From positions 310,001-374,000 of the forward strand of contig CP060501.1 in assembly GCA_024760545.1 (NCBI GenBank): a stretch of 64,000 nucleotides of DNA, given 5' to 3'. Position 1 is the stretch's first letter; each line of letters opens with the position of its first letter. The notes under the pieces are model-generated. The model saw nothing but the letters and a program-made list of their open reading frames with translations. It was not told the DNA's origin and ran no database searches. The DNA is from Nitrospira sp. GTDB lineage: Bacteria > Nitrospirota > Nitrospiria > Nitrospirales > Nitrospiraceae. The position numbers and the translations under genes are program-made. Below are positions 1-64,000 of the stretch, piece after piece.

Positions 1-1
1 C

Positions 2-1192
2 ATCACCATCGGGTACTTCCTGGCCCGCAGTATCGTCAAAGACATCATTCATGTGGCCGATGTCGCCACACAGGCGGCCGCAGGAAATCTTCAGGCTCGA
101 GCAAGGCTTGAAAGCGACGATGAAGTGGGCCATATGGCCAAGGCATTCAACATCATGTTGGATCGGATCACGGCTCTGGTGTCGACGGAAGAAGAGCGGG
201 ATATGATGCAAAAGCGTCTGGTGCAATTCCTGGTACTCGTGTCCGATGTCGGAAAGGGAGACTTGACCAAGCGAGGTGAGGTGACGGCGGACATGTTCGG
301 TAACTTGGCCGACGGCTTCAACCTGATGATCCAGCGGTTCGCGCAATTGATGAAGCAAGTGAGAGAATCGGCCGAGCGTGTGAACCGATCCGCCGGAGCG
401 TTGCGTGACAATGCCGGGCAGATGGCCGGAACCGCCAAGCATCAAGCCGATGAGTCGATGAAGACGCTCGGCGCGGTGGAACAGCTGACCGTTTCGATGC
501 GCCAAGTGGCGGAAACGGCGGAGGCCTCATCCGAATCGGCCCGCCAGGTTTTGAAAGCCACTGAAAACGGAGGCATTGCGGTGCAGGAAACCGTGCAGGA
601 TATGCAGCGCATTCGATCGGCGGTTCAACGCATGTCGAAGCAGGTCAAAGCCCTGGGAGATCGGTCGCTGGAAATTTCGCAAATCGTGTCGACCATCCGA
701 GACATCGCGAATCAGACCAACCTGTTGGCGCTGAATGCCGCCATTGAGGCTGCCGGTGCCGGGGAAGCGGGCGCCCGTTTCGCGGTTGTCGCCGATCAGG
801 TCCGGAAACTCGCCGAAAGTTCGACCCAGGCGACACGCGAAGTCGCTGATCTGGTCAAGGTGATTCAGAGCGAGACGCAACATGCCGTCGTGTCGATGGA
901 ACACGAAACCCAGGCGGTGGAAGCCGGATCGGCTTCCGCTCTCCGAACCGGAGATGTGTTTAAGGAAATTTCGACGATCGCCCAACGATCTGCGGAACTT
1001 GCCCAAAGTATCGCATCGGCCGCAGCCAATCAAACGGCTTCGACAGACCAGGTCGGCCGTTCGATCAAAGACTTCACCGGCGGTGCCGTGGCAACACAAA
1101 AGGCCACCGATTCAGCTCGAGCGACTGTGGAAGACATGGTGAAATTGGCCGAAAGTCTGACGGCATCGGTATCTCAGTTCAAGCTGGTCTGA
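2..1192 (+). CDS. methyl-accepting chemotaxis protein, 5'-truncated by window edge
   Basis: This is a chemoreceptor that would pass a signal to the CheA kinase encoded next. The reading frame is open from the first bases of the window, so the gene starts upstream and the sensor and first membrane segments are missing. The visible part opens with the end of a membrane segment ([12 protein letters not shown]), then a HAMP-type linker ([18 protein letters not shown]), a second HAMP-like stretch ([20 protein letters not shown]), and a long coiled-coil signalling domain. Its tip reads [20 protein letters not shown] followed by [13 protein letters not shown], the usual MCP hairpin. The C-terminus (SVSQFKLV) lacks a CheR-docking pentapeptide. 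The receptor lies 52 nt before cheA in the same direction, so co-expression is likely. Confidence 0.95.
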
Positions 1193-1244
1193 GGGTCTAC
1201 GACACCGGCTGAATCAGGGAACGCCATGAGCTGAAGAGGCACCG

Positions 1245-4200
1245 ATGAGCTCGGAGTTCGACCGGCAAAATCTCATCAGTATTTTTGTTCTGGAAGCGTC
1301 AGATGGACTGGCGGCATTAGTCAAGGCATTACATTCTCTCGCCGACGCCCTTCCCTTACCACAACAACTCACAGAGCAGTTTATCGTGGCCCACCGTATC
1401 CATGGGGCGGCTGCCTTGTATGGGTACAGCGGAGTCGCACAGTTGGCCAAGCGTCTGGAGATGCTGCTGGAACAAGCAACCGGCATCCCGCCTGACCAAT
1501 GGTCACGGGCGGTGGATGTGATGCGGAACCTTACGCAAAGCATTCAAACCATTGTACGGTCCATCGATCAAGGCGGCGGCGAAGATCTGGAGACGGTGAA
1601 ACGATGCCTGGAATCGAGTGAAGGCCTGGTGGAGGAAGCCGACGGCACGGCATCGTCCGTGAGTCAGGAATATGTGCTGCCCGCGCTGGATCCCGAGATG
1701 ATGTCGTACTTTATTCCCGAAGCGGAAGGGTATCTCGAGACGATCGACGAGCTGATACGGGTTCTGCGAACCGAACCGGAGAATGAAGACGCGATTTACC
1801 GACTCTTTCGCGCCGTCCATACCCTCAAGGGGTCGGCGTATACCATAAGTTTTCAGGTCATCGGAGATGTGGCCCATCCGATGGAGAACGGCATGATCGC
1901 GATCCGGGAGAAGCGCCTTCAGTTACAAGGCCAGCTTCTCGAAACCATAACACAGGCTGCCGGCACGATCCGCCTGATTCTTCAACGTGACCTCGCGAAT
2001 GTGCCGCGACTTCAACACGAAGTGCCCCGTCTGATCCATGTGCTCATCCAAATGTGCGAACGTGCGGGGACAGCGGTTCCGGCGGAAGCGGTCACACTCG
2101 ACAGAAGTTCCGGTGTCCCCATCGCCGATCAGGACAAGCTGTCAATTGAACTACGGACTTCCACGCAGGATCTTCCCGACGCGTATTTGATCCCCGATTT
2201 GGACCCAGAAATCATCTCGTACTTTGTGCCGGAAGCGCAAGAGTACCTGGAAATGCTGGAAGCCAATCTCTTGCGATTGGACAAAGACCCACAGAACGGG
2301 GAACTGATCAACCAAGTGTTCAGGACCGCTCATACGTTGAAAGGCTCCGCGTACACCGTCGGCTTTCAGTCGATCGGGGACCTCACCCATCACGTCGAAG
2401 ACTTCATGGGCTCTGTTCGGGATGAGCGCCTCAAAGTGTTGCCGGGGCATACGGATTTGATGCTTCGCTCGATCGACGTTGTCCGGGTGCTGATGCGGAG
2501 AGACCACAACACCGTGTCTCGGACTCGGCAACGATTCGACGAGGCGCGGTCGGAATTGAAACGACTGGGACAAGATGCCGTCAACGAAACGGCATCCGCA
2601 CGTCCGCCGGAACACGCGCCCGACTTAGCCGGAAGACATCAGGAAGAAGCGGGAGAACATCACGGGCAGGGCAAACCATTCGAGACCAGATCCGCTGAAG
2701 ACCGCGAGGTCATCCGGGTCAGCTACGCTCGGTTGGAACGATTGATGAACCTCGTCGGCGAACTGGTCATTGGGCGCGGCCGCTTGGAGCAACGGTTGCG
2801 TGTGTTGGAGCAACTGTCCCAGCAAGTCCTGATATTCAAGACTCGGTTGGCGGACTCGGTCCAATCGTTTTCCGACAAACACATGTTTACCTACCAGGAA
2901 GCGCCGAGCCATTCGCCCGAAGCTTCCGGCCAAGGGTTTCAAGGACTCGGGGATTTTGGAAGTCTCGAGCTTGACAAGTACGACGATTTCAATATCTTGG
3001 CCCGCCGGATTGGAGAGGTCACCGCCGATATCAGCGAGTCGATGTCGCAGCTGAACGGATCCATCCGGACAGCGCATGACGACATGAGCCAACTCCAGCA
3101 ACTGACGCTGCTGATGAGGGACGAAATCGCGCACGCCCGTATGGTTCCGATCGGCACTCCTTTCACCAGGTTTCGTCGGGCGATTCGAGAGATCGCCCGC
3201 GCCTCAAACAAGGAAGTCACACTGGTCACCTCGGGCGAGCATACGGAGGTCGATACGGGAATCGTGGAACGACTCGTGGAGCCCCTCGTGCATTTGGTCC
3301 GTAACGCCGTCTATCACGGTATCGAGTCTGCCGCCGATCGAATCATGAAGGGTAAGCCCGCAGCAGGAACGGTCTACTTGCACGCCGCGCATCGCGGCAA
3401 CTCCGTGATTATCGAGGTCGAGGACGATGGAGCGGGATTGGACTTGTCCAAGATTCGAGCAAAAGCCTTGAAGATGGGGCTGATCAAGGCTGCTCAATTG
3501 CAGACGATGTCAGACGCAGAAGCCCTTCAGCTGATTTTCCTTCCGGGATTTTCAACGGCCGAGAAAGTAGGCGATCAGGCAGGGCGAGGCGTTGGGCTGG
3601 ATGTTGTCAAGCGGGTCATCGAAGGCATGAAGGGTCACATCGACGTCGAATCAGAGCCCGGCGTCGGTACCAAGTTTACCCTAAGCCTTCCGCTCACGCT
3701 CTTGATCGCGACAGCGTTGCTGGTTCGCGCAGGGACCGAGCGGTACGCGATTCCGTTGCCGAATATTCTGGAAGTGACCTTGCCCACTGCCGATTCCTTG
3801 CAACAGCATGACGATCGTATGCTGTTGAAGCTTGGGGATCAATCAATCGAAGTTCACCCATTGCACCATCTCTTGCGCCGGGAACGGGGCCATACGGATT
3901 GGTTGAAGCCGGTGGTGATCGTTCGAACTCCTATAGGACCTGTAGGACTGGCAGTCGATGAACTATTAGGCCGCCAAGAAATCGTCATTAAGTCGCTCGG
4001 GTCGCTGAAACCGCTGGAGTATTCGTTTTTCGGTGGCGCGACCATCGATCCGGAAGGACGTGTCATTCTTGTGATCGACCCCGCCCGCTTGTTTTCGCGC
4101 GAAGCGATCGAATCCATCGCGTTGGAGACGCTTTCCACGACCGGACTCCCGGCTGACCACGCCCCGACTCAGGAGACGGAGAGGGACGACCGGCCGGAGT

Positions 4201-4580
4201 CGCATGTGTTGTTGATCGATGACTCGTTGAGCATCCGCAAGTTTGTCGGGAGGATGTTGGAGTCGGCAGGATATCGGATCGACACGGCGGTCGACGGCGA
4301 AGATGGCCTCAGAAAAGCGCTGACGAACAGTTACCGGTTGATCATCACCGACCTCGAAATGCCGAAACTCAACGGATTCGAAGTCGTTCAGGCTCTGCGG
4401 AGCCGTCCCGAAACGCGGCAGACGCCGGTTGTGGTCATGACGACCAGGGCAGGCGACAAACATCACCAGATGGCGATCAACATTGGAGCCAATTCCTACA
4501 TCGCCAAACCGGTGGAAGAGCGGATGTTGCTCCAGGAAGTTGAGCGGTGGGTCGGCCGCGCTCCGGCCCTCCGCAAGTAA
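1245..4580 (+). CDS. cheA: hybrid CheA histidine kinase with three Hpt domains and C-terminal receiver (ChpA/PilL-like)
   Basis: This is the central kinase of the chemosensory operon, 1111 aa. Three Hpt-like modules occur in series: a divergent one (AHRIHGAAALYGYSG, about residue 50), one with VHTLKGSA near residue 191 and one with AHTLKGSA near residue 362. A dimerisation helix pair follows (YARLERLMNLVGELVIGRGR), then a HATPase with N box HLVRNAVYHGIE (about 682-694), G1 box VEDDGAGLD and G2 region GRGVGLDVVKRVI. Next come a CheW-like domain (ALLVRAGTERYAIPLPNILEV) and a receiver domain (about 985-1100) with DD at its start and phospho-acceptor Asp in LIITDLEMPK (about 1036). Multiple Hpt domains plus a receiver are typical of type IV pilus (Chp/Pil) systems; the output here is not visible. 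ATG at 1245 follows GAAGAGG. Confidence 0.93.
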   Translation: MSSEFDRQNLISIFVLEASDGLAALVKALHSLADALPLPQQLTEQFIVAHRIHGAAALYGYSGVAQLAKRLEMLLEQATGIPPDQWSRAVDVMRNLTQSIQTIVRSIDQGGGEDLETVKRCLESSEGLVEEADGTASSVSQEYVLPALDPEMMSYFIPEAEGYLETIDELIRVLRTEPENEDAIYRLFRAVHTLKGSAYTISFQVIGDVAHPMENGMIAIREKRLQLQGQLLETITQAAGTIRLILQRDLANVPRLQHEVPRLIHVLIQMCERAGTAVPAEAVTLDRSSGVPIADQDKLSIELRTSTQDLPDAYLIPDLDPEIISYFVPEAQEYLEMLEANLLRLDKDPQNGELINQVFRTAHTLKGSAYTVGFQSIGDLTHHVEDFMGSVRDERLKVLPGHTDLMLRSIDVVRVLMRRDHNTVSRTRQRFDEARSELKRLGQDAVNETASARPPEHAPDLAGRHQEEAGEHHGQGKPFETRSAEDREVIRVSYARLERLMNLVGELVIGRGRLEQRLRVLEQLSQQVLIFKTRLADSVQSFSDKHMFTYQEAPSHSPEASGQGFQGLGDFGSLELDKYDDFNILARRIGEVTADISESMSQLNGSIRTAHDDMSQLQQLTLLMRDEIAHARMVPIGTPFTRFRRAIREIARASNKEVTLVTSGEHTEVDTGIVERLVEPLVHLVRNAVYHGIESAADRIMKGKPAAGTVYLHAAHRGNSVIIEVEDDGAGLDLSKIRAKALKMGLIKAAQLQTMSDAEALQLIFLPGFSTAEKVGDQAGRGVGLDVVKRVIEGMKGHIDVESEPGVGTKFTLSLPLTLLIATALLVRAGTERYAIPLPNILEVTLPTADSLQQHDDRMLLKLGDQSIEVHPLHHLLRRERGHTDWLKPVVIVRTPIGPVGLAVDELLGRQEIVIKSLGSLKPLEYSFFGGATIDPEGRVILVIDPARLFSREAIESIALETLSTTGLPADHAPTQETERDDRPESHVLLIDDSLSIRKFVGRMLESAGYRIDTAVDGEDGLRKALTNSYRLIITDLEMPKLNGFEVVQALRSRPETRQTPVVVMTTRAGDKHHQMAINIGANSYIAKPVEERMLLQEVERWVGRAPALRK

Positions 4581-4650
4581 CCCTGCGCAAATATTCGTAT
4601 TGATTGACGAAATGGGGCTTGTTGCAGAAAATGGGCAAGAAGGCGCCGGC

Positions 4651-5103
4651 ATGAGTCTCCGCGAACAGGCCGCCGAAACTCCATCGCTCGCGCCTCCGTC
4701 CCGCTTGCTCATCGTGACCATGGGAGGACGATTCTTTGCGTTGGACGCGGAGTCTGTGCGAAAGCTGTTGACCGAGGATGAGACAGGAAACAGTGGAGTC
4801 CCGCAGGTCGAGGGAGTGGCGTATAGGTCGATTGATCTCGCGGATCAACTGGCATTGTCGCGTGATGGCGCCGGTGTGAACACCCGTGTCGTGCTTCTTT
4901 CCGAAAACGGATCACGGGGAAGCATTCGAGTCGCCTGCGTGCATGGACTTATGAACGTGCAACCATCACAGGTCTTGCCGCTTCCCTCACAATTCTGTGG
5001 ATCGGAGCGACGCTGGTATCGAGGCATGATCTTGTTCGAGCACAGCGTAGCACTCATGCTCGATACGCGCTGGATTCTTGAAAACAAAGGGCTGGAGGCT
5101 TAG
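4651..5103 (+). CDS. CheW-like coupling protein
   Basis: A protein of about 150 aa with the general pattern of a CheW domain: LLIVTMGGRFFALDAESVRK at the start (a hydrophobic strand then the F-A-L/I-x-x-x-x-V signature) and YRGMILFEHSVALMLDTRWI at the end, where CheW proteins read G...G.......LD...L. CheW couples receptors to CheA. The frame is open back to 4483, inside cheA, but an AAGAAGG site 7 nt before the ATG at 4651 favours this start; 4612 is an alternative. It lies between the kinase gene and a second CheW-like gene in the same direction. It is divergent from standard CheW, so a regulatory coupling role is inferred from fold and place. Confidence 0.7.
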   Translation: MSLREQAAETPSLAPPSRLLIVTMGGRFFALDAESVRKLLTEDETGNSGVPQVEGVAYRSIDLADQLALSRDGAGVNTRVVLLSENGSRGSIRVACVHGLMNVQPSQVLPLPSQFCGSERRWYRGMILFEHSVALMLDTRWILENKGLEA

Positions 5104-5177
5104 ACGGATTTATCCGATAAGAGAACGACTACTCGATCACCGGCGGTGCCGGACATTTCGGTGGGTGATAACCGGTC

Positions 5178-5624
5178 ATGCTGAGAACCAGCGGGAAACA
5201 TCAACGACAAGAGGCCTCTCGTTCGTTGAATCTGTTGGTGTTCCTGATAGGTGGCCGAAGGTTGGCGATGAAGACCCAAGAAGTAGCCGGTATCTCACCA
5301 TGGGAGACGAGCATTCCGGTTGCCAGCAGGACTCCATTCGTTACGGCGGTGGTTCGTCGGCATCAGGTAGTATTGCCGGTCTTCGATCTCGCCAAGCTGC
5401 TTCGGGTCTCAGTGCAGGGAAGCAGTCCCTTGTGCTTGACGGCAAAACATCCTCAAGGAGACATGGCGATCTGCATCGATGAGGAAATACCGGTTCTCCA
5501 GACGTTGGACGCTGCAGCGATTCAGGCCTATCGAGGCAAGGACGTGCCGGCCGAATGGAGTTATGCCAGCGGCCTCGACGAGATACCGATCCTCTCTGTA
5601 CACCGACTTGGGGCGGTTGCGTGA
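5178..5624 (+). CDS. CheW-like protein, second copy
   Basis: A protein of 148 aa that also looks like a single CheW domain. LNLLVFLIGGRRLAMKTQEV near residue 18 matches the first strands, VVRRHQVVLPVFDLAKLL matches the conserved G.v.pv.dL..L core, and DMAICIDEEIPV corresponds to the usual V-D-x-V-x-x-V segment. It sits in the chemosensory operon 74 nt after the first CheW-like gene and 39 nt before the receiver/coiled-coil gene. The two CheW-like proteins are not close in sequence, so they may link different receptors or act as alternative scaffolds (inference). No strong ribosome-binding site precedes the ATG at 5178. Confidence 0.7.
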   Translation: MLRTSGKHQRQEASRSLNLLVFLIGGRRLAMKTQEVAGISPWETSIPVASRTPFVTAVVRRHQVVLPVFDLAKLLRVSVQGSSPLCLTAKHPQGDMAICIDEEIPVLQTLDAAAIQAYRGKDVPAEWSYASGLDEIPILSVHRLGAVA

Positions 5625-5663
5625 TGATCGGAACGGACACAGGGAAGGACAAAAGGTGCGGTC

Positions 5664-6953
5664 ATGCCGAAGATCTTGATAGCGGACGATAGCATCGCGG
5701 TTCGGAAAGTCGCCGAACGACTGTTGACCGAGGCAGGCCTCACCGTGACCTTGGCGGCCAATGGTGAAGAAGCACTGGCCTATTTGGCTAAGGAACGGCC
5801 GGATGCAATCGTATCCGACGTCATCATGCCCGACAAAAGCGGATATGAGGTCTGCGCATTCGTTCGCGGAAACTCCAACCTGGCGGGGATTCCCGTGCTC
5901 TTGATTTCGGGTATCGTCAATGACGAAGTGACAAAACAAGCTGACGCCTGCCGGGCCGACGGTGTTCTCAAGAAGCCGTTTCAAGGGACTTCGCTGAAGG
6001 ACCGCGTGCTGGAGCTGCTTTCAAAACGACAGGAATCGCCGCCGGCTGCCGTATCCCGACCTATTCCTACTCAAACGACAGCCACAGCAGAGAAGGTTCC
6101 ACCTACACCCGACCAACAGCAGGAGCACGCGCGCCAAGATTCGATTCAAGTCAAGGAGATGGAAGGCCAATTACTGGCAGAACGCGCTCGATCAGAAGAC
6201 CTCGCCAAACGCTTGGCCGACGCCGTTGAGCACATGACCCGTGCGAAGGCCGCCGAAGCGCAGTTGGCCGTGGAACAACAGCGTGTCAGCGAACTCGAAG
6301 CGAATCTGATGAAGCTTGAACAACAGGCGTCGAGGGTCTCCGAACTCGAAACGGCGCTGACGGCGGAGCAAGACGCGGTCGGCGCACTCAAACAGGAAGT
6401 TGTGAACTGGCAGAAGACCTCCGGTCGGATCGCGGAGCTGGAATCTGCGCTGCATGCGGAACGGGAAGCTGCAGAGCAGCTCGTACAACAATTGGGAGAG
6501 TTGGAGAAGGCGTCGAGTAGGTTGAAAGAGGTGGAGGCAAGCCTCGCACATGAAGAGCAGCAGGTAGCCGAGCTCCAACAGAAAATCAAGGATCTCGAGA
6601 CTGAGCTCTCTGTGGAACGGGAGAAGGCGGCTCAGACAGCGGAACGACTGCAGGAGGTTGAATCCATCGCGACAAAAGTCCGAGAGATGGAAGAGCTTCT
6701 GACGGTGGAACGGGAGAAGGCGGCCCAGACAGCGGAACGATTGCAGGAGGTCGAGCCAATCGCGACAAAAGTCCGGGAGATGGAAGAGCTTCTCACAGTG
6801 GAACGGGATCGCAATGGCGTGCTTGTACGCCGAGTCACGGAGACGGAACAAGCCGCCGAGAATGCCACGAAGAGATTTGAAGACATGGCGCGCAAACTGG
6901 GTGAAATTGCGGGACTGGCCTCTCAACTCGGGAGTGGGAGGGGACAATCCTGA
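5664..6953 (+). CDS. response regulator receiver with long coiled-coil tail
   Basis: A 429 aa protein. Residues 1-120 form a receiver domain: DD at 8-9, phospho-acceptor D52 in AIVSDVIMP, and the conserved Lys in VLKKPFQG. After a Pro/Thr-rich linker, residues about 155-425 are a Glu/Gln/Ala/Leu-rich coiled coil with no recognisable output domain. Part of the coil is an internal tandem duplication (31 aa period, copies starting with VEREKAAQTAERLQEVE). Receiver plus coiled coil resembles motility regulators such as FrzS in general layout only; homology was not tested. It lies in the chemosensory operon downstream of the hybrid CheA, its likely phosphodonor. Confidence 0.88.
   Translation: MPKILIADDSIAVRKVAERLLTEAGLTVTLAANGEEALAYLAKERPDAIVSDVIMPDKSGYEVCAFVRGNSNLAGIPVLLISGIVNDEVTKQADACRADGVLKKPFQGTSLKDRVLELLSKRQESPPAAVSRPIPTQTTATAEKVPPTPDQQQEHARQDSIQVKEMEGQLLAERARSEDLAKRLADAVEHMTRAKAAEAQLAVEQQRVSELEANLMKLEQQASRVSELETALTAEQDAVGALKQEVVNWQKTSGRIAELESALHAEREAAEQLVQQLGELEKASSRLKEVEASLAHEEQQVAELQQKIKDLETELSVEREKAAQTAERLQEVESIATKVREMEELLTVEREKAAQTAERLQEVEPIATKVREMEELLTVERDRNGVLVRRVTETEQAAENATKRFEDMARKLGEIAGLASQLGSGRGQS
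6612..6797 (+). repeat. 93-bp in-frame tandem repeat inside the coiled-coil gene
   Basis: Two nearly identical 93-nt units start at 6612 and 6705, and a third begins at 6798 but soon diverges. Each unit encodes 31 residues beginning VEREKAAQTAERLQEVE. The unit length keeps the reading frame but is not a multiple of seven, so each duplication shifts the heptad register. Confidence 0.9.
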
Positions 6954-7001
6954 GCCAGCCAGCCGGATCCATGAGATGGCCGTGTTCTTGGTGAAGGGCG
7001 G

Positions 7002-7946
7002 ATGTCGATGCCTGTGGAAACCGAAGATGCGTTTCAGAAAGAATTGATCGAGCTCTTCGTTCATGAGGCGCAGGAGTGGCTTCAGCAAATTCACGTAGCG
7101 CTGGATGAACTCCAACAAGCGCCCCCCACCGAGCGCCATCGCGCCTTGGCGCAGACGATCAAGGTCGGCATCACGAATCTCGGCGGATCCGCAGCCACGA
7201 TTAACCTGAGTGACGTCGAACGGGCCAGTTTTTCAGCGCTTCCCTTCGTGGAAGCCGTCCAAGAGCCTTCCGAGCGAGTGTCGGCTGATGACTTTCTCGC
7301 CCTCTGCAAGCAACTGGGGCACATTCATGGAGCGCTGACTCGAGCGACCGGTGTCACGTTTGATGCGGAAACGGCACAATCGGAGGCCGAGGGCCCTGCG
7401 TCATCGATCGCGACGAAAGAGTTATTGATACTGCTCCATGGCCTTCATGAGCGATGCATGATGTCCGGGACATTCCACCGTAACCTGATTCAGACCATGA
7501 TGGCTCAGGCAGAAGGGCTCATGCATCGGGGGATGGAACAGTGTAACGTGGCTTCCATACAAGAGTTCCTCGACCGTTTAGCCGAAGGGGAGCAAGGGTT
7601 CCTGCATGTCGTCCGTCAAGAATCTCCCCATCTGAACACCCTCCTTGAATTACTCAAGGAGGGCGGCTCCGCCTCCGGCCCCTCTCCCGCCGAACTGCCC
7701 CACGCGGTAGAACGTGTGGCCCAGTTATGGTCCGCAGCGCAACAAGTGAACGCCTCGCATGCGATGGCATTTTTCATGGGACTGCACAGCTTTCTCACGA
7801 TCGTGCTGCAGCAACGTGTGATGGTTCCCGTAAAAAATTACGGGGCCGTCCAATTGCGACTGAATCAGAACGTGCAGAGCATTGAAGAATGGGCAGAAAG
7901 CGGACGAACCGAGCGCATGGCCATACAAAGCGTCTTGCCTCATTGA
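7002..7946 (+). CDS. Hpt-like protein lacking the phospho-accepting histidine
   Basis: A 314 aa protein of the chemosensory operon. Its N-terminus (FQKELIELFVHEAQEWLQQI) closely resembles the first helix of the Hpt domains in the upstream CheA. The following helix pair (about residues 50-75, ITNLGGSAATINLSDVE) aligns with the H-T-L-K-G-S-A motif, but the His position is Thr58 and the Lys is Gly. The rest (90-314) is mostly helical with no domain I recognise. It may be a non-phosphorylatable docking or inhibitory partner (inference). ATG codons at 7002 and 7008 are both possible starts; GGGCGGATG lies just before. Confidence 0.6.
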   Translation: MSMPVETEDAFQKELIELFVHEAQEWLQQIHVALDELQQAPPTERHRALAQTIKVGITNLGGSAATINLSDVERASFSALPFVEAVQEPSERVSADDFLALCKQLGHIHGALTRATGVTFDAETAQSEAEGPASSIATKELLILLHGLHERCMMSGTFHRNLIQTMMAQAEGLMHRGMEQCNVASIQEFLDRLAEGEQGFLHVVRQESPHLNTLLELLKEGGSASGPSPAELPHAVERVAQLWSAAQQVNASHAMAFFMGLHSFLTIVLQQRVMVPVKNYGAVQLRLNQNVQSIEEWAESGRTERMAIQSVLPH

Positions 7947-8054
7947 AAGAGACTCGTGCTCGCGGGTCCAGCGTGTTTCCCCGGCCGGCATGGAAAGGAC
8001 GTGGACGTGCCGCTTGTTGACGTTCCTCAGGATCAGACTCTGACCCAAGGGTCG

Positions 8055-8885
8055 ATGTACGAGCGTCATTGGCGGTTGAACCTTCGCCCGTTCGAGAATG
8101 TGCCGGATCCGAAGTTCTATGTTCCATCGGTCAAGCATGAAGCGGCTTTGGAACGCATTCTGTACGGGATTCATGCCCGCAAGGGAATCGTGATGCTGAC
8201 CGGTGAGATCGGCAGTGGCAAAACGCTCGTGAGTCGCGCCGCCATTCTCCGGCTTCCACGGACGCAGTACGAGATCGGACTCGTGTCGAACCCCACGATA
8301 CCGGGCAACGAATTTCTCGGCGAGATCTTATTCCAACTCGGGTTGGAGCCGAACGGGACGCGGGCGGAACAGTTGCGTCGGTTGAACGATCAGCTGCTCG
8401 CCAATTACCAGCGGGGAGCCGACACCGTGCTGGTGGTGGATGAAGCACAGGCCATCGAGCATGACCAGACGTTCGAAGAGCTTCGTCTTCTCAGCAACTT
8501 CCAGCTGAACGACCGATTCCTGATCACCCTCGTCCTCTTAGGACAGCCGGAACTCCGAAGACGGATTGCCCGCATTCCTCAGCTCGCTCAGCGGGTGACC
8601 ATTCAGCACCATATTGAGTGTTTCGATCGTGCTGAGACGAAAACCTACATCGCGGCTCGCCTGGCCGCCGCCGGATGTGTGCTGCCGATATTCTCCTCGA
8701 GCGCGGTGTCATCGATCTTTCATCGCACCGGCGGAGTCTGCCGATTGATCAACTCTCTGTGCGATCTGTGTTTGTACTTTGGAAGCGTCGCGAAAGTCAG
8801 CCGGATCAGACGGGCGCTGGTGGAACGTGTCGCGGGTGAAGTGTTCTGTCGACGGGATCACGGTGATGCATGGGGGCTGTCTTGA
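8055..8885 (+). CDS. ExeA/GspA-like AAA ATPase
   Basis: A P-loop ATPase of about 276 aa. The N-terminus MYERHWRLNLRPFENVPDP has the signature of the ExeA/GspA family (Y-x-x-x-x-x-L-x-x-x-P-F-x-x-x-P-D-P), which fixes the start at 8055; an in-frame GTG at 8007 after GGAAAGG is possible. Walker A is GEIGSGKT, Walker B is VLVVDEAQAI, and LLSNFQLNDRFLITLVLLGQ is the family's sensor region. ExeA proteins help place type II secretion or pilus machinery through the cell wall, but the peptidoglycan-binding domain of full ExeA is absent. Lying between chemosensory genes and an HD-GYP gene, it may serve a surface motility apparatus (inference). Confidence 0.85.
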   Translation: MYERHWRLNLRPFENVPDPKFYVPSVKHEAALERILYGIHARKGIVMLTGEIGSGKTLVSRAAILRLPRTQYEIGLVSNPTIPGNEFLGEILFQLGLEPNGTRAEQLRRLNDQLLANYQRGADTVLVVDEAQAIEHDQTFEELRLLSNFQLNDRFLITLVLLGQPELRRRIARIPQLAQRVTIQHHIECFDRAETKTYIAARLAAAGCVLPIFSSSAVSSIFHRTGGVCRLINSLCDLCLYFGSVAKVSRIRRALVERVAGEVFCRRDHGDAWGLS

Positions 8886-8899
8886 GGAGTTGGTACCAG

Positions 8900-9919
8900 A
8901 TGACGGACCGGGCCCTCACTGAGGCAGCAAGTGCCGTGCAGGGTCACCATGCCCTTTCGCTGCAGCGGCTGGAAGATCTCGCATCGGATGCCGTCTCCTC
9001 GCTGCAACGAAATGATGAGTTGGTGGTCGAGGCGCTTTCCGGACCATCGGGCTCGCCACTGATTACGAATCTCATGAACGTGGCCATCCTCGGGACCAAA
9101 ATAGGAATAGGCCTGGGGTACTACGGAGAAGAGCTGCACCAGTTGGCGTTGGCCGGCCTCGTCCATGATATCGGATTGTTCGCCGTACCCAAATCGTTGG
9201 TCGCCAAGAGCGGCCGTTTGACACACGAAGAACGGACGCTCATTGAGCAACATCCCGAGCTCGGCTATCAGGTCATCGTCACATGCGGGCCGGCGTACCA
9301 CTGGCTGGCACAGTTGACGCGTCAGGCTCACGAACGATGGAATGGGCAGGGGTATCCCAATCGACTCAAGGGAAGGCAGATCAACGAGATGGCTCAGATT
9401 TGCGGGATAGCCGACGTCTTCGATGCGTTGGTCAGCGAACGCCCGTATCGTCGCCGGTTGCTCCCGCATGAGGCCGTCAAGGAGATTCTCGTTGCCGAGC
9501 GAGAGACCTTCCCGCGCGAGATTCTCAAAGCGCTCGTCGAACAGTTGTCGGTGTATCCGCTTGGGACGACGGTCCGATTGACGACCGGAGACGTGGGGAT
9601 CGTCGCCAAAGTGAATAGCCGGTATCCGCTTCGTCCCGTCGTGAAAGTTGATGAGCAGCGGGAGCACGATGAAATCGTCACCCATGAGATTGATCTGTGC
9701 CTCGCTCCGTTGATCTCGGTCGCCGAGACGCTCAATCCTCCCGCCGTCGGGCGTGTCAGATTCGGGGAGACTTCACCCAAAGGGCAGACGCCTGCGGCGA
9801 CGACGGTCGTGTCCGATCAGTTCACGTCGCTGCTCGAAAGTCTCGATGCGGTCGCGTCGACGATCCAAGGGGTCGTTGAAACGCGTAAGATCGTACCTCC
9901 TCAGGATCCTGCTCGATAG
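8900..9919 (+). CDS. HD-GYP-family protein with altered active-site residues
   Basis: A protein of about 339 aa. The HD-GYP core is clear: LVHDIGLFAVPKSLVAKSG, later HPELGYQVI, then AHERWNGQGYPNRLKG and CGIADVFDALVSERPYR. HD-GYP proteins usually hydrolyse cyclic di-GMP. Here the Lys of the HDIGK motif is Leu, and the consensus HHE..DG.GYP reads AHE..NG.GYP, so metal binding and catalysis may be impaired. The C-terminal ~100 aa contain a strand-rich stretch (GTTVRLTTGDVGIVAKVN) also common in HD-GYP proteins. The start at 8900 is chosen for the GAGGAG site 10 nt upstream; 8870, overlapping the ATPase gene, is the alternative. Confidence 0.85.
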   Translation: MTDRALTEAASAVQGHHALSLQRLEDLASDAVSSLQRNDELVVEALSGPSGSPLITNLMNVAILGTKIGIGLGYYGEELHQLALAGLVHDIGLFAVPKSLVAKSGRLTHEERTLIEQHPELGYQVIVTCGPAYHWLAQLTRQAHERWNGQGYPNRLKGRQINEMAQICGIADVFDALVSERPYRRRLLPHEAVKEILVAERETFPREILKALVEQLSVYPLGTTVRLTTGDVGIVAKVNSRYPLRPVVKVDEQREHDEIVTHEIDLCLAPLISVAETLNPPAVGRVRFGETSPKGQTPAATTVVSDQFTSLLESLDAVASTIQGVVETRKIVPPQDPAR

Positions 9920-10029
9920 CTACCCGGCCTTTCGCTTCAGCGGAGAGCTCCATACATAGCGACAATCGGTTCTGCCCCACAGTTATCCACAACGCAGATG
10001 TCGATTATACAGGGCCATCGTTCTTTACT

Positions 10030-10057
10030 TTGCTGGAGAGAGCCGGATCGTTATAAT
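10030..10057 (+). promoter_or_regulatory. candidate sigma-70 promoter
   Basis: TATAAT at 10052-10057 is a perfect -10 hexamer. TTGCTG at 10030-10035 is a weak -35 match at 16 bp spacing. Initiation would fall near 10064 and give a leader of about 40 nt to the GTG at 10103, which supports that start. Confidence 0.45.
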
Positions 10058-10102
10058 GCGTGGCTGGCTACCGGCGCTTTGACAGAACTGGAAGGGAATA
10101 CT

Positions 10103-10627
10103 GTGCCGAAACTCGTCACCGTTGATCATCCGCAGCAAACCATGCAACAGGCTCAGGAATACGTGAAGACGTACATTCTGATGCCGTCCGGCCTTCTGGG
10201 GCTCATCTGTTTGATCGGGAGCGTCGGGGGGTTAGGGTACCAACTGCTCGCCACCGACAGCTATACCTGGGATACCTTTTATCAAAGCTCGGGCCTGTTT
10301 CTGTCGGGTACCGGGCTGGGCGCCGCGCAAACCCTGTATCAGCGGTACCTCTTGAAGGAATTTCCCAACGTGTTGGCCGCGCGGATGAGACAGGGGTTGA
10401 ACAGACAGAAAGGGAAGGTCAAAAAAGGTTCCGAGCCTCCGGACATCGATCATCCGGGGCGGCAGTTGGTTCCGTTTGTGTATGTGCTGGGCACCGTTCT
10501 TCTGGTGGGAAGCGCCATCGCCGCATTTTCCTATGGGCGTGTGCAGATGATTCCCGCGCTCTTGATGCCATGGGCGGGGTTTTATTGGGCAAGACTGTTC
10601 TTGTGGCGGCGAGTGATCAAAATGTAA
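10103..10627 (+). CDS. small integral membrane protein, function unknown
   Basis: A protein of about 174 aa that I do not recognise. The GTG at 10103 has GAAGGG 6 nt upstream and a promoter-like sequence about 45 nt upstream; the longer frame from 9998 has neither. Four hydrophobic stretches are visible: around MPSGLLGLICLIGSVGGLGY, SSGLFLSGTGLGAAQTLY, LVPFVYVLGTVLLVGSAIAA and MIPALLMPWAGFYWARLFLW. A basic loop (RQGLNRQKGKVKKG) joins the second and third. It ends 10 nt before the 3' end of the convergent lpxD. Confidence 0.75.
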   Translation: MPKLVTVDHPQQTMQQAQEYVKTYILMPSGLLGLICLIGSVGGLGYQLLATDSYTWDTFYQSSGLFLSGTGLGAAQTLYQRYLLKEFPNVLAARMRQGLNRQKGKVKKGSEPPDIDHPGRQLVPFVYVLGTVLLVGSAIAAFSYGRVQMIPALLMPWAGFYWARLFLWRRVIKM

Positions 10628-10637
10628 AAGTGAGCGG

Positions 10638-11738
10638 TCAGCGCTTCTTTGAACGAGGGGTCTTTGATCCAGAAGTCCGCTGTGAAGATCGTTTGACCTG
10701 GGTTTCAAGTTCCCCCACACGCTGTTCCAAATCCCGCACGAGTTGTTTCAACTCCGGCAGCTGAAAGATGACCCCCTGAACCTTGAGGGCTTTTTCACGC
10801 GGCATCGCTGGAATGCCTCCGACGATCTGGTTCGACTCGATACTGCGATTGACCCCGGCTTTGGCCGCGATCATCACTTGATCCCCGATGGTCAGATGAT
10901 CGGAAAGCCCGGCCTGTCCACCGATCATGACATGGCGGCCGATCGTCGTGCTGCCGGCGATACCGACTTGGGCAACGAGGATGCAGTGCTCTCCCACGGT
11001 GACATTGTGGGCAATCTGGACGAGGTTGTCGACTTTGGTGCCCTGCTTCACGAGGGTTCGTCCAAACGTGGCGCGGTCGATCGTCACGTTGGCTCCGAGT
11101 TCGACATCGTCTTCGATGACGACGCCACCGAGTTGAGGAATCTTGTGATGGCGGCCCTGATGCTGGACATATCCGAATCCGTCGGCTCCGATCACGGTTC
11201 CGCTGTGCACAATCACTCGTGCGCCAAGAGAACAGCCTTCGCGAACGACGACATTGGGATAGAGGATGCAATCATCGCCGACTGTCGAGTCTGATCCGAC
11301 GAACACGCCGGGATAGAGAGTCACCCGTTGGCCGATCGTGACACGGTCGCCGATGGTGACATACGGCCAGATAGACGGGTCGGCGCCGATCCTCACATCG
11401 GAGCCTTGCGTCACCTGTTCGCTGATGCCGCGGGGTGCCGGCGTGCGGACAAAGAACGTCTGCGCCACCCGGGCAAAGGCCAGCATCGGGTTGTCGACGA
11501 CGACCTGAGGGACGGCAAGATCGGCCTGATGCCGATGAACCAGCAGAGCTGCCACTTGCAGGTTGGTCGCGTCCTTCGCCATTTTGTCGTTGGTCATGAA
11601 CGACAAGGCATGTGGGTTGGGCTGACTCAGGCTCGTCAAGCCGAAGATCTGCGTTTGGCCGTCGCCATGGATCGAGCCTCCGACAACCTCATGGATCTGA
11701 GCGAGTGTAACCGAAGTCGGTGATTGAGGTGCGCTCAT
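10638..11738 (-). CDS. lpxD: UDP-3-O-acylglucosamine N-acyltransferase
   Basis: LpxD adds the second (N-linked) hydroxyacyl chain to UDP-3-O-acylglucosamine in lipid A synthesis, using acyl-ACP, in the cytoplasm. The 366 aa protein has the LpxD N-terminal domain (about 1-100, with GLTSLSQPNPHALSFM), then a left-handed beta-helix of hexapeptide repeats (about 105-320). The His-rich catalytic region DGFGYVQHQGRHHKIPQLG is present, as are DNLVQIAHNVTVG and GGQAGLSDHLTIGD. A C-terminal helix (LKQLVRDLEQRVGELE) ends in a basic tail. The start codon overlaps the stop of the upstream acyl carrier protein gene (ATGA), implying translational coupling and suggesting that this ACP is its donor. Confidence 0.95.
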   Translation of the reverse strand: MSAPQSPTSVTLAQIHEVVGGSIHGDGQTQIFGLTSLSQPNPHALSFMTNDKMAKDATNLQVAALLVHRHQADLAVPQVVVDNPMLAFARVAQTFFVRTPAPRGISEQVTQGSDVRIGADPSIWPYVTIGDRVTIGQRVTLYPGVFVGSDSTVGDDCILYPNVVVREGCSLGARVIVHSGTVIGADGFGYVQHQGRHHKIPQLGGVVIEDDVELGANVTIDRATFGRTLVKQGTKVDNLVQIAHNVTVGEHCILVAQVGIAGSTTIGRHVMIGGQAGLSDHLTIGDQVMIAAKAGVNRSIESNQIVGGIPAMPREKALKVQGVIFQLPELKQLVRDLEQRVGELETQVKRSSQRTSGSKTPRSKKR

Positions 11739-12205
11739 CGGGCCGCAACCTTTTTCTTTGTTCTCGCTGCGACGGCGGATGCCTTCTTCGGCTTCTTGGC
11801 GGCGGGTTTGGCGGCGGCGGGTTTGGCGGCGGATTTTGCCGTCGCCGTCTTCGCGGAGGCTGATTTGGCCGAGGTCGGCCTGCGTGAAGCGGATTTCGAT
11901 TTGGCCGAGGCCGGCGCCGGTTTTGCCGACTCAGGGGCGGCGTCGGATTTCGGTTCAGCCAGCCGTCGTTGGACGTAGGCGGCCACTGAGCCGACCGTAC
12001 TCAACCCCGGGAGGTCCTGATCCGGAATTTGAAGTTTGAACCGCTCTTCGATCTCAAAGAGCAGTTCGATGATGGCGACCGAGTCGAGTCCGAGGTCGTC
12101 CCGGAGATGATGAGATTCGGTAATCGTCGCGGGGTCTCGCTTGAGATAGCTGGCCAAAGCTTGAACGATTTTCTCGGTCACTGCGCGGTCGGTCGGTTCA
12201 GTCAT
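11735..12205 (-). CDS. acyl carrier protein with long Ala/Lys/Pro-rich C-terminal tail
   Basis: Residues 1-82 form a normal acyl carrier protein with the phosphopantetheine site at S42 in DDLGLDSVAII. Residues about 83-156 are a low-complexity tail of Ala, Lys, Ser and Pro (for example AKSAAKPAAAKPAAKKPKK) like the C-terminus of histone H1-type proteins. Typical ACPs are 75-95 aa and strongly acidic, so a basic tail of about 74 aa is unusual. The gene lies between a FabF-like gene and lpxD and overlaps lpxD by 4 nt. It is likely a dedicated carrier for an envelope lipid acyl chain rather than the housekeeping ACP (inference). The tail might bind nucleic acid, membrane or a partner enzyme; nothing here decides this. 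Confidence 0.9.
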   Translation of the reverse strand: MTEPTDRAVTEKIVQALASYLKRDPATITESHHLRDDLGLDSVAIIELLFEIEERFKLQIPDQDLPGLSTVGSVAAYVQRRLAEPKSDAAPESAKPAPASAKSKSASRRPTSAKSASAKTATAKSAAKPAAAKPAAKKPKKASAVAARTKKKVAAR

Positions 12206-12283
12206 TATGGGTACTCCTTCAGTGGAATGAGGCTCATCGTATCTGAATTCGGCGAGGGGTCGTCACGATCATTCAACCGTCTC

Positions 12284-13540
12284 TTATGCGACAAATTTTT
12301 TGAAGACAACCGTGGCATTGTTGCTGCCGAATCCGAATGCGTTCAAGAGCGCGTAGCGAATCTTTCGCTCTTGGACCGCGCGTCGAATGCCGTCCAATCG
12401 GCATGCGGGGTCCGGCTCTTCGTAGTTGGCTGTGGGATGGATCTGCCCGGTATGGATCGATAACGTCGTCGCCACGGCTCCAAGCGCGCCCGCCGCGCCC
12501 AGCGTGTGGCCGATGAGCGACTTGGTGGCATTCACCGAGAGCTTGTCTGCGCGACTCTTGAACAGACTCCTGATGGCTTTGGTTTCGACGGCATCACCGA
12601 TCGTCGTGGACGTGGCATGGGCGTTGATATAGTCGACCTGATCCGGAGCGATGCCGGCTGATTCCAGACCGATCTTCATCGTCGTGCAGATTTCCTGGCC
12701 GTCTTCCTGGGGAATGACCATGTGATAGGCTTCGCTGGTGGCGGCGTATCCGGCGATCTCCGCGTAGACTCTCGCTTTCCGCTTCTTGGCGTGCGCCCAA
12801 GATTCGACGATCAATGTCGCGGCTCCTTCGCCCATGACGAATCCGTCGCGGCGCCGGTCGAAGGGGCGCGATGCCCGCTCCGGAGCATCGTTGAACTCAC
12901 TGGAGAGGGCGCGCAAGGAGCAAAATCCGGCAAAGACCAATGGAGTGATGCTCGCATCCGCGCCGACGGCGATGACCACATCGGCCTGTCCGGTTCGAAT
13001 ACAGTGAAGGGCCTGACCGAGCGCATGGGCACTGGACGAACAAGCCGTTGAGATGGTGAGATTCGGCCCTTTGGCCCCATGCGCCATGGCCACGATGCCC
13101 GAGGCGGAATTCAGGGTAATGGTCGGTATGAAATTCGGGTGCACGCGGTGCGGTCGTTGGGTCTTGAAGAGCTGCGTGATTTCACGCTCTCCCATCACCA
13201 TACCGCCCATTCCGGCTCCGACGATCACCCCGACACGATGAGGAGCCTCCTTCGCCATGCTGAGGTCGGCATCGGCCATTGCTTCCTTGGCGGAAACCAA
13301 GGCGAATTGAGCGTAACGATCCACACGGCTGGCTTGTGTGGGCGTCAAATACTGTTCCGGTGAAAAGTTATGGACCTGGCCCGCCACCCGAGAACGGTAG
13401 CCGGACATGGGAAACCATCCAAGGGAAGGGATCGCCGTGATTCCTGAGCGGCCCGCAAGGGCCGACTTCCAGAATTCGCTGACTCCGATTCCGAGGGGAG
13501 ACACTACCCCGAGGCCGGTAATCACTACACGCGAGGGCAT
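12284..13540 (-). CDS. fabF: beta-ketoacyl-ACP synthase II (FabF-like)
   Basis: A condensing enzyme of 418 aa that elongates an acyl chain with malonyl-ACP. The whole catalytic set is present: nucleophile C167 in TISTACSSSAHALG, H308 in NAHATST, K340 and H345 in NATKSLIGHTLGAAG, and the glycine-rich end LLNAFGFGSNNATVVF. The N-terminus RVVITGLGVVSPLG is typical of FabF. It lies upstream of the tailed ACP and lpxD on the same strand and downstream of lptG, so it probably makes or extends a chain for lipid A or a related envelope lipid, as AcpXL-linked synthases do in rhizobia (inference). GGAGAGAGAAAACC precedes the start. Confidence 0.92.
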   Translation of the reverse strand: MPSRVVITGLGVVSPLGIGVSEFWKSALAGRSGITAIPSLGWFPMSGYRSRVAGQVHNFSPEQYLTPTQASRVDRYAQFALVSAKEAMADADLSMAKEAPHRVGVIVGAGMGGMVMGEREITQLFKTQRPHRVHPNFIPTITLNSASGIVAMAHGAKGPNLTISTACSSSAHALGQALHCIRTGQADVVIAVGADASITPLVFAGFCSLRALSSEFNDAPERASRPFDRRRDGFVMGEGAATLIVESWAHAKKRKARVYAEIAGYAATSEAYHMVIPQEDGQEICTTMKIGLESAGIAPDQVDYINAHATSTTIGDAVETKAIRSLFKSRADKLSVNATKSLIGHTLGAAGALGAVATTLSIHTGQIHPTANYEEPDPACRLDGIRRAVQERKIRYALLNAFGFGSNNATVVFKKFVA

Positions 13541-13618
13541 GGTTTTCTCTCTCCTTTAAGCACCTGAAACGCCTTTCATACCGGAAGACAGGTGTACAGT
13601 CAACTAGGAAACCGTCGC

Positions 13619-14710
13619 TCAATGGCGAACTTTCAGCAGCAGATAGAGGCCGAAGCTAAGAAAAAGCGCATTGGCCATCCAGCCGGCGAGTATGGGCGCT
13701 AAGACTCCTCCACGTCCGAGCGCGATGGCCACGGAGTGGGTGGTCCAATAGCAGAATCCGACAATGAACGCCTGGCCGATCCCCACGGCCATGCTGCCTC
13801 CACGGACGCCGCTTCGCCGTAGGCTCAACGCAATTCCGACGAGTACCATGACGACCGTGACGAGCGGGAAGGCCACACGGCCGTAGTAGTCCGTCAGCAG
13901 ACGTGTGAACGAGAATCCCTCGTTCCGAAATCGCCCCAGATAGTTTTGGATCTCTCGAAAGGTCATGGTTTCCGAGTTTCCGAGGAGCGAGCTGGAGAAA
14001 TCATCGGGAATCAGCGGAATGTTGATCGCCTGTTCGGTGAACAGCGTCACGTCCGCGGTATCGTCAGGGTGAAACCGGCGGTGGTTGCCGTTCAGCAGAA
14101 TCCAGCCTTCAGGAGTATAGCGGGCTTCATCCGCTTCGGTGATTCGATCGAGTTGGAAGGGAGGACGGAAATAGAAAATACGAACGCCTCGAAGGGTCTT
14201 GCCCGCGGTATCGATTTCACTGACCTTCATCAAGCCGTTGGCACTGACGCGAGCCCAAGGCTGGGTGGCCGTGACGGTCACGGGAGCCGGCTTCTGCTCG
14301 ATCTGGATCACGCGGACTTCTTCGGCCTTTTCCGAGGCCAGCGGAATCACGGTCGAGCTGAACACAAGCAGCACCAGCGACACACCGCTGGCGAAGAGGA
14401 GAAAGGGCGAGCACATCCACAGCAGGCTGACCCCGCAGCTGCGCATGGCCGTAATTTCATTGCTGCGCGCGAGTAAGCCAAGCGTCAACAGGGTCGCGAC
14501 GAGGATGGCGAACGGAGCGACTTGAAACGAAATCGAGGGAATCTTGAGTGCGAAATAGATCAGGATCGGGACGATTCCGGATTCGTAGCGAAGAAACCGG
14601 CGGACTTTCTCAAAGAAGTCGATGACCAGGTAGATGGTGACCAAGCCGGAGAAGCACATCCCGAAGATTTTCGCGTATTCGCGGAGGATATAGCGGAACA
14701 GAATCGTCAT
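13619..14710 (-). CDS. lptG: LPS export permease LptG
   Basis: LptG is one of the two permease subunits of the LptB2FG transporter that extracts LPS from the inner membrane. The 363 aa protein starts with LFRYILREYAKIFG, has helices 1-3 in the first ~115 residues (including ARSNEITAMRSCGVS, the coupling-helix region for LptB), a periplasmic jellyroll-like domain (about 115-265), and three C-terminal helices (FPLVTVVMVLVGIALSLR onward). The helix-2 region and DFFEKV match LptG rather than LptF. It starts 4 nt after lptF ends. Confidence 0.93.
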   Translation of the reverse strand: MTILFRYILREYAKIFGMCFSGLVTIYLVIDFFEKVRRFLRYESGIVPILIYFALKIPSISFQVAPFAILVATLLTLGLLARSNEITAMRSCGVSLLWMCSPFLLFASGVSLVLLVFSSTVIPLASEKAEEVRVIQIEQKPAPVTVTATQPWARVSANGLMKVSEIDTAGKTLRGVRIFYFRPPFQLDRITEADEARYTPEGWILLNGNHRRFHPDDTADVTLFTEQAINIPLIPDDFSSSLLGNSETMTFREIQNYLGRFRNEGFSFTRLLTDYYGRVAFPLVTVVMVLVGIALSLRRSGVRGGSMAVGIGQAFIVGFCYWTTHSVAIALGRGGVLAPILAGWMANALFLSFGLYLLLKVRH

Positions 14711-14714
14711 GATG

Positions 14715-15836
14715 CTATTGCCTGCTCATCCGGAAAAACATGATGCCGGTGATGACGACAAAAATGATATTCGGCAGCCAGGCACCCGCAAACGGAGGGA
14801 GAATCAAGGCCGTCACCAGAAAATCACAGCCGACATTCAGGATATAGAATGCGATGATGATGCCCACGCCGACGGCAAACCCGCCGATGCGGCCGGACCG
14901 TTTCGAGACGATGCCGACCGGCACCCCGAGCAGGCAGAAGACGAGCGACGCGGTCGGAAACGCCAGGTCTTTATAGTATTCCATCAGGCGCCGAAGGGCG
15001 CCGGCATCCTTGCCGCCGGTTTCCGCCAGTCGCGCCATGATTTGATCGTAGGATGGACGCTCCTCCGTGGCCGAATAACTGCTGAGGTTCAGGTTGATCT
15101 TGATGTCGTAGCTGGCGAAGGCGATCTGCCGGTACTGATCGATCTGGCGCGGTTGGCTGTGAATCACTCCGTTCACCAGCCGAAGCGCGACCTGCTCATG
15201 CTCCGAATCCATGAATACTTGGTACTGCTCCGCCACGATGACTCTCGGCTCGCGGGGAAGTCGTTCGTCCGAGATAAAGATGCCGGCCGCGGGACGGCCC
15301 TGCTCGCCTTCCGGAACATAAATCATCATGTGCGGGATCGGTTCGTTGAACGTGCCTCGTTCCAACGCCAGCACGAGTTGATCTTTCAGCAGATTGAGGG
15401 CCACCTTCTTCAAATTCAGGGAACTCCACGGCTGTCCCCATTGAGACAAGACCAACGTCAGCGTGAACACACACAGGGAGAAGAGCAGGACCGGCTGTGA
15501 GAGACGGAACAGGCTCAACCCGGCCGCGCGCATCGCCACCAATTCTTTATCATAGGACAACCGGCCGAAGGCCGTGACCGACGCGATGAGTCCGGCGATG
15601 GGGAGTGTCAGCACCAGACCGGAGGGGAGCAGCATGGCGATCACTTTGATGACCGCCCAGAAGCCGACTCCTTTGGAGACCAGGAGTTCGACGAGACGCA
15701 ACAACTCCCTGGTCAACATGACAAAACAGAGCGCGCCGAGGCTGAGGCCAAACGGGGAAAGGAGTTCCGTGAAGATGTAGCGGTCGAGGAGCGTTCGTAA
15801 AATCACAGAGTTTCTGGGGAGGAGAAGATTGGGCAC
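14715..15836 (-). CDS. lptF: LPS export permease LptF
   Basis: LptF partners LptG in LPS extraction. The 373 aa protein has the same plan as LptG: RYIFTELLSPFGLSLGALCF at the start, LPIAGLIASVTAFGRLSYDK then ELVAMRAAGLSLFRL for the coupling helix, a periplasmic domain (about 120-280), and terminal helices with LLGVPVGIVSKRSGRIGGFA. It is the first gene of the minus-strand run lptF-lptG-fabF-acp-lpxD, and its promoter should lie in the space shared with the divergent cold-shock gene (15837-16104). Confidence 0.93.
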   Translation of the reverse strand: MPNLLLPRNSVILRTLLDRYIFTELLSPFGLSLGALCFVMLTRELLRLVELLVSKGVGFWAVIKVIAMLLPSGLVLTLPIAGLIASVTAFGRLSYDKELVAMRAAGLSLFRLSQPVLLFSLCVFTLTLVLSQWGQPWSSLNLKKVALNLLKDQLVLALERGTFNEPIPHMMIYVPEGEQGRPAAGIFISDERLPREPRVIVAEQYQVFMDSEHEQVALRLVNGVIHSQPRQIDQYRQIAFASYDIKINLNLSSYSATEERPSYDQIMARLAETGGKDAGALRRLMEYYKDLAFPTASLVFCLLGVPVGIVSKRSGRIGGFAVGVGIIIAFYILNVGCDFLVTALILPPFAGAWLPNIIFVVITGIMFFRMSRQ

Positions 15837-16068
15837 ACTATAGGGAAGTCCTTCTCCCTTGTAAACACAGGAGAAAGTCTGTCCCCTAAAGATTCGCTTG
15901 ACAGCGCACCAGCCCTATGTTACATGCTCCGCGACTTTCTTCACAAATGATGGGTTCCGTGAGCGATGTATCACTCCTTCAGGTGCCCGTCCGTTTCTCC
16001 CCGCCGAATTTTTGTCCAATCTATTCTCCGTTTTCGAACTGCAGAACGATTGTGTGGGTGGCGCTACG

Positions 16069-16084
16069 CAACTACGCGTAGTTG
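16069..16084. promoter_or_regulatory. perfect 16-bp palindrome before the cold-shock start
   Basis: CAACTACGCGTAGTTG is a perfect palindrome ending 6 nt before the AAAGGAGGGG ribosome-binding site of the cold-shock gene. In RNA it could form an 8-bp stem only without a loop, or a shorter stem with one, so it may be a DNA operator as readily as an RNA element. Confidence 0.5.
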
Positions 16085-16104
16085 TTGAAAAAAGGAGGGG
16101 TTCT

Positions 16105-16323
16105 GTGAAGACAAAAGGAACGGTCAAGTGGTTCAACGATCGGAAAGGGTTTGGATTCATCCGGCTGGATAGCGGAGAAGATGTCTTCGTCCACTACTCT
16201 GCGTTGCAAGGAGATGGGTTCAAGACTCTCAAGGAAGGTGAAAACGTCGAATTTGATATCGTGCAGGGGGCCAAGGGACCTCAAGCCGCCAACGTGCTCA
16301 AAGCGGCTATCGCTGCATCGTAA
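16105..16323 (+). CDS. cspA: cold-shock domain protein
   Basis: A 72 aa single cold-shock (OB-fold) domain, a nucleic-acid chaperone. RNP1 is KGFGFI and RNP2 is VFVHYSA; the N-terminus [16 protein letters not shown] is diagnostic. The start is a GTG at 16105 preceded by the strong site AAAGGAGGGG; the open frame upstream to 15898 has no such site and no homologous content. The leader of up to about 260 nt shared with divergent lptF could hold a cold-responsive 5' UTR, as is common in this family. Confidence 0.93.
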
Positions 16324-16356
16324 TCGTCTCGCCTTATCAGGCGAACAAGCCTCCTC

Positions 16357-16391
16357 ATCCGGACGGAAGAAACGTCGCCTTCCGTCCGGAT
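16357..16391 (+). terminator. hairpin after the cold-shock gene
   Basis: ATCCGGACGGAA (16357-16368) and TTCCGTCCGGAT (16380-16391) form a perfect 12-bp stem with an 11-nt loop, 34 nt after the stop. No T-run follows, so it may terminate inefficiently, act in a Rho-dependent way or protect the 3' end. Confidence 0.6.
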
Positions 16392-16475
16392 CGCTTCCGG
16401 CCTGATTCCGCCATTTCCTCGACAAATCCCATTGAGACTGTTAGCGTTTGGCTGTTCTGTCCTTGGAGGTCTGTC

Positions 16476-18410
16476 GTGCCCCCGGATCGAAGTCGCGTTC
16501 TCCAACAAGCCCAGCTCCTGGCGTCCCGTGGACAGTATGACGCGGCGATTGCCGAATGGAAAAAGCTGGCCGTAGAAACCCCAGCCGACGGCACCATTCA
16601 CAATTCCATCGGTGACCTGCAATTGAAGCGAAACGCTTCCTCTGAGGCCGCCGCCTCGTTTCTTCAGGCCGCCTCGGCATTCAGAACGGAGGGCGCCACC
16701 CTCAAAGCGATCGCCGCATTCAAGAAAGTCCTCAAGTGCGATCCCACGCGGTATGAAGTGTATCGCCATCTCGGCGACCTGAACATCGAACGCGGTTTGG
16801 TGAGCAGTGCGGTGCAGGATTACCTCACGTTGGGGAAATATTATCTGAAGGAACGGCGCGGGAAAGACGCGCTCGAGATCTACAAAAAGATCGTCGTCCA
16901 CGATCCTTCGAATCTGGGCGCGCAGCAGCGTGTAGCCGAACTCTGTGTCCAAGAAAATCTACAGGATGAAGCGACCACGGTCTATCTCCAATTGGGTCGC
17001 GAGCGCTCGGCGCAAGGTCGATACGACGAGGCCAAAGACGCATACCTTGCCGTGCTGAGGATCGATCAGGCGAACAGCGAAGCCACCCAGTTCGTGGAGA
17101 GCCTGAAGAAAGGCGGAACCGGGCAGATCAAGGCCGTCAAACCCGCGTCTTCCGCGCCGGCGCAGAAATCGTCAGAGCCTCTTGACCTCCTGGCGGAAGC
17201 GACCAGGAGAATCGACGAGAGACAGTTTGCCGGCGCCGAGGCCATTTTGAATCAGATGCTCACGAGAGAGCCGGGGAACCCCCAGGTCTGCCAGCTGCTC
17301 GCGCGGTTGCACTTGCAGCGCGGGGACGTGCAGGTGGCGCTCGGAGAATACCGCTTCTTGGCCGGCGCGGCGCTCAGGGCGCAAGACCTGATGCTGGCCG
17401 AATCGCTGATTCAGGAGTTTTTGACTGCGGAACCGAACTCGGTTCCTTTACTGGAGTTGAAGGGCGAGCTGCACGAAGAAAAAGGGGATCGCGCGGAGGC
17501 CGCGCGCCACTATGCCAGGGCTATCGAACTGTTGTTGGAACATCCGGAGCCGGGCATGGAAAGCCTCCATGAAGAACTTTTTGACAAGGTGCGCTCGCTG
17601 TCGAACGATGAGAACTTGGTCCATCGGCTGGCGGAGAGGATGAGGGGAGGATCCACGAAAGATCAGAGCCAGGCGGCTGATGCCGAATCCCTTCCGGCTG
17701 AATCGGACGCTGTCCACGCGGACCGTACACGCGATCGGATTCAGGAAGACCAGGAATGTTCGCCGGCGGGTGCGGCGCCGAACGACAGCGGGTCGGTTGT
17801 CGAGGACCATGGTCCACAGACACACGTGGAACCATTGGAAGCTGTTCACGAACCAGAGCTTCAGCATATGTCGGAGGCCGTCCAGCCCGAGCGGGACGCG
17901 ATGACGAGTGAGCAGCCGGTTTCCATGAGGCAAGGCGAGGGACCATCGGCCGAAGTCTCGGCGTCGCATCCGGCCGAACCCGGCGGCGTTCAGACTGCAG
18001 TCGAACCGGCCGCGCCACCGCCTGACTATGAAGCGCACTATGCCATCGGTGTGGCGTACAAGAACATGGGATTGTACGGAGAAGCAAAAGCAGAGTTTCA
18101 GGTGTCGATGAACAACGATTCGTTCTATCTCGATTCGGCGCTGATGACGGCGGTCTGTCTCAAAGAGGAGCGATCCATCGCCCAGGCGATCCAGGGCTTG
18201 GAAACCGTCTTGGCCGATCCACGGTGCCAAGGCGCCAAGGGGCAAGCCATTCGCTATGAGCTGGGCTTATTGTATGAGGCTGAAGAACAGTGGGAAAAGG
18301 CTGTCCATGCGTTTCAGTCCATTCCCTCGTTTCATGACGTCCCGCAACGGTTGGCCGCTCTGAAGGCGCGGCCAGGGATGAAAGAAGTCGGTTTTCGCTT
18401 CGCCTCGTAG
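16476..18410 (+). CDS. tetratricopeptide-repeat protein
   Basis: A 644 aa TPR scaffold protein. Residues about 5-385 are a run of TPR-like helical hairpins (for example YDAAIAEWKKLAVETPADGT and YEVYRHLGDLNIERGLVSSA). Residues about 385-520 are a low-complexity acidic linker rich in Glu, Ala and Pro. A second TPR block (about 525-640, HYAIGVAYKNMGLYGEAKAE) closes the protein. The final block resembles the C-terminal repeats of FimV-like and other polar or pilus-assembly proteins, but this is only pattern resemblance. No signal peptide is visible. GTG at 16476 follows TTGGAGGT. Confidence 0.85.
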   Translation: MPPDRSRVLQQAQLLASRGQYDAAIAEWKKLAVETPADGTIHNSIGDLQLKRNASSEAAASFLQAASAFRTEGATLKAIAAFKKVLKCDPTRYEVYRHLGDLNIERGLVSSAVQDYLTLGKYYLKERRGKDALEIYKKIVVHDPSNLGAQQRVAELCVQENLQDEATTVYLQLGRERSAQGRYDEAKDAYLAVLRIDQANSEATQFVESLKKGGTGQIKAVKPASSAPAQKSSEPLDLLAEATRRIDERQFAGAEAILNQMLTREPGNPQVCQLLARLHLQRGDVQVALGEYRFLAGAALRAQDLMLAESLIQEFLTAEPNSVPLLELKGELHEEKGDRAEAARHYARAIELLLEHPEPGMESLHEELFDKVRSLSNDENLVHRLAERMRGGSTKDQSQAADAESLPAESDAVHADRTRDRIQEDQECSPAGAAPNDSGSVVEDHGPQTHVEPLEAVHEPELQHMSEAVQPERDAMTSEQPVSMRQGEGPSAEVSASHPAEPGGVQTAVEPAAPPPDYEAHYAIGVAYKNMGLYGEAKAEFQVSMNNDSFYLDSALMTAVCLKEERSIAQAIQGLETVLADPRCQGAKGQAIRYELGLLYEAEEQWEKAVHAFQSIPSFHDVPQRLAALKARPGMKEVGFRFAS

Positions 18411-18506
18411 GAATCACGCCATTTCTCGGTCACACCCTAGCAGCTGTTGAATAACTAGTTTGATACTCGAATTGCACCGGAAGATCTGAATCGACCAGTA
18501 TAGCCC

Positions 18507-18632
18507 GCAGGATGTTCAAAAAGACCTCTCGGCAAGGCCGCAACGAGCGAAGAGGCGAGGCATACTCTGTTCTGTATGTTGAGCCTCTGAGCGATGCGAG
18601 AACGAAGCTGGAGGACTTTTTCAACATCCTGC
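18507..18632. repeat. 126-bp element with perfect 17-bp terminal inverted repeats
   Basis: GCAGGATGTTCAAAAAG (18507-18523) is exactly inverted as CTTTTTCAACATCCTGC (18616-18632). Between them the sequence is also partly self-complementary (AGGCATAC ... GTATGTTGAGCCT), so the whole unit can fold into a long hairpin. It has no transposase. The last base of the right arm is the last base of the stop codon of the adjacent minus-strand dehydrogenase gene. This fits a small non-autonomous repeat (MITE/REP-like); its copy number elsewhere is not visible here. Confidence 0.7.
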
Positions 18633-19597
18633 TAGATGACCTGATTCGGCGCCGGCCTCCCTCCCAACACCGCTGCAATATTGTCCAGGCAGATGAGCCC
18701 CATACGGACACGGGTCTCGAGCGTGGCTGATCCCAGATGGGGGAGCAGCACCACGTTCGGCAGCGAGATCAATCCAGCAGGGACAACCGGTTCCTGTTCA
18801 TAGACATCCAGTCCGGCGCCTGCGATGGATTTTGCCTCAAGCGCCGACACCAAGGCGGATTCGTCGATGACCGGGCCGCGCGACGTGTTGATGAGAAAAG
18901 CAGTCCGCTTCATCAGCGCGAGCTTGCGGCGATCGATGAGATGGCGAGTGGACTCGGTGAGCGGCACATGGAGCGAAAGAACATCCGACTCCGAGAGGAC
19001 TTCATCGAGGGAGCGCCGGGTCCATGAAACGCCGGGCGGGCTTGAAACATGCTGACGGCCGGCATAGATCACCGGCATCCGAAACCCAGCCGCCCGTTGC
19101 GCGACCGCCTGTCCGATCCGCCCCATACCGATGATGCCCAGCGTTTTCCCCGACACGTCGGCGCCCAGCATCTGTGTCGGTGTCCATCCCGGCCACGTCC
19201 CGGTTCGCAGCCAGACATCGCCTTCCACGACGCGCCTTGTCAGCGCAAGCAACAGCGCCCAGGTCAGATCAGCGGTGGCATCGGTGAGCACGTCTGGTGT
19301 ATTGGTGACGACGATGCCGCGTTGGGCTGCGGCTGGGAGATCGATGTTGTTGTAGCCCACGGCAAAGTTGGCGATGATTTTCACATTTGCGGCGTGGGAC
19401 AACACCGCGGCATCGATACGATCCGTCAGGGTGCAGATCACCGCCTGGGCCTTGGCAAAGCCGTGGCGCAGTTCCTCCTCTGTCGGCGGCCGATCCGTTG
19501 GTTCGGCCAGCAGCCGATACGGTCCAGGGATGGCGTCGAGCACCGGTCGAGGCAACAGGCGTGTGATATAGAGAGTCGGGCGCTCCATAAGGCGCAC
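18632..19597 (-). CDS. D-isomer-specific 2-hydroxyacid dehydrogenase (glyoxylate/hydroxypyruvate reductase-like)
   Basis: An NAD(P)-dependent dehydrogenase of 321 aa (318 from the internal ATG at 19588). The Rossmann motif is GIIGMGRIGQAVAQRAAGF (G-x-G-x-x-G), the catalytic Arg is in INTSRGPVIDE, Glu in GLDVYEQEP, and His in LPHLGSAT. NFAVGYNNIDLPAA is typical of the glyoxylate/hydroxypyruvate reductase branch. The gene is divergent from the FAD/Fe-S dehydrogenase at 19674, also for 2-hydroxy acids, so the two may handle the same metabolite (inference). The stop codon lies in the end of an inverted-repeat element. No clear ribosome-binding site precedes either start. Confidence 0.9.
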   Translation of the reverse strand: MRLMERPTLYITRLLPRPVLDAIPGPYRLLAEPTDRPPTEEELRHGFAKAQAVICTLTDRIDAAVLSHAANVKIIANFAVGYNNIDLPAAAQRGIVVTNTPDVLTDATADLTWALLLALTRRVVEGDVWLRTGTWPGWTPTQMLGADVSGKTLGIIGMGRIGQAVAQRAAGFRMPVIYAGRQHVSSPPGVSWTRRSLDEVLSESDVLSLHVPLTESTRHLIDRRKLALMKRTAFLINTSRGPVIDESALVSALEAKSIAGAGLDVYEQEPVVPAGLISLPNVVLLPHLGSATLETRVRMGLICLDNIAAVLGGRPAPNQVI

Positions 19598-19673
19598 CCA
19601 TTGTAGGAGAATTTGATGGCGACCGACAAGCTGGTTCTTCGAAGAGTCCGCAGGCTAAGATGCACGAACGTTT

Positions 19674-22511
19674 ATGACGGCTTCACCCACTTTGATTGTG
19701 CCGATAAAAACTCGCGCCGTTGCCCACGATCTTCGCGCGCTGTTGGGCGCCGAGAAAGTCAAAGACGACGTGCCCACGATCACGGCGTATGCCGTGGATG
19801 CCAGTATCTATCGAATTCCTCCGCAGGCGGTCGTGCTGGTCGAGTCCGAAGATGATATCGCCGCGACCGTCGCCTATGCCGTCTCTCGAGGGATTCCACT
19901 CACGCCTAGGGCGGCCGGGACGAATCTGACCGGGTCCGCTATCGGTTCCGGCATCATCCTCGATGTGTCGCGTCTGAATCGAATCCTTGAAGTGAATCGG
20001 GAAGAGCGGTGGGCCAGGGTGCAGCCCGGGATCGTCTTGGCCGAATTGAACAAGCAGCTCGGCTTGCAGGGCCTGCTGTTCGGGCCTGACCCTTCGAGTG
20101 GGGACATGTGCAAGTTGGGCGGCATGGTCGCCAATAATTCGTCCGGGCCTCATACCTTGCGATACGGCTCGGTGAAGGACAATGTCCAAAGTCTCCGGCT
20201 CTGTCTGACCTCGTCGACGTGGATCGAGGCGCGAGCCTATGCCCTCGACGATCCTTCGCTAGAGCGCCTCCTGACGACGGAGCCGGCTCTGCGTGATGTT
20301 TTGGTCATGACCCAGGCCCATGCGGATCTCATCGCCGCGAAGCGGCCCACGGTCAGCAAAAATAGTTGCGGATACAATGTGTTTGGGTTGGCCGACGGAC
20401 TTGCGCGGGGCTCTTTTGATCTCCCCAAGCTCTTTGTCGGAAGCGAAGGGACGCTGGGTGTGGTGAGTGAAGCCAGACTCACGTTGGTCGACAAGCCCAA
20501 GTCCACCCTGACCGCGCTCATTCATTTTCGAAGTCTCGAAGAGGTCGGGGAGGCCGTGCCGAGGCTCCTGACACTCCGGCCCAGCGCCTTGGAAGTCATG
20601 GATGCCAACACGCTCAACTTGATCGGTCGTGGAAAGCACGGCATTCCGGCTGACGCGGCGGCGACGTTATTGGTCGAGTTGGATGCGGATTCCCTCGACA
20701 CCGATCTCCGCGAGCGGGCCGACGCCATGGCTTCCGTCTGCCGGCCCTACAAGCTGGCGTCGGAGCCGACGCTGGCATTCGATGCCGAGCGCCGGGAGCA
20801 GCTCTGGAAAGCGCGAAAGGCGCTGTACCCGACGCTTTATCGATTCGATCCCAAAAAGAAGCCGATCAATTTCGTCGACGACGTCGTCGTGCCGGCTGAA
20901 CGCATCAGCGAGCTGATCCGGTACCTGGAGGAGTTCTTCGATGGACAGCGGGTGCCGGTGGCGATCTTCGGCCATATCGGCAACGGCAATGCGCACATCG
21001 TTCCCCTGTTGGATGTGAACGACTCCGGCGACTTCGAAAAAATGGTGCGTGCGTATCAGGAAGTCCATGCCACCGTGCTGAATCGGTTCGGCGGCTCGAT
21101 TTGCGGCGAGCATGGCGACGGCCGTGTCCGCGCCGAGTTCGTCAAAACCATGTTCGGTGAGGAACTCTACGACCTCTTTGTGCAGGTCAAAAAGGCGTTC
21201 GATCCCGGGAATGTGCTCAATCCCGGCATCAAACTGAGCGAGGTCCCGTTCACCGAACATATCGACTACACCAGATTGTCGAAGTCCTGCGCGACCTGCG
21301 CCAAGTGCAATTCGGTCTGCCCCGTGTACGATGTTTTTCAATCCGAGGACATGAGCTCACGGGGCTGGTTCGAGATCGTCACCGCGAAGGATTACAGCTA
21401 CCTCAACTCGAAGCGGGTGGTGGAAGCCTGTCTGAACTGCAAATCCTGCCGCACCATCTGTCCGGCGGGGGTGGACGTATCCGATCTCATTCTACAGAAG
21501 CGGGCGGAGCATCCGAACCGGTTGGCCGGTTGGATCTTCAGGCGGCAGGCGCGCGGCGCGGCCTTTGAGTCGTTGTTGCGGTTTCTGGGGAGTACGCAGC
21601 AGATATGGGACCGACCCTTCTTCAGGAAGCTGGTCGAACGGATCACGGCGCCGATCATGAAAGCCTTGGCCCCGACGGCACGCCTGCCGCACGACCTCGT
21701 GTTGCCGAAACTGGCCCCACGGAATTTACGCGATCGATATCCACATTTGATCCCGGGCGGGACAGACTCCTCGCCGGCACGGCCGGTGGCCTATTTCCAT
21801 GGCTGCGCCGCCAACTATTTCGACGATGGGGTGGGGGACGCGGTCATCGAGGTGTTGAAAAAGCATGGAGTCGAGCCGGCTCTGCCGCCTCAACGCTGCT
21901 CGGGAACTCCGATTCAAACCTACGGACACACCGATCTTGTGCGTGAAGGAGCACGATTCAACCTTCGCTCGTTCGCCGCGTATGAAACGATCGTGACCGG
22001 CTGCGCGTCATGCACGTTGATGCTGAAGGACTATCCCACGCTCTTCCCGGATGGACCGGAACGCCGCCAAGCTGAAGCATTGGCCAAGAAGGTGGTGCAT
22101 ATTTCTGAATTCGTCGCTCGTTCTTCTCAACATCCCGCCACGGCCAAAGCGGATGGGGTTACGAAGCGCGTGACGTATCATTCATCGTGCCATCTTCGAG
22201 CAGCCGGGGTGACAAAAGAGCCGCGCCAAGTCCTGTCGTCCTTGCCCGGAGTCGACTTCGTGGAGATGCAGGATGCCGACCGTTGCGCCGGTGGCGCGGG
22301 AACCTACGTGGTGAAGGACTACGACACGTCGCAGAAGATCTTCGAACGAAAGGCCCGCGCGATCGCACAAGCAGACGCCGACGTGGTGGCGACGAGTTGT
22401 CCGGCGTGCATGATTCAATTAAAGAACGGATTGGGCGAGGCCGTCGAAGTCAAACATGTCGCCCAATTGCTGCAGGACGCCTATCGTGCTGCCGAAGGGG
22501 AGAAGAGCTGA
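19674..22511 (+). CDS. FAD-linked oxidase / Fe-S / CCG-domain fusion (GlcD-GlcF or D-lactate/2-hydroxyglutarate dehydrogenase type)
   Basis: A 945 aa flavoprotein oxidising a D-2-hydroxy acid. Residues about 40-240 are the FAD-binding domain (TPRAAGTNLTGSAIG), and about 270-520 the FAD-oxidase C domain with FGHIGNGNAHIVP and GEHGDGRVR. Two 4Fe-4S clusters follow, CATCAKCNSVCP (about 537) and CLNCKSCRTICP (about 584). Two CCG-type domains then carry CSGTPIQTYG (about 741), CASC (about 776), SSCHLRAAG (about 837), CAGGAGTY and SCPACMIQL (about 908). This one-chain plan matches YdiJ/Dld-II proteins and fused glycolate oxidase subunits; the substrate cannot be told from sequence. Electrons probably go to quinone at the membrane. 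Confidence 0.92.
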   Translation: MTASPTLIVPIKTRAVAHDLRALLGAEKVKDDVPTITAYAVDASIYRIPPQAVVLVESEDDIAATVAYAVSRGIPLTPRAAGTNLTGSAIGSGIILDVSRLNRILEVNREERWARVQPGIVLAELNKQLGLQGLLFGPDPSSGDMCKLGGMVANNSSGPHTLRYGSVKDNVQSLRLCLTSSTWIEARAYALDDPSLERLLTTEPALRDVLVMTQAHADLIAAKRPTVSKNSCGYNVFGLADGLARGSFDLPKLFVGSEGTLGVVSEARLTLVDKPKSTLTALIHFRSLEEVGEAVPRLLTLRPSALEVMDANTLNLIGRGKHGIPADAAATLLVELDADSLDTDLRERADAMASVCRPYKLASEPTLAFDAERREQLWKARKALYPTLYRFDPKKKPINFVDDVVVPAERISELIRYLEEFFDGQRVPVAIFGHIGNGNAHIVPLLDVNDSGDFEKMVRAYQEVHATVLNRFGGSICGEHGDGRVRAEFVKTMFGEELYDLFVQVKKAFDPGNVLNPGIKLSEVPFTEHIDYTRLSKSCATCAKCNSVCPVYDVFQSEDMSSRGWFEIVTAKDYSYLNSKRVVEACLNCKSCRTICPAGVDVSDLILQKRAEHPNRLAGWIFRRQARGAAFESLLRFLGSTQQIWDRPFFRKLVERITAPIMKALAPTARLPHDLVLPKLAPRNLRDRYPHLIPGGTDSSPARPVAYFHGCAANYFDDGVGDAVIEVLKKHGVEPALPPQRCSGTPIQTYGHTDLVREGARFNLRSFAAYETIVTGCASCTLMLKDYPTLFPDGPERRQAEALAKKVVHISEFVARSSQHPATAKADGVTKRVTYHSSCHLRAAGVTKEPRQVLSSLPGVDFVEMQDADRCAGGAGTYVVKDYDTSQKIFERKARAIAQADADVVATSCPACMIQLKNGLGEAVEVKHVAQLLQDAYRAAEGEKS

Positions 22512-22520
22512 AAGGATTCG

Positions 22521-22799
22521 ATGGTTTCTATACAAATATTTGGACAAACGTTACGCGCGGCTGTCGATGAACATGAGTTCGAAGTGCCGGTTACCGGCTC
22601 GACGACCGTGAAGCAACTCATTGAGGCGAATCCTGAGCAACTGGGACCATTGCTACAATACATCAAAAACCGCCAAGCGCTCATCACCGTCAACAAGAAG
22701 ATCGGAAGCGAAGATTCGCCCGTCCAGGACGGCGACATCGTCAAGCTGTCGTTCCAATCCCAAACCATCTACGACGGTACCCGCGACATTCCGATATAA
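22521..22799 (+). CDS. MoaD/ThiS-like ubiquitin-fold protein without a terminal Gly-Gly
   Basis: A 92 aa beta-grasp protein: VSIQIFGQTLRAAVDEHEFE, a central helix (TTVKQLIEAN), then QALITVNKKIG and VQDGDIVKLSFQSQTIYDGT, the usual MoaD/ThiS order (x-V-N-x-x ... L-x-D-G-D-x-V). MoaD and ThiS end in Gly-Gly for adenylation; this protein ends DIPI, so it cannot be a classical sulfur carrier unless processed. It starts 9 nt after the FAD/Fe-S dehydrogenase gene and is probably co-transcribed; a structural or regulatory role beside that enzyme is possible (inference). Confidence 0.7.
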   Translation: MVSIQIFGQTLRAAVDEHEFEVPVTGSTTVKQLIEANPEQLGPLLQYIKNRQALITVNKKIGSEDSPVQDGDIVKLSFQSQTIYDGTRDIPI

Positions 22800-22939
22800 G
22801 GACTCACCTCCGATGAAGCCCGGCTCGGAACTTCCTCCAATCGGGAGCTGCTTTCTCCGACTGAAACGGGTAAGCTCCGCATTCACTGACGTCCGGCCGA
22901 ATCTCCGCCGAATCGCGGGCGATTGAAACGGAGGAGTCA

Positions 22940-23034
22940 ATCTCACATTTCAGATGAGCAGATCTCAGATGATGGAGAAGAAAAGTGTCATGCTGAAATC
23001 TGCCATGTGAAATCTGAGATTTGAGATGTGAGAT
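22940..23034. repeat. imperfect inverted and direct repeats rich in ATCTGAGAT/ATCTCAGAT
   Basis: Between the MoaD-like gene and the four-helix-bundle gene, ATCTCACAT (22940-22948) and ATCTCAGAT (22962-22970) face ATCTGAGATTTGAGATGTGAGAT (23012-23034), and GAAATCTG occurs twice more. Similar CTGAAATC words recur inside the next gene near 23337-23362. The segment could form an imperfect hairpin. Confidence 0.5.
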
Positions 23035-23056
23035 CCTAGATTCGCTGCAGGCCTCG

Positions 23057-23548
23057 ATGAAGTACAAGTCCTTCGAAGACCTTCCGGTGTGGCAAGCCGC
23101 CATCGACCTAGCTCGCCGCACATATATCCTCACTGAACATCAAGCCTTTCGAGGCCACACAGGATTACGTGACCAACTGGAGCGCGCTGCGCTGTCGGTC
23201 TCCCATAACATCGCCGAAGGATTCGAGCGTGGGACGACCAACGAACTGCTGGCATTCCTCTACATCGCTCGCGGCTCCTCCGGCGAAGTTCGCTCGATGT
23301 TATGTCTTCTTGAACGCATTCCGAGCTTCTCCTCTCTGAAATCTGAAATCGGTGCTCTGAAATCCAACTGCCTGAGTATCTCTCGGCAATTGTACGGCTG
23401 GATCGAACAGCTCAAGAATTCGGACATTACCGGCCAACGCCATTTGAATGACAAGATCAGAACCCGTACTGCAGAGAAGAAGGATCAAGAGGAGTTTCTC
23501 AAGGAATTGGCTCGCATCAGCCAATCGGTAAAACCTTCTGAAATATGA
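23057..23548 (+). CDS. four-helix bundle protein (S23/23S rRNA intervening-sequence family)
   Basis: A protein of 163 aa. YKSFEDLPVWQAAIDLARRT at the N-terminus and LRDQLERAALSVSHNIAEGF with LAFLYIARGSSGEVRSML are the hallmark segments of the small four-helix-bundle family first found in 23S rRNA intervening sequences. Members are widespread in genomes, usually outside rRNA, and their function is unknown. The usual length is 115-130 aa; the C-terminal ~30 charged residues extend this one. The family match begins at the ATG at 23057, so the longer in-frame start is unlikely. Confidence 0.85.
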   Translation: MKYKSFEDLPVWQAAIDLARRTYILTEHQAFRGHTGLRDQLERAALSVSHNIAEGFERGTTNELLAFLYIARGSSGEVRSMLCLLERIPSFSSLKSEIGALKSNCLSISRQLYGWIEQLKNSDITGQRHLNDKIRTRTAEKKDQEEFLKELARISQSVKPSEI

Positions 23549-23863
23549 AATTTGTTCGACGCAAGTCGTTACGCGACGCCATTCATTTGAAGCTGAGCGA
23601 AAGCGGCTGGAAGCAGCAGAGTTCAGGCTTCAATCTTCCTTAAAACAGCGCTGGCAAGGTCATCCGGGGAATAATCCAGCACAGCCTACCAACCGGCATT
23701 GAAGACTCCCTCCGGTTTAGGCACTCATCCTCGAACGATTCAATACTTATAGCGCTTCACAGTTAATGTAGCTCGGAACGACGAGTCTGTAAGAAAGCTG
23801 CGTGTCATCCGACTGTAGTAGGTGCCTGGGTCGCGTCGTGTGAAGCCTAACAGGAGGTCCATC
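23549..23863. other. intergenic, no convincing gene
   Basis: About 315 nt. A 32-codon frame starts at ATG 23545, overlapping the previous stop, and reads MKFVRRKSLRDAIHLKLSES then a few more residues; I see no support for it. The rest is leader for the outer-membrane protein gene. Confidence 0.5.
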
Positions 23864-24523
23864 GTGCGTCGACGATCCCTGTTCGTCTGTTTGCTCGTGC
23901 TGGGTCTGTGGGGGCTCGCCTGGTCTGGGGTGAGTCGAGCGGAGTGGTACATCGCCGGTCAGGGCGGGTTCCAATTTCCGCAGGATCTGGCCAACGTGCG
24001 GGGAACGGGTAATTTCAGTGGGGTGACGTCGAACGATCTGGACCTCAACAACCAAGCGGCGTTCGGCATCAAGGGCGGGCGTTTCTTAGAGGGCAATCTC
24101 AACTGGCTGGGCCTGGAATTCGACTTTTCCCACAGCGACGCGAATATCACGGAGCAACGCGTCACGGCGAGTGCGCCGATCTTGGGCGTCACTCAACAGA
24201 ACGGCAGAACGCCGGGCGTGGGCCTCTCGGTCAACCACATGACGGTGAACGTCATCGCGCGCTATCCGGGGGCACGCATTCAGCCGTATATCGGAGTCGG
24301 TGGTGGTATCGGCGTCTCCCTGTTGCGTACGGCGCCTCAAGGCGAAACCGACGTGTATCCGGTGTTCAATGTGCTCGTCGGCACGAAGGTGTTTCTGACG
24401 AAACATGTCGCGTTCTTCACCGAATACAAACATGCCCGGGCGACGGTCGACTTCTCCGATCATCACTTCGAAGGGGACCTCCGGACCAATTGGTTCATGG
24501 GCGGCCTGGCCTATCATTTTTAA
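23864..24523 (+). CDS. outer-membrane beta-barrel protein
   Basis: A 219 aa exported protein. The N-terminus VRRRSLFVCLLVLGLWGLAW ending VSRA-EW is a signal peptide. The mature part has alternating strands in the pattern of small OmpA/OmpX-like barrels (FGIKGGRFLEGNLNWLGLEF, MTVNVIARYPGARIQPYIGV, TEYKHARATVDFSDHHFEGD) and ends in aromatic YHF, a BAM recognition-type terminus. GTG at 23864 with AGGAGGT 5 nt upstream is preferred to the frame start at 23822. A related barrel is encoded at 44251-44979. Confidence 0.88.
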   Translation: MRRRSLFVCLLVLGLWGLAWSGVSRAEWYIAGQGGFQFPQDLANVRGTGNFSGVTSNDLDLNNQAAFGIKGGRFLEGNLNWLGLEFDFSHSDANITEQRVTASAPILGVTQQNGRTPGVGLSVNHMTVNVIARYPGARIQPYIGVGGGIGVSLLRTAPQGETDVYPVFNVLVGTKVFLTKHVAFFTEYKHARATVDFSDHHFEGDLRTNWFMGGLAYHF

Positions 24524-24653
24524 CCGTCCGGCCACGATCGTCTTGCTAGCGGCATTTTCATCTCGGTACTTGTAGACCCGCACCACGTCAGCTCCAGTAC
24601 AAGGGTTTCGCCTAGCATCCCCATTCCATTTTGCTTGAGAACATATAAGTACG

Positions 24654-25538
24654 ATGATGAGTGATTGGATCACAGGGGAGAGGAGTGCGCGGGGACGACT
24701 GTCTCGCTGGTCGTGGTGCCTCGTCGTGCTGCTGGTGGCCCTCGCCGGCTGCTCGTACACCACCACCGCCTATCGGTTTGCGGACCGCATCATCCTCTGG
24801 AAGGCCGACCATTATTTCGACCTCAATAGTGCCCAGCGGCATGAGCTGGCCGAACGGCTCACGCCCTTGCTCGAACGGCATCGGCACGAAGCCTTACCGC
24901 AGTATGAGACCTTTCTCAGGCAGGTGCGTCAGCGGGTCGAACGGGGACTCACGGGGCCGGATATCGACTGGGCCTATGCCAGCTACGATCGGCTGCGGAC
25001 CGACCTTTTTGAGCGCGTCGTGGCCGACAGCGGAGCCCTTCTCGCCTCAGTCGACGCCCGGCAGGTGCGCACCTTCGAGTCGGCCTTGCAGAAGGACAAC
25101 GCCAAGGCCGTGCGCCTCGTCCAGGTTTCCGAATCGGAGCGATTGAAGAAGCGAGCGCAGACCACTCTGGATTTGGTGAAAGACTGGCTAGGGGCGCTGA
25201 CCAAAGAACAGCAGGCGCAGATTCGTGAGTGGAGCCTCACGCTCCCCGATGTCCAACCGACCTTTGTCGCCTATCAGCAGCAGCGCCAGCAGGAACTCCT
25301 GACCCTTCTCCAACAACCTCGGACACCTGAACGGATCGCAAAAGAACTCCGCACCATGTTCGTGCACCCTGACCAGACTGCTCCCCGGTCCTATCTAACT
25401 GCCGTCCGCCAAATGCGCGTAAATGCCAAAGCCATGACCCTGGCCATCGATCAACGCATGACCCCCGACCAGCGCCGCCACGCCGTCGCCAAGCTCCAAC
25501 GGCTTATCGATCAAGTCCACGACCTCCAAGCCGGATAG
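24654..25538 (+). CDS. DUF6279-like lipoprotein
   Basis: A 294 aa lipoprotein. The signal WCLVVLLVALAGC has a lipobox LAGC with Cys33. The following residues (YRFADRIILWKADHYFDLNS then AQRHELAERL) match the start of the DUF6279 family, whose function is unknown. The rest is almost all helix with many Arg, Gln and Leu residues, likely periplasmic and membrane-anchored. Two adjacent ATG codons at 24654 and 24657 could serve as starts. Confidence 0.82.
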   Translation: MMSDWITGERSARGRLSRWSWCLVVLLVALAGCSYTTTAYRFADRIILWKADHYFDLNSAQRHELAERLTPLLERHRHEALPQYETFLRQVRQRVERGLTGPDIDWAYASYDRLRTDLFERVVADSGALLASVDARQVRTFESALQKDNAKAVRLVQVSESERLKKRAQTTLDLVKDWLGALTKEQQAQIREWSLTLPDVQPTFVAYQQQRQQELLTLLQQPRTPERIAKELRTMFVHPDQTAPRSYLTAVRQMRVNAKAMTLAIDQRMTPDQRRHAVAKLQRLIDQVHDLQAG

Positions 25539-25679
25539 CTTAAGATCAGCCATACACCGCCAACCATTTGCAATCCGCCTAATATAAATGTAAATTCCTA
25601 AACTATAATAAGTAATCAATAAGAGCATTCTGTGCGCGCAACCTGCTATGAGACCCTTGCCGTCCCATGAAGACTTGTA

Positions 25680-25695
25680 GTAACATTAACGTTAC
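25680..25695. promoter_or_regulatory. inverted repeat before a toxin gene
   Basis: GTAAC (25680-25684) and GTTAC (25691-25695) flank ATTAAC just upstream of the toxin GTG at 25707. Position and symmetry fit an autoregulatory operator of the toxin-antitoxin pair. The preceding 100 nt are AT-rich, including TATAAT at 25604-25609. Confidence 0.4.
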
Positions 25696-25706
25696 CATGT
25701 GAAGCG

Positions 25707-26042
25707 GTGGACATTCGGATCATCGAATATGTTGATAGGCACGCACGGTCGCCATTTGCCACATGGTTCAATGGACTCAATGCACCGGCTGCTACCAAGG
25801 TGACTACAGCCCTCTATCAGCTAGTCGCAGGAAACTGGTCCAATGTGAAGGGAGTTGGGGGAGGGGTGTTCGAAAGGAAAATCGATTTTGGCCCTGGGTA
25901 CCGAGTGTATTTTGGGAAGGATGGAGACCGGATCATCATTCTCTTGGGCGGAAGTAGCAAGCAACGTCAGCAGCAGGCCATCGACGCAGCACAAGTGCGA
26001 TGGACCGACTACCGGCGTCTGAACGTCAAGCAGAACGGCTAA
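25707..26042 (+). CDS. RelE/HigB-type toxin (phage-derived Gp49-like)
   Basis: A 111 aa protein of the addiction-module killer family. RSPFATWFNGL near the start and GVFERKIDFGPGYRVYFGKD followed by IIILLGGSSKQRQQQAID are the conserved segments of this RelE/ParE-superfamily group, which act as mRNA interferases. The gene comes first and its antitoxin second, as in HigBA. The start is a GTG at 25707. Confidence 0.88.
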   Translation: MDIRIIEYVDRHARSPFATWFNGLNAPAATKVTTALYQLVAGNWSNVKGVGGGVFERKIDFGPGYRVYFGKDGDRIIILLGGSSKQRQQQAIDAAQVRWTDYRRLNVKQNG

Positions 26043-26059
26043 TCCGAAACGGAGCTACC

Positions 26060-26380
26060 ATGACGCTCACGCGAGAATTCAAAGAAACCGTTGCGGTACG
26101 GGCGCAACGTGATCCTCGCTTTCGAGAAGCCCTCTTTATCGAAGCAATCAACGCCTATCTTGCAGGTGAGACCAATGTCGGCAAAGCGGTCTTACGCGAT
26201 CTCGTCAATGCCACTGTCGGCTTTGAGGAATTGGCGGTTGCACTGCACAAGCCGAGCAAAAGCCTCCATCGGATGCTCGCTCCTCGCGGCAATCCCAGCA
26301 CTGAGAACTTCTTCGGAATCATCAAGGCGCTTCAGAAGAAAACCCGAGTCAGGCTGCAGGTCATTGCAAAAGCAGGATGA
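26060..26380 (+). CDS. HTH antitoxin of the addiction module
   Basis: A 106 aa protein starting at the ATG at 26060, 17 nt after the toxin stop. FREALFIEAINAYLAGETNV and LRDLVNATVGFEELAVAL followed by HKPSKSLHRMLAPRGNPSTE match the C-terminal HTH antitoxins that pair with Gp49-like killers. It should neutralise the upstream toxin and repress the operon. Confidence 0.85.
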   Translation: MTLTREFKETVAVRAQRDPRFREALFIEAINAYLAGETNVGKAVLRDLVNATVGFEELAVALHKPSKSLHRMLAPRGNPSTENFFGIIKALQKKTRVRLQVIAKAG

Positions 26381-26452
26381 CGGCGGACTGGCTCTACTCT
26401 GGCCCGCCCTCAGCTACTAGTTCCGGAAGGGCGACTGGCGAGAGAGAATGGA

Positions 26453-26626
26453 ATGATGAAGAAAACCAATTTTGACCTTCATCTCGAACAGCAACTCCGA
26501 GACCCGAGTTTTGCGAGGCGGTTCAAGCGAGCGGGAGAGGCGTGGGACGTAGCGTTGCAGATTGCGGCGCTGCGCGAAAAGGCCGGTCTCTCTCAAAAGG
26601 ATCTCGCGAGAAAGCTGAAGAACTGA
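26453..26626 (+). pseudogene. truncated XRE/HigA-like antitoxin
   Basis: A 57-codon frame beginning MMKKTNFDLHLEQQLRDPSF and continuing ALREKAGLSQKDLARKLKN before TGA. This is the N-terminal part of an XRE helix-turn-helix antitoxin; the family normally continues through the recognition helix to about 95-110 aa. Nothing after the stop resembles the missing part in any frame. No toxin gene is adjacent. It looks like a remnant. Confidence 0.65.
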
Positions 26627-26681
26627 CTGTTCAACCGCACAGCGTGTTACAGCATGGAGCTGTGAGCTGACTGCTTAAGCG

Positions 26682-26987
26682 TCACCTTTTAGCGGTAAAC
26701 TTCCCGCCGGTGACCGATTTTGATGATTTCCACAAGACGGGCAGCATCGTCGATCCCGTATACGATCCGTCTCGCTTCAGGTTCTCAAGCACCTTTTCGA
26801 ACGGACGGGATGGTTCTTTCGCGCGGCGATCGAACGCCTCCAGATCGACAGCATCTCCACGAAGAGATTCCAGCACCGCGGCATTCACTAAGTCTGAAAC
26901 CGATCGATCGGTCGTGGCGGCTTTGACCTTCAGCGCGCGATAGACTTTGGGCTTCAAATAAATGGTAGTTCGGGTATCTGTCGGCAT
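26682..26987 (-). CDS. CopG-type antitoxin with altered C-terminus
   Basis: A 101 aa frame. Residues 1-74 are a ribbon-helix-helix antitoxin: TRTTIYLKPKVYRALKVKAA, then SVSDLVNAAVLESL, a hinge, and FEKVLENLKRDG, where such antitoxins normally end. The last 27 residues (SYTGSTMLPVLWKSSKSV and on) are an out-of-frame reading of a RelE toxin end. The gene is therefore fused by a deletion to what was probably its own toxin gene. Whether the antitoxin part still functions is unknown. Confidence 0.7.
   Translation of the reverse strand: MPTDTRTTIYLKPKVYRALKVKAATTDRSVSDLVNAAVLESLRGDAVDLEAFDRRAKEPSRPFEKVLENLKRDGSYTGSTMLPVLWKSSKSVTGGKFTAKR
26689..26769 (-). pseudogene. C-terminal remnant of a RelE toxin
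   Basis: In the frame offset from the CopG gene, the minus strand reads RIVYGIDDAARLVEIIKIGH then RREVYR and stop. This is the characteristic C-terminal strand and end of RelE-family toxins (Y-x-I-D-x ... V-x-I-x-x-I-G-H-R-x-x-x-Y). The first two thirds of the toxin are missing. Confidence 0.75.
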
Positions 26988-27103
26988 GGATGATTCCTCC
27001 AGCTAGTACCTCATGGCATTATTGCATGATGGCACCAAAACGTTACAGGAAATCGCGGGGTGGGTCGCCACAGTTCCGTCAGCGGCCTAGCAGATGGAAG
27101 AAC

Positions 27104-27478
27104 TTATTTTGCGGGAGCCAGGAGTTGCTGGAGAGTGGCTATCAGCTCGTCGACTTTGATGGGCTTTTGGACATACGAGGCGGCGCCCAGCTTCAGCGCC
27201 TTCTCCTCGCCCTCGTTGGGAGGGCGGACCGTGATCACGATCACCGGCACATGGCTCAGGAACTTGTTGGCTTTGAGCCGTTCCAAGATGAGGAAACCAT
27301 CGCCTCCGGGCAGGCCCAGATCGAGCAGAATGGCTTGGGGTTGATGCGTCCGGGCCACGCTCATGGCTTGCATCCCATCGGCCGCCCACACCGGCGCATA
27401 GCCATGCGATTGGAGGACAGCATTCAGCAAGGCCCAGCTATCGGCACTGTCATCGATGACCAGAATCTTGGGTTTCAT
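27104..27478 (-). CDS. stand-alone response regulator receiver
   Basis: A single receiver domain of 124 aa: KILVIDDSADSW with the acidic pair at D9-D10, phospho-acceptor D53 in AILLDLGLPGGDGF, Thr at VIVITV and conserved Lys in YVQKPIKVDEL. There is no output domain, so it would act as a CheY/Spo0F-like carrier. No kinase gene is adjacent; the nearest histidine kinase in this window is the hybrid CheA. Confidence 0.92.
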   Translation of the reverse strand: MKPKILVIDDSADSWALLNAVLQSHGYAPVWAADGMQAMSVARTHQPQAILLDLGLPGGDGFLILERLKANKFLSHVPVIVITVRPPNEGEEKALKLGAASYVQKPIKVDELIATLQQLLAPAK

Positions 27479-27879
27479 ACCGTCCCTCGTGGTTCGAGCA
27501 CCCCTGGCCCCTCCATGGGCCCTTCTATTGAAGTGTACCTCCTATTCAGACTTTTCGCTTGCCCCGGAAGGATTTCTTCCAGGAGTGGGGTGAGCGCACC
27601 AGCGCTGGCAACTGACCAGGAGGGTAGAGCAGGTAATTCTTCACACCAGGTCGTCATTCCTTAGAGGGGAAGTCTTCGTGTACCCGTACGCCGAGCCCGT
27701 TCGGGTTAATGGGAGGATGGGTTACGTACTTATCAGAGGGGACGTGATTTCTGAGAGGGAAACGGGTAAGCTCCGGCGGAAAATTAGGAGAAACACAAGT
27801 CTTTAACTTACTTCTGCGGCAACGAATGTTCCCCAAACATATCTCGAGAGTTATGCCTTACACAAAGCGAGGGTAATTG
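27479..27879. other. intergenic stretch before the restriction operon, no gene seen
   Basis: About 400 nt without a supportable gene. It holds a short hairpin (GGAAGGATTTCTTCC near 27567) and the 17-mer GAAACGGGTAAGCTCCG at 27759-27775, also present at 22863-22879. The minus-strand frame at 27654-27836 has no recognisable content. Confidence 0.5.
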
Positions 27880-28272
27880 ATGGTTACTGAAACTCATTCC
27901 CAAATGGCCAATTTCATCTGGGGTATTTGCAACTTGCTGCGCGGGCCTTACAAACGGAACGAGTATCGCAAAGTCATCCTTCCGCTCACCGTTCTGCGCC
28001 GTTTCGATTGCGTTCTGGCTCCGACGAAACTGCAAGTGCTGAAGGAGCATGCCGTCATTAAGACGAAGGGCGAAAACATCATCCGACACCGGTTTCCCAA
28101 CTTACCAAAGTGCCCTTTTACAATCTCTCCAAATTCACGATGGCGAAGCCTGAAAAAGGCAGCGGGCTCAACGGCCTTCTTGATGATCCTAACCACCTCG
28201 CGCCAAACCTCAATAGCTACATCAATGGGTTTTCTCCTAACGTCCGCGCTATCATGGAGCGGTTCAAGTTAA
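27880..28272 (+). pseudogene. hsdM N-terminal part, out of frame with the rest
   Basis: From ATG 27880 (AGCGAGGG upstream) the frame reads HSQMANFIWGICNLLRGPYK, NEYRKVILPLTVLRRFDCVL and APTKLQVLKEH, the standard N-terminus of a type I DNA methyltransferase. Homology stops after about KTKGENI (near 28077); beyond that this frame is nonsense while the next HsdM segment (VPFYNLSKFT) continues in another frame. A one-base loss, or a two-base gain, between about 28062 and 28108 explains it. Confidence 0.8.
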
Positions 28273-30035
28273 GCGAGCAAATCGCCTACATGGCCGAGAA
28301 GGACCTGCTGTACCTCGTCATCAACGCCTTCATCGAACCGAAGATCGATCTATCGCCTGAACGTGTGGACCCCATGCAGATGGGGTACGTCTTCGAGGAA
28401 CTCATCCGGATCGGCGCGGAACAATCGAACGAGGAAGCGGGAGAACACTTCACTCCACGCGAAGTGATCAAGCTGATGGTTAACCTGCTCCTCTCGCCGG
28501 AGAAAGATCTGGCCCGCAGCCACGTCGTCAAAACCATTTACGATCCCGCTTGCGGAACGGGAGGCATGTTGTCCGTTTCTGAAAAGTACATACGTGACCT
28601 CAATGCCGATGCACAGCCCAAGCTCTTCGGGCAGGATTGGAACGACGAAGCCTGGGCTGTCTGCAAGTCGGATATGCTCATTAAAGGCGAGGACGCCGAC
28701 AACATCATCCTCGGTGACACGTTCACGAAAGACGGGTTCGATCGTACGTCGGATGGCATGAAATGGACGTTCGATTACATGCTGGCCAATCCACCTTTTG
28801 GCGTGGAGTGGAAGCAGCAACAGAGATACATTGAGAACGAGCGTGACTCCCTTGGCTTCAGTGGGCGCTTCGGCGCTGGCACACCCCGAGTAAACGATGG
28901 TGCGCTGCTCTTCCTTCAGCACATGTTGTCGAAGATGCGCGCCCCGCAGGACGGCGGCAGCCGCTTAGCCATCGTCTTCAACGGTTCGCCGCTTTTCACA
29001 GGTGATGCGGGTGGAGGCGAAAGTGAAATCCGACGCTGGATCATCGAGAATGACTGGCTGGAAGCCATCGTTGCGCTGCCTGAACAGCTTTTCTACAACA
29101 CCGGCATCTCCACCTACCTCTGGGTCCTCACGAACCGGAAGGAAAAGCCCCGCAAGGGTAAGGTGCAGCTCATTGATGCCCGACAGTTCTGGGTGCAGAT
29201 GGAAAAGAGCCTCGGCAACAAACGCCGCCGCATCGGCGATCCATCGGATAAGGAAAAAGATCCTGACCACATCGGTGAAATCACCAAGATCTTTGGCAAG
29301 TTCAAGAATGACGAGACACGTACATTCATCGAAGAAGACCCTATCACGCACCAATCCATCCAGCGCCAGCGAGTAGTCAGCAAGATTTTCGACAACGAAG
29401 ACTTTGGCTACCACAAGATCACCGTCGAACGTCCGATGCGGCTGAACTTCCAGGCCAGCGCCGAACGCATCGTCCGGCTCGACGACGAGAGCGGTTTCAA
29501 GAACCTCGCCAGTAGTACGAAGAAAGACCCTGTCGCCCGCGAAAAAGAAATCGAAGCCGGCAAGCGGCGGCAGAAGGATATCCGCGAACTGCTCCGTGCC
29601 TTTGACCACGCAACTAAGCAGAAGCTCTTCAAGGACCGGAAGGAGTTCCTCACGGTGCTCCGCGATGTGGACCGTACGCGCGGCGTGCGCCTAAGTGCCC
29701 CCGAACTCAAGGCCGTGATCGCTGCCCTTGGTGAACGCGACGAGACCGCTGAGATCTGCCGTGACCGCGACGGCCAGCCCGAGCCGGACGCAGACCTGCG
29801 CGACACCGAGACGGTGCCGCTCAAGGAAAGTATCGAGGAATATCTCAAACGTGAGGTACTACCCCACGTGCCAGATGCGTGGATTGACCACGGTAAGACT
29901 AAGGTGGGCTACGAAATCCCTCTCAACCGTCACTTCTACCGCTACGAACCGCCACGCCCGCTAGAGGTTATTGAAAATGATATCAAGGCGCTGGAGGACG
30001 ACATCGTAAAGTTACTCAAAGAGGTCACCTCGTGA
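28110..30035 (+). CDS. hsdM: type I restriction-modification methyltransferase subunit, main body
   Basis: HsdM methylates adenine in the asymmetric target chosen by HsdS and is needed for restriction too. This 641-codon frame carries the catalytic domain: SAM motif DPACGTGGMLSVSEKYI (about 150), motif IV ANPPFGVEW (about 230), and the expected surrounding blocks (MGYVFEELIRIGAEQSNEEA with GEHFTPREV; VALPEQLFYNTGISTYLWVL). The C-terminal third is a charged helical region that contacts HsdS. The first ~75 residues of the family lie upstream in another frame, so the product as read here would lack the N-terminal helical domain. The stop overlaps hsdS (GTGA). Confidence 0.9.
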   Translation: MPFYNLSKFTMAKPEKGSGLNGLLDDPNHLAPNLNSYINGFSPNVRAIMERFKLSEQIAYMAEKDLLYLVINAFIEPKIDLSPERVDPMQMGYVFEELIRIGAEQSNEEAGEHFTPREVIKLMVNLLLSPEKDLARSHVVKTIYDPACGTGGMLSVSEKYIRDLNADAQPKLFGQDWNDEAWAVCKSDMLIKGEDADNIILGDTFTKDGFDRTSDGMKWTFDYMLANPPFGVEWKQQQRYIENERDSLGFSGRFGAGTPRVNDGALLFLQHMLSKMRAPQDGGSRLAIVFNGSPLFTGDAGGGESEIRRWIIENDWLEAIVALPEQLFYNTGISTYLWVLTNRKEKPRKGKVQLIDARQFWVQMEKSLGNKRRRIGDPSDKEKDPDHIGEITKIFGKFKNDETRTFIEEDPITHQSIQRQRVVSKIFDNEDFGYHKITVERPMRLNFQASAERIVRLDDESGFKNLASSTKKDPVAREKEIEAGKRRQKDIRELLRAFDHATKQKLFKDRKEFLTVLRDVDRTRGVRLSAPELKAVIAALGERDETAEICRDRDGQPEPDADLRDTETVPLKESIEEYLKREVLPHVPDAWIDHGKTKVGYEIPLNRHFYRYEPPRPLEVIENDIKALEDDIVKLLKEVTS

Positions 30036-31387
30036 AGCTCCAGCCCTATCCACACTACAAACCCAGCGGTGTGGAATGGCTGGGCGACGTACCGAAGCAT
30101 TGGGAAGTAAAGCGGTTGAAATGGATTGGCGATTCGATCATCGGATTAACCTATTCACCTGATGAGCTGGTGAATGAAGAAGAAGGCACGCTTGTTTTAA
30201 GGGCTTCAAATATCCAGGACGGGAGGATTGTTCTTGATGACAATGTCTTCGTGTCGTCTGAAATTCCTCGAAAGCTGCGGACTCGGGCGCATGATCTCCT
30301 TATTTGTTCCCGGAACGGAAGCCGTGATTTGGTTGGGAAAACTGCGCTTATTACAAAACAGGAAGAAGGTCTGACTTTTGGGGCATTCACCACGATCTTC
30401 AGGAGCGCATCTAACGACTTTGCGTTCTGGGTTTTCAATTCAGGACTATTCAAATTCCAAGCAGGGCTTTACCAAACTTCGACGATTTATCAACTCACTA
30501 TCGGAACATTGAACTCATTCCATGTTCCTATGCCACCTCCCGTTGAACAACGAGCCATCGCGGCGTTTCTCGAACGGGAGATGGGGCGGGTGGACCGGTT
30601 GATGGCTAAGAAGAGGGACTTGATCGCGCGGCTGAGGGAGAAACGCACCGCGCTCATCTCTCGCACCGTCACGCGCGGCCTACCGCCCACCGCAGCCCGT
30701 GCCGCCGGTCTCTCAGAAAACCCACTACTCAAACCGTCCGGCTTGGACTGGCACGGCGAAATTCCGAAACATTGGCAAGTGCTGCCATTCACGAAATATG
30801 TGGCGGAAAAATCTGACTACCGCGGAAAGACCCCGGACAAGCAGCCCGATGGCGTATTTCTTGTCACCGCAAGGAACGTTCGGATGGGATTTATCGATTA
30901 CGAATCGTCCCAGGAGTTCATCGCCAAGGAAGACTACAACGAAGTGATGCGGCGAGGACTGCCGAAGAAAGGAGACATTCTGTTCACCACCGAAGCTCCG
31001 CTCGGAAATGTTGCGCTCGTGGACCGTGAGGACATTGCTTTGGCCCAGCGCATTATCCGTTTCCGAATGAGTCCGGCTCACTTTGATAGCGAGTTTATCT
31101 TGTTCGCAATGATGTCCGACCACTTCCAGGTTCAGCTCAAGTCGCTTTCGACTGGCTCAACGGCGGAAGGACTTAAGGCAAGTAAACTGCCCATCCTTCG
31201 ACTCATAGCGCCGCCCCTCCCCGAACAAGTCGCCATCGCCACATATCTCGACAAGGAGACGGCGAAGCTAGACGCACTAGTGGGGAAGGTGGAGGAGGCG
31301 GTGGAGCGATTGCAGGAATACCGCACGGCCCTAATCACCGCCGCCGTGACGGGAAAGATTGATGTGCGGATGGTAACCGCGCCATGA
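30032..31387 (+). CDS. hsdS: type I restriction-modification specificity subunit
   Basis: HsdS recognises the two half-sites of the target. The 451 aa protein has two target-recognition domains, each opening with a related phrase (PSGVEWLGDVPKHWEVKRLK at residue 11; PSGLDWHGEIPKHWQVLPF near 231). Each is followed by a conserved helical spacer (PPVEQRAIAAFLEREMGRVD; PPLPEQVAIATYLDKETAKL) that forms the coiled coil. The sequence specificity cannot be read from the protein. It overlaps hsdM by 4 nt and the FRG gene by 4 nt. Confidence 0.95.
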   Translation: MKLQPYPHYKPSGVEWLGDVPKHWEVKRLKWIGDSIIGLTYSPDELVNEEEGTLVLRASNIQDGRIVLDDNVFVSSEIPRKLRTRAHDLLICSRNGSRDLVGKTALITKQEEGLTFGAFTTIFRSASNDFAFWVFNSGLFKFQAGLYQTSTIYQLTIGTLNSFHVPMPPPVEQRAIAAFLEREMGRVDRLMAKKRDLIARLREKRTALISRTVTRGLPPTAARAAGLSENPLLKPSGLDWHGEIPKHWQVLPFTKYVAEKSDYRGKTPDKQPDGVFLVTARNVRMGFIDYESSQEFIAKEDYNEVMRRGLPKKGDILFTTEAPLGNVALVDREDIALAQRIIRFRMSPAHFDSEFILFAMMSDHFQVQLKSLSTGSTAEGLKASKLPILRLIAPPLPEQVAIATYLDKETAKLDALVGKVEEAVERLQEYRTALITAAVTGKIDVRMVTAP

Positions 31388-32307
31388 GCACGCCGTTCGT
31401 CATTGAGAGTTTCGAAGAATACCTTTCCACCGTCCGTAAGGAGTTACCAAAGGCGCGGATCTACTTCCGTGGTCAGAACAAAATAGTGAACGCGGGTTAC
31501 CTTCTCAAACCATCCATCGGGCGATACCAGAAGCTGGAATCCATCTCACTGTTCCAGCGCGATCAAGTAGAGCGAGAGGTCCTCGGAGTATTCACTAATC
31601 ATTTGCTCACCTACGTTCGCCACCTACCTCGCAATGATTGGGAAGCACTGGCTATTGCCCAGCAACATGGACTTCCTACGCGCTTCATGGATTGGACCAC
31701 CAATCCGCTCGTCGCCCTATACTTCGCTGTTCGAGAAACGAAGCTAGATGATAATGACGTGCCCCTGGACAGCGCAGTGTATGTACTGACTAGCGAGCCG
31801 TTGCGTTTTAGTGACCTTGGTCGCCCAAGCGAAGATTCGATCACGCCTGTCCCTGATTCCGCGACAACTCCGGTGTCGATTCCCTCCGCTTATTCAGATT
31901 TCGGTGTCGACGACACCACCATGTCAGAAACTGATACTGGGTCAAAGATAAGTTCTGCAACTAGTGCTATGGGTGCTGTTCTAGCGCCGGAACAGAAAGA
32001 AGTGGTCAAAGAGGAGGAAGGGTCTCTGATAACCCCTTTTGAGATCAGTGAGAACGTCATTTACCATCCTCCGCATGTGTCGCCTCGTATCCGGGCGCAA
32101 GATGCGGTCCTCCTCGCTTGCCATCAGCCAATGCTTTCATTAGAGGAGAAGGATTATTTGGAGATAGTTATCAAGCACGAGGCTCATGATGACATCCGCC
32201 GTCGTCTTGACCAGTATGGGGTCTTTGATAAGCAACTGTTTCCAGATCTTGATGGAATCGCAAAATGGTTAAAGTACCGGGTATTTGAGATCGATGGCCA
32301 GTGTTAG
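31384..32307 (+). CDS. FRG-domain protein embedded in the hsd operon
   Basis: A 307 aa protein with an FRG domain, named for its F-R-G signature: IYFRGQNKIVNAGYLLKPSI near residue 27, then HGLPTRFMDWTTNPLVALYF near 95, and PHVSPRIRAQDAVLLACHQP near 225. FRG proteins often lie in phage-defence loci and their activity is unknown. The start overlaps the hsdS stop (ATGA) and hsdR begins 15 nt after its stop, so it is part of the restriction operon. A low-complexity Ser/Thr-rich insertion (about 150-200) interrupts the domain. It could be an effector triggered with the restriction system (inference). Confidence 0.85.
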   Translation: MSTPFVIESFEEYLSTVRKELPKARIYFRGQNKIVNAGYLLKPSIGRYQKLESISLFQRDQVEREVLGVFTNHLLTYVRHLPRNDWEALAIAQQHGLPTRFMDWTTNPLVALYFAVRETKLDDNDVPLDSAVYVLTSEPLRFSDLGRPSEDSITPVPDSATTPVSIPSAYSDFGVDDTTMSETDTGSKISSATSAMGAVLAPEQKEVVKEEEGSLITPFEISENVIYHPPHVSPRIRAQDAVLLACHQPMLSLEEKDYLEIVIKHEAHDDIRRRLDQYGVFDKQLFPDLDGIAKWLKYRVFEIDGQC

Positions 32308-32322
32308 ATAGGAATATCCTTC

Positions 32323-35300
32323 ATGTCAGGCCAAACCAACGAGCGGGCTTTTGAGATCTATGTTGAGGAGATCCTGTTGACGCGCGGTGGCTGGGCATCC
32401 GGCAGCAATGCGGAGTGGGACAAGGAGCGTGCGTTGTTTCCGGTGCAGATATTTGCGTTCCTTCAGGACACACAGAGTGATCTATGGAATGAGATGCGCA
32501 AGCTGCACGCGGAGAGTTTGGAAACACTGTTGCTAATAACGTTGGTCAAGGAACTAGATGCCAAAGGGACACTACATATCTTGCGGCATGGGTTCAAGTT
32601 TTTCGGTAAGACCTTTCGGCTCGCCTACTTCAAACCTGCTCACGGCGCCAACTACGAAGTGTTGGAGAAGTTTGGCAAGAACCGACTGACAGTGACACGT
32701 CAGGTGCCGTGCCATCCCGGTGACAACCGCACGCTGGATATGGTGCTGAGCGTGAATGGCATGCCGGTGGCGACGATTGAGCTGAAGAATCCTGGCACTG
32801 GACAGAACTGGCGGCATGCTGTGCGCCAGTACAAGGAAGACCGCGATCCACGTGCACCGATCTTTGAGTTTAAGAAGCGGGCGCTGGTGCATTTCGCTGC
32901 CGATCCCGATGAAGTGTACATGACTACGCGGCTGGCTGGTGCGAACACGTCCTTTCTACCGTTCAACCGTGGGAGTCATCCCGGCCAAATCATTTGCGGT
33001 GAAGGCAACCCGCCGTATGAGTCCGGCTATCGGACCGGGTACTTCTGGGAAGACATACTGCAGTTTGGGAGCTTCATGGATATCCTTGGCTCCTTTCTGT
33101 TTCTTGAAAAGAAAGAGGGCAAGCAGGACGACGGCCGTGGCGGCCAGCGCCTCGTCACTCACGAGACGATCGTGTTCCCACGCTTTCACCAACTGGATGC
33201 TGTCCGCAAGCTTGTTGCCGCAGCGCGTACGGAAGGTCCTGGCCAGAACTATCTAATCCAACACTCCGCCGGCAGTGGTAAAACGAACAGCATCTCCTGG
33301 CTCTCACACCGGCTCGCCAGTCTGCACGATTCCAACGACGCGAAGGTGTTCGATTGCGTGGTCGTCATCACCGACCGGCAGGTGTTGGACCGACAGTTGC
33401 AGGATGCGATCTACCAGATAGAACACGCGCAAGGAGTCGTAAAAGCGATTGACCAGGATTCTAAGCAGCTCGCGGCGGCCCTTATTGACGGCACGAAGAT
33501 TGTCATCACTACGTTGCAGAAGTTTCCATTTGTATTACGCGGGCTGCTGTATGCCGCCGGTGCAGAGACACAGGAGGATGCTACGGCGGAACAGCGAGCC
33601 GAGGCTGCCAAATGGGAGGCGGAGATTGCAAGGCGGCGTTATGCCGTCATCGTCGACGAGGCGCACTCCAGCCAGACCGGTGAAACCGCGCGCGAGTTGA
33701 AAGCGATCCTCGGTGTATCGACCACAGCTGAAAGCGATGAGGATTTACCGGACTGGGAAGATCGGCTGAACCAGATCATGCAATCACGCGGCAAGCAACT
33801 GAATCTCAGCTTTTTCGCCTTTACCGCGACACCCAAAGGCAAGACGCTGGAGTTGTTTGGGCGGAAATGGGCGAACGGGTTGCCGGAGGCCTTTCATCTC
33901 TATTCGATGCGGCAAGCGATTGAGGAAGGCTTTATTCTAGACATCGTCAAGAACTATACGACTTACGCAACCTATTATCGGCTCGTGAAGGCGATTGAGG
34001 ATGATCCCAATCTGCCTAAGAAGAAGGCGGCCCGATCATTGGCCAAATTCATGAGCCTGCACCCGCACAATATCGAGCAAAAGACCGAGGTAATGATCGA
34101 GCACTTCCGGCAGAAGGTGAAGAGCCATCTCGGCGGACGCGCCAAGGCGATGGTCGTAACGTCGTCGCGCCTGCACGCCGTCCGATACATGCAGGCCTTT
34201 GAGCGGTACATCGCGGAGAACAAGATTTCCGATGTGCGTCCGCTCGTCGCCTTCAGCGGCACGGTTAAGGACCCTGACTCTGGTCTCGAATACACCGAGC
34301 CGGGAATGAACAAGGATTGCATGACAGACGAATCCATCAGCGAAAAACGACTACCAGAGCGGTTTGCCTCGCCTGATTATCAAGTCTTGCTCGTGGCGAA
34401 TAAATACCAGACTGGATTTGATCAGCCTCTGCTCTGTGCGATGTACGTGGATAAACGCCTCGACGGCGTGCAAGCCGTACAGACCCTGTCTAGGCTTAAC
34501 CGCAAGATCCCTGGCAAAGAGAATCCGTTCGTCCTGGATTTTGTGAATGACGCCGCGGACATCTACCGGGCGTTCAAACCCTATTACGATGCTACGAGCC
34601 TGCAGGAAGCCTCAGACCCTCAGAAGCTGGAGACGTTGAAGCATGAACTGGATGCGGTGCAGATCTACTTCTGGAGCGAGGTGGAGGCTTTTGCGAAGGT
34701 ATTTTACAAGCCCATTGCTCGCCAGAGCGCGCAGGATCACGCTGGTATGCACCTCCACCTTCAACCAGCGGTCGATCGGTTCAAGGCGATGCAGGATGAC
34801 ATGAGGCGAAGCGAGTTTCATGAGAAGCTGAAGGGCTATGTGAACCTCTACTCATTCTTGAGCCAAGTCATGCCCTGGTGTGATCCAGGACTAGAGATGT
34901 TGTATAGCTTCGGGCGATTCCTCTTGCCGCATCTGCCGCTCGATCGCGCTGCTGAGCGAGTGAAGATTGGAGACGAAGTTGGACTGCAATACTACCGCCT
35001 TCAACGTATCTATTCGGGAGAGATTGATTTGCGAGAAGGAGAACCGGAATGGGTCAAGAGCCCTACGCATGTGGGCACAGGCAAGGCAAGGGAAGAGAAA
35101 GCTCCGCTTTCAGAAATCATCAAGGTGCTGAACGAACGCTTTGGCACGAGCTTTACCGACGAAGACCGATTCTTCTTCGAGCAGATTCGCGAGAAGGCCA
35201 CTCACAACGAACAGGTCGTCAAGCTCAAGCGAGCCAATCCATTCGACAAGTTTCAGCTCGGCCTACGCCAGCTACTTGAGAATCTCATGGTAGAGCGCAT

Positions 35301-35421
35301 GGCCGACAACGACAAGATCGTGACCCGCTACATGGACGATAAAGAGTTTGGAGACGCAGCATTCGCCGTCTTAGCGAAATCAATTTATGAATCAATCCCA
35401 TCCGAAAAGGCAGAGCCGTAA
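32323..35421 (+). CDS. hsdR: type I restriction endonuclease subunit
   Basis: HsdR is the DNA translocase and nuclease. The 1032 aa protein has an N-terminal PD-(D/E)XK nuclease domain (NRTLDMVLSVNGMPVATIEL, with D...E-L-K in IELKNPG) and SF2 helicase motifs: Walker A HSAGSGKTNSISWL (about 318), DEAH in VIVDEAHSSQTGE (about 445), FFAFTATPKGKT and ANKYQTGFDQPLLCAMYVDK (about 690). The rest is a helical C-terminal domain that binds HsdM. Motifs look intact, so loss of restriction, if any, would come from the hsdM frameshift. Confidence 0.95.
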   Translation: MSGQTNERAFEIYVEEILLTRGGWASGSNAEWDKERALFPVQIFAFLQDTQSDLWNEMRKLHAESLETLLLITLVKELDAKGTLHILRHGFKFFGKTFRLAYFKPAHGANYEVLEKFGKNRLTVTRQVPCHPGDNRTLDMVLSVNGMPVATIELKNPGTGQNWRHAVRQYKEDRDPRAPIFEFKKRALVHFAADPDEVYMTTRLAGANTSFLPFNRGSHPGQIICGEGNPPYESGYRTGYFWEDILQFGSFMDILGSFLFLEKKEGKQDDGRGGQRLVTHETIVFPRFHQLDAVRKLVAAARTEGPGQNYLIQHSAGSGKTNSISWLSHRLASLHDSNDAKVFDCVVVITDRQVLDRQLQDAIYQIEHAQGVVKAIDQDSKQLAAALIDGTKIVITTLQKFPFVLRGLLYAAGAETQEDATAEQRAEAAKWEAEIARRRYAVIVDEAHSSQTGETARELKAILGVSTTAESDEDLPDWEDRLNQIMQSRGKQLNLSFFAFTATPKGKTLELFGRKWANGLPEAFHLYSMRQAIEEGFILDIVKNYTTYATYYRLVKAIEDDPNLPKKKAARSLAKFMSLHPHNIEQKTEVMIEHFRQKVKSHLGGRAKAMVVTSSRLHAVRYMQAFERYIAENKISDVRPLVAFSGTVKDPDSGLEYTEPGMNKDCMTDESISEKRLPERFASPDYQVLLVANKYQTGFDQPLLCAMYVDKRLDGVQAVQTLSRLNRKIPGKENPFVLDFVNDAADIYRAFKPYYDATSLQEASDPQKLETLKHELDAVQIYFWSEVEAFAKVFYKPIARQSAQDHAGMHLHLQPAVDRFKAMQDDMRRSEFHEKLKGYVNLYSFLSQVMPWCDPGLEMLYSFGRFLLPHLPLDRAAERVKIGDEVGLQYYRLQRIYSGEIDLREGEPEWVKSPTHVGTGKAREEKAPLSEIIKVLNERFGTSFTDEDRFFFEQIREKATHNEQVVKLKRANPFDKFQLGLRQLLENLMVERMADNDKIVTRYMDDKEFGDAAFAVLAKSIYESIPSEKAEP

Positions 35422-35563
35422 CAAAGTTGATAGTGGATAAATAGACGAGAAAGTTACGGTGATTAGTTTTTCGACCTTATGTCACGTCCCTTGATCTTGT
35501 ATTGGAACCTTCTACTTGCGCCTCTAATGAGCATGTAAGTCAGTGTAGGGCTAAGGAGGACGT

Positions 35564-37054
35564 ATGAGGAGTTGGCGGATGGCGATGCGCTGCGGCTCTG
35601 GTGGTACGTCTATGTGGCCAGTATGTAGGGAGCAGGGCATCGCTGCTATTACATACAGGAGGGTTTCAAAAACAGACCTATCCAAAGTTGCTGAGAGAGA
35701 GTTTTTGCGCGTATGTGGTGGGCTATCTGTCCCTAGAAAAGTTAGCTTGCATCGGCTCGCGTATGAGATGAAGCCAGGAGATGTCATATACGTAAAGGAA
35801 GGTCATAAGATAATCGGTAAGGGAACAATTAAGGGTGGAAAGGCGAGACCCTACATTTTTGATTCGCATACTCGGATTATTGATGAGAATGGCACTCTGT
35901 GGTCACACCAGGTTCCGGTCCATTGGGATGATACTTGGCTGCCAATAGAGATTATGGTGGGCAAATCCCAACGATATGCCATCGAACCGATAGACCTGGT
36001 TGATGTGGCACGCCTGACCCGCAAACGCGTAGCAGTCGGTACTAATAGCCTCTCAACCTATATCGCACGTGTCTGTTGGAATACCAAAAACTGGATACAG
36101 CCTAGTGGAGATGCATCTGAATCGGAAGCGGATGGAACATATGCCTCAGAGAATGGTTTCGGTCATGAAGAGTGGTTATTCAACTTTCAATGGATGATAG
36201 ACGGATGGAAGCATGGTTTCCTCCAGCCTATTAACAGATCGATCCAGAAACTGAAGGGCTCTAATATAAACTTACGACTATTTACCATAACGGCTGATAG
36301 GAATAGACAATATATAGGGGAGATCAATCGCTGCACGGTCTTGAATGACGCGCAAGCTTCGGATGCCGTAAGAATATACAAAAAGAGCGGATGGTTGAGC
36401 CAAATGCGGCGACAGATTCATGCAGTATCCGGCGATACCTCCGCTCTCCAATGTTCACCACTTGAGTTGTTCAATATCCGTTTCAAACCCGAGGATGCTA
36501 CGCTGTACGCCCCTCCTATCCCCGTAAAAAATAACGACTATGTGAACAGGCTGAACCGGTATTCCCTGGTATCGCTAACAGGCAGAAGAGCTTCGGTGGA
36601 AAAGCAATGGAGAGGACGAGTTGGATCCACGAAAGACAAGCCCACAGGCAAGCAAAAAAGGACTGGGCGTGGAGATACGCTCGTGGACTTAGTCCACAAC
36701 GAACTGCAAAATGAGCTGGCCTCCTTATTAAAAACAAAATACGGTAGGAAGGCCGTTGTCGTTGAAGAAAACTTTGTCGATATTTGCCTAAAGGTAAAAA
36801 GGCGGGTCGTCTTTATAGAGGTTAAATCCGACCCGAGAGCAGTACAGGCAGTTAGGCAAGCTATTGGGCAACTTCTCCAGTATTACTTTATTGCAAAAAC
36901 TAATGGCGGTCCCCCGACTGAATTAATCGTTGCAGCTCCGGGCACAGCAAATGCTGAAAAACAGTTCGTTGATCACCTCCGCACAAAATGGAAGTTGCCC
37001 ATCAGATACGTATGCTTTAGAAGCGGAATGAAGGAGTCGGAAATCGATATTTAA
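35564..37054 (+). CDS. putative restriction-type protein with C-terminal PD-(D/E)XK-like domain
   Basis: A 496 aa protein of unknown function. The N-terminus (WRMAMRCGSGGTSMWPVCRE, then YEMKPGDVIYVKEGHKIIGK) resembles the small PUA/EVE-like sensor domains in some modification-dependent restriction enzymes. The C-terminus (about 370-490) has a PD-(D/E)XK-like pattern: conserved Glu in VDLVHNELQNELASLLK, Asp in ENFVDICLKV, and RRVVFIEVKSDPRAVQAVRQ with E-x-K, then a helix (AIGQLLQYYFIAK). The middle (150-360) is unassigned. The gene is clearly AT-richer than its neighbours, suggesting separate acquisition. A strong AAGGAGG precedes ATG 35564. Confidence 0.6.
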   Translation: MRSWRMAMRCGSGGTSMWPVCREQGIAAITYRRVSKTDLSKVAEREFLRVCGGLSVPRKVSLHRLAYEMKPGDVIYVKEGHKIIGKGTIKGGKARPYIFDSHTRIIDENGTLWSHQVPVHWDDTWLPIEIMVGKSQRYAIEPIDLVDVARLTRKRVAVGTNSLSTYIARVCWNTKNWIQPSGDASESEADGTYASENGFGHEEWLFNFQWMIDGWKHGFLQPINRSIQKLKGSNINLRLFTITADRNRQYIGEINRCTVLNDAQASDAVRIYKKSGWLSQMRRQIHAVSGDTSALQCSPLELFNIRFKPEDATLYAPPIPVKNNDYVNRLNRYSLVSLTGRRASVEKQWRGRVGSTKDKPTGKQKRTGRGDTLVDLVHNELQNELASLLKTKYGRKAVVVEENFVDICLKVKRRVVFIEVKSDPRAVQAVRQAIGQLLQYYFIAKTNGGPPTELIVAAPGTANAEKQFVDHLRTKWKLPIRYVCFRSGMKESEIDI

Positions 37055-37082
37055 AGCGAATCGTCTTCCGCTTGATTAAGAC

Positions 37083-37103
37083 AACAAAGGGTCGGGAGTC
37101 TTT
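37083..37103. repeat. 3'-end-associated repeat, copy 1
   Basis: AACAAAGGGTCGGGAGTCTT plus one T (plus strand). It directly follows, in minus-strand sense, the stop of the duplicated gene end at 37105. Copies 2 and 3 lie at 38202-38225 and 38557-38579. Confidence 0.75.
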
Positions 37104-37104
37104 G

Positions 37105-37299
37105 TTACGGGGTGGCTGGGCGCAATTCCATCGGCGCTTCGCGCATGTCGTTTGCCAAGTCGGGATGGCTTTCGGTGAGCTTCGCCAAATCGGCTTGTTG
37201 GGCATTCTGCAGCGTGAACCGGTAGGGACGGTCGTGCGAGAGATACCGGGGGACCAGGATATGGAGCCGCCCGATGTAGCGGACCGCGCCTGGTTCCAC
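37105..37299 (-). pseudogene. duplicated C-terminal fragment of the lipoprotein-like gene
   Basis: The frame reads EPGAVRYIGRLHILVPRYLS followed by HDRPYRFTLQNAQQADLAKL and ends APMELRPATP. The same residues with about nine changes form the C-terminus of the protein encoded at 38598-39284. No upstream part is present, so this is a fragment, not a gene. The changes show that the copy is not recent. Confidence 0.8.
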
Positions 37300-37561
37300 C
37301 TGTACTTATGGGTCTGCAAGCCGGATTGCCGGCGTTGTATTTTGATGTGATGTCGGGTCGAACGCGGGAGGACTCAGACCCCGCCCACTGACCGGCGTTT
37401 CGAAACTTGGTGTCCTATCGACCCTGTGAGGCAAATCGGGCTATGACGACCTGTCGTTGCCCGACTCCACCATGGCTATGGAATAGGCAGACGAACGGGA
37501 GTAGCCGGGCGCAGAATGCGACCAGAGCCCCTCGACCTGCTCCGATAGTTCCGCGGTAGAC

Positions 37562-37834
37562 CTAAGCTGCGGTCTGTTTGCTCTTTCTGATGTCCCATCC
37601 TGGAAACACCAGGACGGCGGGATGGCACTGGAGCGCGCGCGCCAGCGTCTTGGCTCGTTCGAGGCCAAGATTGATGGTGTTGTTCTCGATGGCGGAAAGC
37701 GTGGATTGTGGAATCTTAGTCAGTCTGGCCAACTCGCTCTGTGTGAGTTCCTGGAGCTCGCGAACGATCCGGACCGATTCTCCCACCGATACGGTGATCC
37801 GTCTTCGTGCCGGACGAACGTCTTTGGTCTTCAT
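37562..37834 (-). CDS. XRE-family antitoxin
   Basis: A 90 aa helix-turn-helix protein: GESVRIVRELQELTQSELAR then LTKIPQSTLSAIENNTINLG, a complete XRE HTH. It overlaps the upstream toxin gene by 4 nt (ATGA), the HigBA-like order. It should neutralise that toxin and bind the palindrome at 38125-38146 (inference). The C-terminal tail (VLVFPGWDIRKSKQTAA) is basic. Confidence 0.9.
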   Translation of the reverse strand: MKTKDVRPARRRITVSVGESVRIVRELQELTQSELARLTKIPQSTLSAIENNTINLGLERAKTLARALQCHPAVLVFPGWDIRKSKQTAA

Positions 37835-38115
37835 GATTTCCTCCGGTAATCGTGAGCGGTCACATCCATGACCACCACCGCCAGGCCCTGTTCATCGATC
37901 TGATAGATCACCCGATACTGTTCGCCAAGCCGGGACGACCGATGTCCTCTCCATACTCCTTGAAGGAGTTCATCGTGGAAACCCTTGATCAGGCGAAGCC
38001 CTACGGGGCCGGAGATCTGCACGATATCCTTCCACTTCTCATACCGCTTGAGGATTTCTTTCGGGAGACGATCCAGCCGCTTGGCAGCTCGGCGGTGTTC
38101 GTAGATCTCCCACAT
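37831..38115 (-). CDS. RelE/HigB-type toxin
   Basis: A 94 aa RelE-superfamily toxin. WEIYEHRRAAKRLDRLPKEI is the first helix region, GVWRGHRSSRLGEQYRVIYQ the central strands, and VVMDVTAHDYRRKS the end, with the basic and His residues expected of an mRNA interferase. It is the first gene of the pair, and a perfect palindrome lies 10 nt before its start. Confidence 0.9.
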   Translation of the reverse strand: MWEIYEHRRAAKRLDRLPKEILKRYEKWKDIVQISGPVGLRLIKGFHDELLQGVWRGHRSSRLGEQYRVIYQIDEQGLAVVVMDVTAHDYRRKS

Positions 38116-38124
38116 TCCACTTAT

Positions 38125-38146
38125 GCCATACCATATTTGGTATGGC
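38125..38146. promoter_or_regulatory. perfect palindromic operator of the toxin-antitoxin pair
   Basis: GCCATACCA (38125-38133) and TGGTATGGC (38138-38146) form a perfect 9-bp inverted repeat around TATT, 10 nt upstream of the toxin start on the minus strand. Place and symmetry fit an autorepression site for the XRE antitoxin. Confidence 0.7.
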
Positions 38147-38201
38147 TAGGCAACCGCCGCACGCCGCGCCTCTTCCGCTGACCGCACGACTACAAAAGTC
38201 G

Positions 38202-38225
38202 AACAAAGGGACCGGGAGTCTTTTT
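38202..38225. repeat. 3'-end-associated repeat, copy 2
   Basis: AACAAAGGGACCGGGAGTCT plus four T (plus strand), 14 nt past the stop of the truncated HicB-like gene on the minus strand. Confidence 0.75.
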
Positions 38226-38238
38226 ACTCGACAAACAC

Positions 38239-38427
38239 CTACGTGTGGAGGCGGCGTTCGAGTTCGGCAGGATCGGCGCATTCGAGAAAGAGTTCGACGG
38301 CTTCTTTGAGATTGGCCGTAGCTGATTCGACCGTATCTTCCTGGCTAGCCACGTCCAGTTCAGGACAGAGGGCGACGTAGCCTGAGCCTTCCTTTTCGAC
38401 GATCGCCGTGTAGCTCGTTGTCGCCAT
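38239..38427 (-). CDS. HicB-like antitoxin, truncated and without a toxin partner
   Basis: A 62 aa protein: TSYTAIVEKEGSGYVALCPE, LDVASQEDTVESATANLKEA and VELFLECADPAEL, a clear HicB fold. HicB antitoxins of this subgroup usually continue RRLHTEVFVTR. Here a TAG replaces the Glu codon, and VFV still follows it before similarity ends at the repeat at 38202-38225. No HicA gene flanks it. It is probably a decaying remnant, though the fold could still assemble. Confidence 0.8.
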   Translation of the reverse strand: MATTSYTAIVEKEGSGYVALCPELDVASQEDTVESATANLKEAVELFLECADPAELERRLHT

Positions 38428-38556
38428 CGCACCATTCCTTGTTGCTCAATGCCATCAAATGCTCACAGGCCGCAATATAGCCGATCCCTTTCCCAATGCC
38501 CAGCATGTCGTGAACTACGGCCACGAGAGGCAAGAAACGAGGGGGATTGCGGAGAA

Positions 38557-38579
38557 AACAAAGGGGTCGGGAGTCTTTT
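38557..38579. repeat. 3'-end-associated repeat, copy 3
   Basis: AACAAAGGGGTCGGGAGTCT plus three T (plus strand), 19 nt past the stop of the lipoprotein-like gene on the minus strand. Confidence 0.75.
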
Positions 38580-38597
38580 CCGCTCGTCACATAGCCG

Positions 38598-39284
38598 TTA
38601 CGGGGTGGCCGGGCGCAATTCCATCGGCGCTTCGCGCACAGCGCTCGCCAAGTCTGGATGGCTTTCGGCGAGCTTCGCCACATCCGCTTGTTGGGCATTC
38701 TCCAGCGTGAACCGATAGGGACGGTCATGCGAGAGATACCGGGGGACCAGGATATGGAGCCGCCCGATGTAGCGGACTGCGCCTGGTTCCACCGTGAACA
38801 CGGCTTTGATGTCGCCGCCGAGTCCCATGAAGCCTGACGCCTGGAAGGAGCGAATGAGGTAGCGGCCGGGACGCAACCGCGAGACGAACAGTTTGGCTTC
38901 ATCGGCCTTGCTCGTCAGTTCATACGTGTCGGCATAGGGGCTGAGCCCTTCGGGATCGCCGGGCTGAATCTGGACGACATTGAGGATGAAGGTCTCGTTG
39001 GCGAGGGGCTGGATGTTCGACGGCCTCTCGGGCTTTTCTGGTTCGACCTCCACCGATCCAACGACCACGCCCCATTCGTTACCCGGCACGGCGATGCGGT
39101 CGCCTGACATGTCGAGGGACTTCGCGCACGAGGTCGAGACCAGCAGGCCGGCGACCAAAACGATTCTGCCCCACCGCAAAGTCGCGCGACCAGCTGTTAC
39201 AGATGACGGAATGTAGTCGGTCCTCATAGCGTTGGCATTGTCTCTCGGTGGATTCGCTGGAATCAATCGTTTTGTCAGTTGCAT
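38598..39284 (-). CDS. putative lipoprotein of unknown function
   Basis: A 228-codon frame; the internal ATG at 39227 gives 209 aa and a more normal signal. The segment RWGRIVLVAGLLVSTSC ends in a lipobox-like site (VSTSC), so the protein is probably membrane-anchored in the periplasm. The mature part is strand-rich (VVVGSVEVEPEKPERPS, LFVSRLRPGRYLIRSFQASG, VEPGAVRYIGRLHILVPRYL), like proteins with Ig-like or carboxypeptidase-regulatory folds. No family is recognised. Its C-terminal 64 residues are duplicated as a fragment at 37105-37299. Confidence 0.75.
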   Translation of the reverse strand: MQLTKRLIPANPPRDNANAMRTDYIPSSVTAGRATLRWGRIVLVAGLLVSTSCAKSLDMSGDRIAVPGNEWGVVVGSVEVEPEKPERPSNIQPLANETFILNVVQIQPGDPEGLSPYADTYELTSKADEAKLFVSRLRPGRYLIRSFQASGFMGLGGDIKAVFTVEPGAVRYIGRLHILVPRYLSHDRPYRFTLENAQQADVAKLAESHPDLASAVREAPMELRPATP

Positions 39285-39412
39285 GGTCTCATAGTCTTCC
39301 TATAGACCGTGGAGAACTCAGAGGTCGTAAGTTTTTAGGTCGCCGTTCACTCTTGCCACAACCCTTTCAGCTTCCTAGAATGAAACTTCTCCATCTTTGA
39401 GGGTGTGCTCCC

Positions 39413-39811
39413 ATGGCCGAAGTGCTCCGCATCAAAACCTCAGCTCCCAAAGAGGTCGTGGATTTGACCGATCGGCTTGAGGCGATAGTCCGGAAAGCCA
39501 AGCTGCAGGACGGAGTCTGCGTGCTGTTTGTCACGCACACGACGGCGGCCGTGACAACGGGGGAGATTGGGGAGGGGACGGAGCAGGATCTGTTACAAGT
39601 CGTCGAGAAGATGATCCCACGCATTCAGTTTCAACACGCGCATAATCCCGCGCATGCCTGGTCGCACATGGCCTCGTCGATTCTCGGTCCGTCGCTGACG
39701 GTGCCGGTCTCGGGCGGGAAGCTGGTGCTCGGCACGTGGCAATCGGTGATGCTGGTCGAACTGGACGGCCCGCGCGAGCGCACGGTGCACGTGACATTGA
39801 TGCCGGCGTGA
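39413..39811 (+). CDS. yjbQ: YjbQ/UPF0047 family protein
   Basis: A 132 aa protein of the conserved YjbQ family, often annotated as a secondary thiamine-phosphate synthase. The signature runs FVTHTTAAVTTGEIGEGTEQ, then HNPAHAWSHMASSILGPSLT, VPVSGGKLVLGTWQSVMLVE and LDGPRERTVHV; the conserved His residues and the Gly-Thr-Trp-Gln block are all present. True cellular function is unsettled for the family. GAGGGTG precedes the start. Confidence 0.93.
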   Translation: MAEVLRIKTSAPKEVVDLTDRLEAIVRKAKLQDGVCVLFVTHTTAAVTTGEIGEGTEQDLLQVVEKMIPRIQFQHAHNPAHAWSHMASSILGPSLTVPVSGGKLVLGTWQSVMLVELDGPRERTVHVTLMPA

Positions 39812-39988
39812 GGTGAACCCAAGGCACAAGAGCAATTAATGTCTTCAACTCAAGGATTGAAGGCTGGTGACGTCCAATCGGGTCATCCAGATGGGAGGCT
39901 GTGTGGTGGTTGAAGATGATGGCGACTGACTGTCTGCGACTGCTTAAGTGTGGTATGCTACGCATGTTTGACGTTTCGGGAGCCTCTC

Positions 39989-40240
39989 ATGACTACACAT
40001 CGAATTGAGATGAACTCCAAAGTGATGATGGGCAAGCCTGTCATCCGGGGCACGCGCATTCCCGTCGAGCTGATCCTTCGAAAACTCAGTGAAGGGGCAA
40101 CAGAAGCCGATCTGCTTGATGCCTACCCTCGGCTGACCAAAGCCGATATCCAAGCCGCCATCGGCTATGCAGCCGATACCGTAGCACATGAGGAAACGGT
40201 GATGGTGGGTGCCCCATCGCGCAAGAGAACCAAACGCTAA
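39989..40240 (+). CDS. DUF433 antitoxin
   Basis: An 83 aa protein starting at ATG 39989. IEMNSKVMMGKPVIRGTRIP then VELILRKLSEGATEADLLDA is the DUF433 signature (winged helix, VapB-like). It precedes a PIN-like gene by 3 nt, the standard DUF433/DUF5615 pair. Confidence 0.9.
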   Translation: MTTHRIEMNSKVMMGKPVIRGTRIPVELILRKLSEGATEADLLDAYPRLTKADIQAAIGYAADTVAHEETVMVGAPSRKRTKR

Positions 40241-40243
40241 TCC

Positions 40244-40600
40244 GTGCGCTTCCTAGCCGACGAAAGCTGTGATTTCTCCGTTGTGCGGGCGCTTCGGTCC
40301 GTTGGCCATGATGTGGTGGCGGTGGCAGAACTGTCGCCGGGCTCTGATGACGCGGCAGTTATGGATCTGGCGCATCGTCAAGGGCGCATTCTCCTAACGG
40401 AAGACAAGGACTTCGGACAGCTCGTCTACGCACACTCGCAAATGTCTCACGGCGTCATTCTCTTTCGTTATCCTGCAAACGCTCGAAAGATTCTTCCAGC
40501 GGCTGTCGTGAATCTCGTCGCCGAGGCTCAGGATGAGTTGCCTGGAAGCTTCATTGTGATGAGCCCGGGTCGCATTCGAATCGGCAGGAGTAAGCAGTAG
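40244..40600 (+). CDS. DUF5615 PIN-like toxin
   Basis: A 118 aa PIN-like nuclease domain protein: MRFLADESCDFSVVRALRSV, then GSDDAAVMDLAHRQGRILLT and EDKDFGQLVYAHSQMSHGVI. The acidic residues D6, the DD pair and TEDKDFG are the expected metal ligands. It starts with GTG 3 nt after the DUF433 gene, implying coupling. RNA cleavage is the family expectation, not shown here. Confidence 0.9.
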   Translation: MRFLADESCDFSVVRALRSVGHDVVAVAELSPGSDDAAVMDLAHRQGRILLTEDKDFGQLVYAHSQMSHGVILFRYPANARKILPAAVVNLVAEAQDELPGSFIVMSPGRIRIGRSKQ

Positions 40601-40736
40601 CACTCACTATACAGGGGGGGGTGAATTGAAGGGCTCTGGGTAGGATGCTGCCGGAGAATTGATCGGGATCGCGGTGAGCGCGGAATGACAGAAATCCCTG
40701 CGCGCGACATGAGTCCTAAGGAACGGAGAACCTACC

Positions 40737-41027
40737 ATGCGCAAGCTCAAAAGCAGACCGACGTTCAAGACTGAGCAAGCGGAGGCCGCTTTTTGGGCTT
40801 CACACGATTCTACGGCGTATGTCGACTACTCCAAGGGACGCCGGCTGTTGTTCCCGCGCCTGAAACCGTCGACGGAAACTATTTCCCTCCGCCTGCCCAA
40901 GTCGCTGCTGGACCAACTCAAGACCTTGGCCAACAAGCGCGACGTACCGTATCAAACCCTCTTGAAGCTGTTTGTGCTTGAACGCGTACAGGCTGAACTT
41001 CGCCCGCGACCTGCCAAAGCTTCGTGA
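40737..41027 (+). CDS. BrnA/CopG-like antitoxin, orphan
   Basis: A 96 aa ribbon-helix-helix protein. FKTEQAEAAFWASHDSTAYV near the start and TETISLRLPKSLLDQLKTLA then KRDVPYQTLLKLFVLERVQ match the CopG antitoxin family that partners BrnT-like toxins. No toxin lies on either side, so the module seems to have lost its partner or to act in trans. GGAGAA precedes the ATG. Confidence 0.82.
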   Translation: MRKLKSRPTFKTEQAEAAFWASHDSTAYVDYSKGRRLLFPRLKPSTETISLRLPKSLLDQLKTLANKRDVPYQTLLKLFVLERVQAELRPRPAKAS

Positions 41028-41113
41028 CGCCGGTCCTCTCCTCACGCCTGGAAGGCGAACAATCACCGGCGAGCTCGATGCCGTTTTGGACCAAGTTCGA
41101 GTGAGTGGCCTGC

Positions 41114-41800
41114 TTATCGCCGCAGGAAGGCGATCCAGCGCCACAGGTTCAGCAGGCTGGCTAGGGAAGCCGCCACATAGGTCAGTGCGGCTGCGGTAAG
41201 AATGCTGTGTGCCCCTTGCTCATCTTCAGGTGTCAGGTAGTTGCCCTGCCGGAGTACGGGAAGGGCGCGCCTAAAGCTGGCATCCCACTCGACTGGGAGC
41301 GTGACGAGGTGGACCAGCGTGGCGATCCCCATCGTCGCCATTCCGGCCATCATGACGACGACACTCGCGACCGGGGTTCGGGCTACTGCTCCCGCGATCG
41401 GAATCCCCATCATCAGGACCGCTCCGACCTTCTCCGCGCTCTGCGCGACTTTCACGAGCTTGGTGCGTTCCGCGAGCGGCTGGTACCCCAGGTGGTCTTG
41501 AATGGCGTGCCCGACCTCGTGGGCGGCGACCGTAATCGCCGTGAGAGATTTCCCATCGAAGATCGCGGGTGTCAGGCGGACTGCTTTGCTGAGAGGATCG
41601 TAGTGGTCGCCCTTCTCGGTCGGTTCGACTTTGATGTGCTGCAAGTCGAATCGATTGAGCAGGTGTCTGGCCAATTCGCCCCCGGTTCCCGGATAGTCGT
41701 CGCGGGGCGCGCTATGCTTGGCAAACACCCGCCTGGTCCACAGTTGCGGTCCGACGAGGACCAGGGCAGCCACGATCAAGAATAGGATGAGACGCACCAT
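41114..41800 (-). CDS. YugP-like membrane zinc metallopeptidase
   Basis: A 228 aa integral membrane protein of the Zn_peptidase_2 (YugP) family. An N-terminal membrane helix (LILFLIVAALVLVGPQLW) is followed by the domain with zinc site HEVGH in AITVAAHEVGHAIQDHLGY, then LVKVAQSAEKVGAVLMMGIP and further hydrophobic helices, with ALPVLRQGNYLTPEDEQGAH near the end. The substrate is unknown for the family. GAGGGGAAG lies about 9 nt before the ATG. Confidence 0.9.
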   Translation of the reverse strand: MVRLILFLIVAALVLVGPQLWTRRVFAKHSAPRDDYPGTGGELARHLLNRFDLQHIKVEPTEKGDHYDPLSKAVRLTPAIFDGKSLTAITVAAHEVGHAIQDHLGYQPLAERTKLVKVAQSAEKVGAVLMMGIPIAGAVARTPVASVVVMMAGMATMGIATLVHLVTLPVEWDASFRRALPVLRQGNYLTPEDEQGAHSILTAAALTYVAASLASLLNLWRWIAFLRR

Positions 41801-41950
41801 GGATCAATCTTCCCCTCTGGTACAGGCTAACACAATTGAAGACAGGAACTGAAAATTTGGCTACAATCCCTCGCCATTGAGCGATCAACGAGTTCCTTGC
41901 ATGGAAGATTTGTAAGGACCTCGAAATTCCAAGACCGTCACTGAGAAAGC

Positions 41951-42703
41951 ATGACCATCACTGACAGCGAATCGGCTGATATTCCCACCCCGACGGGGTC
42001 TATGCGAACCTATGTCTTTCGCCCTGTGGCAGGGGGCCGCTATCCGGGACTGATCTTGTACTCCGAGATTTTCCAGGTCACGGGACCTATCCGGCGCATG
42101 GCGGCGATGCTGGCGGGCCATGGCTTCATGGTGGCGGTACCGGAGATTTTCCACGAGCTGGAGCCGGCGGGTACGGTCCTCGTCTACGACGAGGCCGGCG
42201 CGGCACGTGGGAATCGGCATAAGATCACCAAAACTCTGGCGAGCTACGACGGCGATGCGCGCGCGGCGCTGGACTATCTGGCGTCGTCACCGCACTGCAC
42301 GGGCAAGTTGGGCGTGGTGGGCATTTGTATCGGGGGGCATCTGGCGTTTCGCGCGGCGATGCAGCGTGATGTGCTGGCCGCTGCCTGTTTCTACGCGACC
42401 GACATCCACAAGCGCAGCTTGGGGCAGGGCATGCATGACGACAGTTTGGACCGGATCGGCGAGATCGCGGGCGAGTTGCTGATGATCTGGGGCCGGCAGG
42501 ACCCGCACATTCCCCGCGAAGGTCGGGCGCTCATCTACAACGCGCTGAGCGACGCCGGCGCGCATTTCCAGTGGCATGAGTTCAATGCCGTGCACGCCTT
42601 CATGCGCGACGAAGGTCCCCGGTACGATCCCGCCGCGGCCCGGATCGGCTACGACATGGCGTTGGAGTTATTCCACCGTCGGTTGGGCGAAGGGGGAACA
42701 TAA
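41951..42703 (+). CDS. dienelactone hydrolase family protein
   Basis: An alpha/beta-hydrolase of 250 aa. The nucleophile is Cys in VVGICIGGHLAF (G-x-C-x-G-G), with Asp in WGRQDPHIP and His in FNAVHAFMRDEG completing the triad. RYPGLILYSEIFQVTGPIRR is the usual N-terminal block. The substrate is unknown; many such proteins are not true dienelactone hydrolases. It is followed 5 nt later by a small membrane protein gene. Confidence 0.92.
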   Translation: MTITDSESADIPTPTGSMRTYVFRPVAGGRYPGLILYSEIFQVTGPIRRMAAMLAGHGFMVAVPEIFHELEPAGTVLVYDEAGAARGNRHKITKTLASYDGDARAALDYLASSPHCTGKLGVVGICIGGHLAFRAAMQRDVLAAACFYATDIHKRSLGQGMHDDSLDRIGEIAGELLMIWGRQDPHIPREGRALIYNALSDAGAHFQWHEFNAVHAFMRDEGPRYDPAAARIGYDMALELFHRRLGEGGT

Positions 42704-42708
42704 TCTCC

Positions 42709-42939
42709 ATGTCTGGTGGATCCGACTTCAGCTTTTTCGAATCACTGACCGGCGACCACCGCCGCCGGTTCTACGAACGCCATCGGAGGCTTGCGCTGCT
42801 CATGATTGTTATCTTGTTGCTCGCTCCGTTTGCCGGGCTGTACGTGACGGGCCTGCTCGGATCGGTGGTCGGCGTGCTGCTGTCCGTCGCTGCCTACTAT
42901 CTGACGCCCCCTCTCTGGATCATGCTCGATCTCCAATAG
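42709..42939 (+). CDS. small membrane protein
   Basis: A 76 aa protein. After a hydrophilic start (DHRRRFYERHRR) come two membrane helices (LALLMIVILLLAPFAGLYVT and LLGSVVGVLLSVAAYYLTPP). I recognise no family. AGGGGGAAC precedes the ATG and the gene directly follows the hydrolase, so the two are likely co-expressed. Confidence 0.75.
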   Translation: MSGGSDFSFFESLTGDHRRRFYERHRRLALLMIVILLLAPFAGLYVTGLLGSVVGVLLSVAAYYLTPPLWIMLDLQ

Positions 42940-43014
42940 CCTTCTCGTGTCAGATAGGTTCTGGAGGTAAGAAGGTGTCAGGATCTTTCCTCATAATAGC
43001 CACATGCGTGATGC

Positions 43015-44208
43015 ATGAACTTCGCATATGACGTCATTGTCGTCGGTAGTGGACCGGCTGGTGCTCTCGCCGCGTGGAGGCTGGCGAAGGCGGGTGTGGC
43101 AGTCGCCGTGATCGAGAAAGCCGCGTTGCCGCGGTACAAGACGTGCGGCGGCGGGATCGTTGGACGGGCCATGCAGGCGCTTCCTGTGGACATGCGCCAT
43201 GTGATCGAACAGGAATGTCATACTGCTCAGCTGAATGTTCTTCCTCCGGGATTGTCGTTCACCACACGTCGACCGTCTCCCATCGTCTCCATGACGATGC
43301 GGTCTCGGTTTGACGGTACCCTTCTTTCAGCCGCTCAAGCAGCCGGGGCTGTCCTCCACCAACGCTGCGCGCTCGAGGACGTCTCGCTCCACGACGGTGT
43401 CGTTACGGTTGCCACCAACGCGGGCCCGATGCGTGCCAAGTTCGTGGTGGCCGCCGATGGAGCGCTCAGCCCGGTCGCGCGAAAAATGGGTCTCGCCGAT
43501 GGACGCACACTCATTCCGGCGCTCGAGTACGAAGTGACGGTGCCCCATACCCGGTTGGATAGCTTTCACGGCACGGCGAGATTTGATTTTGGATTACTCC
43601 CCCATGGGTACGCGTGGGTCTTTCCCAAGAAGCATCACGTGTCGGTCGGGGTTCTGTCGATGGCACAACGGAGAAGCGACCTCAAGTCCTCGATGGCGCG
43701 CTATCTCGACACGCTCGGCTGTGGTTCCGTCATGTCGATCGAGCCACACGGCTTCGTCATTCCCATCCGGCCCCGCAAAGGACCGTTTGTCGACAAGCGC
43801 GTCGTGTTGGTCGGTGATGCCGCAGGGTTTGCCGACCCCGTCACCGGAGAAGGCATTTCGTTCGCCCTTCAAAGCGGCCTGATGGCAGCACAATCCTTGC
43901 TTGATGGGAATCTTGAAGAGGAGTCGGTCAGAAGCACATACACCAGCGCGCTGGCTGATACGATCCTTCCTGAACTGCGAACCGGACAAGTGCTGGCCCG
44001 GCTGCTGTACCACTTTCCCCGCACACGCTCGTGGGTGTTTTCGCGGCAGGGTCAGCGGCTCTGTGAAGCGGTCACGGACGTGATGACCGGGAAGCGGACC
44101 TATCGAGACCTGGCGTTCAATCCGCGAACTCTGTTCCGGATGCTGTCGCCTCACTCCTTCACGCACTCTGGGTACCGTCCTGCACGGCCGCGCGATGATC
44201 AGGCATGA
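43015..44208 (+). CDS. geranylgeranyl-reductase-family flavoprotein
   Basis: A 397 aa FAD-dependent oxidoreductase. The N-terminal dinucleotide motif is VIVVGSGPAGALAAWRLAKA, followed by the family block YKTCGGGIVGRAM; the second FAD site is VVLVGDAAGFADPVTGEGIS. Family members reduce isoprenoid double bonds in quinones, chlorophyll side chains or archaeal lipids. In this bacterium a menaquinone or other polyprenyl substrate is plausible but unproven. Confidence 0.9.
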   Translation: MNFAYDVIVVGSGPAGALAAWRLAKAGVAVAVIEKAALPRYKTCGGGIVGRAMQALPVDMRHVIEQECHTAQLNVLPPGLSFTTRRPSPIVSMTMRSRFDGTLLSAAQAAGAVLHQRCALEDVSLHDGVVTVATNAGPMRAKFVVAADGALSPVARKMGLADGRTLIPALEYEVTVPHTRLDSFHGTARFDFGLLPHGYAWVFPKKHHVSVGVLSMAQRRSDLKSSMARYLDTLGCGSVMSIEPHGFVIPIRPRKGPFVDKRVVLVGDAAGFADPVTGEGISFALQSGLMAAQSLLDGNLEEESVRSTYTSALADTILPELRTGQVLARLLYHFPRTRSWVFSRQGQRLCEAVTDVMTGKRTYRDLAFNPRTLFRMLSPHSFTHSGYRPARPRDDQA

Positions 44209-44250
44209 CCGTGCAGAACAGGTCCCGGCAGGCTTCTCGTGCCATCGGAA

Positions 44251-44979
44251 TCAGAAGCGAAAGGACACCCCCGCGATGGCGTGATGGGAGTCGTAGGTCG
44301 TTTTGAATGTTTCTGTGGCCGGGGCCGGCGTGGTGTTCTGAAAATCCAATTCGCTGGTGAAATGAGTGAAGCGATATTGTGCGAATGCCCCGATCCGTTT
44401 GGTGATCATGAAGGTCGCTCCGGCGTCGACCTTCACGCCGAGGGACACGTTGGTGGAGCTTTGTCCGCCCGGCTGAACGAACGTGTTCTGGCCTGCATAG
44501 GTAATGAATATGGTCGGCCCGGCGGCGAGAAACGGCTGGACACGCCCATGGACGAATTGTTCGTCTCGAAGGAGCGGGAGCCGCAGACGCAGGACATCAA
44601 AGCCGATTCCCCAAGCCGGCAAGCTCCAATGGGCGGTTTGTACGGTGCTGCCCCCGGTACCGGTCACGCCCACCTGTTGTCCCGTGGGCGTCTTGAGGTG
44701 AAAGAAGAAGACGTCCAACCCGAATCCAAGCCAGTCCATTTTTGGATTGTCCAGCCAGTACCCTCCACGCGCGCCGGCCGTCCAACTATTGTTCACGCCG
44801 AGGTTGTGGTACGTCGTCGTGGTCCCCAACGAGCTCGTGACCGTAAGGTCCGGGCTCGAGGTCACGACTGCCCCGGTGTAGGCATCACCATACCATTCAG
44901 CAGATCCATCGCTTGGATATACGATAAGCCCCGTGCACAGCGCGAGACTCAGAACGCCGATGATCGTTCGACAGGTCAT
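44251..44979 (-). CDS. outer-membrane beta-barrel protein
   Basis: A 242 aa exported protein. The signal peptide is TIIGVLSLALCTGLIVYPSD ending GSA-EW, and the mature part shows barrel-like strands (GARGGYWLDNPKMDWLGFGL, RIGAFAQYRFTHFTSELDF) with a C-terminal GVSFRF, the aromatic end used by the BAM complex. It resembles the barrel at 23864-24523 in size, AEWY start and strand phrasing, so the two may be paralogues. GGGAGAAGCACG precedes the ATG. Confidence 0.87.
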   Translation of the reverse strand: MTCRTIIGVLSLALCTGLIVYPSDGSAEWYGDAYTGAVVTSSPDLTVTSSLGTTTTYHNLGVNNSWTAGARGGYWLDNPKMDWLGFGLDVFFFHLKTPTGQQVGVTGTGGSTVQTAHWSLPAWGIGFDVLRLRLPLLRDEQFVHGRVQPFLAAGPTIFITYAGQNTFVQPGGQSSTNVSLGVKVDAGATFMITKRIGAFAQYRFTHFTSELDFQNTTPAPATETFKTTYDSHHAIAGVSFRF

Positions 44980-45249
44980 GATCGTGCTTCTCCCTGGTGA
45001 ATAAATCTTCTTACCCCCAATTACATACCGGCTGCCGCTTCTTGGCCAGCACTATTCGATTTTTCGAACGTCGCATGTCATGCATGGAACACGGTTTTGG
45101 CCCTCTGTGTTCGAGATGGCTTTCCCATTGAGTCCTCCTGCGGTATCCTATCCTCATCCACAAGCCGGTAGAGGTGCTGACTGAACTGCAAGCTTCTCAC
45201 GCGTGCGCCCCGCATCTTCGGGACATCTTCGAATCGCACAGTTGTCTCC

Positions 45250-46200
45250 GTGCTCGCCCTCTGCATCGGTCTCTGGGGTGGATGCGGCACGGCCCCTGTC
45301 CCTGTTGGTTCCCCCGATCGGGAGCCCAGAACTGCCTTTCAGCGACTCGCCCAGCTGGAGGTGTCTTCCGACCGTCTGTTCCAGGCGGTCGCCGATCAAG
45401 CCGATGTGGCGGGGTTCAGCCATCAGCTTCAGCTCCAGTCTGATCTCGCCGACCCGCTCACCCCCTTCGACATGGAGCGAATCGCGCAGTCGTTTGTGGG
45501 CGCGCTAAAAATTATGCTGTTCGATCTGGCTCCGGCGCACTTCTGGGAGCACCATCTCGCGCAATACTATGTCTCGACGCTGCAGGCCGATGAAGCTCAG
45601 GTGCTGGCCGATGGATATGAGAAGGAGCTTCTTATGGAATCGTCCAGACTGCGGGAACTCCGCCGGGATTTTGTCAACGAGCGTCTGCAGGCCCTGTTAC
45701 CGGCGGCACGAGCCCAGTCACATCTGTTCGAGGTCTCGAGCCCGGCGATGGTGCCCGCTTTTTTGCCGGGCGATCATGTCATCGTGAACACGGCCGCCTA
45801 TCGTGCGGCCCGACCCCGGCGGGGGGATGTCGTCGTCTTCCGTTATCCGGACGATGCGGGACAGCTGTTTCTCCACCGCGTGATCGGGGTTCCCGGTGAT
45901 CGAATCGAGATCCGTAACCAGGTGGTCTCTGTGAACGGTCAGGCATTGGCGGAACCCTACGTCCAACATACGGATACCTCCATCATGGCGGGGAATGTGC
46001 GTGATCACCTTGGGCCGGTGACGGTGCCGCCCGAGTCGTACTTTGTCATGGGGGACAACCGGGAGAACAGTTTGGATAGCCGTTTCTTGGGATCGGTCGG
46101 TGAGAAGTACATGCTTGGACGGGTCGTGTTCATTTACTGGTCGGTGGATGCCACCACGAAGACGCCGCGCTGGGATCGCCTGAATCAGCGGGTGCCGTAA
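45250..46200 (+). CDS. signal peptidase I-like protein lacking both catalytic residues, lipoprotein-like N-terminus
   Basis: Residues about 165-310 are a type I signal peptidase (S26) domain: SSPAMVPAFLPGDHVIVN, RRGDVVVFRYPDD, FLHRVIGVPGDRIEIRNQ and VMGDNRENSLDSRFLG. In active enzymes the first box is S-x-S-M-x-P with the second Ser as nucleophile; here it is Ala. The catalytic Lys (K-R-x-x-G-x-P-G-D) is His. With both replaced, the usual Ser/Lys reaction is excluded. The N-terminal ~150 residues start with a short hydrophobic segment ending GLWGGC (lipobox-like) followed by a helical region, not the membrane anchor of LepB. The GTG at 45250 gives a very short signal; an in-frame CTG at 45181 after AGAGG may be the real start. 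Confidence 0.85.
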   Translation: MLALCIGLWGGCGTAPVPVGSPDREPRTAFQRLAQLEVSSDRLFQAVADQADVAGFSHQLQLQSDLADPLTPFDMERIAQSFVGALKIMLFDLAPAHFWEHHLAQYYVSTLQADEAQVLADGYEKELLMESSRLRELRRDFVNERLQALLPAARAQSHLFEVSSPAMVPAFLPGDHVIVNTAAYRAARPRRGDVVVFRYPDDAGQLFLHRVIGVPGDRIEIRNQVVSVNGQALAEPYVQHTDTSIMAGNVRDHLGPVTVPPESYFVMGDNRENSLDSRFLGSVGEKYMLGRVVFIYWSVDATTKTPRWDRLNQRVP

Positions 46201-46390
46201 CCGCGGTCCGCTATACGACGAATCTTCCCATCTCCCGGCGGCCGTCAGCTTGCGAGGTAGAGGTCAACGTGATAGGAGTTTGCGATTGTCCGATTTCTGA
46301 CCGTGCCGGGTCCGATTATCCAAAGCCCGTGGCTGTTTGAGATGATGTCCAATCCGCGTATGTCGAGAACGTCCCGACAGGAGTTTTAGC

Positions 46391-48721
46391 TTGCTCGGAG
46401 TTTGCGATTCGGTCCTTGCCTTCTCGGCGATGCTGCTCGGCGGCCCCGCCGCCTACGTGATCGTCAGCATCGCCGAACGGATGCGCGCGACGGACCAAAG
46501 CCGTGTCAAGATGCAGTGGCTTGCGATCGGCGCGGTTGCCGCCGGTCTGGAAATGTGGGCCATCCACTTCATCGGCAATTTGGCGTTCTGCCCGCCCATT
46601 CCGGCGGCACAAGACGTCGCGTTCGCCATTATTTCCATCCTGTCCGCCGGCACAGCCGGAGCCGTGGCCATCTATCTGATCAGCACCCATGACGGGAGCG
46701 AGCTCCGGCTCGTGTGCGGCGGCATGATCATGGGCGCGTGCATCATCATGACTCATTTCACCAGCTTGATGGCGATCCATCAGTTGGTGGATCTCAACCA
46801 GGACTGGTCCAGCTTTATCCTGTCGAATGTGGTGATCGTTGGGTTGGGCGTCATGGTTCTTGTGATCGGCGGCTGGAACGCTACGTCCGGGGGCTGGCGG
46901 GTCATGGAAAAGGCGACCGCGATGGGGGTCGCGATATCCGCCGGCCACTTCACCGGGATGGTCCCCGCGTATAGTATGTCTAGCGTGCTGACCGGTAGTC
47001 CGCCCCCGGGGATCGAAGTCGAGCTGCTCGCGGTCGTCGCGGTGTCGCTTTCGACGCTCCTGGCCATCATCGATCGCCATGTGACGATCGCATCACGCCT
47101 GGCGCGAGATAGTCAGGCTCGGATGATCGAGGCCATCGAAAGCGTCCCGCAAGGGTTTTCGCTCTTCGACGTGGACGACCGTCTGGTGATCTGTAACCGC
47201 AAGTACCGCGAGGTGGTGTCACAGCCTGGCGACGAAGTTCAACCCGGCGACTCGTTCGAATCGATCATTCGCCGCATTGCGAAACGGGGCGACATACCGG
47301 CAGCGATCGGGGATGTCGATGCCTGGGTGAAGATGCGCCTCGACATGCACCGCAATCCCCAAGGACCGTACATTCAACACCGGTCCAGTGGAGAGTGGGT
47401 CATGATTAACGAGAGGAAGACACAAGATGGCGGCACAGTTGCGGTGACAACCGACATTACGGCCCTGAAAAACGCGGAACAGGCCGCAGAGGACGCCAAG
47501 GCGCGGTTGGCCGGCTCGTTGGCGTTGGTGAAAGCCGCGAAAGCCCGCATGCAGGAAGAACTGAATGTCGGCCGCGATATTCAGAGGAGCATGCTGCCGC
47601 GCGTCTTTCCGGCCTTTCCGGATCGGAAGGAACTTGAGCTGTATGCCGTTCTTGAGCCGGCCATGGAGGTTGGGGGCGATCTCTACGATTTCTTTATGGT
47701 CGATGACCGCCGGCTCTGTTTCGTGGTCGGCGATGTGTCCGGGAACGGGGTTCCCGCCGCGCTGTTCATGGCGATGACCAAGATCATGGTCAAAACACGG
47801 GCGGCGTCTGATCCGTCTCCAGCCAGCATCGTCACCCATGTGAACGACGCGCTCAGCCAGGACAACGATTCCTGCATGTTTGTGACCTTGTATCTGGGAA
47901 TCTTGAACCTCCGCGACGGCACGCTCGTCACGACGAACGCGGGTCACAATCAGCCCTTGCTGAAGCGACGGAGCGGGCGGTTCGAGTGGCTGACGGCCCA
48001 AGACGGCCCCCTGGTCGGTCCCATGCCGGGCATCGCTTACAAGGAAAGCACGATGCGATTGGGGCCCGGGGATGAGCTGTTCTTGTACACCGACGGGGTC
48101 ACCGAAGCCGATAACAGGAAGCGCGAACTGTTCGGCAACGACCGGTTGAAAATGGTCCTCGACCAATCCGGAAATGTCTCGGTCGTCGATCGCCTCGGTG
48201 CGGTCATGAACGCGGTCAAGACCTTTTCCGGCAACGCGCCGCAGACGGACGATATCACGATGTTGGGGTTGCGGTATCATGGCGTTGTTCCGTCCGAGTT
48301 GCCGGCCGAGGCCTTCCGTCAAACGATGACCAACCAATTGACGGCCATTCCGGACCTGCAGATGGCCTTTGAGCAGTACATCACACAGTGGGAAAGGGCC
48401 AGGCCGCTGATGCCCACCATCAACATGGCACTCGATGACTTGCTCAACAATGTCGTGCAATATGCCTTCCCCAACGATCCGGGAGAGCATCCCATCCAGG
48501 TGGAAGGCGAAGTGCGCGATGGGTACGTCGTACTGACCATTACCGATGACGGCATTCCGTTCAACCCCTTGACGGTCGCGCCTCCGGATCTGTCGCTGCT
48601 GCTGCATGAACGTGAGATCGGGGGATTGGGAATTCACTTGGTGCGCTCCATGTTTGATGTGGTGACGTACCATCGTGCCATAGGACACAACGTCCTGACG
48701 GTGAAAAAAAAGCTGGCATGA
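46391..48721 (+). CDS. MHYT-like / PAS / SpoIIE phosphatase / ATPase regulator
   Basis: A 776 aa membrane regulator of the partner-switching type. Residues 1-230 are a seven-helix MHYT-like sensor with motifs AIHFIG, MTHFTSL and GHFTGM in place of M-H-Y-T. A PAS domain (about 245-360, QGFSLFDVDDRLVICNRKYR) and a short coiled coil follow. The PP2C/SpoIIE domain (about 390-630) has MEVGGDLYDFF, VVGDVSGNGVPAALFMAMTK and TDGVTEADN. A RsbW-like ATPase ends the protein (about 655-775, MALDDLLNNVVQYAFPND, LTITDDGIPF, GGLGIHLVRS). It could dephosphorylate and rephosphorylate STAS antagonists such as the two encoded next. TTG start with AGGAG upstream. Confidence 0.9.
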   Translation: MLGVCDSVLAFSAMLLGGPAAYVIVSIAERMRATDQSRVKMQWLAIGAVAAGLEMWAIHFIGNLAFCPPIPAAQDVAFAIISILSAGTAGAVAIYLISTHDGSELRLVCGGMIMGACIIMTHFTSLMAIHQLVDLNQDWSSFILSNVVIVGLGVMVLVIGGWNATSGGWRVMEKATAMGVAISAGHFTGMVPAYSMSSVLTGSPPPGIEVELLAVVAVSLSTLLAIIDRHVTIASRLARDSQARMIEAIESVPQGFSLFDVDDRLVICNRKYREVVSQPGDEVQPGDSFESIIRRIAKRGDIPAAIGDVDAWVKMRLDMHRNPQGPYIQHRSSGEWVMINERKTQDGGTVAVTTDITALKNAEQAAEDAKARLAGSLALVKAAKARMQEELNVGRDIQRSMLPRVFPAFPDRKELELYAVLEPAMEVGGDLYDFFMVDDRRLCFVVGDVSGNGVPAALFMAMTKIMVKTRAASDPSPASIVTHVNDALSQDNDSCMFVTLYLGILNLRDGTLVTTNAGHNQPLLKRRSGRFEWLTAQDGPLVGPMPGIAYKESTMRLGPGDELFLYTDGVTEADNRKRELFGNDRLKMVLDQSGNVSVVDRLGAVMNAVKTFSGNAPQTDDITMLGLRYHGVVPSELPAEAFRQTMTNQLTAIPDLQMAFEQYITQWERARPLMPTINMALDDLLNNVVQYAFPNDPGEHPIQVEGEVRDGYVVLTITDDGIPFNPLTVAPPDLSLLLHEREIGGLGIHLVRSMFDVVTYHRAIGHNVLTVKKKLA

Positions 48722-48818
48722 GGCGCCGCTCTCATCAGACGCTCCGGCAATATCAGATCAGGACCACCCATCCCGGGAGGTTCCTGCGAGGGTCAAGGAA
48801 GACAGAAGGAGGAGAGAC

Positions 48819-49163
48819 ATGACTGTCGTATCACGTCAGAGCGGTACCGTAATGATCGTCACCCCCCAAGGCCGGTTCGACACCAACGGCGCGCCCGAAG
48901 TTGAGCGTGTCCTGATGGAGCACATTGAACGCGGAGTGAAACAGATTGTGCTCGATCTCTCCAATGTAGAATACGTGTCATCGATCGGATTGCGCGTGAT
49001 TCTCAAAGCCGTGATGGCGATGACCCGAATAGGCGGGAGAGTGGTGCTCTGCGATGGGAACGACCACGTCCGCACGGTGCTCCAGTTGAGTGGGGCGATG
49101 ATCATGGCCCTCCATGCCTCCACGCTGGACGAAGCCATCTTGAAGGTACAAGCGGCCGGCTAA
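48819..49163 (+). CDS. STAS-domain anti-sigma factor antagonist
   Basis: A 114 aa single STAS domain, SpoIIAA/RsbV type. QIVLDLSNVEYVSSIGLRVI holds the phosphorylatable Ser in the YVSSIGLR loop. GGRVVLCDGNDHVRTVLQLS is the following strand-helix unit. It lies 97 nt after the SpoIIE phosphatase gene, its probable partner. AAGGAGGAGAG precedes the ATG. Confidence 0.92.
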   Translation: MTVVSRQSGTVMIVTPQGRFDTNGAPEVERVLMEHIERGVKQIVLDLSNVEYVSSIGLRVILKAVMAMTRIGGRVVLCDGNDHVRTVLQLSGAMIMALHASTLDEAILKVQAAG

Positions 49164-49364
49164 TGCCTCTCCGGGAGGAAACATCCCGGGCATCTCAGGA
49201 CCTCCTCGCTGGGACGAGGTTACCTTTCAGCGTCGTTGATATTATCGGACGATCTGTGGCATAAGCGTTTCCAGCCGTCATGGGCCCGACGGCCTCGGAA
49301 GGGATCATTAAGAGCTTTGCGGTTACGACTAAGGGGAGTTTTCTTACAGTAAAGGAGCGACACA

Positions 49365-49748
49365 ATGGACCAAGGGACTCGACATACGTTGTTGGTGTCT
49401 TCCCATGAGAACGCCGGGATCACGTTCGTCAATATGCACGGCAGCCTCGCGGCCACGACCGCCGAACACGGGACTGAAGAAATGAAAAAGGTCGTCGATG
49501 GCGGCGCGAAGAAGGTCATCGTCAACCTGGCGGATGTCGACTATATCAGCAGCGGAGGCATACGGGTCCTGATGCTGGCGCATAAACAGCTCAACAATGT
49601 TCAGGGTGAGATGAAAATTGCCGCCGCGAAGGGCATGGTCAAGCAAGCCCTTGAGGCAAGCGGCTTCAATCTCCTGAACCGTGTGTACGGAGGCAACATT
49701 CAGCTCTGCAATACGGAAGAGGAGGCAGTGGCCGCCTTCAAAGCATAG
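49365..49748 (+). CDS. STAS-domain anti-sigma factor antagonist, second copy
   Basis: A 127 aa STAS protein. VIVNLADVDYISSGGIRVLM is the Ser-containing signature, and KQLNNVQGEMKIAAAKGMVK the next unit. It differs enough from the first STAS protein to suggest a different kinase or target. About 200 nt separate it from the first STAS gene, so it may have its own promoter. AAAGGAG precedes the ATG. Confidence 0.92.
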   Translation: MDQGTRHTLLVSSHENAGITFVNMHGSLAATTAEHGTEEMKKVVDGGAKKVIVNLADVDYISSGGIRVLMLAHKQLNNVQGEMKIAAAKGMVKQALEASGFNLLNRVYGGNIQLCNTEEEAVAAFKA

Positions 49749-49841
49749 CTGCGTCGCACCACCACCCCGATAGCGGTTGAGCCCAGCGAACACATCTTGG
49801 AATACCATGTCCTGCGCCTATCGTCATCCAGTGAATCCCTG

Positions 49842-50414
49842 ATGGCTTCTCCTTCCGGCACTCCCAGACCAGATTCCTTTACGCAACGCTGCCGCGATCT
49901 TGTGCGTACGTGTACCTATAAAGATATCGTGGGGTGCATCATCTACGCGCCGCCGATCGTCTTCATGATCGGCCCTGCTTCCATCGTCGCCGATGCGCCT
50001 ATCATTGCCATCGTCGTCCAGAGCCTTGTGGGCTTTGCGCTCAGTTGCGTGTTGCACCACATGGGACATCGATTCCTGACGGCAGTGGCGAATGAACCGC
50101 GCAGGGTCTATTTGTCCCGGTCCCGGTGCTTGCCTGGAACGTTCACCTTGACGCAGTTTTTGTGGATGATGGAACTGATCGTCGGCGCGGCGGTATTCAG
50201 CGCGATCCTGGGGAAACGATGCATACAGGCGGGCGACATGGTCGGCCTACTGGGGGGCCTGAGCCTGTTCGGGTTCGCGCTCGTTCTGTATTTTGTTCCC
50301 GTTCATCTGGGGCGGCTGTGGATCAGCCGTCATGATCCGGCCATGACGCTCGTGGGTCCGACTGAAGAGGTCATCAAGACGTCGCTTCCCGGAATACGAT
50401 GGATGTCCAGGTAA
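49842..50414 (+). CDS. integral membrane protein, function unknown
   Basis: A protein of about 190 aa with four likely membrane helices (IVGCIIYAPPIVFMIGPASI, PIIAIVVQSLVGFALSCVLH, TQFLWMMELIVGAAVFSAIL, VGLLGGLSLFGFALVLYFVP). I recognise no family. The frame is open from 49797, but ATG 49842 begins where the hydrophilic N-terminus is more typical; neither start has a strong ribosome-binding site. It follows the STAS genes and nearly overlaps the next lipoprotein gene, so it may belong to that operon. Confidence 0.65.
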   Translation: MASPSGTPRPDSFTQRCRDLVRTCTYKDIVGCIIYAPPIVFMIGPASIVADAPIIAIVVQSLVGFALSCVLHHMGHRFLTAVANEPRRVYLSRSRCLPGTFTLTQFLWMMELIVGAAVFSAILGKRCIQAGDMVGLLGGLSLFGFALVLYFVPVHLGRLWISRHDPAMTLVGPTEEVIKTSLPGIRWMSR

Positions 50415-50422
50415 CCTTCATC

Positions 50423-50857
50423 ATGCCGCAGATTCATGTAAAGGATTCCATCTCTTTGTGCATCCGGCGTTCGCTCCGGTTTGGGGCCGTGGCTCCGATC
50501 GTCCTCTTGATGTTGGGCTGTGCTACGGTGGCGAAGGTGACCAATCTTTCGGATGAGCCCTGCAAGGCCTCGTTCAGCCGCCAGCTCTCATCGGTTCTGA
50601 AGGCCGAGGGGGAAAAGCCTGAGGCGGCGGACGCGCTCGCCACGAAAACCGTCTCGACTCTCACCACGTATGACCTGGGACCGAGGCCCTTCGCCATCGC
50701 GGCACCCTCCGGCACGGATTACCGTTTCTTCGTGGATCGCAAGGGAACAGACTGTGTGCTGACACTGTATGGCCGCCGGAAAGGTTTCGTCTCCTACACC
50801 AACAACTTGACCTACATTGCCACTGAACCGCTTCCTGACTGTACCTGCGCCGACTAA
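50423..50857 (+). CDS. small lipoprotein of unknown function
   Basis: A protein of about 144 aa. The signal GAVAPIVLLMLGC ends in a lipobox (MLGC). The mature part has a strand pair (PFAIAAPSGTDYRFFVDRKG; CVLTLYGRRKGFVSYTNNL) and ends LPDCTCAD. Together with Cys in DEPCKASF it has several cysteines that may form disulfides in the periplasm. No family is recognised. A longer start at 50399 overlaps the upstream gene. Confidence 0.7.
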   Translation: MPQIHVKDSISLCIRRSLRFGAVAPIVLLMLGCATVAKVTNLSDEPCKASFSRQLSSVLKAEGEKPEAADALATKTVSTLTTYDLGPRPFAIAAPSGTDYRFFVDRKGTDCVLTLYGRRKGFVSYTNNLTYIATEPLPDCTCAD

Positions 50858-51068
50858 TTCCCGGTTCTCATTCTTCGCATCACGTGCTGGATTGTCCGGC
50901 GATGGTCAATTTCTTGTTACATGAATGATTTTTCATGTTCTCCTAATCGTGTTTTCATGTTGCTGGATTATAAACAGAGGCCAGAGAGTTGAGGCTGTCG
51001 GCGCTGGAGGCGCTGCGGTCGCAATGCTTGGGCCATCATTTCGGCGGAGAGCACAAGGAGGGGGCACC

Positions 51069-51389
51069 ATGAAGGAAGCGACGAAAGGATTGACCGTATC
51101 CACGTCCCTGATTCCCACACCTGTGAGACGGGGACCGAAACGGTTGTCACCCCGACATCTGTTGGAGCTGGCGACCAGGCTGTTCATCTTCAAGGCAGAC
51201 CGCTGGAAACGGCGAGCATTGTTCTACGAGCGGCATCGAGATTATTTTCCTCGGTTGTCTGCCGGCCGATTCGTCGATCGGTGTCGCGAGTTGGAGGCGA
51301 CATATCGGGCACTCGCACAGATCATGCTGCTCATGCCGGCACAGGATGAGTTGGTTCCGGTCCGCCAATTGGCCTTACCGAGGCCGTGA
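51069..51389 (+). CDS. hypothetical protein, basic
   Basis: A 106 aa protein that I do not recognise. The strong AAGGAGGGGG before ATG 51069 fixes the start. It is basic and mainly helical (LSPRHLLELATRLFIFKADR, RALFYERHRDYFPRLSAGRF, CRELEATYRALAQIMLLMPA). No signal peptide or membrane segment is seen. Confidence 0.7.
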   Translation: MKEATKGLTVSTSLIPTPVRRGPKRLSPRHLLELATRLFIFKADRWKRRALFYERHRDYFPRLSAGRFVDRCRELEATYRALAQIMLLMPAQDELVPVRQLALPRP

Positions 51390-51697
51390 GAGTAAGAGGT
51401 CCCCGGGTCTGATTCACCGGCCTTTTCTGGGCGGACGGGTAACGGATATCCTGTCCGCCCGCTGACTTGGGAAACGAGTCCTCACGAAGTCTCCTATTCG
51501 AAGAACTGCGAATGCATTTCTGACCAGCGCGCGCCGCATACCATCACTGCCCGCATACCTGATCGGCGGCTTACGGATTCGGCGCGACCTTGCGCTGCCG
51601 CTTCAATTCCACGTAACATCGAGTCCTCAGCGAACCATCGTGTCACGCTCTGCACGGTGCCTCGCGTATCTTTATTAGAAAGGCAGCCGTCTACTTT
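51390..51697. other. intergenic leader of the DEAD-box helicase gene
   Basis: About 308 nt, with a hairpin near its left end (51429-51460) and no supportable gene. The helicase transcript probably starts in the right half; DEAD-box helicase genes often have long leaders. Confidence 0.5.
51429..51460 (+). terminator. GC-rich hairpin after the hypothetical gene
   Basis: GGGCGGAC (51429-51436) and GTCCGCCC (51453-51460) form a perfect 8-bp stem with a 16-nt loop, 39 nt after the stop at 51389. No T-run follows. Confidence 0.45.
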
Positions 51698-53428
51698 ATG
51701 AAACATGGCCATTCTCCGGTATCCGCCGCTCCAACTGCGACCGGTTTTTCACCGGGCTTCGCGTCGTTAGGTCTCGAAGCCTCTCTTCTCGCGACACTGG
51801 AGGCTCTGGGCTACGAAGAACCGACGCCGATCCAGCGTGAAGCCGTTCCGCCGCTCCTCGCAGGCCAGGACGTGCTCGGGCAGGCGGCCACTGGGACGGG
51901 CAAGACCGCCGCCTTTGCCTTGCCGATGCTGCAGCGCATCGGCCATGGAACGAGGGCGCGTCCATCGGCGCTCGTGCTCGTCCCGACCCGTGAGTTGGCG
52001 ATCCAAGTGGGAGAAGCGGTCCAGCGGTATGGAAAGGAATTGCGGGTCAGCGTGTTGGCTGTCTACGGAGGACAGGCCATCGGCCCGCAGTTGCATGCGT
52101 TGAAGCGGGGAGTCGATGTCATCGTGGCGACACCCGGTCGGGCGCTGGACCATATCCGTCGCGGCACTCTGAAGCTCCAAGATGTGAAGGTCGTTGTCTT
52201 GGACGAAGCGGATGAGATGCTCGACATGGGGTTTGCGGACGATTTGGACGCGATTCTGGAACAGACCCCGAAGACCAAACAGACCGCCTTATTCTCGGCC
52301 ACGATGCCCCCGAGGATTCGCTCGATCGCTCACCGGCACCTCCATAATCCGGTCGAGATTACGATCGCGAAAGAGCCGGTCAAGGTCGGCACGGCTCCGC
52401 GGGTCCAGCAAACGGCGTATGTGGTGACGAGGCCGCACCGGGCGGCGGCGTTGGCCCGAGTGATCGACGTGGTCGGCGCGAAGTCGGCGTTGGTCTTCTG
52501 CCGAACCAGGCTGGAGGTCGATGAGGTGACTGCAATGCTGGCGGGCCGCGGGCATCGAGCCGAGGCCATCCACGGCGGTATGAGCCAAGGGCAGCGTGAT
52601 CGTGTGATGCAGGCATTCAAAACCGGGCAAACCGAATTACTCGTGGCAACCGACGTGGCGGCGCGCGGCCTGGATATTCCGCAAGTGTCCCATGTGATCA
52701 ACTACGACCTTCCGTCGTCGGCCGAAGTCTATGTGCATCGAATCGGCCGGACCGGTCGAGCCGGCCGCGAAGGTGCGGCGATTACGATCCTCGACCCTCG
52801 CGAACAGCGTCTGCTGCGGAGTATCGAACAGCATACGAAGGCCCATGTTGCTGTCCAGCCGCTTCCCAGTGTGGCTGATCTTCGGGCCAGACGATTGGAT
52901 CGTGTCCAAGCCGCCGTGGAGGACATCTTGCAGGCCGGACAGCTGGATGCCTTCCGGTCCCTCATCGAACGGCTCTCCGCCGCACATCCTCCGGCCGACG
53001 TCGCGGCGGCGGCGATCACGCTTCTGATTCGCGCACAAGGCGGCGACCGCCCTGAGCAAGAAATTCCTCTGGCCCCCCTCAGACAGCCTGAATTCGGACG
53101 GCCGATTCGGAATACCAGCCGCTCTGGCGGCCCGCCTCGCAGCGGGTTCACCGAGCGTCAGTCGGTGGGACGGATGGGGCGTGGCAGGACCGGCATGGCT
53201 CGGGTGTATGTCGGGGCGGGGCGTGAGGCGGGCATCCGACCGGGCGATCTCGTGGGAGCCATCGCCAACGAAGCGAAGGTCTCATCCAATGTCATCGGGG
53301 CCATCGAAATCGAGGAGCGGTTTTCCCTCGTGGATGTTCCGGAAACCATGGCTTCCGGGATCATCGAGAGCCTCGGCCGCGCGCGCATCAAAGGCCGCAA
53401 AGTGCCGGTGCGATTGTTTCGCGATTAG
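51698..53428 (+). CDS. deaD: DEAD-box RNA helicase with DbpA-type RNA-binding domain
   Basis: A 576 aa ATP-dependent RNA helicase of the DeaD/CsdA type, for ribosome assembly and cold adaptation. All motifs are visible: Q motif (EEPTPIQREAVPPLL), ATGTGKT, PTRELAIQ, TPGR, VLDEADEMLDMG, SAT, ARGLDIPQVSHVINYD and HRIGRTGRAG. After a linker (about 420-485) a C-terminal DbpA-like domain follows (ARVYVGAGREAGIRPGDLVG; EERFSLVDVPETMA). DbpA gives specificity for 23S rRNA hairpin 92 in E. coli; DeaD orthologues have a related domain. Confidence 0.95.
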   Translation: MKHGHSPVSAAPTATGFSPGFASLGLEASLLATLEALGYEEPTPIQREAVPPLLAGQDVLGQAATGTGKTAAFALPMLQRIGHGTRARPSALVLVPTRELAIQVGEAVQRYGKELRVSVLAVYGGQAIGPQLHALKRGVDVIVATPGRALDHIRRGTLKLQDVKVVVLDEADEMLDMGFADDLDAILEQTPKTKQTALFSATMPPRIRSIAHRHLHNPVEITIAKEPVKVGTAPRVQQTAYVVTRPHRAAALARVIDVVGAKSALVFCRTRLEVDEVTAMLAGRGHRAEAIHGGMSQGQRDRVMQAFKTGQTELLVATDVAARGLDIPQVSHVINYDLPSSAEVYVHRIGRTGRAGREGAAITILDPREQRLLRSIEQHTKAHVAVQPLPSVADLRARRLDRVQAAVEDILQAGQLDAFRSLIERLSAAHPPADVAAAAITLLIRAQGGDRPEQEIPLAPLRQPEFGRPIRNTSRSGGPPRSGFTERQSVGRMGRGRTGMARVYVGAGREAGIRPGDLVGAIANEAKVSSNVIGAIEIEERFSLVDVPETMASGIIESLGRARIKGRKVPVRLFRD

Positions 53429-53486
53429 CCTTGTGAGAGGAGCGCATGGTTTTCTTTTCCATCACGCCCCACTACAATAGCTGAGC

Positions 53487-54746
53487 ATGACAGCGACTCC
53501 TCACGTGCTCGTCATCGGTGCGGGTCTGGCGGGGCTGGTCTGTGCGCGTCGTCTGACGGAGGCCGGTGTGGCCTGTACGGTCCTTGAGGGCTCGGATGGT
53601 GTCGGCGGCCGCGCTCGGACGGATCGTTTCGAAGGATTCCAGCTTGACCGCGGCTTCCAGGTGTTTCTGACCGGTTATCCGGAGGCTCGCAAGACGCTGG
53701 ATTATTCTTCCCTGCATCTCAAACCGTTTCATTCCGGAGCGCTCATTCGCTATGGCGGCCGGTTCCATCTCGTCAGCGATCCCCTCCGGCGACCACAGGA
53801 TTTGCTGCAGATCTTGTTCACCCCGATCGGGTCGCTTGCCGACAAGTTCTTGGCGCTGCAACTTCGCCGGAACGCGTTACAGCAACGTCTCTGCTCAGTG
53901 GCTGGTGGGTCTGCGCAGTCGACCCATGATATGCTACCGGCCTATGGCTTTTCGGACTCCATCCTGACACGCTTCTTCCATCCTTTCCTCAGCGGTGTGT
54001 TTCTGGAAACCGCATTGACCACCCCCTGTTGGATCTTCGAGCATGTGTGGGCCGCATTCTCACGAGGGAAGACCGCTCTGCCACGGGACGGCATGGGAGC
54101 GATTGCGCAACAACTCGCGGCGGGGTTGCCTGCGGGGGCGGTACGTCTGAATCAGCCTGTGCGGCAGATTGAGGGGGCGAAGGTCGTATTGGAATCCGGC
54201 GAAACGCTGACGGCAGATGCGGTGGTCGTGGCCACGGACGACCAAACCGCCTCCCGTTTACGTGGTGAGCGCGTGTCTCATATAAACGGGCGCCGATCCA
54301 CCACCGTGTATTTTGATGCTCCAGCGGCTCCGCGAAGCGAGCCTTGGTTGATGGTCAACGGAGACGGAGACGAACTGGTTCAGACGGTGTGTGTGTTGAG
54401 CGAAGCGGCGCCGTCCTACGCACCAGCGGGCCGTGCCTTGATCTCAGTGGCTCTGGCGGATCGTCCGGGTACGGCCGACGGTGATCTTCCGGAGGCGGTG
54501 CGTACGGTTCTTCGATCCTGGTTTGGCCGACAAGTCAACGACTGGCGCCATCTCAAAACCTATCAGATCCCGCGTGCCTTGCCACCGGTCGAGCTGTTGC
54601 CGTCTTCACAGAGCGGGACATCTGCGCGCGTGGCTCCCGGCGTCTACCTGTGCGGAGATTACCGCGAAAGCGGAACCCTCGATGGAGCACTCGTCTCGGG
54701 TCGTAAGGCTGCTGAGGCGGTCCTGGCCGATTACCCGCTCTCGTAA
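53487..54746 (+). CDS. FAD-dependent amine oxidase/phytoene-desaturase-like protein
   Basis: A 419 aa flavoprotein. [20 protein letters not shown] is the dinucleotide fold and [20 protein letters not shown] the next conserved block of the amine-oxidase/carotenoid-desaturase group; [20 protein letters not shown] completes the FAD site near the C-terminus. The substrate is unknown. It is followed 77 nt later by the OPT transporter gene. Confidence 0.9.
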
Positions 54747-54823
54747 CGCACGATGATCCCTGAGGCCTCAGCGCTTCTGTTGGTTGGAATCCCCGCAGAA
54801 ACCGTCCAGCAACCGACACCACG

Positions 54824-56800
54824 ATGAAGGATTCGGATCCCGTCGTCGCCGCTACGGTCAGACTCCCTGAAATTACCGTCAAAGCGGTGGTGTTGTCGGT
54901 GATCCTGGCGGCCGTCCTGGCGGCGGCCAACGCGTATTTGGGCTTATTTGCCGGAATGACGGTGTCCGCGTCCATTCCAGCCGCCGTCGCCTCCATGGCG
55001 ATTCTGCGGCTGTTCCGCCGATCGAACATTCTGGAAAACAACATCGTTCAAACCGCGGCCTCATCCGGGGAGGCGCTGGCCGCCGGCGTCATCTTTACGA
55101 TCCCCGCGCTTTTGCTGGTCGGGTATTGGTCTGAGTTCGACTATTGGCAGACCGTTCTGATTGCCACGGTCGGCGGATTACTGGGCGTGCTGTTCACCAT
55201 CCCCCTACGGCGAGCGCTCATCATCACGGCGCGATTGCGGTTTCCCGAAGGAATCGCGACGGCTGAAGTTTTGAAGGTCGGCGCAGCGGAACGAAGCGGG
55301 ACCGGAGCGCGCGAATCGACGCGGGATTTTCAGTCGCTCCTATCCGCCGCGTTCCTTGGTGGTCTGGTGAAATTCGGGGAGAGCGGCCTGCGATTGTGGT
55401 CAGAATCGCTGGAAGGAGCGGTGCAGCTCGGACGCACCGTCCTCTATGCCGGCCTCAATCTCTCGCCGGCGCTGCTGGCAGTGGGGTTCATCATCGGTTT
55501 GCGGACGGCAGTTGTAGTCTTTTTAGGCGGAGCCATTGGATGGCTGATCCTGATGCCGGCCTACGGCCTCATCAACGGACTACCGGCCGATCATACCGGA
55601 TTGGCGGCGGCCATGGCGATTTGGAGCGGTCAGATCCGCTACGTGGGGATCGGCGCAATGCTGACCGGAGGGTTGTGGACGCTGACAAAGTTGCGCGAAC
55701 CGGTCTGGAAAAGCCTGCAGACGCTCCGAACGAGTTATCGCGCGTCGGGATCACCTGAAGGGAATGCGCGATCGTTGCGCACGGAACAGGATGCGCCATT
55801 CTTGTGGATCATCGTCCCCTTCGGCCTCTCGCTCCTGCCCATGGCTGTAATTTATTCGCAAGTCGTCGGTAGTCCGATCATCGGCATCATCATGACCATG
55901 GTTATGGGGATTGCGGCGTTTCTGTTCTCATCCGTGGCGGCCTATATGGCTGGTTTGGTCGGAAGTTCCAGCAACCCTGTGTCAGGCGTGACGATCGCCA
56001 CGATCATGGTTGCGGCTCTGCTGCTCGTCTTACTCATGGGACCTGGGCATCCGGCCGGGCCGGCGGCAACTCTGGTGATCGGGGCGGTGGTTTGTTGCGC
56101 CGCTGCCATGGGGGGCGACAATCTCCAAGATCTCAAGACGGGTCATCTGGTCGGGGCAACGCCGTGGAAGCAGCAAGTGATGCAAGTGGTCGGCGTGCTG
56201 ACCGGCGCGCTGGTCCTTGTGCCGGTACTGTCGTTACTGCAGGCCAAGTATGGGATCGGCGAACCGACGGCGGCGCATCCCCATCCACTCAGCGCGCCGC
56301 AGGCCACCTTGATGGCCAATCTGACGCGCAGTGTATTCGGCGCCGGGTTGCCTTGGCCTCTCGTCGGATTGGGGGCGGTCATCGGCGTTCTTGTCATCTT
56401 GGTGGATCGACGGCAAGAGCGCCGTGGGAGCGACTTTCGTTTGCCTGTACTCGCTGTGGCGCTGGGGATCTATTTACCGTTGAAACTCTCGGCCGCTATT
56501 GTTTTGGGCGGGGTGATTGCAGCGTTGGCGAACCGGGAAGCCGGGAGTGGCGATCAGATGTCTCAACGGGGGCTGCTCGTTGCCGCCGGGTTGATCACCG
56601 GTGAAGCTCTGATGGGTATTATCCTGGCGATGCCGATTGCATTGGCAGCCCTGTGGCCTGGTCTGAGCGGTGATCCGTTTGCCATCTTTACGGCCCCTCC
56701 CTTAGGAGGGTGGCCCGGGCTGATCGTGGTCGCGGGAGTAGGGTTGCTTCTCTACCGAATGGCGGCGAGGTCAGGCCGGACGAGCCATCATACAGCGTGA
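54824..56800 (+). CDS. OPT family oligopeptide/metal-chelate transporter
   Basis: A 658 aa inner-membrane transporter with about 15 hydrophobic helices. LPEITVKAVVLSVILAAVLA, AANAYLGLFAGMTVSASIPA, NIVQTAASSGEALAAGVIFT and SVAAYMAGLVGSSSNPVSGV are the typical OPT blocks. The family takes up oligopeptides or iron-siderophore-like chelates by proton symport. The substrate here is not clear. The RuBisCO-like gene starts 37 nt later. Confidence 0.93.
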   Translation: MKDSDPVVAATVRLPEITVKAVVLSVILAAVLAAANAYLGLFAGMTVSASIPAAVASMAILRLFRRSNILENNIVQTAASSGEALAAGVIFTIPALLLVGYWSEFDYWQTVLIATVGGLLGVLFTIPLRRALIITARLRFPEGIATAEVLKVGAAERSGTGARESTRDFQSLLSAAFLGGLVKFGESGLRLWSESLEGAVQLGRTVLYAGLNLSPALLAVGFIIGLRTAVVVFLGGAIGWLILMPAYGLINGLPADHTGLAAAMAIWSGQIRYVGIGAMLTGGLWTLTKLREPVWKSLQTLRTSYRASGSPEGNARSLRTEQDAPFLWIIVPFGLSLLPMAVIYSQVVGSPIIGIIMTMVMGIAAFLFSSVAAYMAGLVGSSSNPVSGVTIATIMVAALLLVLLMGPGHPAGPAATLVIGAVVCCAAAMGGDNLQDLKTGHLVGATPWKQQVMQVVGVLTGALVLVPVLSLLQAKYGIGEPTAAHPHPLSAPQATLMANLTRSVFGAGLPWPLVGLGAVIGVLVILVDRRQERRGSDFRLPVLAVALGIYLPLKLSAAIVLGGVIAALANREAGSGDQMSQRGLLVAAGLITGEALMGIILAMPIALAALWPGLSGDPFAIFTAPPLGGWPGLIVVAGVGLLLYRMAARSGRTSHHTA

Positions 56801-56837
56801 ACCCTCGTTGCGATCTGCAGGAAAGTGAGGCCGCATC

Positions 56838-57974
56838 ATGACTGTCGCATTTTCCGATTCGCCGGAATTTCTTACCGCTGTGTATGCGATTGATGGACCG
56901 GAGTCGCCGGCCCGTGCGGAAGCGGAGCGCATTTGTTTCGACCAAACGATTGAAGCCGAAGACCATCTGTTGCCTCCGGCTCTCCGGTCAATCATCGTCG
57001 GCCAGCTCGAAGCTCTTCGACAGACATCTGATGGCAGATTCGAGGCCACCATCCGCTTTCGAGCCGACCTCCTCAGCGGTGATTGTACCGACCTGCTCAA
57101 CGTGTTGTTTGGGACAAGCAGTCTTCGCGGAGACGTGACATTGCTGTCATTTTCGATGACGGAAGGACTGCTTTCTTCATGGCGCGGACCGCGGTTCGGC
57201 ATCCAAGGTCTCAGACGGGCGGTTGGTGTCCGCCATCGGCCGCTGCTCTGCGCGGTGCTGAAACCGCTTGGTCGGAGCCCGCAAGAACTGGCGGAATTGG
57301 CGGCTCAGTTTGTGGAGGGCGACGTCGACATGATCAAGGACGATCAGAGTCTGGTCGATCAGCCCTGTTGCCCATTCGAAGAACGGGTCGCTCGCTGTGC
57401 TGAAGCCATTGGAGAAGCAAGCGCACGGCGAGGGAGATCATGCCTGTATTTCGCGCATGTCAGCGGGGCCTTGGATACGATGCGCCGGCGGGCTACGCGG
57501 GCCAAGTCCCTCGGTGCGACCGGTCTTCTCGTGGCTCCGGGTTTGACCGGCTTTGATGCGATGCGGACGCTCGGTTTGGATGAGGGGCTCGCATTGCCTA
57601 TCGCAAGTCACCCGGCCTTACTCGGTGCGGCCGTGAGCCGTGATAAGAGCGGGGTTGCCCCGGCCGTGCTGTATGGACTCTTACCTCGATTGGTCGGTGC
57701 AGACGTAACCGTCTATCCCGCGTTCGGCTCTGACTATCCGATGACACGAGCAGACTGTCTGTCGGTAGCCGACCACTGCCGACGATCTTTGAGCACTCTC
57801 GAACCGATGATGCCTGCGGTCGGTGGACGAATCGGACCGGAACGACTCGCCGAGTTGGGTTCGTCGTTGGGGCAGCATACTGTTTTTGTGTTGGGCAGCC
57901 GTGTTCAGAAGGATGTGGAAGGTGTCGCTGCGGCGATGAAGAAATTTCACCGTGTGCTGGCAGAGTCATTCTGA
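56838..57974 (+). CDS. RuBisCO-like protein (form IV)
   Basis: A 378 aa homologue of the RuBisCO large subunit, shorter than carboxylases (about 470 aa). LLCAVLKPLGRSP keeps the first active-site Lys (K142), but the second Lys of K-P-K is Leu. DVDMIKDDQSL keeps the carbamylated Lys (K167) and D169, but the metal ligand Glu is Gln170. The loop-6 Lys is not identifiable. It cannot be a normal carboxylase; form IV proteins act as enolases or isomerases in sulfur metabolism (MtnW-like and others). No methionine-salvage genes lie nearby; the OPT gene lies 37 nt upstream in the same direction. Confidence 0.9.
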   Translation: MTVAFSDSPEFLTAVYAIDGPESPARAEAERICFDQTIEAEDHLLPPALRSIIVGQLEALRQTSDGRFEATIRFRADLLSGDCTDLLNVLFGTSSLRGDVTLLSFSMTEGLLSSWRGPRFGIQGLRRAVGVRHRPLLCAVLKPLGRSPQELAELAAQFVEGDVDMIKDDQSLVDQPCCPFEERVARCAEAIGEASARRGRSCLYFAHVSGALDTMRRRATRAKSLGATGLLVAPGLTGFDAMRTLGLDEGLALPIASHPALLGAAVSRDKSGVAPAVLYGLLPRLVGADVTVYPAFGSDYPMTRADCLSVADHCRRSLSTLEPMMPAVGGRIGPERLAELGSSLGQHTVFVLGSRVQKDVEGVAAAMKKFHRVLAESF

Positions 57975-58075
57975 GCCAGATGGCCATCCGACTTCTAAAA
58001 AGGCCGGGTCTTTGGTATCCTTAACGACATCGTCCAAGGCGTGTCTTCCGAGAGAAACATATTCTGGAGGCAATA

Positions 58076-58381
58076 ATGAAGATATCCACGAGGTTCTTCG
58101 AAGTGCTCCGCATGATCGGCCGGCTCTGGTCCGACTTTCCATTATTGGTTCGTCTGCTCAAGGCATGGAAAAATGGAAGCTACCGAGGACTCTCCTTGCG
58201 CACCCTTGCCTCGCTGGCGGCAGCCATCCTTTATGTGCTGAGCCCGGTGGACTTGATCCCGGACTTTATTCCCGGGATCGGATTGATCGATGACGCGGCA
58301 GTGTTGACGTTTCTGCTCCACAACATGGCGCAGGATCTGGCGGCATTTCGAACCTGGGAACAGAGCCGCGTCACCCTGTGA
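58076..58381 (+). CDS. DUF1232 (YkvA-like) membrane protein
   Basis: A 101 aa protein with the DUF1232 block LASLAAAILYVLSPVDLIPD followed by FIPGIGLIDDAAVLTFLL. The family is small and membrane-associated, with unknown function. CTGGAGG precedes the ATG. Confidence 0.9.
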   Translation: MKISTRFFEVLRMIGRLWSDFPLLVRLLKAWKNGSYRGLSLRTLASLAAAILYVLSPVDLIPDFIPGIGLIDDAAVLTFLLHNMAQDLAAFRTWEQSRVTL

Positions 58382-58413
58382 GTGCTTGACGTGCGCTCGA
58401 TCAACGATCGAGG

Positions 58414-58596
58414 CTACGCTGCGCTTTTCTTGGGAACCTTGGCGCCTTTGCGTCTGGCTTCTGAAAGTCCGATGGCAATGGCCTGTTTGCGGCTGCGTAC
58501 ACGTTTGCCACTCTTGCCGCTTTTCAGTGTTCCCTGCTTTCGCTTGTGCATCGCCTGTTCGACCGATTTCTGAGCACGCTTACCGTATCGCGCCAT
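58414..58596 (-). CDS. small basic protein, DUF6496-like
   Basis: A 60 aa Lys/Arg-rich protein: SVEQAMHKRKQGTLKSGKSG, then RKQAIAIGLSEARRKGAKVP. The KQAIAIGLSEARRKGAKVP phrase marks a family of small basic proteins of unknown role, possibly DNA-binding. AGGAGAGCG precedes the ATG. It converges on the DUF1232 gene. Confidence 0.8.
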   Translation of the reverse strand: MARYGKRAQKSVEQAMHKRKQGTLKSGKSGKRVRSRKQAIAIGLSEARRKGAKVPKKSAA

Positions 58597-58654
58597 AAAC
58601 GCTCTCCTTTTGATTCTGTTGTCATTCCGTCATGAGCGACGACGTTATCGATAA

Positions 58655-58966
58655 TTAGTTCACACGTTCCAAGGTGGTCGTATGACCTTGGTCGGTCACA
58701 TACGCCTTGACCACGTCGCCCGGCAGCACTTTATCCAGCTTTGTGCTCTTGTCGACATGGATTCGTTGTTCTTTGCCGTCGTTGTCCTTGATGTAGTAAT
58801 ACTCGCCTTCCATCTTCATCAAGGTTCCCTTGATCGTATCTCTGGTCAGACGTTCCTTCAGAGTCGGCGAGGCTTCTTTTTCTCCCATCGGATTGGCGGA
58901 ATAGGCCGCCCCACCTGCGGTCAGCAATAAACCAGCTACGAAAATCGACAACAGTGCTGCTTTCAT
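58655..58966 (-). CDS. small periplasmic protein of unknown function
   Basis: A 103 aa protein. The signal peptide (LLSIFVAGLLLTAGGAAYSA) is cleaved near residue 24. The mature part has IKGTLMKMEGEYYYIKDNDG and KVLPGDVVKAYVTDQGHTTT, a small strand-rich fold like those of periplasmic DUF5666-type proteins, by general pattern only. GGAGGTACTC precedes the ATG. Confidence 0.8.
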   Translation of the reverse strand: MKAALLSIFVAGLLLTAGGAAYSANPMGEKEASPTLKERLTRDTIKGTLMKMEGEYYYIKDNDGKEQRIHVDKSTKLDKVLPGDVVKAYVTDQGHTTTLERVN

Positions 58967-59124
58967 GAGTACCTCCGTTTTGTATTTTCAACTGAACCTA
59001 TTGTTACGTGAGGCACCTGAATGGAGAACTGGGAAAGCGCCTTGGACATTCGGCGACGGGACGGAAATGGTGTGGAAGAAGAATCGGCGAAGAATGCACG
59101 CGCGACCGGGGCAAGAGGGGAGGT

Positions 59125-59427
59125 TTATCCAACCAGGTCGGAATGAAGCTGATTGAGTGGTCGTATGGAACGAGCGGTCACTTCGTTATACACGATGAAT
59201 CGACCCTCTTTCCGAGGACGGGTGAACATTCCCTCGACGATAATGCGGTCCCCATTGTGAACTCGTGTCCGGCTGATGACTTTGAGCGCACCCACTCCAT
59301 CGGCGAGACGAAACTTGAAGCTCCGTCGGCCTTTTCGACCGGTGACTAATTGAACACCTTTGACTAAGCCCATGAGCACCACTGCGTTGTGATCATAAAC
59401 TTCGGGATGCGCGATAAAGTTAGCCAT
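59125..59427 (-). CDS. putative OB-fold protein
   Basis: A 100 aa protein: NAVVLMGLVKGVQLVTGRKG, RRSFKFRLADGVGALKVISR and NGDRIIVEGMFTRPRKEGRF look like the strands of an OB fold of the single-strand DNA-binding or PriB type. The identity is not certain. It starts 6 nt after the 59434 gene ends, so the two are likely translated together. It has no clear ribosome-binding site of its own. Confidence 0.6.
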   Translation of the reverse strand: MANFIAHPEVYDHNAVVLMGLVKGVQLVTGRKGRRSFKFRLADGVGALKVISRTRVHNGDRIIVEGMFTRPRKEGRFIVYNEVTARSIRPLNQLHSDLVG

Positions 59428-59433
59428 CTGGGT

Positions 59434-59691
59434 TTATCGATGTGATGAGTTGACGCCTGGCTTTTGATCGGTCCTGTTGTCCGAATATGGTACGGTTCCG
59501 GTTTTCTCGATATTGGACATCTGTTCGGTAGCCATATGGGCCGATCGAGCTGGCGGTCCTTCTCCCGCACTGTTCTCGACTCCGCTTCCTGCGAACAAGC
59601 CGATGCCGATGAGGATTGCAAGCGCAACGGCAATACCCATTTTGTCCACTTTATGAGAAATCTTGTCTTGTAACCAGTGATGCGGCTGCAT
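59434..59691 (-). CDS. small single-pass membrane protein
   Basis: An 85 aa protein with one membrane helix (MGIAVALAILIGIGLFAGSG) and a hydrophilic tail rich in Ser, Gly and Asn. No family is recognised. GGGAGAAACC precedes the ATG, which supports a real gene. It is upstream of the OB-fold-like gene on the minus strand. Confidence 0.6.
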   Translation of the reverse strand: MQPHHWLQDKISHKVDKMGIAVALAILIGIGLFAGSGVENSAGEGPPARSAHMATEQMSNIEKTGTVPYSDNRTDQKPGVNSSHR

Positions 59692-59893
59692 GGTTTCTCC
59701 CGGTGAGTGCGGTGTTGTCTTCTATACCTTGCCGGCACAGAGCCAGCTACAGGGGAGAACCCTAGTGGTCCCTCGATCAATCTTCAAGAAAAACTTAAAA
59801 ACTGTACCAGGGATGTCATGGGATGAGGGGATCGGCCTCGTCGCTGCTTAACCACAAAGCCCGTCGTTCACCGGGGTGGCCGATCATTCGGTG

Positions 59894-62413
59894 TCAGATT
59901 TTACGTTTTGCCCTGGCCGTCGGGGATGCCTGCAATGGGTCTTCAGGCCAATGATGTTTGGGATATCGGCCCCGCAACTCCTTGCGGACATCATGGTAGC
60001 TACGTGCCCAGAATCCACCGAGATCTTTGGTAACCTGTACCGGCCGATTGGCGGGCGAGAGGAGATGCAGGGTCAGCGGAATTTTCCCGTCGGCTACACG
60101 CGGTGTCTCCTTGCAACCGAACATCTCTTGGAGACGCACAGCAAGAACAGGCGATTCGGACTGCGTGTATTCGATACGGAGGCGAGAGCCGCTCGGTACG
60201 GTGATATGGCTCGGAGCGAGTCGGTCAAGGCGACGGTGCTGTTCATAGGTCAGAAGAGCTTGAAGTGGTGTCGTCAGATCCAATCGTTTGACCCGATCGA
60301 GCGTGGTGATCCCGGCTACGTAAGGGCCGAGCCATGTCTCCAATGTCGCCAGCAGTGCTTCCTCAGAAAGATCAGGCCAGTCCGAGTTACTGCCTTCGAG
60401 GCCTCGGATCCACATCACTCGAGCCCGCCATTGCTGTAGTTCCGGCGAAAATCTTAATACTTCAAGTCCTGCTTTATGAAGGCCTTGAAGTAACACTTTA
60501 ACTATTGACTCATTTCCTTTTATATCGAGTGGTTCATCGGCAAGGATCAAGGCCCCTAGCTTCCGACGGGATGATGCTCGAACAGCACCACTCGTGTCGT
60601 CCCACGTCACCGATTCCTCAACCAGCAGCTTGTCACGATATAAGGACTCGATCTCCTCTCGCGTAATCGGAGCCGCCAGGTTAATGCCGGCCCACATGTC
60701 GCCACCATCCAGGTCGGCAATGACAAGAAAGGATTCCCCCGCGATGGGATCTGGTCTCATGAACCGTGCGCCGCGACCATTGACTAATCGGTAGCGCCCG
60801 TCATCACCGGGCTGCCGCTGCGCAATCCGATCGGGATACGCGAGCGCAAGCAGCAGCCCGACTGCCTGTGAACGGTCCTGTCCGCTGTTTTCCGTCTTCA
60901 TGGATGGAGTGCGGAGCTGTCGCCGCCACAGATGAGCCGTTCGTTTCACTCGTTCAATCGCTGCGCGGTTCACCGTCAGGCCGGTGGAATTGTGCTGTCC
61001 CAGAAGGATATCCATCCTGATGCGCAGATCGGCATTCTGCCATTCACGTGGTCCATGAAGAATATCGCGCTCACTCAACAAGGCCGCCACATCGCAAGCC
61101 AGATGTGCAAGACCCAACGGGACTGCTCGGATCAGCATATGTGCCAGACGAGGATGGAGGGGAAGCTCGGCCATGCTCCGCCCATGATCCGTGAGACGTC
61201 CCTCACTCGAGAGGGCTCCGAGCCGCGTGAGCAATTCCTTGGATTGTGCGATTGCTCCGGGCGGCGGTGGAGTGAGCCAGGACAACTCCGACGGATCCCG
61301 GGCGCCCCACTGGGCGAGGTCAAGCATCAGAGGCGCGAGGTCGGCTTCCAATATTTCAGGCGGGCGATGGGCTGTCAGCGCACGCTGCTCCTTCTCGGTC
61401 CATACGCGATAACAGATACCCGGCTCGAGACGCCCCGCTCTTCCACGACGTTGTTCAGCGGAATCCTTCGCGACACGAATGGTATTTAATCGGGTCAAGC
61501 CTGAGCGGGGGTCGAAACGCGGGGTGCGCAACCAGCCCGCGTCGATCACGACGCGGATTCCGTCGATCGTCAAACTGGTTTCGGCGATCGATGTGGCGAG
61601 CACGATCTTTCGCAGTCCTGGAGCGGCCGGTCGAATCGCCGCATCTTGCATGTCCTGCGGAAGCTCACCATGCAAGGGTGCAATCACTATTGATGAACCG
61701 AGTTTGGCATCCAGCAGCATCCGTTCGACTCGACGGATATCGGCCATACCCGGAAGGAAGACCAACAGACTTCCGTGATCCTGGATCAAGGATCGCTTGA
61801 TCAGCTGTGTCACGGTAAGATCGACACGGCCGGTGAGCGGTTGATCAAGATAGCGGGTTTCGACCGGAAACATCCGGCCCTCGCATGTGATGAGGGGTGC
61901 GCGGCTCAAGAGTTCGCCGACGGGGCCGCAATCCAATGTGGCGGACATCACCAAGAGACGAAGGTCCGGACGAAAGATGCGTTGCGCCTCGAGACAGAGG
62001 GCCAATCCCACATCGGCCTGCAAACTGCGTTCATGGAATTCGTCAAACAGCACCATGCCATAGCTGTCGAGCGACGGATCCTGATGGAGCAGGCGCGTGA
62101 GGACTCCTTCGGTGACCACTTCGATTCTGGTCCTCGGTCCGATCGCCGTTTCGAGCCGTATCCGATAGCCGACGGTGTCTCCGACTTGTTCATGCCGCTC
62201 CTCCGCCATTCGATGAGCGGCTGCTCGCGCGGCCAAGCGCCTCGGTTCCAATACCAGGAGTTTTTTTCCGTTCAACCAGGGTTCATCCAGCAGAGCCGGT
62301 GGAACGCGAGTGGTTTTTCCGGCGCCGGGAGGGGCTGTGAGCAGCGCATTGGGCCCATCTCCCAAGGCGAGACGGATCGACGGCAGCACATCGTCTATTG
62401 GAAGTGTCGGCAT
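59894..62413 (-). CDS. hrpB: ATP-dependent helicase HrpB
   Basis: A DEAH-type helicase of 839 aa. Motif I is APPGAGKTTRVPPALL, motif II is DEFH in LFDEFHERSLQADVG, motif III is SAT, and motif VI is QRRGRAGRLEPGICYR; the HrpB-specific C-terminal domain runs from about 510 to 839 (EELRF-like stretch, RDKLLVEESVTWDDTSGAVR, ending KHHWPEDPLQASPTARAKRK). The biological role of HrpB is not settled for most bacteria. It is convergent with the 58-59 kb small genes and divergent from a small plus-strand gene at 62507. Confidence 0.95.
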   Translation of the reverse strand: MPTLPIDDVLPSIRLALGDGPNALLTAPPGAGKTTRVPPALLDEPWLNGKKLLVLEPRRLAARAAAHRMAEERHEQVGDTVGYRIRLETAIGPRTRIEVVTEGVLTRLLHQDPSLDSYGMVLFDEFHERSLQADVGLALCLEAQRIFRPDLRLLVMSATLDCGPVGELLSRAPLITCEGRMFPVETRYLDQPLTGRVDLTVTQLIKRSLIQDHGSLLVFLPGMADIRRVERMLLDAKLGSSIVIAPLHGELPQDMQDAAIRPAAPGLRKIVLATSIAETSLTIDGIRVVIDAGWLRTPRFDPRSGLTRLNTIRVAKDSAEQRRGRAGRLEPGICYRVWTEKEQRALTAHRPPEILEADLAPLMLDLAQWGARDPSELSWLTPPPPGAIAQSKELLTRLGALSSEGRLTDHGRSMAELPLHPRLAHMLIRAVPLGLAHLACDVAALLSERDILHGPREWQNADLRIRMDILLGQHNSTGLTVNRAAIERVKRTAHLWRRQLRTPSMKTENSGQDRSQAVGLLLALAYPDRIAQRQPGDDGRYRLVNGRGARFMRPDPIAGESFLVIADLDGGDMWAGINLAAPITREEIESLYRDKLLVEESVTWDDTSGAVRASSRRKLGALILADEPLDIKGNESIVKVLLQGLHKAGLEVLRFSPELQQWRARVMWIRGLEGSNSDWPDLSEEALLATLETWLGPYVAGITTLDRVKRLDLTTPLQALLTYEQHRRLDRLAPSHITVPSGSRLRIEYTQSESPVLAVRLQEMFGCKETPRVADGKIPLTLHLLSPANRPVQVTKDLGGFWARSYHDVRKELRGRYPKHHWPEDPLQASPTARAKRKI

Positions 62414-62506
62414 GACGTGATAGGGTCACAAAGAGAGTTGAGCAGACTGTACCAAAAATCAAAGCCGGGAAGGAATGAGGAAACTGTGCGGAGTCCAGGA
62501 GACACG

Positions 62507-62704
62507 ATGTCGATCTATAAATGGAGCTTGGAGGCGCCGACTCGGCCGGGCTGGTACTGGTTCCGGGGCGAAGCGCATGAAAGCGAACCTTTTATCGTGC
62601 TGGTGGATGAGGCGGGACAGTTTCAGTGGCCCGATGGAGGGTTTCAGGAGGTCACGCTGGCTCACGGGGAATGGGCTGGTCCGATCGAGGCGCCCGAAGA
62701 GTAA
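62507..62704 (+). CDS. small hypothetical protein
   Basis: A 65 aa acidic protein (EAPTRPGWYWFRGEAHESEP, EFIVL-like strand, GGFQEVTLAHGEWAGPIEAP). The WYW/GEW pattern recalls small proteins of unknown function found near other genes. ATG 62507 is preceded by AGGAGA; the much longer upstream frame is antisense to hrpB and not real. Confidence 0.65.
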   Translation: MSIYKWSLEAPTRPGWYWFRGEAHESEPFIVLVDEAGQFQWPDGGFQEVTLAHGEWAGPIEAPEE

Positions 62705-62813
62705 CGTCTGCATCGATACAGAACGAGTGGTTATGCGTGTGGACAGGCGAGGAGATCGATTGTAGCTTGAGAATGGCGCCTGCCTCTTGGGCGACCATCG
62801 TGTCGGTACCGCT

Positions 62814-64000
62814 ATGAAAGAACGAACTGTCGAGCCGCATTTGTTCGTCATTCTGGGAGCGACGGGTGATCTCACGCGGCGGAAACTCCTGCCTGCGCTC
62901 TTTCACTTACGCACCTACGGCGAGCTGGAAAAGCAAAATACGCTCATTGTCGGCGCCGCGTTGCCGGAGCTCAGTGAAGAAGCCTTCCGTCTCTGGGCCT
63001 ATGAAGGGCTGTGCAGTTCCGGCGCCCGTAACGCCCCGGATTTGCGCCAGTGGTGCGAAGATCATGTGCTCTACCACACCCTCCGCGAAGGCACAGTAAC
63101 GGACTACGAAGCCCTGGCCAAATGTATCGCCCGTCTCGAAGTCGAGCGAAATCTTCCTCAAAATCGGATTTTCTATCTGGCGCTCCCTCCGACGATCGTC
63201 CCTTCGACCGTGGAGCTGCTCGATCAAACCGGGTTGCTCAAAAGCCATGGGTGGGTGCGTGTGGTCTTTGAAAAGCCATTCGGTCACGATTTTCGTTCGG
63301 CGCGCGCGCTCAATACCCTTCTGCATCGCCACCTGGACGAATCGCAGATTTATCGCATCGACCATTACTTGGGCAAGGAGACCGTACAGAACTTGCTGGC
63401 CTTCCGCTTTGCCAATCCCATTTTCGAATCGCTGTGGAATCGCGATACGGTCGAAAGTGTGGAAATCACCGTCGCCGAGGATCTCGGGGTCGAGCATCGA
63501 GGGGCGTATTATCAGGAGGCCGGCGCGCTTCGCGATATGCTGCAAAACCATTTGACACAGCTCCTCACCGTCGTCGGAATGGAGGTGCCGACTTCCTTCG
63601 AAGCGTCCGAGATTCAAGCCGAAAAACTCAAAGTCTTGCGCTCCATTCAGCCGATCAATCCTCAAGATGTGATCTTTGGCCAATACACCGAATGGAACGT
63701 TGCCGGCCAGCGGATTCCCGGATATCGCGAAGAACGGGGTGTGTCTCCGGATTCCACGACCGAGACGTATGTGGCACTGAAATTAGAGATTCATAACTGG
63801 CGCTGGAGGGGGGTGCCGTTTTTTCTGAGAACCGGCAAACGGCTTCCACGCAAGATCACGCAAGTGGCCGTCACCTTTCGTCCGGCTCCCATTCAAGTTT
63901 TCCGATCATTGGAGCCGGGCAGTCTGAACCCCAACAAGCTGCTGATCACCCTCCAGCCGAGTGAAGGATTCTCCCTTTGTTTTTCTGTGAAAACTCCGGG
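62814..64000 (+). CDS. zwf: glucose-6-phosphate 1-dehydrogenase, 3'-truncated by window edge
   Basis: Zwf oxidises glucose 6-phosphate with NADP, the entry to the oxidative pentose phosphate pathway. The N-terminal nucleotide site is VILGATGDLTRRKLLPALF, the substrate-binding block is YRIDHYLGKETVQNLLAFRF, and EKPFGHDFRSARALN and WRWRGVPFFLRTGKRLPRK follow. The gene is open to the right edge (395 codons visible; the family is about 490). The family's GASGDL motif reads GATGDL, a minor variant. Start at ATG 62814 has only a weak ribosome-binding site. Confidence 0.95.
   Translation, partial: MKERTVEPHLFVILGATGDLTRRKLLPALFHLRTYGELEKQNTLIVGAALPELSEEAFRLWAYEGLCSSGARNAPDLRQWCEDHVLYHTLREGTVTDYEALAKCIARLEVERNLPQNRIFYLALPPTIVPSTVELLDQTGLLKSHGWVRVVFEKPFGHDFRSARALNTLLHRHLDESQIYRIDHYLGKETVQNLLAFRFANPIFESLWNRDTVESVEITVAEDLGVEHRGAYYQEAGALRDMLQNHLTQLLTVVGMEVPTSFEASEIQAEKLKVLRSIQPINPQDVIFGQYTEWNVAGQRIPGYREERGVSPDSTTETYVALKLEIHNWRWRGVPFFLRTGKRLPRKITQVAVTFRPAPIQVFRSLEPGSLNPNKLLITLQPSEGFSLCFSVKTP

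Follow-up and report, generated by a model that had tools for sequence, protein, structure and literature searches.

The Nitrospira stretch analysed here (the window, 64,000 nucleotides) encodes an acyl carrier protein (ACP) with a long C-terminal tail, and its composition, structural model and comparison across relatives point to a conserved, disordered and strongly basic extension that is selected for charge and composition rather than for sequence. As judged from gene content and gene order, this ACP and the beta-ketoacyl-ACP synthase (KAS) encoded before it form a dedicated, clade-conserved module in a lipopolysaccharide (LPS) operon. Our tentative reading, to which we give a probability of about 0.4, is that the protein would be a second, lipid-A-dedicated ACP working in a KAS-ACP module, and that its tail would be a non-specific electrostatic tether, in the first place to the anionic inner membrane. 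The textbook ACP is a small, acidic and diffusible carrier. If the reading is true, the Nitrospira protein is tied to one lipid-A step and has a tail that stayed basic throughout a bacterial family; it would then count among the rare localised type II ACPs and offer an entry point to the study of lipid A in this genus.

The ACP gene (positions 11735-12205, minus strand) has a Shine-Dalgarno-like AAGGAG, read directly, just 5' of its ATG, and its translated open reading frame is 156 aa long with the phosphopantetheine site at Ser42, within a DLGLDS motif. The original prediction was of a complete ACP domain with S42 that continues into an Ala/Lys/Ser/Pro tail of ~74 residues, and this description holds: a Pfam profile search placed the protein in the PP-binding family PF00550 (residues 11-78, E 2.7e-14, 53.6 bits against a cut-off of 20.8), and the tail takes up residues ~84-156. 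The AlphaFold model, made with 14 homologues, is confident for the core, with helices at residues 7-21, 42-56 and 71-82, and past residue ~83 it has no structure, with a pLDDT of about 50. This disordered part (residues ~83-156) is encoded by positions 11738-11959 on the minus strand, in DNA with imperfect tandem repeats of 9, 12 and 15 nt. Lys, Ala, Ser, Pro and Thr predominate in the last ~73 residues (rich in K/R/A/P/S), and by composition and model confidence the tail is a Lys/Ala/Pro-rich, disordered, basic C-terminal region of the histone H1-like or AlgP type; the net charge is -6 for residues 1-84 and +18 for residues 85-156. Because all three NCBIfam models failed, the protein is not filed, on its profile scores, as a member of the housekeeping AcpP, AcpM or AcpXL families: it reached 52.7 bits with the housekeeping AcpP equivalog TIGR00517 (cut-off 70.45), 51 bits with the AcpM model NF040636 (cut-off 146) and 28 bits with NF005079 (cut-off 83), which we take to be the AcpXL model.

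On the minus strand, the predicted operon runs from an LptF/LptG-family LPS export permease (14715-15836; PF03739, E 3.7e-74) through a second permease of this family (13619-14710; PF03739, E 5.9e-79), a FabF-type KAS (12284-13540) and the ACP to LpxD, the UDP-3-O-acylglucosamine N-acyltransferase (10638-11738). A promoter-like TTTACA-17-TATAGT, which is a consensus match only, lies at 15865-15837, just 5' of the first permease gene. The KAS, a second copy, scored 512.8 bits with TIGR03150 fabF (cut-off 493.75) and carries the Cys motif TACSSS and the two His motifs NAHATST and SLIGHT, and LpxD passed the equivalog model TIGR01853 with 368 bits (cut-off 242.5). An overlap of the ACP gene with lpxD and a ketosynthase gene before it had also been predicted, and both were confirmed, as the ACP stop and the lpxD start share 4 nt (ATGA, 11735-11738) and the FabF-type KAS gene ends 78 nt upstream of the ACP start. 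A separate housekeeping ACP, followed by its own fabF, is encoded elsewhere in the genome, and the KAS adjoining it is 44.6% identical to the module KAS. This AcpP has the same PP-binding fold and Ser site as the tailed ACP, but differs from it in its length of 77 aa, its lack of a tail, its net charge of -16 and its locus.

The ACP was present in all 35 genomes assigned to the same genus, the window genome included. Some of these copies are incomplete or broken inside the tail, namely one that runs into N (L027), two that are split between contigs (L029 and L036), one that is frameshifted (L021) and one that lies 26.7 kb from lpxD (L022). Every other copy has a basic tail, with KAS on one side and lpxD on the other. 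In a 296-genome sample of the phylum, strong ACP matches (E < 1e-27) were confined, within the sample, to family f1 and a part of family f3, and a family f2 genome (G053) also has the ACP; the protein occurs in almost all of the Nitrospiraceae sampled, in many genera of f1 and in some members of a second family. Further loci gave the same picture, with a tailed ACP, KAS upstream and lpxD downstream in 39 of 40; the fortieth (L166, G282) is a tail-less 85-aa ACP paralogue that lies between unrelated genes, away from KAS and lpxD. The named records of the same family are Nitrospira, Nitrospiraceae or Nitrospirota assemblies, except two labelled uncultured Nitrosospira (L169, L184), which have the same gene set at the locus. 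One proteobacterial match (L201) that seemed to be tailed was rejected, being an ordinary 81-aa ACP whose open reading frame stops before the basic stretch.

The KAS-ACP-lpxD order was found in all loci on sufficiently long contigs except that of one genome (G019, described below), and lptF-lptG precede these three genes in the window and in 7 of the 8 longer loci with full flanks. A family f3 genome (L040, G055) has the trio, and the stretch of about 3 kb upstream of it showed no LptF/LptG homologue. Genomes of family f3 genus g3 mostly have lptF-lptG-lpxD and lack KAS as well as ACP. A 1.7-Mb genome of family f1 (G213) has kept lptF, lptG and an intact lpxD; its KAS is gone, and in the lptG-lpxD gap there is a remnant (L282, G213:C5:48000-54000, 3264-3629) in which the first KAS residues are fused to a decayed, tail-less ACP. 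In this joint presence and absence, KAS and ACP behave like a single unit joined to the lipid-A locus, and LpxD can persist alone. Two other family f1 genomes (G162 and G209, genus g14), rated 98-99% complete, gave neither an ACP nor a convincing lpxD match, and they possibly have no standard lipid A. The comparative set allows simple contrasts, such as tail versus no tail and module present versus module lost.

All 99 distinct ACP sequences have a basic tail, with a length of 18-102 residues (median 35) and a net charge of +5 to +24. Past the first 15 tail residues, these sequences contain 970 Lys/Arg and 12 Asp/Glu among 2838 residues, and their pooled last ten residues contain 453 Lys/Arg and 2 Asp/Glu. 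Since Lys and Glu codons are one transition apart, the scarcity of acidic residues suggests that charge is under selection. The pairwise dN/dS (NG86, three clades) was 0.27-0.29 in the tail versus 0.03-0.05 in the core, by which measure the tail is constrained, but loosely. It had been proposed that a functional tail would be conserved next to lpxD across a clade without its sequence being conserved, and this is the pattern observed, the tail being kept in composition and charge; a normal-length ACP in close relatives, which had been named as evidence to the contrary, was not found at the locus in any of the relatives examined. Such tails are not a habit of the genome as a whole either, a possibility that was rejected on the basis of a 464-kb background sample of the genome with 338 called genes, in which the ACP ranks first and LpxD seventh for how basic the last 25 residues are (net +10 in the ACP; 99th percentile +7), and of a search of the genome for other KA-rich tails, which matched only the ACP gene, although low-complexity matches may escape such a search.

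LpxD itself ends in a basic tail, as had been predicted. This tail (TQVKRSSQRTSGSKTPRSKKR, net charge +8; residues 346-366; 10641-10703, minus strand) follows the part of the protein that aligns with solved LpxD structures. The median net charge of the LpxD tail after the C-terminal helix was +8 and +7 in family f1, +5.5 with and +3 without the ACP in family f3, +1 in family f4, and +11 in family f2 without an adjacent ACP, where it is up to 43 residues long. LpxD is almost tail-less in some relatives, of family f4 and of family f3 genus g9, and the tail is therefore not needed for LpxD action. Because basic tails are found on either the ACP or LpxD, or on the two proteins at once, they appear to be linked to the LpxD step; the charges of the ACP tail and of LpxD were correlated overall (rho 0.45), with no correlation outside genus g1. 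Researchers have found that E. coli LpxD binds ACP mainly via its C-terminal domain, through electrostatic contacts (PMC6286764). The LpxD chain-length position (E. coli M290, C. trachomatis G298) was considered as a sign of long-chain specificity and set aside as uninformative, since Gly is found there in nearly all relatives, both with and without the module. A separate observation concerns the family f2 loci L074-L077, L080 and L088, which have no KAS-ACP beside lpxD and whose LpxD tails are 14-43 residues long, Lys/Ala/Pro-rich and of net charge +9 to +16.

Among known systems, the AcpXL cluster of rhizobia and Agrobacterium is arranged as acpXL-fabZXL-fabF2XL-fabF1XL-adh-lpxXL (PMC11901934). 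The Nitrospira locus resembles it in that a second ACP, putatively dedicated to lipid A, is encoded with its own FabF-type ketosynthase beside a lipid-A acyltransferase gene, all in the same putative operon, as the KAS-ACP-LpxD order across the clade indicates. However, the Nitrospira cluster has one KAS, no FabZ and no dehydrogenase, and AcpXL serves LpxXL and very long chain acids, whereas the Nitrospira acyltransferase is LpxD. By analogy, the best reading is that the Nitrospira ACP is AcpXL-like in role, not in family. The closest solved ACP by sequence is AcpM, the mycobacterial meromycolate ACP (PDB 1klp, E 1.3e-12), which is also dedicated, longer than usual (115 aa) and C-terminally extended; the likeness is one of length and of having an extension, and AcpM belongs to another pathway and another envelope.

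We propose that KAS and ACP would act as a module for elongating and carrying an acyl chain, which the ACP would deliver to LpxD for transfer to glucosamine and which is most probably an (R)-3-hydroxyacyl chain; gene order and the joint gain and loss of KAS and ACP both suggest this, and gene order is what points to LpxD rather than another acyltransferase as the enzyme that is probably served. The basic tail would tether the carrier electrostatically and non-specifically to a cytoplasmic polyanion, the foremost candidate being the inner membrane, where the LptF/LptG machine sits and whose inner face is anionic. The ACP and LpxD, with its own short basic tail, would thereby be brought together, and the general AcpP pool would not mix with the acyl chains meant for lipid A. 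Past its first 15 residues the tail has very few large hydrophobic residues in the 99 sequences, as a purely electrostatic tether would have. On the other hand, LpxA, which like LpxD is a soluble acyltransferase that depends on ACP in this pathway and which is encoded in another cluster after an open reading frame that is, from its sequence, presumably FabZ, has no basic tail and an acidic end, which argues against a tether. Any polyanion would fit as the target of the tail, and the membrane, which we favour, would be the most likely one. We consider it rather doubtful that the case goes further, to a class of ACP whose polybasic disordered tail brings the carrier, together with lipid-A acyl transfer, to the inner membrane on its cytoplasmic side, and by which the bacterium would keep its lipid-A acyl flux separate from general fatty-acid synthesis in space and not only through enzyme specificity. 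Paper searches found no description of a tailed ACP of this kind or of its tail, which is a weak negative, as most subscription journals are outside their coverage.

Other explanations of the tail have to be weighed against the tether. The tail might have no function and be slippage-prone low-complexity DNA tolerated at a C terminus, with which the short tandem repeats in its DNA agree, as does the closest named record, Nitrospira sp. BO4 (L168), whose KAS, LpxD and ACP core are identical and whose tail is 5 residues shorter through deletion of a repeat unit. We consider this very improbable, given the scarcity of Asp/Glu, the dN/dS of about 0.28 and the retention of the tail across many f1 genera and in family f3; a repeat-expansion accident in particular is ruled out by the basic tail in 99 of 99 sequences, although slippage does alter its length. 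A binding site for nucleic acid or polyphosphate, which would anchor the carrier to the nucleoid, ribosomes or polyphosphate granules, is suggested by analogy with the histone H1-like tails of AlgP and PhaF (KPAA tails, Pseudomonas) and Hc2 (Chlamydia), which are disordered and Lys/Ala/Pro-rich like that of the ACP. AlgP tail peptides bind DNA, and AlgP is located on polyphosphate granules (PMC9239181); Hc2 is reported to vary in size through its repeat number (PMC2848022). But these proteins are DNA- or granule-associated, whereas the ACP tail sits on an enzyme-cofactor carrier and shares no homology with them beyond composition, tails of just 18-24 residues with a net charge of +5 to +6 persist in several species, and the gene context is purely LPS, with nothing at the locus indicating nucleic acid, so that we regard this explanation as unlikely.

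We give slightly less credit to two explanations in which the tail has a protein partner. The tail could fold loosely on the acidic core of its own chain and be displaced only by cognate partners, shielding the carrier from housekeeping enzymes; opposite charges are indeed present on one chain, and the module KAS has a net charge of +8 versus -4 for the housekeeping FabF, as expected of partners tuned to different carriers. Yet the core falls well short of AcpP in acidity (-6 vs -16), LpxD bears a similar tail without an ACP core, and core-tail charge matching is unsupported, as the tail ranges from +5 to +24 while the core stays between -4 and -10 (95 sequences). It is about equally improbable that the tail docks on an acidic surface of the LpxD body, LptF/LptG or another LPS enzyme. 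The LpxD body (residues 1-345) has a net charge of -5, and the 4-nt gene overlap suggests translational coupling of ACP and LpxD, but low sequence conservation and fast length change speak against a defined interface, and both the KAS and the tail of LpxD are basic. The original prediction named the membrane, LpxD or nucleic acid as possible docking sites of the ACP, and of these we favour the membrane; docking to LpxD, insofar as it would proceed through LpxD's own tail, is disfavoured, and tail-to-tail docking was rejected, because both tails are strongly positive. That prediction did not include the LptF/LptG-KAS-ACP-LpxD setting, the tail-less housekeeping ACP or the joint presence and absence of KAS and ACP.

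Some minor observations were made at this locus and elsewhere in the genomes. In the one genome with a different gene order (G019; L022; L093/L094, G019:C12:185000-216500), the ACP tail is cut, and its 3' end is found together with lpxD at a distance of 26.7 kb, with the orientation unchanged. The ACP-KAS side is joined to a match of window positions 1-6268 that ends inside a response-regulator/coiled-coil gene. Two explanations fit, namely an assembly error or a rearrangement whose two ends both fell in low-complexity coding DNA. In the window, a convergent gene on the plus strand (9998-10627) comes after lpxD; its product has no Pfam match, and a similar neighbour also follows lpxD in G213 (L282). 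The window genome further contains a 3085-aa open frame with three PP-binding domains (L096, G000:C1:2676000-2690000; L042) and, nearby, a third small ACP of 85 aa, in what looks like a polyketide or peptide synthase region.
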